DNA from: Lachnospiraceae bacterium
Lineage (GTDB): Bacteria; Bacillota; Clostridia; Lachnospirales; Lachnospiraceae
DNA: 33,068 nucleotides
Direction: 5' to 3'
Assembly: GCA_016288825.1 (NCBI GenBank)
Contig: JAEELH010000090.1
Location: forward strand, 1 to 33,068
In this document: positions 1-33,068 of the stretch, piece after piece
Position numbering within the stretch: position 1 is the first letter of the stretch
How the letters are laid out: each line of letters begins with the position of its first letter
Notes under the pieces: generated by a model
Told to the model about the DNA's origin: nothing
Database searches by the model: none
Seen by the model: only the letters and a program-made list of their open reading frames with translations
Program-made: the position numbers and the translations under genes

Positions 1-140
1 CAAATTCCTGTCCGAATCCGTGCGCATCCTCGCGGAGCGTTTAACTCAGTCGGAGCTTGTACCCCGACTGAGTATAGTTTGTCATAACCCCCACCTACGC
101 TAACGCTTAGAGGTGGGGGATTTCTCCGACTGAGTTAAAA
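1..140 (+). repeat. Copy 1 (truncated by window edge) of a structured direct repeat containing nested inverted repeats
   Basis: Bases 1-140 match 2477-2616 with one visible mismatch (gagcgTttaa/gagcgCttaa). Contains TTAACTCAGTCGGAG...CTCCGACTGAGTTAA enclosing CCCCCACCT...AGGTGGGGG. Confidence 0.93.
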
Positions 141-620
141 CTGGGGCTCTGAGCCGGCGTCGATGGCTTCGATGCACTCAACAAAGGTATCAGAATCTAT
201 TGAAGAAACATAAGCTATGCCAAGATCGCCCATGTCAAGTTTGTATCCACCCTCAGTAGCCTCAACCGAAAAGCCAAGCTGTGTTCCATTGCTTTCATCG
301 GAAATGCCAATAGTTCCGGCTTCATCCATCTGGACTGCTCCAACCCATGATCCACTCTCGCCGGAGTCCTTATCATAAACAGCTACACATCCAAAATCAG
401 CATCATCATTGAAGCCAAGGAACATGCAAGTTACGCCATCATCTGCCATTCCTGCATAGCAATCTGTAAGTGAAGAAAGTGAGGTGTTTCCTGAGCCCTC
501 ATCTGCATCTGCGGATTCTTCTGTAGCCGGTGCTGATGAACCCTCATCATCTCCGCAAGCGGTAAACACGCAAAGTGACATTGCGCAAACCATCATCATT
601 GCCAGAATTTTCTTTTTCAT
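135..620 (-). CDS. Small secreted lipoprotein of unknown function
   Basis: 161 aa ORF with lipoprotein signal peptide (MKKKILAMMMVCAMSLCVFTACG) and acidic S/E/D linker; promoter-like sequence upstream. Confidence 0.8.
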   Translation of the reverse strand: MKKKILAMMMVCAMSLCVFTACGDDEGSSAPATEESADADEGSGNTSLSSLTDCYAGMADDGVTCMFLGFNDDADFGCVAVYDKDSGESGSWVGAVQMDEAGTIGISDESNGTQLGFSVEATEGGYKLDMGDLGIAYVSSIDSDTFVECIEAIDAGSEPQF

Positions 621-666
621 TGTTTTTCTCCTCTTTAAAAATAAATTTGTAAGTTACATCCTAGAT

Positions 667-694
667 ATTTTATACATATAATATTACATGTCAA
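667..694 (-). promoter_or_regulatory. Predicted sigma-A-type promoter for the 135..620 lipoprotein
   Basis: On the minus strand TTGACA (694-689), 16-bp spacer, TAAAAT (672-667). Confidence 0.6.
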
Positions 695-700
695 TAGGGT

Positions 701-732
701 TGGGACGAATGTCGCAAAATCTGGGACGAATG
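701..732 (-). promoter_or_regulatory. Direct-repeat operator, possible LytTR-type response regulator site
   Basis: tgggacgaatg at 701-711 and 722-732, exactly 21 bp apart, just upstream of the -35 box of the 135..620 promoter. Confidence 0.5.
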
Positions 733-812
733 ACAATGTTGTAAAATTGATCCTTCGAAGTTACAAGAACATCAATGGTGAAAAGGTCTGGTCAAACGCT
801 AAGACTTGGTAA
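732..812 (+). pseudogene. Vestigial C-terminal fragment of a paralog of the 2734..3714 secreted protein
   Basis: The frame ending at the TAA at 810-812 encodes ..KLILRSYKNINGEKVWSNAKTW*, nearly identical to the C-terminus of the 326 aa ORF (KVILRSYKIVDGEKVWSNAKTWSNKQ). No upstream ORF remains. Confidence 0.8.
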
Positions 813-817
813 AATAA

Positions 818-846
818 GGCAGGACTCAAGGTCCTGCCCTTTTTTA
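818..846. terminator. Hairpin terminator, possibly bidirectional
   Basis: GGCAGGAC-TCAAG-GTCCTGCC followed by cTTTTTT; sits between the vestige (+) and the 3' end of 848..2344 (-). Confidence 0.75.
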
Positions 847-847
847 T

Positions 848-2344
848 CTAAAATTTCGGCAAATTTCTGAGTTCCGGTCCATTAGCCCCCATCACCCATA
901 CCTTATCAAAATCAAATCCTGCAAAAGTACTCTGATCAGTAAGCTCAGCATCACTGATGCCCTTTGTTCCGGGAACCTCTACCGGATTACCTATCCAGTT
1001 GAATCCATTAGACTTTGATGTCAGATAATATGCATTTTTGTACTCCGGAAGCATTCCGTTAGCCGCACTGTTTTCGCCCACGGTAAACCCATGCAACCCA
1101 ACATCTACATTACCGGTGGTAAGGACTCGCTCGACTATGGAACCGCTCTGACCGCCTATTCCCGCTCCTCCGCCTAAGCTGGAGCCGGGGGCAATAACCG
1201 TACCCGTATTCAGGCAATCTCTTACCTCGCCATTGCCCCATGAGTAAATACCTCCAGCATAAACAAATGAAGTACTGTCCTTTATCTGGATGTTACCGGA
1301 AAACTGGCTCTCGATTATCTTTCCATTATTACCTGAATAGCCATAGTTCTCAGCCACAAGTCCACCGACACAGATCCAATTGCCTGCATTGTTTGACTCC
1401 CTTACAGTGATTTTTACATCACTGACACAATTCTTGATCACACCATTATGGCCCTCATTCATCTCTACAAGGCCCGCAATATTGTGATCGGTCATATGAT
1501 TAGGAGTTCCGTCTGATAACTTGTAGTTAACCTCCTTGTCAAGATTAACCGTGATACTTCCCGTTGCCTTGCAGTTCTCTAGTGTTCCTGAATTATAAAT
1601 GATCGGCGCAAGTCCGCCATACGTCTGGTTATAAGCATATTCCGACCAGATCTTGGTGGCTGCATCATTTTTCGAAACGGTGCAGTTCATATTTACATCG
1701 AAAACAACATTCTTTACTACACCGCCGATATTATGGAAAATAGGTGTGTCCGATTTGATACTATATCCCTTACCATCCAGATAGATGCCTGTAAAGACGT
1801 CACTGCCATACTGACCTGGATTCTTAGCCACACCCTTGCCGGTCATATCAATATCATTGGCAAGATAATACTGCCATCTGTGATACTCGTAGCTGCTGCC
1901 ACGGATATTGCAAAGATCGGCCGCGGTCTTGATGGCAATCTTGGAACTTCCCTTGATCTTGATCTTTTTGAAACTCAGGTAATCGGAATAATATCCATTT
2001 ACCGGTTTCTTGTACTGGATGCTGATACTTACACCGTAAGTAATATCCCCGGACGACCTCTTCGGAGTGATGACCAGTTTATTCTTCCCCTTTTTCTTGA
2101 TGGTCATCCATTCTTTCCAGTCATTATTTATCGTTATGCTTTTAACGTTGGATGTCTTAAGGTTTTTGATAGTGATCGTTTGAGCCTTGGCTGTCGGCGA
2201 AGCAAAAGTCACCGTCGATTTGGAAAGCTTTGGTTTGGATGCCGCCTCGGTTTGTAGTGGCCCAACAAGTCCGATTACAGACAAGGCTAGTGCAGCTGAT
2301 AAAGCCCATGTTCCAACACGTTTTACCATCTTTCTCATATTCAT
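848..2344 (-). CDS. Secreted repeat protein with GLUG-like motifs
   Basis: 498 aa with signal peptide (...ALALSVIGLVGPLQTEAA) and repeated GGLxxx..GxIxNC segments (GGLAPIIYNSGTLENCKATGSITV, GGLVAENYGYSGNNGKIIESQFSGNI, AGGIYSWGNGEVRDCLNTGTV). Confidence 0.75.
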   Translation of the reverse strand: MNMRKMVKRVGTWALSAALALSVIGLVGPLQTEAASKPKLSKSTVTFASPTAKAQTITIKNLKTSNVKSITINNDWKEWMTIKKKGKNKLVITPKRSSGDITYGVSISIQYKKPVNGYYSDYLSFKKIKIKGSSKIAIKTAADLCNIRGSSYEYHRWQYYLANDIDMTGKGVAKNPGQYGSDVFTGIYLDGKGYSIKSDTPIFHNIGGVVKNVVFDVNMNCTVSKNDAATKIWSEYAYNQTYGGLAPIIYNSGTLENCKATGSITVNLDKEVNYKLSDGTPNHMTDHNIAGLVEMNEGHNGVIKNCVSDVKITVRESNNAGNWICVGGLVAENYGYSGNNGKIIESQFSGNIQIKDSTSFVYAGGIYSWGNGEVRDCLNTGTVIAPGSSLGGGAGIGGQSGSIVERVLTTGNVDVGLHGFTVGENSAANGMLPEYKNAYYLTSKSNGFNWIGNPVEVPGTKGISDAELTDQSTFAGFDFDKVWVMGANGPELRNLPKF

Positions 2345-2419
2345 TTCCCCCTTGTTTAAGTCAACTACAAATAGGTGCTATATTGCCTATTATGACATCC
2401 CTGTTCATGAAACGCAATA

Positions 2420-2616
2420 TAAAGTCAAGACTCGCTCGCGAGTCTTGCGCGCCGGATTCGGGTCTGCTTCAGCAGACAAATTCCTGTCCGAATCCGTGCG
2501 CATCCTCGCGGAGCGCTTAACTCAGTCGGAGCTTGTACCCCGACTGAGTATAGTTTGTCATAACCCCCACCTACGCTAACGCTTAGAGGTGGGGGATTTC
2601 TCCGACTGAGTTAAAA
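2420..2616 (+). repeat. Copy 2 (more complete) of the structured repeat; possible IS200/IS605-type end or omegaRNA-like remnant
   Basis: 2477-2616 duplicates 1-140. The upstream part adds the palindrome AAGACTCGC/GCGAGTCTT and the nested stem CGGATTCGG[GTCTGCTTCAGCAGAC]..CCGAATCCG. No transposase ORF in or adjacent to it. Confidence 0.8.
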
Positions 2617-2733
2617 ATACGCGAAAGCTTAGGGTAACGCCAACATCTTGTATTTGTTTTTGCCTGCTTTCTATAATATACTTTATGTCGCAACTCATGT
2701 AGGAATTCACAAAAATAAATAGGCAGGAATAAT

Positions 2734-3714
2734 ATGATGAAACGTTTTATAAAAAATACACTTAGTACATTTCTACTGCTACTTCTCATAGTCGCCTTGG
2801 TTCCGGCCGTCAAAACCGAAGCCGCCAAAGCCATTAAAGTCAAGATCTCGTACAAAAGTACCGGTGATAAGCAGTACGCCTTGATCAAAGGAATTTCATC
2901 TTCAGGGAAGACCGTATGGACATATAAAACCTCGAAGCAGGACATGTCTGCCGGAACAAGCTCGGACTTTATTACAAAAGGGAATAATGTCTATGTGATT
3001 GACTTTGATCGTTTTGTTCGTCTTCGTAAAAGCGATGGCAATGTTCTCGCAAAAAAGAAATTCACTAAAGACGGACTTATGCCTATCCATATGGCTGTGG
3101 ACGACATCGGCAATACCTACGCCATAAACCACTTTGGCAACATTCTGTATTCCATCGCCAAAAACGGAAAACTGAATTGGAAGTCTAAGGTTAAGGGAAT
3201 GGGCAATGCCTTTTGTCTTGTTATGGACCTGAAAGTATCCGGGGACGTAGTAAATGTTGAGTATAACTACGGAGATTATTACGAAGAACTGAATGTTATA
3301 AACAGCTTTGACGTAAAAACCGGCAAAGAAACAGATCTTGTAAATGCGCCAAAAAAGTTCAACGTTGAAAAAGATTCCAGTGAATCTGTGAAAGTTGACT
3401 GGAGTGAGGCTGCCGGTGCAGATGGCTACCGGGTTTTATTGGCTTGGAACGGCGATGAATACGAAAATCTTGTAGAATGTGATGTTGTAAAACAGGGCGA
3501 AAGCTATGTGATCAGTTACACCGATAACATCAAGAATAAAGAGACTTTAGAAACAAAAGAATACAAGGGAGAAACCGTGACTTCTTCGGATCTCTGCGTC
3601 ACCTATTCCATCGGTACTGATTACTACCTTGAAAAAGTGATCCTTAGAAGCTATAAGATCGTTGATGGTGAAAAGGTCTGGTCAAACGCAAAGACCTGGT
3701 CAAATAAGCAATAA
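2734..3714 (+). CDS. Secreted protein of unknown function (beta-propeller/WD-like N-terminal part)
   Basis: 326 aa with signal peptide (FLLLLLIVALVPAVKTEA); repeating short blocks such as GNNVYVIDFDRFVRLRKSDGNVLAKKKF and GNTYAINHFGNILYSIAKNGKLNW suggest propeller-like blades. Confidence 0.65.
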   Translation: MMKRFIKNTLSTFLLLLLIVALVPAVKTEAAKAIKVKISYKSTGDKQYALIKGISSSGKTVWTYKTSKQDMSAGTSSDFITKGNNVYVIDFDRFVRLRKSDGNVLAKKKFTKDGLMPIHMAVDDIGNTYAINHFGNILYSIAKNGKLNWKSKVKGMGNAFCLVMDLKVSGDVVNVEYNYGDYYEELNVINSFDVKTGKETDLVNAPKKFNVEKDSSESVKVDWSEAAGADGYRVLLAWNGDEYENLVECDVVKQGESYVISYTDNIKNKETLETKEYKGETVTSSDLCVTYSIGTDYYLEKVILRSYKIVDGEKVWSNAKTWSNKQ

Positions 3715-3894
3715 TATAAGGGCCCACGGAAGCGGGCCCAACACAAAAAGGGACATATCAAATGTGGTATTCGATATATCAATACTATTATGGCCATAAA
3801 TTATTTAGATATCAAATAAAGAATTCGCATAATTGCATAAATTTTTTTTATATGCTATCCTCATTAAGATACATTTACTAAAACGGAGGATAAG

Positions 3895-4800
3895 ATGAGA
3901 ACTGAGCAGATCATTCTTGCATTAAATATTGCCCGCGAAAAATCCATATCTAAAGCAGCTGAGACCATGTTCATATCTCAGCCCAATGCCAGCAGTATGT
4001 TAAAGGTACTGGAATCCGAACTGGGGTATAAATTATTTGACCGAACCGGTGGTGTTATCATTCTCACAGATGAAGGGAAAGAATTCATTGAGTATGCCCG
4101 TTCTATAGAACACTCGCTTCAGGGAATTTCTCAGATCAGTAAACCTATTAAGCACTACGCTTTTCATATCCTATCCATAAAATACGATGCATCCAAACGT
4201 GCCTTTGCAGAATTATGTAAAAAATATCATTCCGATAAATACTCTATACAGCTTAGTTATCAGATCATCACAAAATCCGAGGATGCCATCCGTATGGTAA
4301 AAAACGGACACAGCGATATAGCCATTGGCATGTGTAGCAAATCCTTATATGAAGCTGCTGTCAGAAATGCGAAAGTCAGAAATTTGGAAGCTGACTATAT
4401 CGGACAAACACATCTGGAAATTACCTGTAACAAGGATCACCCCATCATCAGAGGGAACAAGATCAATTACAAAATATTGGGTGAGTATACCGGCATAGCA
4501 AGTGCGTCTATTTCAGTGATCGAGAACTACCTCCCACAGTTTCTGGCCAATCAAGGGGCCGATGTCGGGAACACTATTGCCATGGAAGCCGGAGATCTAA
4601 GGCTTCAACTTCTTAAAGATATAAACGGGTATATGCTGAGCATTCCTGTTCCTGCGGAAAGAAAAACTGCTTTCGGACTGAAATCGGTACCACTCAAGGA
4701 TGCCGATCTGGCGATCTTTGCCATGTACAGAAAGGATTCGCAAAACGAAGAACTGATCCGGGAGTATGTTAAAGAGTGTAAAAGACAAGTGGATAAGTAA
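3895..4800 (+). CDS. LysR family transcriptional regulator
   Basis: N-terminal HTH typical of LysR (ALNIAREKSISKAAETMFISQPNASSMLKVLESELGYKLFDRTGGVIILTDEGKEFIEYA), followed by a substrate-binding-like domain. Confidence 0.92.
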   Translation: MRTEQIILALNIAREKSISKAAETMFISQPNASSMLKVLESELGYKLFDRTGGVIILTDEGKEFIEYARSIEHSLQGISQISKPIKHYAFHILSIKYDASKRAFAELCKKYHSDKYSIQLSYQIITKSEDAIRMVKNGHSDIAIGMCSKSLYEAAVRNAKVRNLEADYIGQTHLEITCNKDHPIIRGNKINYKILGEYTGIASASISVIENYLPQFLANQGADVGNTIAMEAGDLRLQLLKDINGYMLSIPVPAERKTAFGLKSVPLKDADLAIFAMYRKDSQNEELIREYVKECKRQVDK

Positions 4801-4805
4801 TTGCT

Positions 4806-4852
4806 AATCTCCAAAAGTGTAGAATTCTACATTTTTGGAGATTACTTTTTTG
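4806..4852 (+). terminator. Terminator hairpin of the LysR gene
   Basis: AATCTCCAAAA-TGTAGAATTCTACA-TTTTGGAGATT followed by actTTTTTT. Confidence 0.7.
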
Positions 4853-4888
4853 GATCAAGGACGGTATCCGCCACCTCATTATTGAGGG

Positions 4889-5020
4889 GACCATACCTCA
4901 TATCGTAACTATGCATTCATAAGACTGAACAGCAAGGCTACTCACACCCTTGCTGCTCTGAAGGAGTTCGGAGTGATCGGAAGCGGAAAAGAACCGCATC
5001 CCATGAACACTTCAAATTGA
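4889..5020 (+). pseudogene. Possible degraded ORF remnant
   Basis: Open frame DHTSYRNYAFIRLNSKATHTLAALKEFGVIGSGKEPHPMNTSN* without a start. An adjacent different frame (WIKDGIRHLIIEGTIPHIVTMHS*, ending about 4922) is also protein-like, which fits a frameshifted relic. Confidence 0.4.
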
Positions 5021-5024
5021 TAGT

Positions 5025-5909
5025 TTATGGCGTCCATCTGGCACTGGCACCACAAGGAAGAACCAATCCATTATCGGTCACGCGAAGCCCTATCTCAGTG
5101 GCTTCTGTGTGACCACCCCTCCTCTTAAGCGCAGTGGATATCATGTATGACATGACTGAGGGTGCCAGACCCGTAGTATAAGAATTGACAAGGAAGAAAA
5201 GCGGATCATCCGAAAGCAGGGTGACCGCTTTTTCTATTAAGGGAAATACACTGCTCTCGATCTTCCAGGTCTCACCCTTGGGACCTCTGCCGTATGAGGG
5301 AGGATCCATAAGGATACCGTCATAGGTATTACCGCGCCTTATCTCACGCTCTACAAACTTCACGCAGTCATCCACCAGATATCTGATGGGCGCATCAGCC
5401 AGACCGCTGGCTGCAGCATTTTCCTTTGCCCAGGTAGTCATACCTTTGGAAGCATCCACATGAGTTACTGCTGCACCTGCCTTGGCTGCTGCCACAGTTG
5501 CTCCGCCTGTATATGCAAAAAGATTGAGGACCTTGATCTGTCTGGAAGGATCAGCTTTTTTTGCATCGGAAATAAGCCCGGAAAACCAGTCCCAGTTAAC
5601 GGCCTGCTCAGGAAAAAGCCCGGTATGCTTAAATGAAAAAGGCTTGAGACGGAAGGTCAGCTCTCCTGCCGCCAGAGGGTAATTTATCTCCCACTCCTCA
5701 GGAAGGTCAAAAAACTCCCATTCTCCGCCGCCCTTATTGCTTCTGTGATAATGAGCATTGGGGCGCTTCCATCCCTTGAGGGTCTTGGGTGTATTCCAAA
5801 TAACCTGCGGATCCGGGCGCACAAGGATGTAATCACCCCACCGCTCCAACTTCTCTCCTGCCGAGCAATCTATAACTTCATAATCCTTCCAATTGTCTGC
5901 AACTAACAT
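5025..5909 (-). CDS. Class I SAM-dependent methyltransferase, RlmI/RlmK-like (COG1092-type) rRNA methyltransferase family
   Basis: VLNLFAYTGGATVAAAKAGAAVTHVDASKG SAM motif and DGILMDPPSYGRGPKGETW motif. Confidence 0.88.
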   Translation of the reverse strand: MLVADNWKDYEVIDCSAGEKLERWGDYILVRPDPQVIWNTPKTLKGWKRPNAHYHRSNKGGGEWEFFDLPEEWEINYPLAAGELTFRLKPFSFKHTGLFPEQAVNWDWFSGLISDAKKADPSRQIKVLNLFAYTGGATVAAAKAGAAVTHVDASKGMTTWAKENAAASGLADAPIRYLVDDCVKFVEREIRRGNTYDGILMDPPSYGRGPKGETWKIESSVFPLIEKAVTLLSDDPLFFLVNSYTTGLAPSVMSYMISTALKRRGGHTEATEIGLRVTDNGLVLPCGASARWTP

Positions 5910-5996
5910 GTATAACTTGTCCTCTTTCCCTTAATTGAATATCGCATCGCGTGGCACTTGTTGCGATGACGCATTGCGTGGTTTATTGTTGTAACA

Positions 5997-6132
5997 GCAT
6001 CAAACGATATGATACCCGTAGCGACCCTCGTTTGTGGTCGTTACTTAGATGGCACGCAGTGGCATCTTATGTAACGTGACCAACAAACAAGGAGCGAAAG
6101 CGCGTCGCCAAGGGTACCATATCTTTTGATGC
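5997..6132. repeat. Long imperfect hairpin (intergenic palindromic element)
   Basis: Left arm GCATCAAACGATATGATACCC..GACC..GTTTGTGGTCGTTAC pairs with right arm GTAACGTGACCAACAAAC..GGGTACCATATCTTTTGATGC; apex AGATGGCAC-GCA-GTGGCATCT. Confidence 0.8.
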
Positions 6133-6152
6133 GTCTCGGCAATCCTAAACTA

Positions 6153-6200
6153 GCGCATCGCCAAGGGTACCACACCATATGATGCGTTCCGGTAATACTA
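6153..6200. repeat. Partial direct copy of the right arm of the palindromic element
   Basis: gcgcatcgccaagggtaccacaccatatgatgcgttccggtaatacta resembles gcgcgtcgccaagggtaccatatcttttgatgcgtctcggcaatccta at about 6102-6149. Confidence 0.75.
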
Positions 6201-9200
6201 ATACAACCCGAGCGCCTCATCAAGAAGCGCCACCAACCTGGCCTGATCCACGTCCGCCAGTGCTCTCCTGATATCCTCAAACGCTCCTTCATACTCATCC
6301 GGCACCCTATAGTCCCTTACCTGAGCCATTACCATATCCGCACTGTCAAAATCAAAGGCATTCGCAAACTCTCGCATTGCGTGCAGCGCTTCCCGAAGGT
6401 CATCACCTGAGATCTCAGGCCTCATGTCCTTATCCGCCCGATCTGAAAAGACCGGAGTCAGCTTATCAAAATAACTTCTATAGTCCTTGATAAGACCGGG
6501 AGTATTTTCATCAATAACAGCTACTGAATCCCTGTCACCGTTTTCCGCAGACTTTGCCGCTTCCTCAAGTGACAGTGCCAGTTCGGAAAGGGCTGTGGCA
6601 CCGATAAGCCTAGATGAACTCTTAAGCGCATGTACAAGTATACCATAATTATGGTAATCCTGCTCCTTCCAATATCTTTCAATATCGGATGACTTGGCCG
6701 GGATAGCCTCCACATAGTCGTGGAGAACCGTTGCCAAAAGCTCATCGTTTCCTGTATTCATGATAGCCGTGTCATAATCGATACATGTGATATCTCTAAG
6801 GAAGGCGTACTCATCCGAGCCATCTGAGCGCAGTTCCATCGCCTCTGAGTCAACTGTACCCGGTACCTGTGGCTCATGAGGCACCATTGGCTTGTGGTCA
6901 TCAGGAGGCAGTACCTTTTCTTCGGGAAGATACTGCATGATCATAGCTTCAAAGCGCTTACTGTCAATGGGCTTGGTCAGATAATCATCGAAACCGGCCT
7001 CCATATAGGTGGACCTTGCACCTGATACAGCATTGGCCGTAAGAGCGATAACCGGTGCGTCCTTGCATTTATTATCCTCAAGCTCCCTCATAGCCTTGAG
7101 CGTTTCAATACCATCCATACCGGGCATCATATGATCAAGGAAAATGATATCGTATTCCTTTTCTGAAACCATCCTGAGGGCCGCCTGACCGGAATCGGCC
7201 GTATCAACTCCTACAAGCGTTTCTTTGATAAGGCCTGCTGCCACCGTAAGGTTAAGCTTGGTATCGTCAACCACAAGTATCCTGGCATCCGGTGCAATAA
7301 AGCTTTCCTGATACTTTTCAATGGATGCTCTGGCCCTCTCGTAACTCTCCGAGAAGGCTCCGATAGGCTCCCATTTAACGACTCTCTGTTCCAATCTGAA
7401 GTGGAAGTCAGATCCCTCACCATAGGTAGATTTCACCTCAAGAGAGCTTCCCATAAGATCCAAAAGCTGCTTAACGATATTCATGCCCAGGCCGGTACCC
7501 TCCACGTAACGGTTGCGCTTCTCATCAAGGCGCGCAAAGGGCGTATACAGCTTTTCCAGATCATCCGACTTGATACCTATACCCGTATCAACAACGTGAA
7601 CCTCCAGGGTGATATGCTCGTCATCCTTTTTCTCATAAGACATATCAAGTGTAACCGAACCCTTTTCGGTATACTTTACGCCATTGGAAAGGATATTAAG
7701 GATGACCTGCTTGATTCTAACCTCATCTCCTGCCAGCAAATGCGGTATGTTTTCATCTACTTTAACCTCAAAAGCAAGACCCTTTTCATCTGCTTTGGTC
7801 TGGATCATGTTCACCAGATCATTTATCACTGAGGACAGTTCATACTCAACACTGATGATCTCCATCTTGCCGGCTTCCAGCTTGGAATTGTCTAAAATAT
7901 CATTGATAAGGGACAAAAGTGACCGTCCTGCACTCTTGATGTCGATAGCGTAATCCCTGATGGTATTCTCACGGCTTTCGCGGATGATCATCTCGTCAAG
8001 GCCCAGTACCGCATTGATAGGCGTACGAAGCTCATGGGACATCTGGGAGAAAAACTGACTCTTTGCCTCAGCGGACGCCTGTGCTACTCTCAGATCCTCC
8101 TGCAGCTGCTGCTCCCTCTTAACTGATGCCACATAATCCACCACATTTTCGGCCATCTGGTCCATAGTCCCGTAGAGCATGCCGATCTCGTCATTGGTGA
8201 TGATATCAAGATCGTGGATGGTATAAAGAGCACTGTCCTTTTCATCCTCCGGAGCATCGCAGAAATCCTTCATAGCCGTTGCCATACTGTCAATTGGCAT
8301 TGCGATCTGACGCTTGGCTATATAAACGGAGATGATAACAAAGGGAATTGCTATATTAAGAAGCATCATTATCAGCTTGATATCAAAGGCCAGACCGGTC
8401 TTGTTCATAACAAATCTCCGACTGGAAGCTGCCCGCTCACTGCCGGAAAAATCTCTCTCATCCTTTGAAAGTGCATTATTTTGCTGCGATAAAAGCGTTT
8501 TTTCCTCCGAAGTGGTCGTATCTGAGTTATCTGAATCAGAAGTATCCGTTTCCGATGTATCAGAGGCAGATACATCCTCCGTATCACTTTCTACCAAACT
8601 GCTCCCAAAGGTACCTACTATATCATCAAAATAATTCTTCCTGCGCTCATTATCGTGGAACTCCTCGATAACGCTGTCAGCCACATCCGGGATCAGAGCG
8701 TTGGCAAAACCTGCCGCCGCAATCCCAAGGGCTAATGCCTCAAAAACTATAAGTCGGGTTATCTTTCTCTCCAGCCGTGACGGCATACGCTGTTGCTGTA
8801 CCCTGGCTTCCACTTTTGGATCTTGGGAATAATAATCTCCCATAATAAGATATTTGCGGTACTTTTCCGGCAATCTTACGAGAACAAGCCTTATGATCCC
8901 TACTGCTATAATGATCTCCGGCAATTCCTCAAGAAAATCAAAAAGCGCAGTAAATCCGCCCAGGTCCTGAAAGCCTTTAGCTTCAGCCAGATGGACCAAA
9001 ATGCTATACACATTTCCCAGTGTAAAGGTAAGCCCCGCCACAAGAAGAGCCGTCCTTCTAAACGAAAACAACGCCTTACGCTTTACCCTCTGGTACAGGA
9101 TTATCTGAGCAAACAATATCACTGCCATCATGTACACATGACTTCCCAAAGTGAATATCTCAAATAAAAGTGACATGGCAAAGCCGATCATTCCCGGAAC

Positions 9201-9626
9201 AAGGCCGAAAACTCCCATAAGAACCAGACACGGTATGGACGAAAACTCCATCTTCAAAAGAAGATCATTACTACCAAATGAAATATTCAAAAAATCGGTG
9301 TAATGAAAAAGGATATGGAAGCCGAAACATATGATGACACCCAGGGCAGCCGCCACAGTTCTGACAACATCATCTTTATGCATGAAGAAATAGAACATCT
9401 TCTTTTCGAGTCTGTTCATGCGAAGAGTTCTTGTACGGCGAGCCTCCTCCTTTGCCTTTTGTTTTAAGGCACGGTTCTCTTCTTCAACGATCTTTTTCAT
9501 CTCTCGAAGATCAAGAGCCGGGTGTATCTCACCATCGCGGATACGTTTACAAAGCTCATCCCGCTCAGTCTTTTCTGAGTTGTTATTTGCGTTCTGAAGA
9601 AACTTTGGACGTTTCACGATCTGCAT
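6198..9626 (-). CDS. Membrane hybrid sensor histidine kinase with HisKA, HATPase, REC and C-terminal HPt domains
   Basis: FFSQMSHELRTPINAVLGLDEMI (H box), VEGTGLGMNIVKQLLDLM (G box), REC ILVVDDTKLNLTVAAGLI..DIIFLDHMMPGMDG, HPt HALKSSSRLIGATALSELALSLE. The ORF track starts at 9668, but the ATG at 9626 has an AAGGAG site upstream and is the likelier start. Confidence 0.92.
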   Translation of the reverse strand: MQIVKRPKFLQNANNNSEKTERDELCKRIRDGEIHPALDLREMKKIVEEENRALKQKAKEEARRTRTLRMNRLEKKMFYFFMHKDDVVRTVAAALGVIICFGFHILFHYTDFLNISFGSNDLLLKMEFSSIPCLVLMGVFGLVPGMIGFAMSLLFEIFTLGSHVYMMAVILFAQIILYQRVKRKALFSFRRTALLVAGLTFTLGNVYSILVHLAEAKGFQDLGGFTALFDFLEELPEIIIAVGIIRLVLVRLPEKYRKYLIMGDYYSQDPKVEARVQQQRMPSRLERKITRLIVFEALALGIAAAGFANALIPDVADSVIEEFHDNERRKNYFDDIVGTFGSSLVESDTEDVSASDTSETDTSDSDNSDTTTSEEKTLLSQQNNALSKDERDFSGSERAASSRRFVMNKTGLAFDIKLIMMLLNIAIPFVIISVYIAKRQIAMPIDSMATAMKDFCDAPEDEKDSALYTIHDLDIITNDEIGMLYGTMDQMAENVVDYVASVKREQQLQEDLRVAQASAEAKSQFFSQMSHELRTPINAVLGLDEMIIRESRENTIRDYAIDIKSAGRSLLSLINDILDNSKLEAGKMEIISVEYELSSVINDLVNMIQTKADEKGLAFEVKVDENIPHLLAGDEVRIKQVILNILSNGVKYTEKGSVTLDMSYEKKDDEHITLEVHVVDTGIGIKSDDLEKLYTPFARLDEKRNRYVEGTGLGMNIVKQLLDLMGSSLEVKSTYGEGSDFHFRLEQRVVKWEPIGAFSESYERARASIEKYQESFIAPDARILVVDDTKLNLTVAAGLIKETLVGVDTADSGQAALRMVSEKEYDIIFLDHMMPGMDGIETLKAMRELEDNKCKDAPVIALTANAVSGARSTYMEAGFDDYLTKPIDSKRFEAMIMQYLPEEKVLPPDDHKPMVPHEPQVPGTVDSEAMELRSDGSDEYAFLRDITCIDYDTAIMNTGNDELLATVLHDYVEAIPAKSSDIERYWKEQDYHNYGILVHALKSSSRLIGATALSELALSLEEAAKSAENGDRDSVAVIDENTPGLIKDYRSYFDKLTPVFSDRADKDMRPEISGDDLREALHAMREFANAFDFDSADMVMAQVRDYRVPDEYEGAFEDIRRALADVDQARLVALLDEALGLY

Positions 9627-9681
9627 GTCGATTCTCCTTGATTTTGCGCTTGTTGATTGATGGTACAACTAGTCCCGATTT

Positions 9682-9801
9682 TGTGGATAAAGTGGATAAT
9701 TCCGTTGATAACGATAAAATCGCCATTCTTTAACTAACTTATCCACCAAAAACTACCCTAAAATTGTGGATAACCGTGAAACATTGTCCTACATATCCAC
9801 A
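9682..9801. promoter_or_regulatory. DnaA-box cluster
   Basis: TGTGGATAA at 9682-9690 and 9765-9773 (exact consensus); AGTGGATAA 9691-9699, TTATCCACC 9739-9747 and ATATCCACA 9793-9801 (one mismatch each); weaker CGTTGATAA 9703-9711. Confidence 0.75.
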
Positions 9802-9951
9802 CAGTTTTCGTTTCACAAGGTTTCATATTTTCTGAATATTCTGAAGCAATTCACTATAATTATATTTCAACTATATGGTTTACCAATGGTATTATCGCAA
9901 ACCAACATTAACTCAAACTTAAAAAAGGATGTTTCATCATTATATAGCAAA

Positions 9952-9975
9952 AGGGGCTTTAAAAAAAGCCCCTTA
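9952..9975. terminator. Hairpin terminator downstream of the opp operon
   Basis: AAGGGGCTTT-AAAA-AAAGCCCCTT immediately 3' of the minus-strand ORF ending at 9977. Confidence 0.7.
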
Positions 9976-9976
9976 G

Positions 9977-10264
9977 TCATTTCCATATAAATATCAATAC
10001 TCCGATAAGAACAGCTGCAGCAACGATATACACCCCTCCAATGAGAAATGTCGCGCCCAAGGCACCTCTGAAAGCTGCGCCCCTGCCCTCTTTTCCAAGG
10101 TCCGGAAGATCCGTAGGATAGCTGCTGTTCCCAGCCTCCATGGGCTTTGGAGCACTATCACTACCCGGAACCTTAATGCCTGTAAGAGGTCGGTCCTCCA
10201 GAAAGGTCATATCGGCAACTATCCTGCCGTCATCATCCTCGCGACGATCGTCCTTTCCCATCAC
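9977..10264 (-). CDS. Small C-terminally membrane-anchored protein, last gene of the opp operon
   Basis: 95 aa with C-terminal TM helix (FLIGGVYIVAAAVLIGVLIFIW); overlaps the preceding oppF-like gene by 4 bp. Confidence 0.65.
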   Translation of the reverse strand: MMGKDDRREDDDGRIVADMTFLEDRPLTGIKVPGSDSAPKPMEAGNSSYPTDLPDLGKEGRGAAFRGALGATFLIGGVYIVAAAVLIGVLIFIWK

Positions 10265-11241
10265 TTAACCTCATGACAGGATACAAAGTGTCCCTTTTCG
10301 ATCTCACGCTGGGCAGGAACCTCATTCCTACATCTCTCGGTAGCATAAGGACATCTGGTGTGGAACTTGCATCCGCTGGGCGGGTTAGCCGGTGAAGGAA
10401 TGCTTCCCTCCAGAACCACACGGTTCATCTTGGCACCCGGATCCGGGATAGGAATTGCAGAAAACAGAGCCTTTGTATAAGGATGAAGAGGATGTCTGAA
10501 GATATCCTTTTTCCCACCGTACTCTACAAGATTGCCAAGGTACATAACACCAACGGAATCACTGATATGCTCTACAACCGACAGATCATGTGAAATAAAC
10601 AGGTAAGAGAGCTTTCTCTCATCCTGGAGTTTGTTCAGAAGGTTGATGATCTGCGCCTGGATGGACACATCCAAAGCGGAAACAGGCTCATCACACACTA
10701 CGAACTCCGGATCAAGCGCCAGCGCTCTGGCAATACAGATCCTCTGTCTCTGACCGCCTGAAAACTCATGAGGGTATCTTGCCTTGTGGAAAGGCTGAAG
10801 ACCGCACTCATCCATGATCCTGTCAATATAGTCCTCATACTCGGAAGCAGGAACTATGCCATGCTCCCTTACCGCCTCTCCGATGATCTCACCGACGGGA
10901 AGTCTGGGAGAAAGGGATGAAAAGGGATCCTGGAAGATGATCTGCATCCTGGTACGAAGAGCCCTCATATCCTTGGGAGAAACATCATATACTTCCTGGC
11001 CGTCAAAAAGAACGCTTCCTCCGGTCTTTTCACCTGCCAGACGAAGGATAGTCCTTCCTGTAGTGGTCTTACCACAGCCTGACTCACCTACGAGTCCCAT
11101 GGTAGTACCGCGCTTGAGGTTAAAGGTAACGCCGTCTACGGCCTTGACCTGGCCTATAACCCTGTTAAAATAACCACCCTTGATAGGGAAATACTTTTTG
11201 AGGTCTGAAACCTCAAGAATATTTTCTGATTCAGGCATCAC
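10261..11241 (-). CDS. oppF: Oligopeptide/dipeptide ABC transporter ATP-binding protein (OppF/DppF-like)
   Basis: Walker [16 protein letters not shown], signature FSGGQRQRICIARAL, Walker B FVVCDEPVSALD; OppF C-terminal Cys motif CKFHTRCPYATERC. Confidence 0.93.
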   Translation of the reverse strand: MMPESENILEVSDLKKYFPIKGGYFNRVIGQVKAVDGVTFNLKRGTTMGLVGESGCGKTTTGRTILRLAGEKTGGSVLFDGQEVYDVSPKDMRALRTRMQIIFQDPFSSLSPRLPVGEIIGEAVREHGIVPASEYEDYIDRIMDECGLQPFHKARYPHEFSGGQRQRICIARALALDPEFVVCDEPVSALDVSIQAQIINLLNKLQDERKLSYLFISHDLSVVEHISDSVGVMYLGNLVEYGGKKDIFRHPLHPYTKALFSAIPIPDPGAKMNRVVLEGSIPSPANPPSGCKFHTRCPYATERCRNEVPAQREIEKGHFVSCHEVK

Positions 11242-12457
11242 CCTTCACCTCCTCTCCTGCGGCTGCCATACGGGCCGTCTGAAGGAGATTGGCATTGGCA
11301 GTACGCTCAGCCTCCTCCTTATGCTCCTCATAATATCTATAGCATGACACAACATGAGTGTCTGAAAGACGTATCTCGCAGGGATAATCTCCGTCGCAGC
11401 ATGACATCTTCATCTCGCAACGGTCCCTGAAGTAGCAGTAATTAGGCATATTAACGGGATTGGGTACCTTGCCGGGGATGGAGTAAAGCTCACTCACTTC
11501 ACGTCCTACAACAGGCTTGGATGCCATAAGTCCCAATGTATAGGGATGAGCCGGATGATAGAAGATATCCTCCGCAGTTCCCTTTTCAACTATACGCCCC
11601 GCATACATGACAACAACATAATCTGCCATCTCTGCAATAACACCCAGATCGTGGGTGATGAGCATGATGGACGCATTGATCTTGGACTTGAGGTCACGGA
11701 GCAGATCAAGGATCTGTGCCTGGATCGTAACATCAAGAGCCGTAGTAGGCTCGTCTGCAATAATAACACGGGGATGGCAGGCAAGAGCCATAGCAATGAC
11801 CACGCGCTGCCTCATACCACCCGAAAGCTCGTGAGGATACATATTAGCCACACCCTCACTGTTGGCAATACCAACCAGCTCAAGAGCTTCGATGGTCTGA
11901 CGTCTTATCTCCTCTTTACTTTTGCCCTTGCCCTCATGAAGAGCGATAACCTCATCTACCTGATCACCGATCTTGAATACGGGATTAAGGGAAGTCATGG
12001 GCTCCTGGAAGATCATAGACACTGCGTTACCCCTCAGATCCTGCATGATCTCCTGGGGTGTATTGGCAATATTATAAACCTTGCCACCGCGGTTAAGTCT
12101 GATCTCTCCGGATACTATCTGGCCCTGGGGCCTCTGAAGAAGCTGCATAAGGGACAGTGATGTAACTGACTTGCCGCAGCCCGACTCTCCTACGATACCC
12201 ACGGTCTTACCGATGGGAACATCAAAAGTAACACCGTCTACAGACTTTACTACGCCTGCATCCGTGTAAAAATAGCTGTGGAGATCATCAAACTCCACCT
12301 CATTATTGGGATCACGCATCTGGGTTATGTACTCAGACTCCGGGACATTCTTGCGTTTTCTTTTCTTCTCGAACTCCTCAGTGATCTTTCTGTTTTCTTT
12401 AGAGATCCTTCTGGACTCTTTGGCGGTAAGATATCCCTCACCTTTTTTCCTAAACAT
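11231..12457 (-). CDS. oppD: Oligopeptide/dipeptide ABC transporter ATP-binding protein (OppD/DppD-like)
   Basis: Walker [15 protein letters not shown], signature [15 protein letters not shown], Walker [14 protein letters not shown]. Confidence 0.93.
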
Positions 12458-12468
12458 GCCTAAAACTC

Positions 12469-13998
12469 CTATCTCTTCATTCGGGGATCAAATGCGTCCC
12501 TGAGACCATCACCTACAAAGTTGAATCCGAGAACTGCCACGAGAAGGCAGATACCTGCAGGGATCCATACGAACCAGTAATGGGTCATAACGAATGCATT
12601 ATTAACGTCGTTGATAATGTTACCCCATGAAGCAAAGGGGAACTTGACACCCAGACCAAGGAAGGAAAGGGTAGCCTCTGTAATAATGGTAGAACCAAGG
12701 CTCATTGTACATATAACGATGAGCTGGGGAATGACATTGGGAATAAGATGACGGAAAATACGTCTTCTAACGCTGACTCCCGTAGCCTCTGCTGCAGTCA
12801 TAAACTCCTGCTCCCTGAGGGAAAGTATCTGACCGCGGACCATACGGGCAATACCCGGCCATCCCAAGAATCCCAGAATAAGCATCAGGTAAAGCATACG
12901 GATCTGAGGATCCAGTCTCATACCATCCATAGCCGCTCCCAAAATGATGATAAGAGGCAGCGACGGGATGCAGTAAAAGATATCAACTATACGCATGATA
13001 AGGTTATCGATCCAGCCTCCGAAGTATCCGGAAATACCGCCCAGGATAACTCCCAAAACTGTCTCGATGATAACAACGATGAAACCGATGATAAGTGATA
13101 CGCGGCCACCGTACATAAGACGGGTAAGCATGTCCATACCATTGGTATCTGTACCCAGCCAATGCTTGGATGAAGGCTTGGCATAACTGTCATAAACATA
13201 GGTCTCCTTGCCCTGCTTGATGGAGTAGACCATGGCAGATGCATCATAAGAAACCTTGTAATGCTGCTCCTCGCCGTCGGCATCCGTAAAGTCCATCTCG
13301 TCATTGCCTGAATCGATCATGACCGATACAGCCTCTGCGAATTCTTTGGAGATCTTGACGCCGCTTTGAGCACTGGAAACTACAAGTCTTGTAATATAGC
13401 CTGCATCTCCCGCTGAAGATGTGATCTGTCCCGCATCATCGATAGAATAATCGTCACCCTCTGCGGAAAAACTGCTCTCTCCCGCAACATAGGCCTTGAG
13501 AGCTGCAAGCTTAACATCAAAGGACATATCTCCGGAAGGATTGACGATATCCTTGGATGCATAAGCTAAAAGGGTTGAACCGTCATAAATAGTATAAAGA
13601 TCCTCACCCTCCTTAGTTATGGAATAGGTCACATCCTTGACTTCAAAGGAGTCAGCACCCTTGCCCTCTGCAAGGATGAACTTAGCCTGGAGCAGGGAAG
13701 AAAAATCCTGTCCCTCGGCATTAACATATCTGAAGTCCTTATTGATAGTAGCTGCTGCAAACTCCTTCTGCTGGTTCTCATAGTGATAGAACTGCTCATC
13801 CTGTCTGTAGGGGCTGATAAGTCCGCCTATGAAGGAAAACACAAACATGACAATGAGCATAACAAGACCAACAACAGCTATCTTGTTTCTGAAAAATCTC
13901 TTGGCAACCAGTGCGCCGGGAGAAAGTGTTTTGACACGTCGGTCATCATTGAGCGAGAATTCTTCGCCTGATGATACGGGCGGTGTAACGTCTGACAT
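12469..13998 (-). CDS. oppC: Oligopeptide ABC transporter permease (OppC/DppC-like) with a large extracytoplasmic insertion
   Basis: C-terminal binding-protein-dependent permease domain (EAATGVSVRRRIFRHLIPNVIPQLIV); ~200 aa soluble region between the first TM and the permease core. Confidence 0.9.
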   Translation of the reverse strand: MSDVTPPVSSGEEFSLNDDRRVKTLSPGALVAKRFFRNKIAVVGLVMLIVMFVFSFIGGLISPYRQDEQFYHYENQQKEFAAATINKDFRYVNAEGQDFSSLLQAKFILAEGKGADSFEVKDVTYSITKEGEDLYTIYDGSTLLAYASKDIVNPSGDMSFDVKLAALKAYVAGESSFSAEGDDYSIDDAGQITSSAGDAGYITRLVVSSAQSGVKISKEFAEAVSVMIDSGNDEMDFTDADGEEQHYKVSYDASAMVYSIKQGKETYVYDSYAKPSSKHWLGTDTNGMDMLTRLMYGGRVSLIIGFIVVIIETVLGVILGGISGYFGGWIDNLIMRIVDIFYCIPSLPLIIILGAAMDGMRLDPQIRMLYLMLILGFLGWPGIARMVRGQILSLREQEFMTAAEATGVSVRRRIFRHLIPNVIPQLIVICTMSLGSTIITEATLSFLGLGVKFPFASWGNIINDVNNAFVMTHYWFVWIPAGICLLVAVLGFNFVGDGLRDAFDPRMKR

Positions 13999-14012
13999 AT
14001 CTTCCTCCTTTC

Positions 14013-14999
14013 TTAAGCGATCCTTACACGGGGATCTACCACCGCATAAAGGATATCGGACAACAGGTTACCGGCCAGTGTAAGAATGGCCATAAATGTA
14101 AGATAAAACATGGAAAAAGGAATATCTCCGGCTACCATAGCCTGGTAAGAAATATATCCTATTCCGGGGATCATAAACAGAGTCTCAGTAATGAGTGCTC
14201 CGGCAAAAAGTCCCGGCAGTGAACCACCTACGATGGTTACCAGCGGAATGAGTGTATTGCGGAATGCATGATGGTAAATAACCTTGTTCTCATCAAGTCC
14301 CTTGGCCCGAGCTGTACGGATGTAGTCCGCATTAAGTACCTCAAGCATATTGGTACGGGTATATCTCATAAGCGATCCGATGGAAACGATGACCAGGGTC
14401 ACGATAGGCAGTACCAGATGGTTTGCCTTATCCAAAAACTGTCCCCATGCGGAAAGCTGCTCATAATCCCTGCCTACAAGACCGTAAAGATCAAACCATC
14501 CGAGACCTACGGAAAATGCAAGCTTCAGCAGCGTAGCAAAGAAGAATGTGGGAAGTGAGATACCGACCAGAGCTACTGCTGTGATGACATAGTCTGTTCT
14601 GGAATACTGCTTGGTGGCTGCAATAACTCCCAGAGGAATAGCGATGATAAGCTCCAGGAAAAATGCAACCGCACCCATTACAAAAGAAAGCCAGATAACA
14701 TCTGCAAACTTCTGAACTACAGGAACCGTGTACTTCCAGCTGTCTCCGAAATTTCCTCTGATGGCATCGGAAAGCCAGCGAAGATAACCTGCTACAATAC
14801 CCTTATCAAGACCGTACTGCTCGTTGAGCTGGTCCAGCCACTCACTGTAGGGTTTTGCACCCGGTGCCGCCGAAAGCTGCATGGCCATGTTTTCCACATA
14901 GGATGCCGGCAGACAACGCATAAGTGCATAGATGATAAATGTGACACACAAGAGAATAAATACCGAAAGTATAAGTCTCTTAATTATGAATCTGCGCAT
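14013..14999 (-). CDS. oppB: Oligopeptide ABC transporter permease (OppB/DppB-like)
   Basis: IKRLILSVFILLCVTFIIYALMRCLP N-terminus and RTARAKGLDENKVIYHHAFRNTLIPLVTIVG permease motif. Confidence 0.93.
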   Translation of the reverse strand: MRRFIIKRLILSVFILLCVTFIIYALMRCLPASYVENMAMQLSAAPGAKPYSEWLDQLNEQYGLDKGIVAGYLRWLSDAIRGNFGDSWKYTVPVVQKFADVIWLSFVMGAVAFFLELIIAIPLGVIAATKQYSRTDYVITAVALVGISLPTFFFATLLKLAFSVGLGWFDLYGLVGRDYEQLSAWGQFLDKANHLVLPIVTLVIVSIGSLMRYTRTNMLEVLNADYIRTARAKGLDENKVIYHHAFRNTLIPLVTIVGGSLPGLFAGALITETLFMIPGIGYISYQAMVAGDIPFSMFYLTFMAILTLAGNLLSDILYAVVDPRVRIA

Positions 15000-15043
15000 T
15001 GATGATTACCTCTTCTAATTTATTGAAATGGGCAAAAAAGCCC

Positions 15044-15123
15044 GTGTATGGCATCGGTTTAACGTGTTAAAGTACGATACCATACACAGGCACAAAGCCG
15101 CCCTTATGCCCCGGCGGCTTTGT
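15044..15123 (-). terminator. Tandem stem-loops between oppA and oppB (putative attenuator/mRNA-stabilising structure)
   Basis: ACAAAGCCGCC-cttatgcccc-GGCGGCTTTGT (15092-15123) and GTGTATGG..CCATACAC (15044-15087), just 3' of the oppA-like stop codon. Confidence 0.7.
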
Positions 15124-15132
15124 GAATAATAA

Positions 15133-17406
15133 TTATTTTGCTGCAAGAGTTTTGATACCGTCTGCCCATCCGAAGTAAGGTGTCATATCTGTAGGGATGG
15201 TATCAAGGTTAACTCTCTCTGTAGAGAATACATAAGCCTCGGATCTCTGATAGATCGGGATCTCAACGCCCCAGTCCATGATGATCTCCATAGCTGCCTT
15301 ATAAAGGCCCTTGCGGTAGTTCTGATCTGTAGACTGACGAGCTGTAATGATCAGATCATCAAGATCCTCATCGTTGATCTTGTAGTAATTGGTTGAACCC
15401 TTGCTGTGATACAGCTGATACATATCGGGATCGGAACCTGACTGCCATGCTGCACACCACATCTCAGCTACACCTGTCTGATATGAGCTGTAAAGATCTG
15501 AAGCATTGGCAAGGTCGTTAACTGTAAGTGTAAGACCGATCTTTGCGAAAGCATCTGCAGCGTTCTTAAGAAGCAGGAATGAAGGATGATCTCCTGTACC
15601 GCCTCCGCCGATATTAACCTGGTACTCAAGCTTAGCGCCTGCAGGAGCTGCTGTAAGCTTGCCGCCCTCTACAGTATAGCCGGCCTTCTCGAAGTATCCG
15701 AGAGCTGCCTGAAGAGCCTCATCATACTTCTCGTCTCCGGTCTCGCCGCCCTGATAGATATCATTGCCGTCAACATCCTTGGAGTAAGCAAGCTGGTAAC
15801 CGTCATCGGTAACCTGAGGAGCTGCCCAGGATGTATTGGAGATAGGATAGTTGATAACTGAAGCAGTGCTGCCGTAGTAAGAATCAATAGCCTCATCACG
15901 GTAAGCTGCGATAACAGTTCCGATAGCCTTACGAAGAGCCTTGGACTCCTCAGATGCGGGATCATCGCCAACCTTTACGTTGTCAGCTGAAATACCAATG
16001 TATCCGTATCCACGGAAGTCGATAAGCTTGGTTGTGATGATGTCTCCGTCAAACTCGTTAGGATCTGAAAGTCCGTTGATCTCTGCGATCTGGGAAGCGA
16101 TCTCTGTTGAGTATGTAGGATCTGCAATATCGATAGTACCTGTCTGGATACCGGGAACCTTGTCGGCTTCCTGTGTATCGATGAAGTTCAGATATCTGGT
16201 TGCGGGTGCACCCTCGTAATATGAAGGGTTGGACTCAAGGTATCCTGTACCGTTGGAGTAGCTCTTGTATACGTAGGGACCTGCACCAAGGGGCTCAGTT
16301 GTCTTAGCACGTACTGTGGAAAGATCACCCTTGTCAAATCCGAACTTGTTGTTATCGTAATCATACTTGGAAGTATCACCATAGTAATGAAGGGGTGCTA
16401 CATAGAAACCAAGCTGATAGATAAATGAAGCATCAAGCTCTGTTGTTGTGATAGTCATGCTGTAATCGCTGGTCTTAACGATACCGGAGATGTTAGCAGC
16501 GGAATCACCTGTGGAAACACCTATGGTGGGATAATCATATACATCAGCAGGGATAAGATCTGCAAGAGCTGTACCGGCTGTCTCCTTCTCCATGTCTGAG
16601 AAGTTCCATCCGTACTGATTACCGATAGCAATGAAGAAGTCCTTTGCTGTAGCGCCGTCCTCAAGGTCAAAGCCCCAGTTAGCAGCTGCGTCCTTCATGG
16701 ACATGGACTCATCTCCGAAGTAAGCCTGGATCTCCTCGCAGAACTTAACTCCGCCGTCATTAACTGCATCCCAGAATGCCTTCTGCTGCTCCTCGGTCCA
16801 GAGTGAGAAGTCTGTGTTGTCCTCACCTGCTGCTCCGATGAGTGCTGAAAGAGTGCTCATACCCTCACGGTACTCAGCCATACCCTTGATGGGTGAAGAA
16901 TAAAGAGTTGTTGATCCGTTATATGTGGGATCTGCATATACATAAAGTGAAAAGATAACATCATCGATGGTAACGGGCTCTCCGTCGGAGAACTTGATGT
17001 CGTCACGCATCTTAACGTCATATGTAACGGTTCCGTCAGAATTCTCGGTTACAACGATATCTGCGGGACCGGTATAAGTATACTCTGTTCCGTTGTACTC
17101 ACGGGTCTCTCCCTCGATTCCGTTAAGTACGGGATTGGACACACGGTCAACATTCATGAGCAGGATCTGTGTAAGACCTACAAATCTCTGGTCATCAACA
17201 TTCTGTGCGAAGAAAGGTGAAAACTTCTGCTCAAAACCTGTGGAGCAAGCCACGAGTCTTGTCTCGTTTTCAGTTGCCTGTGACTGGTCGCCAGATTTGC
17301 CGGAATCTCCGCCCTTCTGGCCTGTGCTGCCGCCACCGCATGCTGCAAGTGAAACTGTCATTGCAGCTGCAAGAATGACGCCAAGCCACTTCTTAGCGTT
17401 TCTCAT
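15133..17406 (-). CDS. oppA: Oligopeptide ABC transporter substrate-binding lipoprotein (SBP_bac_5 family)
   Basis: Lipoprotein signal ([15 protein letters not shown]); extracellular solute-binding family 5 features ([37 protein letters not shown]). Confidence 0.92.
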
Positions 17407-17459
17407 TTCATTTAACCTCCTCTTGTTCTGCCGCTTTAACGCGACACATTAACTTTTAT

Positions 17460-17488
17460 ATTTTATACTCCTATAGGCGTTTTGTCAA
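17460..17488 (-). promoter_or_regulatory. Strong sigma-A promoter of the opp operon
   Basis: Minus strand TTGACA (17488-17483), 17-bp spacer, TAAAAT (17465-17460). Confidence 0.75.
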
Positions 17489-17524
17489 TTTTAACTTGCT
17501 CTTTTCACCACATTTTCGTATGAT

Positions 17525-18040
17525 ATGAACATGAGTAAGAATAAATGGTCACATCTTAATGATTTCCGTCCGGACGAATCCGGTAGGTATAAATACGAGG
17601 GAGAGTTCCTCCACTATACCGGAGACAGGGTGCGCACCCTGCTTCTGCTTTGGATCCCCTCCGTCCTTTCCTTCCTGCTCCTTTTTGGCGCAGGCTTCTT
17701 TCCGCGTACATTTATAGGAAGTCATATTGCAGCCATAGTCGGATATATCGCCGGCGTTATCCTGAGCGTCGTGGCCTTATGCAAGTTATATAGTCTTACT
17801 TCCCGGGGTGAGGATGTCCCTGCCTATGTTTACGAGAAGACTCTCAAAAGACTGCCCGGGATATATATGACTTCTGCCTTTATGATGATCACATCTGTTA
17901 TTGCGTCCGTTGTGCTTCTTATAATGGATGCTTCTACTATTTCCCTTATTAATGAAACAGCGACCATAGTCCTAAGGACCATAGCCGCCGTTTTATTCAT
18001 GTTTCTGTTTTTCAAGTCTCGTTCTATCGAGCTGTCTTAG
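17525..18040 (+). CDS. Multi-pass membrane protein of unknown function
   Basis: 171 aa with four hydrophobic segments; divergent from oppA. Confidence 0.75.
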   Translation: MNMSKNKWSHLNDFRPDESGRYKYEGEFLHYTGDRVRTLLLLWIPSVLSFLLLFGAGFFPRTFIGSHIAAIVGYIAGVILSVVALCKLYSLTSRGEDVPAYVYEKTLKRLPGIYMTSAFMMITSVIASVVLLIMDASTISLINETATIVLRTIAAVLFMFLFFKSRSIELS

Positions 18041-18051
18041 TCCGTCTGTTC

Positions 18052-19755
18052 CTATTCCATTCCACTGAGATCATACTCATCCAGGAAACGGTCTGCTTTA
18101 GCACAAACCTTTTTGAAATTATCCGAATCCATAGGGCTGGCAAGGCCGGCCTTTTTAAGCATATTAAGCACAGTGTCCGAGCCACCCTGAGTGGTGTATG
18201 CCATATACTTTTTCCATGCCGCATCCATATCATCCTGGATCATAGCCCAGAATTCAAGGGAAACAGTCTGTGCCAGACAGTAATCAATGTAGTAAAAAGG
18301 ACTGGTATATATGTGTGATTGTCTCTGCCATGCGAAGCCCTGTGCATAAAAAGGTATCTGACCATCAAGTGAAACCCAGGGCATGTAAATTCCGGTAAGG
18401 CGCTTCCACTCAGCATCGCGCTCTGCGGGCGTCATCTCGGGGCGCTCATATACGATATGCTGGAAGTGATCCACCATGGTACCGTAAGGAATGAAAAGCA
18501 ATGCCGCAGCAAGATGGCTGTAAAGATACTTTTTCGTATCATCACCAAAGAATTCCTTGGCCCAGGGCCATGCGAAAAACTCCATGGACATGGAATGGAT
18601 CTCTGCACCGTCCATGGTAGGACATACCGTACTTGAGGGAATACGCTTTTCGTTGAGGTAATCCTCGAAAGCATGGCCCGCCTCATGGGTAACGACCTCC
18701 ACGTCTCCCTGAGTACCATTGAAGTTGGCAAAGATAAAGGGTACCTTGTACTCATAAAGAGGCATCTGATATCCGCCGCCTCTCTTGCCCTTCTTGGAAA
18801 GCACATCCAGAAGCTCGTTTTCACGCATCATTGCGAAAAACTCAGCAGTCTCCGGTGAAAGCTCATTATAAAATCTGCTTCCCGCATCCAGGATATCGTC
18901 AGCACTTCCACAAGGTCTGGGATTACCACTGCGGAACTCAAGCGCCATATCACTGTAGGAAAGGGGATAATTCATACCCAAACGCTCTGCCTGTCTGCGG
19001 CGAAGCTTGTCTGCCACAGGTACAAGGAAATCACGGACATTGGCACGGAACACCTCAATGGCATCCTTATCAAACCAGTTACGCTTCATCCTGCAGTAAC
19101 CCAGGCCGGTATAGCCGTCAAATCCAAGGGTACGTCCCATACTATCACGAAGATGCACAAGCTCATCATAAATGGAATCCAGACGATCCTTTTGCTCCAT
19201 GAACCAGGCGCCCTCTGCCATCCAGGCATTGTGACGTCTTGTATCGTCTGCATCAGTCTTAAAGGGAGTCAGCTGGGAAAGAGTATATACTCCACCCTCA
19301 AAGGAGATCTGAGCGGAAGCTATGAGCTTCTCGTACTCAGTCATAAGCTTTGCTTCCTTTTGCAGTTCCTCAACTATCTCCGTTGAAAAAGTCTTATTCT
19401 CAAGTTCAGCATTGATAAAGATTATCTCTCCGAACTCTTCCTCCAGTTCCTTTCTGAAAGGACTTTCAAGAAGAGCATCTCTCCACATCTTGAAAGACTC
19501 CATGACGAGTGGCAGGGACTCATCCCAGTAATTGACCTCATCATCATAGAATTTGTCATTGGTATCGATATCATGCCTTACATTGGCGATGCAGACAGTT
19601 GTGTCGATATGTCTGTCATATTCATCAAAGGCGATGAAAGCTTTTTTAGCGGCCTCAGCGTCTTTAGCATTTTTAAAGTCTGAAATCAGACTTGCAAACT
19701 TTTTATTTATCTCTTCTGTTGAAACCCTCTCATAGGGCATTTCCGAAAACTTCAT
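18052..19755 (-). CDS. M3 family oligoendopeptidase (PepF/M3-like)
   Basis: Zinc motif VVTHEAGHAFEDYL (HExxH); M3 family features (FNGTQGDVEVVTHEAGHAF, DYCLAQTVSLEFW). Confidence 0.92.
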   Translation of the reverse strand: MKFSEMPYERVSTEEINKKFASLISDFKNAKDAEAAKKAFIAFDEYDRHIDTTVCIANVRHDIDTNDKFYDDEVNYWDESLPLVMESFKMWRDALLESPFRKELEEEFGEIIFINAELENKTFSTEIVEELQKEAKLMTEYEKLIASAQISFEGGVYTLSQLTPFKTDADDTRRHNAWMAEGAWFMEQKDRLDSIYDELVHLRDSMGRTLGFDGYTGLGYCRMKRNWFDKDAIEVFRANVRDFLVPVADKLRRRQAERLGMNYPLSYSDMALEFRSGNPRPCGSADDILDAGSRFYNELSPETAEFFAMMRENELLDVLSKKGKRGGGYQMPLYEYKVPFIFANFNGTQGDVEVVTHEAGHAFEDYLNEKRIPSSTVCPTMDGAEIHSMSMEFFAWPWAKEFFGDDTKKYLYSHLAAALLFIPYGTMVDHFQHIVYERPEMTPAERDAEWKRLTGIYMPWVSLDGQIPFYAQGFAWQRQSHIYTSPFYYIDYCLAQTVSLEFWAMIQDDMDAAWKKYMAYTTQGGSDTVLNMLKKAGLASPMDSDNFKKVCAKADRFLDEYDLSGME

Positions 19756-19770
19756 AGTAATGTTCCTTGT

Positions 19771-20436
19771 CTAGTTAGTTCCGTCGTCATACTCCAAGCC
19801 GTTCTCATCAAGATAGTCCTTGAAGAAATCTCCATAGCTTCCATCCTCATCAAGATAAGGCATGATCTCTTCCATATCTCCCTTGAAGCTATCCATAAAG
19901 TTGAGATTTGATGTAATAGCGCTGTAAGTAACGATCATAAGGATGATGGACGCTCCTGCAGTAACTATTCCCGCAATCGCCATTCCTTTTCGTCTCGAAG
20001 TTTTTGACAAATGAACAATACCGAATACTACTGCAAGGATTGCGGTAACAATATTGCAGCACGTGCAGAATATTAAAATTGAAATAATACCCAGCACCAG
20101 TGATGCGATGGCAAATCCGTCGTTATACTGGTTAGCATAGTTGTTATGATAATTATTCTGATAGCTGTTCTGGTACTGTCCCTGATCGTTCTGATACTGA
20201 TAGTTCCACTGGGAAGAGTCAGCCTGAGGCTGAGGCTCGGGTTCTATCTGCTTTCCAAACTGTAAATCCGGTTGCGGCTGCGGCCGGGGCTCCGGTTGAG
20301 ACTCCGGCTGAGGCTGAGGCTCCGGTTGAGACTCCGGCTGAGGCTCTGCGTTATTGATCTCCTCTGTTGATACCGTCTCAGAATTTTGTGTATCCGTATC
20401 CTGAGTGCTATCCCAGGGTTCAAAATTATCTGACAT
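19771..20436 (-). CDS. DUF4190-like membrane protein with N-terminal Gln/Pro/Glu repeat tract
   Basis: Two TM helices (FAIASLVLGIISILIFCTCCNIVTAILAVVFGIVHL..KGMAIAGIVTAG), preceded by PQPESQPEPQPQPESQPEPRPQPQPD. Confidence 0.8.
   Translation of the reverse strand: MSDNFEPWDSTQDTDTQNSETVSTEEINNAEPQPESQPEPQPQPESQPEPRPQPQPDLQFGKQIEPEPQPQADSSQWNYQYQNDQGQYQNSYQNNYHNNYANQYNDGFAIASLVLGIISILIFCTCCNIVTAILAVVFGIVHLSKTSRRKGMAIAGIVTAGASIILMIVTYSAITSNLNFMDSFKGDMEEIMPYLDEDGSYGDFFKDYLDENGLEYDDGTN
20288..20347 (-). repeat. Two tandem 30-bp in-frame repeats (10 aa unit)
   Basis: ggctccggttgagactccggctgaggctga / ggctccggttgagactccggctgaggctct at 20288-20317 and 20318-20347. Confidence 0.9.
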
Positions 20437-20449
20437 GGTTTCCCTCCTT

Positions 20450-20716
20450 TTATTTCCTTAATTGGTTTGCTATACCCATAAACATACTCATGAATACACC
20501 GAAAAGCAGTATAGATATCAAATAGACTATACAAATACCTATCCCAACGGATACTATCCTTTTCTTCTCATAAGTATAGCTGTAATAAAAGCCGGCCACC
20601 TGACCGGCTATAGCTGTTATGATCGCAAGCCATGGGATAAGAGACAAGAAGATTGCCAATATCCCGCATACAAGAGGTAAAACCTCCAGTATCCTGCGTT
20701 TTGTTTCGTCACCCAT
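20450..20716 (-). CDS. Small membrane protein
   Basis: Two to three hydrophobic segments. The ATG at 20716 (MGDETKRRIL..) is a better start than 20749 because it avoids overlap with the upstream hydrolase stop. Confidence 0.7.
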   Translation of the reverse strand: MGDETKRRILEVLPLVCGILAIFLSLIPWLAIITAIAGQVAGFYYSYTYEKKRIVSVGIGICIVYLISILLFGVFMSMFMGIANQLRK

Positions 20717-20717
20717 A

Positions 20718-21374
20718 CTATCGCCCCATGGATCTGATGTACCGCGCAAGTGTGGTCTTATGGATCACATAAGAAAAATGATCCTCTCCGGGAAGTATCT
20801 CAAGTCTGCTGCCCCGGATGGCTTTGGCAATACTTTCGAAATGACTCTTTTTACATATATCCCGCTCCCCCGCCATAATGAGGGCCGGCACATTGATCTG
20901 TCCGAGATCGGACTCTCTGATATCTGGTTCTCTGAGCATAAGCTCATCCAAGGGGTCATGACTTTTCCTGAAGTCCCTTTTGATCTCCATCCTGGTACCA
21001 AAAGTAAGGGCCCGTGGAGAAAGATTGGGTCCGCAGGCAACAATGCCGTAGATCAGATCCGACCTTTTCATTGCTACCATGAGAGCTATGATCGCCCCGT
21101 CGGAAAAACCTGTTATCAATGGCTTTTCAATATTTAAAGACTCAATAAGCCTGATGATATCCTCAGCCATGTCGGAATAGTGGTATTCCTTTTCCTTGGC
21201 GGAAAGGCCGTGGCCCCGAAGATCCACCGCATATATCTCGTATTCATTCTCCAGGTCTTCGCATAGTTCGTCAAAGATATGATGATCTTCTTTGTTACCA
21301 TGCAAAAGGAGGAGTGGTTGCCCCTCCCCTGTGTGTTCATAATATATTACGTGGTTATCAAGCTGAATTACCAT
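20718..21374 (-). CDS. Alpha/beta hydrolase
   Basis: LLLLHGNKEDHHIF oxyanion region, DLRGHGLS, nucleophile elbow GFSDGA, C-terminal GEDHFSY His. Confidence 0.88.
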   Translation of the reverse strand: MVIQLDNHVIYYEHTGEGQPLLLLHGNKEDHHIFDELCEDLENEYEIYAVDLRGHGLSAKEKEYHYSDMAEDIIRLIESLNIEKPLITGFSDGAIIALMVAMKRSDLIYGIVACGPNLSPRALTFGTRMEIKRDFRKSHDPLDELMLREPDIRESDLGQINVPALIMAGERDICKKSHFESIAKAIRGSRLEILPGEDHFSYVIHKTTLARYIRSMGR

Positions 21375-21377
21375 AAT

Positions 21378-22667
21378 TTATTTATTAGGAATAAGAACTT
21401 CCTTGCCTCCCATATAAGGACGAAGTGCCTCGGGGATGGTTACACTGCCGTCCGCCTGAAGGTGATTCTCCAGAAATGCGATGAGCATACGGGGCGGTGC
21501 AACAACTGTATTGTTGAGGGTGTGGGCAAAATACTTGTCTCCGCCCTCAGCCTTGACCCTGATACCCAGTCTTCTTGCCTGTGCATCTCCGAGATTAGAG
21601 CAAGATCCAACCTCAAAGTACTTTTTCTGTCTGGGGCTCCACGCCTCAACGTCGCAGGACTTAACCTTAAGATCCGCAAGATCTCCGGAGCAGCACTCAA
21701 GAGTACGTACGGGAATATCCATGCTTCTGAAGAGATCAACAGTGTTCTTCCAAAGCTGATCATACCAGTACTTGGAATCCTCAGGCTTGCAGACAACTAT
21801 CATCTCCTGCTTTTCAAACTGATGGATCCTGTAAACACCGCGCTCCTCGATGCCGTGAGCTCCCTTTTCCTTACGGAAGCAAGGGCTGTAGCTGGTCATG
21901 GTATAGGGAAGGTTGGCTTCTTCAAGGATCTCTCCCTTGAATTTACCGATCATGGAATGCTCTGAAGTACCGATAAGGAAGAGGTCCTCTCCCTCGATCT
22001 TGTACATCATGGCGTCCATCTCCTCGAAACTCATTACTCCGTCAACTACGTCGGAACGGATCATGAAAGGAGGTACGCAATATGTGAATCCGCGATCGAT
22101 CATGAAATCTCTGGCGTATGAAATAACGCCTGAGTGAAGTCTCGCAATATCTCCCATAAGGTAGTAGAAACCATTGCCTGCCACACGACCTGCAGCCTCA
22201 AAATCAACGCCGTTGAAAGAAGCCATGATATCTGTGTGATAAGGGATCTCAAAATCGGGAACCAAAGGCTCGCCGAACTTTTCGATCTCAACATTGCAGG
22301 AATCATCAGGTCCCAAAGGAACGGAAGGATCAATGATATTGGGAATACGCATCATGCAATCCTTTACCTTGGCTGCATACTCCTTTTCCTTTTCCTCAAG
22401 CTCTGCAAGGCGCTGGGCATTGGCAGTAACCTGTGCCTTGACAGCTTCTGCCTCCTCCTTTTTGCCCTGCTTCATAAGCTCTCCGATCTGCTTGGAAAGC
22501 TTATTGCGGTCAGCACGAAGATCGTCAGCCTCGCCCTTGGCAGCTCTGGACTTCTCATCATAAGCGATGACCTCGTCTACCAGTGGAAGCTTATGGTCCT
22601 GGAATTTCTTTTTAATGTTCTCACGAACTATATCCGGATTTTCCCTCAAAAACTTAATATCTATCAT
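21378..22667 (-). CDS. serS: Seryl-tRNA synthetase
   Basis: MIDIKFLRENPDIVRENIKKKF N-terminal coiled coil; class II motifs (YSPCFRKEKGAHGIEERGVYRIHQFEKQEM, ARRLGIRVKAEGGDKYFAHTLNNTVVAPPRMLIAFLENHL). Confidence 0.98.
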   Translation of the reverse strand: MIDIKFLRENPDIVRENIKKKFQDHKLPLVDEVIAYDEKSRAAKGEADDLRADRNKLSKQIGELMKQGKKEEAEAVKAQVTANAQRLAELEEKEKEYAAKVKDCMMRIPNIIDPSVPLGPDDSCNVEIEKFGEPLVPDFEIPYHTDIMASFNGVDFEAAGRVAGNGFYYLMGDIARLHSGVISYARDFMIDRGFTYCVPPFMIRSDVVDGVMSFEEMDAMMYKIEGEDLFLIGTSEHSMIGKFKGEILEEANLPYTMTSYSPCFRKEKGAHGIEERGVYRIHQFEKQEMIVVCKPEDSKYWYDQLWKNTVDLFRSMDIPVRTLECCSGDLADLKVKSCDVEAWSPRQKKYFEVGSCSNLGDAQARRLGIRVKAEGGDKYFAHTLNNTVVAPPRMLIAFLENHLQADGSVTIPEALRPYMGGKEVLIPNK

Positions 22668-22780
22668 ATTTCTCCTTTACTACCGCGGTCCCTCGACAGG
22701 CTCGGATCCCATAAGAAAGTTTCTAATATCTTTCGCGGAGCCAGATTACGCTTTATAACGCGCGAGCGTGATCGCCATTA

Positions 22781-24028
22781 TCAGAATCCTGCCGGCAACG
22801 GATGCTTATCAGTAAGTTTCTTTATGATCTCCGAAGCCTTTTCGATACCTGCCTCGCGCTCATTGATAACTGTAGCGATAGCCTCAGCAACCTGGTCAAA
22901 ATCAGCTGTGTCAAGTCCACGGCTGGTTGCTGCAGGAGTACCGAGACGGATTCCGCTGGTAACGAAGGGTGACTTAGGATCGTTAGGTACTGTATTCTTG
23001 TTGGCTGTGATATGTGCCTGATCCAGCCACTTTTCAACCTCTTTACCTGTAAGTTCCTTGCGGATAAGATCCACAAGCATAAGGTGGTTATCTGTACCGC
23101 CGGATACGATATCCACGTCACGTGACATAAGGCCTGCTGCCAGTGCCTTGGCATTGTCAGCTACTGCCTGCATATATGTCTTAAACTCAGGCTGCATAGC
23201 CTCCTTGAAGCAGATAGCCTTAGCTGCAACAATATGCATCAGAGGGCCGCCCTGGATACCGGGGAACATAGCCTTGTTGAAATTGTATTTTTCATTAGCC
23301 TCTGCGGAAGCGAGGATAAGTCCTCCTCTGGGTCCGCGAAGAGTCTTATGTGTTGTAGTAGTAACAACATCTGCATAGGGAACCGGTGAGGGATGGAGAC
23401 CTGCTGCTACAAGTCCTGCGATATGAGCCATATCTACCATCAGGAAAGCTCCTACCTCATCTGCGATCTCCCTGAACTTCTTGAAGTCAAGGGTTCTTGC
23501 ATATGCGGAAGCACCTGCGATGATCATCTTGGGCTTGCATTCTTTGGCGATGGCCATAACATTATCGTAATCGATAAAGCCCTCATCATTAACGCCGTAA
23601 GGAACAACATGGAAGTACTTTCCGGAAAAGTTAACCGGGCTTCCGTGAGTCAGATGTCCGCCGTGATCAAGGCTCATACCCATAATGGTATCACCGGGCT
23701 CAAGTACTGCGAACTGAACAGACATATTAGCCTGTGCTCCGGAATGGGGCTGAACATTGGCATAGTCAGCTCCAAAAAGCTGCTTAGCCCTCTCCCTTGC
23801 AAGTTCCTCGGCAACATCCACAACCTCACATCCACCATAGTAACGCTTGCCGGGATATCCCTCAGCGTACTTGTTGGTAAGAACCGAACCCATCGCACTC
23901 ATAACAGCGGGGGATACCCAGTTCTCTGATGCGATAAGCTCAATGTGGCCTGCCTGCCTGTCGTACTCATTGCGGATCACGTCTGCGATCTCGGGGTCAA
24001 CTGCTCTGATGTCCTCTAAAGAATACAT
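22781..24028 (-). CDS. glyA: Serine hydroxymethyltransferase
   Basis: [44 protein letters not shown] and [22 protein letters not shown]-lysine motif. Confidence 0.98.
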
Positions 24029-24090
24029 GTCTCTCTCCTCTTCTGTGGTTGTAAGGGTGTGAAAGTTCCAACTATATGCAGAGTTCCTTA

Positions 24091-26460
24091 TTAAACGATA
24101 AGTCCCTCGTTTTCTTTTGTAGCCTTAACCTGCTTCTTAGGTGCGCCCTGAGCACGTGTTGACTGTGCTCCGGAGTGCTTTGACTTAACATGGACCTTAA
24201 GGATCCACCACAGAGGTGAAGCGATAAAGATCGATGAATATGTACCGCAAAGTACACCTACCAAAAGAGGAAGTGCGAACTCCCTGATGGTGGTCACGCC
24301 AAGGATCAGCAGCATAAGAACTGTGAGCGCTGTGGTGACGGATGTGGAGATGGATCTTGTGAGTGTTGCGGTAACACTTTCGTTAACCAGATTCTTAAGG
24401 CTCTCATCATCCTGCTTGCGAAGTACATGAAGGTTCTCTCTGATACGGTCAAATACGACGATGGTATCATTGATGGAGTATCCGATGATAGTAAGGATAC
24501 AAGCGATGAAAGGTGATCCTACTGACAGCCATGCCAGAACATAAAGTGTAAGGATAACAAGTACGTCATGGATCAGAGCAACAACCGCACTGCCGCCGAA
24601 ACGAAGATCCTTAAATCTGAACCAGATATAGATCAGAACGAAGAATACGGCAACAAGTACTGCGATGATGGACTGCTGACGAAGCTCACCGGAAATGGTT
24701 GAGCTGATATTCTGTGAAGAGATATTCTCCTCTTTTACTCCGAAGTTGTTCTCAAGTGCTGTATTGAGAGACTCACGCTCCTCAAGTGAAAGGGTACGTG
24801 TCTTGATAACAACGCCATTACCGTCATTGACCTTCTGAGTCTGGATGTCATTGTCACCTGTAACCTGTGAGATAACAGGTACGATATCGGACTCGATCTC
24901 TGCGATGGAGTAGTCCTTATCAAACTGAACTGTAGTTGATGTACCGCCGGCAAACTCAAGGTTGTAGTTGAGTGCCTTGCCGCCTACGGCATGAACGCAC
25001 ATACCGATGATACCTGCTACGATGATAACAACGGAGATTCCCATGAAGATCTTCTTCTTACCAACAAAGTCGATGGTGTTGATCTTCCAAACCTTGCCGT
25101 AAACCTTGGGGTTCTTAACGCCAAGCCAATAGAAGGCATTGAGAAGTCCGCGAGTGATAACAAGTGCTGTAAACATGGAAAGGATAACACCGATAGCCAG
25201 AGTGATGGCAAATCCCTTTACTGTACCTGTACCCATGAATCCGAGAACAGCTGCTACGATAAGGGTTGTAACGTTACCATCGAGGATGGCTGAAAGTGCC
25301 TTTGAAAATCCTGCGTCGATAGCTGACTTAGCTTCCTTACCTGCTGCAAGCTCCTCCTTGATACGAGCGAAGATGATTACGTTAGCATCTACCGCCATAC
25401 CGATTGAAAGAATGATACCTGCGATACCGGGAAGGGTAAGTGTGATATTGAACTCCTTCAGGATGAAGAGGTCCATCATTGTATAAAGTGCCAGAGCAAG
25501 TACGGCTGTAAATCCGGGGAAAAGATAAACCAGGATCATGAACAGTGCTACAAGGCCGAGGCCGATGGCACCTGCAAAAAAGCTGGTTGAAAGTGCATCA
25601 GAACCAAGTGTCGCACCAACTACCTGAGACTCCAGCTCTGTAAGCTTGATATCAAGACCACCGATACGGATGTAAGAAGCAAGCTTGTTAGCCTCCTCGA
25701 TAGACTCCATACCGTTGATGATAGCCTTGCCGTCTGCGATCTTAGCCTGTACTGCGGGAACTGAAACAAAATGCTCATCATAGTAGATACCGATGGTATC
25801 CTGACTGTTGTTATAAGCCTCCTCGGTAGCCTCAGCAAATGCCTGGGTACCCTCTGAGTTAAGAGTAATGGAAACAACAGGATTCTGTGCATTGGTAACT
25901 CTGTCAGTCTCATAAACACCGGAAGCACTCTCTACCTGCTTACCTGTGAGGACTACAGAACCATCCTCTGTAAGAGACTCGATAGTCTTGCCCTCTGCAA
26001 GCTTATACTCGCCTGTAGAAGAATCCATAGCGTAGTTCTCAGTACCGTCTGCACCCTTGTGCTTGATGAAGTAAAGCTCACCGGGTGTACCAAGTTCCTC
26101 AAGAAGAGCATTGGCATCGGAAACACCGGGGATCTCTACTGCGATACGATCATCACCGATCTGGTAAACGCTTGCCTCAGTAGTCTTGGACTGCTCGCCC
26201 AGATCGTTTTCGATACGCTGCTGCAGCTTAAGGATAGTATCCTCCATCTGCTCAGCAGTAGGTGTATTACCCTCAACGCCATAGGTGATGGATACACCGC
26301 CGGCAAGATCAAGTCCGAGTTTGAGAGACTCATCTGAGCCTGCTCCTGTAGCACGGATAACATCTGAAGAATAGATCCCCAGAAGTACGGCAAGTACCAG
26401 GTATACCGCCAGGATAACTATTGCCTTTCCTGTGTTATTACGTTTCATTTTGTTACACAA
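24091..26460 (-). CDS. secDF: Fused protein translocase subunit SecDF
   Basis: SecD half ([15 protein letters not shown]...[17 protein letters not shown]) and SecF half ([15 protein letters not shown]...[17 protein letters not shown]) in one 789 aa ORF. Confidence 0.95.
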
Positions 26461-26493
26461 CCTTTCTTATATGTAATGTAGTTAAGATCTATG

Positions 26494-27861
26494 TTAATCG
26501 GCTGTCGCCGCTTTTAACATGATGGCACACTCTATGCGTTTTTTCTGAAGCTCGCATCCCAGTGCGTAATTACCACGGATGTCTCCGGTAAAATTGTACG
26601 CATTGGCTGCGCATCCTCCGCTGCAATAGTACTTTGCAAAGCACTCTCTGCATGCAGGTCTTGAGTAAACGTTGGCGCCCTTGAAATCTGTGACGATATC
26701 GGTACGGTCAATACCTTTCCAAACATCTCCCAAACGGAAATCCGTATCTCCCACAAACTGATGACAGGGATAAAGATCTCCGGTAGGTGTTACCGCAAGA
26801 TACTCTGTACCGCTACCGCATCCCGAAAGACGCTTGTATACGCAGGGTCCTCCCTCCAGGTCAATCATGAAGTGGAAAAAGTTAAAGTCCGAATCCGTAC
26901 CTGCCCTCTTTGCCATCTCTGCCGCAAGCTTGTCATATTCCTCAAGCAACTGTGGCAGATCCTCCTGTCTGAAGGCATAGTCATCAGTCTCCTTGGCAAC
27001 AACAGGCTCAACAGATATCTGCTTGAATCCCAGATCCGCCAGATGAAGTACATCCTCTGCGAAATCGCAGTTATATCTGGTAAAGGTACCTCTTACGTAA
27101 TACCTCTCCTGTCCTCTGGACTCAGCAACCCGCTGGAACTTGGGAACGATCCTGTCATAGGATCCTCCAGCTCCTCCACGGAAGGGTCTCATCCTGTCGT
27201 GGACCTCCTTGCGCCCGTCAATAGAAAGAACGATATTGTCCATCTCCCTATTGGCAAATTCCATGATCTCATCTGTAAGAAGGACTCCGTTGGTAGTAAG
27301 GGTAAACCTGAAGTGCTTGCCCGTCTCCTCCTCACGACTCCTGCCGTAAGCTACCAGGTCCTTAACGACCTGCCAGTTAAGAAGAGGCTCTCCTCCAAAG
27401 AAATCCACCTCCAGATTATGTCTGGAGCCGGAATTCTCAATAAGAAAATCCAATGCCGCCTTGCCCGTCTCATAGGGCATGAGTTCTCTTTTTCCGCCGT
27501 GGTACTCACCCTCCTCTGCGAAGCAATACTTGCATGCAAGATTGCAATCGTGAGCGATATGAAGGCATAAAGCCTTGACCACTGTTGGACGTCTTTCGTA
27601 CCGATCTACGCTTTCCTCATAGACATCTTCAGAAAAAAGATCACCAGCATCCACAAGCGCGGTGATCTCATCATATATCTGAGAAATCTCATCGCCTGAT
27701 ACCTCCGGATGGATCGCCAAAGTCCGATCCCGGACTTCATCCTTATCTCCCTCCCGGTACAGGCCTATCATATCATAGGTAACGGGATCCACCACATGAA
27801 TGGCACCTGATTCCACATCCAAAACAATGTGGTAGCCATTATTTATAAAACGGTGAACCAA
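26494..27861 (-). CDS. scfB: Radical SAM thioether-forming SCIFF peptide maturase
   Basis: Radical SAM CNLACKYC and SPASM region CRECFAKYYCSGGCAANAYNF; adjacent to scfA. AAAGGAGGTGAC lies just before a TTG codon at 27861, so translation probably starts there, not at 27918. Confidence 0.94.
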   Translation of the reverse strand: MVHRFINNGYHIVLDVESGAIHVVDPVTYDMIGLYREGDKDEVRDRTLAIHPEVSGDEISQIYDEITALVDAGDLFSEDVYEESVDRYERRPTVVKALCLHIAHDCNLACKYCFAEEGEYHGGKRELMPYETGKAALDFLIENSGSRHNLEVDFFGGEPLLNWQVVKDLVAYGRSREEETGKHFRFTLTTNGVLLTDEIMEFANREMDNIVLSIDGRKEVHDRMRPFRGGAGGSYDRIVPKFQRVAESRGQERYYVRGTFTRYNCDFAEDVLHLADLGFKQISVEPVVAKETDDYAFRQEDLPQLLEEYDKLAAEMAKRAGTDSDFNFFHFMIDLEGGPCVYKRLSGCGSGTEYLAVTPTGDLYPCHQFVGDTDFRLGDVWKGIDRTDIVTDFKGANVYSRPACRECFAKYYCSGGCAANAYNFTGDIRGNYALGCELQKKRIECAIMLKAATAD

Positions 27862-27958
27862 AGCGTCACCTCCTTTTCCATAACGCACCAAGCAGTGCGG
27901 CCCCGGGAATCCTCCCAAAACCGCACTGTCTTAAACTAAAGATATAAGCCTTACAAGA

Positions 27959-28102
27959 CTACTTGCTCTGCTCACAGGTCTGGTTACCAACTGTGCATGA
28001 TGTCTTGCATGCGCTCTGGCAAGATGTCTGGCACTCGCCGCATCCACCCTTTTTAACAGTGCTGCTAAGTCTCTTGGTTTTGAGTGTTTTGATATGCTCC
28101 AT
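27959..28102 (-). CDS. scfA: SCIFF peptide precursor (six cysteines in forty-five residues)
   Basis: Minus-strand translation MEHIKTLKTKRLSSTVKKGGCGECQTSCQSACKTSCTVGNQTCEQSK*; 47 aa with six Cys; below the ORF-track length cut-off; AGGAGAG SD upstream. Confidence 0.96.
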   Translation of the reverse strand: MEHIKTLKTKRLSSTVKKGGCGECQTSCQSACKTSCTVGNQTCEQSK

Positions 28103-28176
28103 GGTTGCTCTCCTTTCTGAAAGATTTCTACTGGGGAACGCCGATTAAGCGTTGCGCTAACCCATAAGCGTTCGCT

Positions 28177-28182
28177 ATTATA
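28177..28182 (-). promoter_or_regulatory. Probable -10 element of the scfA(scfB) promoter
   Basis: Minus strand TATAAT within an AT-rich region upstream of scfA; no strong -35 box. Confidence 0.5.
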
Positions 28183-28228
28183 TCATAATTATCCTTAAAA
28201 CAAAAGTATTTTTTTGACCAAAGCTTTC

Positions 28229-29389
28229 CTATTGCTCGGAAGCATTATCTACACACCAGTTCAGTGTCTGGTTGCAAAGATATATCCTCTGGAGATATGC
28301 CTTTCCTTTCTCGGCGGTCGAACCGTAATGAGCATAAAAATCTGCCTTGTTGGTATCGCCTGTAAGTGTCAGCATATTGGTTGCATAGGATTCAAACTCA
28401 TCTGTCTTGACAGTGAGGTTTTCCTTCTGGGCAATGGCAAGGAATAAAAACTCTGTCTCAAGATTTGCCTGGACCGTCTCCCTGCAGCGCTTATCAAACT
28501 CATTCATATCGATACCGTACTGCTCTTTGATGGCCTCCTCAAGAGACTTGCCGTCTGTAATGCTGCCCTCAAACTGAGCCTTATACTCTTCAATACGCTC
28601 CTCAAGGATATCATCGGGGATCTTGTTTACTTTGCAGTTATCCCTGATAGTTTCAAGGACCTTTGACTGCTTATCGGATTTTTTAGCAGACTCGTTATCG
28701 GACTTCAGTTTGTCCAGAGCGTAGTCTTTAAAGTCCGAAACCGTATCTTTACCGAACTGCTCACTTACATACTCGTCAGTAAGATCCTCGTGTGTATACT
28801 TAACTTCCTTGCAGATATAGTTGACTGTAAAGGTAAATACAACTGCCTGACCCGCAAGCTCAGCGCTGCCATAATTTTCGGGGAAGGTAACGTCACAGTC
28901 GATAACGTCTCCCACCTTGGCACCTACAAGACCTGATGAAAAACCATCAATGTAACCGCCGTCGCTGCCTGCCTCTTTATTGCCGGCAACATCGATATTC
29001 ACATCCTGTGCTGCGCCGCCATCAAAAGCAACTCCGTCCTTTTTACCGAGGTAATCTATGTTAACGATGGAATCCTTTTTAACTGTATCCTGAGTCTCGT
29101 CCTTTTCATAGGTTGCTGTAAGCATGTTGTCGATGTAAGCGTTAAGAGCCTCTTCATCCTCGGCGTAATCTCCGTCCAAAGTCACCTTGAGGTCTTTGTA
29201 ATCACCAAGTGTGACATATTCTGAAAGATCCATGCCCGCAAGTTCAAGGGCTGTGATCTCTTCTGAAGCAGTCTCAGATGTCTCCTCTTGTCCGGAATCG
29301 GACTTGGATGATTCTTTCTTTTCTCCGCATGCTGTAAATGTAAAAGCCAATGCCGCAGCCAGCATAAGTGATATAACTCTTTTCTTCAT
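28229..29389 (-). CDS. Lipoprotein with FKBP-type PPIase and trigger-factor-like C-terminal domain
   Basis: Lipobox LAFTFTACG; FKBP-like GYIDGFSSGLVGAKVGDVIDCDVTFPENYGSAELAGQAVVFTFTVN followed by a helical trigger-factor-like region. Start at 29389 (MKKRVISLM) with GAGG SD rather than 29455. Confidence 0.85.
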   Translation of the reverse strand: MKKRVISLMLAAALAFTFTACGEKKESSKSDSGQEETSETASEEITALELAGMDLSEYVTLGDYKDLKVTLDGDYAEDEEALNAYIDNMLTATYEKDETQDTVKKDSIVNIDYLGKKDGVAFDGGAAQDVNIDVAGNKEAGSDGGYIDGFSSGLVGAKVGDVIDCDVTFPENYGSAELAGQAVVFTFTVNYICKEVKYTHEDLTDEYVSEQFGKDTVSDFKDYALDKLKSDNESAKKSDKQSKVLETIRDNCKVNKIPDDILEERIEEYKAQFEGSITDGKSLEEAIKEQYGIDMNEFDKRCRETVQANLETEFLFLAIAQKENLTVKTDEFESYATNMLTLTGDTNKADFYAHYGSTAEKGKAYLQRIYLCNQTLNWCVDNASEQ

Positions 29390-29596
29390 ATATAAAACCT
29401 CACTTTCGATCTGTGAAAGATGTGTCCTGATCCGGTTTGTCGGATACGGGCGCACTAGCGACTGTTATACCATAAATAATCTTGTCTGGCAAGGCAAAAA
29501 AGTACCGAAGAAATGCCTTGCTTTTTCCGTCTCAAGGCTTCAAAATAGAATCATAGTTGACGTACCAAGCAGTGCGAAAGGAGCAACTCTTACCAT

Positions 29597-31444
29597 ATGA
29601 AGACCAAATTTACTCCCGCATTCGCAGCCAAGGCTGCAATAGTCATCTCTGTCCTGCTTCTTGGCGCTAATCTTTTCCAGGGCTTTGTCCTGCTGCACAA
29701 TTCCACGGCAGCAATGAAGACCCTTATCCAGAACCGGATGCTGGACATTTCCAATACTGCCGCAGATATGCTGGATGGCGATATCCTGAAGTCGCTTACC
29801 GCTGAGGATGCAGGCTCTGAAGAATATCAGACCATCAACGATACCTTGGACTACTTCCAGCGCAACATTGATCTGAAGTATATATATACTGTTCGGGATA
29901 ACGGTGATAAGACCTTTAGTTTTATGGTGGATCCTGCACCGGAGGATCCCGGCATATTCGGTGATCCTGTAGTTTATACCGATGCGCTTTATACTGCCAG
30001 TCAGGGAACGGCGGCTGTAGATGAGGAACCCTACAGTGATGCCTGGGGCAGTTTCTACAGTTCTTATAGTCCGGTTTTTGACTCCCAGGGCCATGTTGCC
30101 GGAGTTGTGGCCGTGGATTTTGATGCCCAGTGGTATGATGCTCAGATAGCAAAGCAGCGCAGGTCAATCGTGATCAGTACACTTATATCTATTCTTATCG
30201 CCATACTGCTTGTTTTGATCGCCACCAACGGTCTTCGCAAGCTTGTACGGTCAATGACCGCAGATCTCAGCGATGCTCTGAATGTTGCCGAAGAAGCCAA
30301 TCGGGCCAAGACCGTATTTTTATCCAATATGAGTCACGAGATGCGCACCCCTATGAATGCCATCATTGGACTTGACCGTATAGCTCTTGATGATCCCACG
30401 CTCTCCGACAACACAAGAGAACATCTGGAAAAGATCGGCGCATCTGCGGATCACCTTCTTGCCCTCATCAATGACGTCCTTGATATGTCCCGTATCGAAG
30501 CCGGCCGGATGTCCCTTAAGCAGGAGACTTTTTCTCTGTCAAAGCTCCTGGAGCAGATCAATGTCATAATAGGTGGCCAGTGCCGCGACAAGAATCTTAA
30601 GTGGAACCTCATAAAAGATGGCTTTACGGAGGAGTACTATATCGGAGATGATATGAAGCTCCGCCAGATCATCATCAATATCCTGGGCAACTCCGTAAAA
30701 TTCACTCCCGAGGGAGGCCGTATAAGTTTTATCATAGAAAAAACAGGCAGTTTTGATGGCAAGTCCGCTTTCAGACTTACAATGACTGACACCGGGATAG
30801 GAATGAGCAGTGAGTACCTTACCCATCTTTTTGATCCCTTCAGCCAGGAGGGTAGTTCCTCCCAGTCAAAGTACGGAAGCACAGGTCTTGGCATGTCAAT
30901 AACCAAAAGTTTGGTTGAGATAATGAACGGCGAGATCAGCGTGGAAAGCGAAAAGGACGCGGGAACAACCTTTGTTGTAAGTCTTACTTTAGAGGATTCT
31001 CAGGAGACCGCTCCCGCACAGGAATCAACGGCAGAAGAAAAAGAAAGTCCGAATAAGGACTTATCCGGAATACATGTGCTTGTAGCGGAGGATGTAGCAG
31101 TCAATGCTGAGATCCTAAAGATGATCCTCTCCGGTAAGCAGATAGAGATGGATCATGCCGAAAACGGGCGGATAGCTGTTGAAATGTTTGAAAAGTCCTC
31201 CGACGGATACTACTCAGCCATACTTATGGACATGCGTATGCCTGAGATGGACGGTCTTGAAGCAACCCGCGCCATTCGCGCACTTGAGCGAAGCGACGCT
31301 AGGGCCATCCCCATTATAGCCCTTACCGCCAATGCCTTCAGCGAGGATGTACAGCGAAGCCTTCAGTCCGGGCTCAATGCCCACCTATCCAAACCCATAG
31401 TACCTGAGGAGCTATTCAAAACCCTGGAAAACCTGATCCAGTAA
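29597..31444 (+). CDS. Hybrid sensor histidine kinase/response regulator with extracytoplasmic Cache-like sensor
   Basis: Two TM helices flanking a sensor region (FSFMVDPAPEDPGIFGDPVVYTDALY..VAGVVAVDFDAQ); H box FLSNMSHEMRTPMNAIIGLDRIA; REC HVLVAEDVAVNAEILKMIL..AILMDMRMPEMDG. Confidence 0.93.
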   Translation: MKTKFTPAFAAKAAIVISVLLLGANLFQGFVLLHNSTAAMKTLIQNRMLDISNTAADMLDGDILKSLTAEDAGSEEYQTINDTLDYFQRNIDLKYIYTVRDNGDKTFSFMVDPAPEDPGIFGDPVVYTDALYTASQGTAAVDEEPYSDAWGSFYSSYSPVFDSQGHVAGVVAVDFDAQWYDAQIAKQRRSIVISTLISILIAILLVLIATNGLRKLVRSMTADLSDALNVAEEANRAKTVFLSNMSHEMRTPMNAIIGLDRIALDDPTLSDNTREHLEKIGASADHLLALINDVLDMSRIEAGRMSLKQETFSLSKLLEQINVIIGGQCRDKNLKWNLIKDGFTEEYYIGDDMKLRQIIINILGNSVKFTPEGGRISFIIEKTGSFDGKSAFRLTMTDTGIGMSSEYLTHLFDPFSQEGSSSQSKYGSTGLGMSITKSLVEIMNGEISVESEKDAGTTFVVSLTLEDSQETAPAQESTAEEKESPNKDLSGIHVLVAEDVAVNAEILKMILSGKQIEMDHAENGRIAVEMFEKSSDGYYSAILMDMRMPEMDGLEATRAIRALERSDARAIPIIALTANAFSEDVQRSLQSGLNAHLSKPIVPEELFKTLENLIQ

Positions 31445-31462
31445 GGCATAATTCCCTATAAT

Positions 31463-31520
31463 AAAAAAGCGCGCAAGCGGGATAGTGTATCAAATCCCGG
31501 CAAGCGCGCTTTTCTTATTT
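31463..31520. terminator. Bidirectional terminator between convergent genes
   Basis: AAAAAGCGCGC-aa-GCGGGAT..ATCCCGgc-aa-GCGCGCTTTTcTTATTTT hairpin. Confidence 0.85.
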
Positions 31521-31527
31521 TGATTTC

Positions 31528-32973
31528 TTAGAATCGGAAGTCTCTTCCGCCCTTTTCTATATCAAGTATGTAACGTCCCGCAGTAGCCCGAACCTTTTCA
31601 TCCGGTATACTGAAAAGTTCTCTTTTGATCATTTCCAACCCAAGCTGACGGGTCTCAGGAGAAGCGTAATCCTCCAAATACTCCTTAAGCGTCATAAGTG
31701 CGTTGGGATGACAACAGTTCTGGATCTGTCCTGTCTTACAAAGGCTCATAAACCTGTCTCCGGTCCGCCCCACCCTATAGCAAGCGGTACAGAAAGAAGG
31801 AATATAACCGCCTTCCATAAGCCACTTTACCACTTCATCCAGACTCCTCTGATCCGAAACATCAAACTGCTCCGTATCATGAGGTCTCTCCTCCTGGGCA
31901 TAACCGCCCACCGAAGTCCTTGAGCCTCCGCTGATCTGAGAAATACCCATCCTAAGAGCTTCCTTGCGAACGTTTTCACTCTCCCTGGTGGAAATTATCA
32001 TACCGGTATAGGGAACAGCTATCCGCGCACAGGCAATAATCTTTTCAAATATCTCGTCACTTATTCCATTATCGAACTCATCCGGATCTATATCATCGGC
32101 GGGCTTGACTCTGGGAAAGCTTATGGTATGAGGACCGACTCCGAAAACAGCCTCTAGATGCTCAGCATGCATAAGCAGACCGGCAAATTCATATCTGTAC
32201 TTATCCAACCCGAAAAGAACTCCAAGGCCTACATCATCAATACCTGCTGACATAGCCCTGTCCATAGCCTCCGTATGCCATGCATAGTCCGACTTCGGAC
32301 CTGTGGGATGAAGTTTCTCGTACCCCTCTCTGTGATATGTCTCCTGAAAAAGGATGTAGGTACCTATACCCGCATCCTTGAGCATACGGTACTCATCCTC
32401 TGTTGTTGCCGCGATGTTGACGTTGACACGTCTTATGGCGCCGTTTTTATGATGAATGGAATATATAGTATCGATACTCTCAAGTATATATTCAATGGGA
32501 TTGTTGACAGGATCCTCTCCTGCCTCTATAGCAAGACGCTTATGCCCCATATCCTGAAGGGCTATAACCTCGGCACGGATCTCATCCTGAGTCAGCTTCT
32601 TTCTGGGGATATGTTTGTTTTTAAGATGGTAGGGGCAGTAAAGACACCCATTAACGCAATAATTAGACAGATACAGTGGTGCAAAAAGCACTATCCTGTT
32701 GCCATAGAAAGCCAGCTTGATCTCCTCGGCCAGCGCCCGGATCTTCTCTGTCACCTCAGGGATATCGCATGCCAGGAGTACCGAAGCCTCTCTGTGATCA
32801 AGTCCGCTGCAGTGCAGTACTCCTCCCTCCCACCTGGGACGTGCTTTTTTCAGGATGGAATCTATAAGTCCGATATCAGACTTGTGTTCATCTGCGTATT
32901 CAAGTGTTTCAAGTATCTCCTTGTGTTCAATAAACTCGTCAGCTTTAGGCGACTTTGGATCATAATGTGGCAT
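31528..32973 (-). CDS. hydG: [FeFe] hydrogenase H-cluster radical SAM maturase HydG
   Basis: Radical SAM CVNGCLYC; C-terminal CTACYRVGRTGDRFMSLCKTGQIQNCCHPNALMTLKEYLEDY typical of HydG; N-terminal DEFIEHKEILETLEYADEHKSD. Confidence 0.96.
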   Translation of the reverse strand: MPHYDPKSPKADEFIEHKEILETLEYADEHKSDIGLIDSILKKARPRWEGGVLHCSGLDHREASVLLACDIPEVTEKIRALAEEIKLAFYGNRIVLFAPLYLSNYCVNGCLYCPYHLKNKHIPRKKLTQDEIRAEVIALQDMGHKRLAIEAGEDPVNNPIEYILESIDTIYSIHHKNGAIRRVNVNIAATTEDEYRMLKDAGIGTYILFQETYHREGYEKLHPTGPKSDYAWHTEAMDRAMSAGIDDVGLGVLFGLDKYRYEFAGLLMHAEHLEAVFGVGPHTISFPRVKPADDIDPDEFDNGISDEIFEKIIACARIAVPYTGMIISTRESENVRKEALRMGISQISGGSRTSVGGYAQEERPHDTEQFDVSDQRSLDEVVKWLMEGGYIPSFCTACYRVGRTGDRFMSLCKTGQIQNCCHPNALMTLKEYLEDYASPETRQLGLEMIKRELFSIPDEKVRATAGRYILDIEKGGRDFRF

Positions 32974-33068
32974 TTTTCTTATCCTCTATCAACAATTCAT
33001 TGGCTCTACCGATCACCATGGAGATATCAAGCGTTCCGTAAACACAGAACACCGCTCCGACAAATATG
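32960..33068 (-). CDS. Partial CDS (C-terminus only), likely co-transcribed with hydG
   Basis: Open frame IFVGAVFCVYGTLDISMVIGRANELLIEDKKNATL* runs off the window edge and overlaps the hydG start by 14 bp. Confidence 0.55.
   Translation of the reverse strand, partial: IFVGAVFCVYGTLDISMVIGRANELLIEDKKNATL

Follow-up and report, generated by a model that had tools for sequence, protein, structure and literature searches.

The datA and DARS2 loci of Escherichia coli, which lie away from oriC, work with IHF. In vivo, DnaA of E. coli prefers pairs of boxes that are 2-3 bp apart (PMC11317965). In Bacillus subtilis, sda is activated by DnaA, which also seems to repress several further genes by way of arrays (PMC4447404), and removal of six extra-oriC clusters results in early initiation (PMC5295017). 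In the literature searched, we found no description of a DnaA regulon in Clostridia, and nothing relevant on DnaA boxes in Lachnospiraceae, the papers retrieved otherwise dealing with Bacillus, C. difficile and E. coli.

Here, we describe a cluster of DnaA boxes in a 33,068-nt stretch of DNA (hereafter, the window) from a Lachnospiraceae bacterium (contig JAEELH010000090.1). Comparison with related loci indicates that this cluster probably binds DnaA outside oriC and thereby controls a hybrid histidine kinase gene.

Results

Composition of the DnaA-Box Cluster

In all, the cluster consists of two exact DnaA boxes, three boxes with one mismatch and one weaker box, in both orientations; all six, which had been reported in a first-pass annotation of the window, were retrieved within 120 bp (9682-9801; Table 1). 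The core is formed by the weak box, 3 bp, and box C, then the directly abutting box D. The array extends from 55 to 175 bp before the start codon of the kinase gene. That gene, which was said to have the cluster just upstream of its start, was confirmed and has a good ribosome-binding site ahead of the ATG at 9626. The AT-rich flank is equally real, its GC content being 26%, compared with 46.4% for the window as a whole. The window has neither an Rfam match nor a tRNA and, consequently, no known riboswitch leader.

Table 1. Features at and around the DnaA-box cluster (window coordinates; G003, G398, G085 and G386 are genomes with a homologous kinase gene, see text).
Feature	Position	Strand	Remarks
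Hybrid histidine kinase gene (membrane N-terminus, HisKA, HATPase_c, REC, Hpt); likely target gene	6198..9626	-	Domains found
DnaA box D, TTATCCACA, exact	9682..9690	-	55 bp from kinase start codon; also in G003, G398 and G085 homologues
DnaA box C, TTATCCACT, abuts box D	9691..9699	-	Kept in G003, G398, G085 and G386
Weak DnaA box, TTATCAACG, 2 mismatches, 3 bp from box C	9703..9711	-	
DnaA box B, TTATCCACC, inverted, 48 bp from box C	9739..9747	+	In G003 and G386, oriented alike and 48-49 bp from box C
DnaA box A, TTATCCACA, exact, 74 bp from box C	9765..9773	-	74-75 bp from box C in G003, G398 and G085
DnaA box, ATATCCACA, inverted	9793..9801	+	Not conserved in nearest homologue (G003)
AT-rich stretch, 26% GC	9820..9950	.	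GC computed
Promoter-like TTGGTA-16-TATAAT in AT-rich stretch	9886-9859	-	Match no better than chance
Intrinsic-terminator-like hairpin, then TTTT; closes opp operon	9951..9974	-	z = -4.0
opp operon (oligopeptide ABC transporter), its last ORF small; lies upstream, on the kinase strand	9977..17406	-	

Pattern searches of the host genome assembly (2.6 Mb in 259 contigs, 82% complete) retrieved 23 exact DnaA boxes, and the two in the window, 83 bp apart, constitute the only exact pair less than 1.1 kb apart. Boxes with one mismatch are frequent singly (940 in the genome, the exact ones counted in), by which one could suppose that the cluster arose by chance in AT-rich intergenic DNA. In a simulated genome of 2.6 Mb (order-2 Markov), however, the densest group amounted to 3 boxes in 130 bp, while the window has 5 (boxes with at most one mismatch). 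The simulation and the occurrence of the cluster in three genera (see below) leave chance with scarcely any probability; in fact, the conservation already refutes it. Multiple DnaA boxes are present in a short intergenic stretch at a density above chance, as is typical for extra-oriC promoter clusters of the B. subtilis sda kind.

Position Relative to the Replication Origin

The first-pass annotation had also considered oriC or a secondary-replicon origin. In favour of an origin, be it that of the chromosome or that of a secondary or integrated replicon, the cluster does adjoin AT-rich DNA. That AT-rich part, however, holds the opp terminator, and dnaA, rightly reported as absent from the window, is located on another contig, C69, with a neighbour taken as dnaN, with rnpA and with other oriC genes (for C69 genes other than dnaA, the names derive from their position and from reading of the sequence). 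When the dnaA/dnaN region and the GC skew were checked, the skew on C69 was found to rise from negative to positive values at dnaA; that of the window is negative nearly throughout, with no switch around 9.7 kb. The gap between dnaA and dnaN on C69 has boxes in tandem, a step in GC content and a run, TACTACT, of the kind that a DnaA-trio would show; no such trio follows the doublet in the window. A crude count gave a trio run of 1 in the window and in the related locus of a congener (G003), and of 2 in the C69 gap, where TACTACT was recognised by eye. Among the genes adjoining the cluster, we recognised none for a replication initiator, in a window in which some of the ORFs are annotated.

Hence, the cluster lacks what defines an oriC in Firmicutes, i.e., the rpmH-dnaA-dnaN context, a GC-skew switch and a DnaA-trio by tandem boxes. 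Because dnaA, the skew switch and a trio-like run occur on another contig, and the window has neither switch nor trio, the cluster is not oriC, and we regard an origin of either kind as exceedingly improbable at this site.

Conservation of the Cluster with the Kinase Gene

The kinase is an accessory protein, present in five of 397 family genomes. Its closest homologue, 56-57% identical, occurs in the congener G003. A search of the 397 family genomes with the N-terminus of the kinase as the query, at the protein level only and without DNA, identified four homologues outside the genus (G398, G085, G386 and G077). G398 and G085 belong to one genus, their kinases being 65% identical, and G386 belongs to another; the order of the Pfam domains is the same in all three.

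In two of these genomes (G398 and G386; L162:988-1755 and L164:514-1290), the kinase gene is followed by one for a protein that combines a receiver domain with an additional N-terminal part and is likely to be a partner of the kinase. In the window, the next gene after the kinase encodes a methyltransferase, not a receiver-domain protein.

Three to five boxes are present within 180 bp of the start codon in five of the seven kinase homologues, window included, representing three genera; the genomes that carry the homologues are mostly fragmentary. This conserved placement upstream of a gene is a second characteristic of extra-oriC clusters. Outside the genus, four exact boxes each were found right upstream of the kinase in G398 and G085, and three in G386, while there are no boxes upstream of the two more distant homologues (the C14 copy in G007, and G077).

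The conservation concerns the arrangement as well as the number of boxes. In G003, boxes A-D occur in the same order and orientation as in the window. The spacing from box A to box C is 74 bp in the window, 75 bp in G003, and 74 bp in both G398 and G085. Box B, which is inverted, occurs 48 bp from box C in the window, 49 bp in G003 and 48 bp in G386. The core sequence TCAACRGARTTATCCACWTTATCCACA is present in the window, G003, G398 and G085, the weak box having a TCAACRGAR core in these same four. Between the window and G003, identity is 34/35 in the boxes and 10/12 in the weak box, and 22/43 in the spacers (Fisher p = 2.9e-6, for two sequences compared, with columns taken as independent).

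Upstream of the cluster, the two congeners have different neighbours: the opp operon in the window, and a small membrane-protein ORF in G003. Upstream of 24 other hybrid kinases, we found 0 or 1 box each, a control that is only partial because approximately one-third of these loci hold less than 250 bp of upstream sequence. A check in relatives, proposed with the first-pass annotation, has thus shown the cluster to be kept with the kinase in three genera, core and spacing included. DnaA control of the 6198-9626 kinase, which had been offered as one alternative, gains support, as the cluster stays with the kinase although the gene upstream is different in congeners; of all the evidence, this conservation weighs most.

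Occurrence of the Module Elsewhere in Clostridia

The 27-base core, with at most three mismatches, was found in 41 of the 397 family genomes, and the reversed pattern was absent among the matches listed. The bare doublet (at most two mismatches) occurs in 13/13 genomes of the genus, several of the matches having two mismatches; the reversed control gave 0-1 per genome. The exact doublet was retrieved from 30 of 148 Clostridia genomes (control, 0). Module sites in relatives include those at a murC/DnaD-type gene, hpf, luxS, mntP/tyrS, trmB and a PucR-type regulator. Since these contexts were read from a subset of the matches and the window itself supplied the core, the tallies describe this core pattern only.

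Between murC and a replication gene of the DnaD/DnaB_2 type, most congeners have two tandem DnaA doublets 86-88 bp apart (L072, L073, L080, L089 and L090), an arrangement that suggests DnaA control of a primosome gene; the murC/dnaD intergenic region is missing from the host genome assembly. At luxS in congeners (L087, L092 and L093), there is a four-box geometry, in which boxes 10 bp apart are followed, 64-65 bp on, by a 9-bp doublet; the same geometry recurs in another genus, upstream of the G398 and G085 kinases (L162 and L163). The mntP/tyrS cluster (G002:C16, L077; G012:C24, L068) is located 22-27 kb from dnaA and is therefore origin-proximal, like some B. subtilis clusters.

A longer element is present in Lachnospiraceae (L037-L066; e.g., L041, L047 and L055). 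It consists of GTTATCCACA, approximately 43 bp, and GTTATNCACGGAG-TTATCCACW-TTATCCACA, and continues with a GAACNNNTGTTTTGT-like and a CTTGACA-like motif; it stands before hpf, trmB or a PucR-type gene. Its first motif, GTTATCCACA, resembles by sequence the clostridial LexA box. We considered the window cluster as a copy of the hpf/NlpC-linked element and rejected this: the core is shared, but box A is 74 rather than 53 bp away, and the TGTTTTGT and TTGACA parts are missing. The hpf/NlpC-linked type and the kinase type are separate sites, since G003 harbours both (L084 and L002).

The TTATCCACA-like repeats might, alternatively, serve as operators for a regulator other than DnaA whose site is similar, given that the identity of the boxes is read from the DNA and that Spo0A boxes resemble DnaA boxes (PMC5295017). 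We consider this very improbable: the consensus that is matched is exactly that of DnaA, with an E. coli-type double box included, the host DnaA ends in the typical box-binding motif GGRDHSTIIHG, and the doublet also occurs in the dnaA-dnaN intergenic region of another clostridial genome (L154).

Discussion

A DnaA-titration or recycling site of the datA, DARS or B. subtilis cluster type would buffer free DnaA, with the kinase gene as a bystander. The box content and loose architecture fit such a site, the window holds the only close pair of exact boxes in the assembled genome, and clusters with the same core occur at several loci in relatives; the early initiation caused by cluster removal in B. 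subtilis (PMC5295017) is a precedent, and titration without gene control would leave identical boxes. However, the element tracks one accessory kinase family across genera, in a fixed place near the start codon, and buffering would not need such linkage to a gene so sparsely distributed in the family. Since the cluster goes with the kinase in those five of 397 genomes, gene control fits better, and a datA/DARS-like or titration role is less likely than control of the kinase; we think it unlikely overall.

DnaA binding, an effect on transcription, the sign of that effect and its physiological coupling are what we infer for control of the kinase gene. DnaA would bind the high-affinity core, 55-85 bp upstream of the kinase start codon, as well as helper boxes situated another 48 and 74 bp upstream, a helper box being located approximately seven helical turns away. 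The resulting complex would change transcription of the hybrid kinase gene, most likely by repression, with DnaA occupying the promoter or leader; a complex on the array could block either. Repression is a first guess by analogy, made because arrays in B. subtilis apparently allow DnaA to repress several genes, although sda is activated. The level of the kinase would then track DnaA activity and, hence, the replication state.

On a wider scale, it is conceivable, although we would stop short of calling it probable, that a membrane hybrid histidine kinase is under the direct control of DnaA, a phosphorelay thus being wired to the initiator, and that the stereotyped triple-box module at a few promoters in Clostridia (dnaD, hpf, luxS, tyrS and others) marks an undescribed DnaA regulon. 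If true, the replication initiator would directly set how much of a signalling kinase is present in Lachnospiraceae, by a wiring more direct than the DnaA-sda-KinA route of B. subtilis, and the fixed geometry of the boxes would provide a ready search pattern for a DnaA regulon in Clostridia.

Amongst known systems, the sda promoter region of B. subtilis, with eight boxes and activated by DnaA, is similar in that an array is situated upstream of a histidine-kinase phosphorelay gene (PMC4447404, PMC5295017); sda, however, specifies a small kinase inhibitor, whereas the window gene encodes the kinase itself, and the two genes are unrelated. The B. subtilis clusters at ywlC, ywcI/vpr, yydA, trmE and gcp are likewise multi-box, extra-oriC and mostly intergenic near promoters, and many are apparently DnaA-repressed, but they have 4-11 sites, other neighbours and a demonstrated role in initiation timing. 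Like E. coli datA and DARS, the window cluster is a non-coding group of DnaA boxes away from oriC; unlike them, it is linked to one accessory gene. The TTATCAACG-3 bp-TTATCCACT arrangement corresponds to the double-box form bound preferentially in vivo by E. coli DnaA, and a weak box 3 bp from a good box is also found at E. coli double-box targets, e.g., purH (PMC11317965), from which the window cluster differs by a third, abutting box and by helper boxes 48 and 74 bp away.
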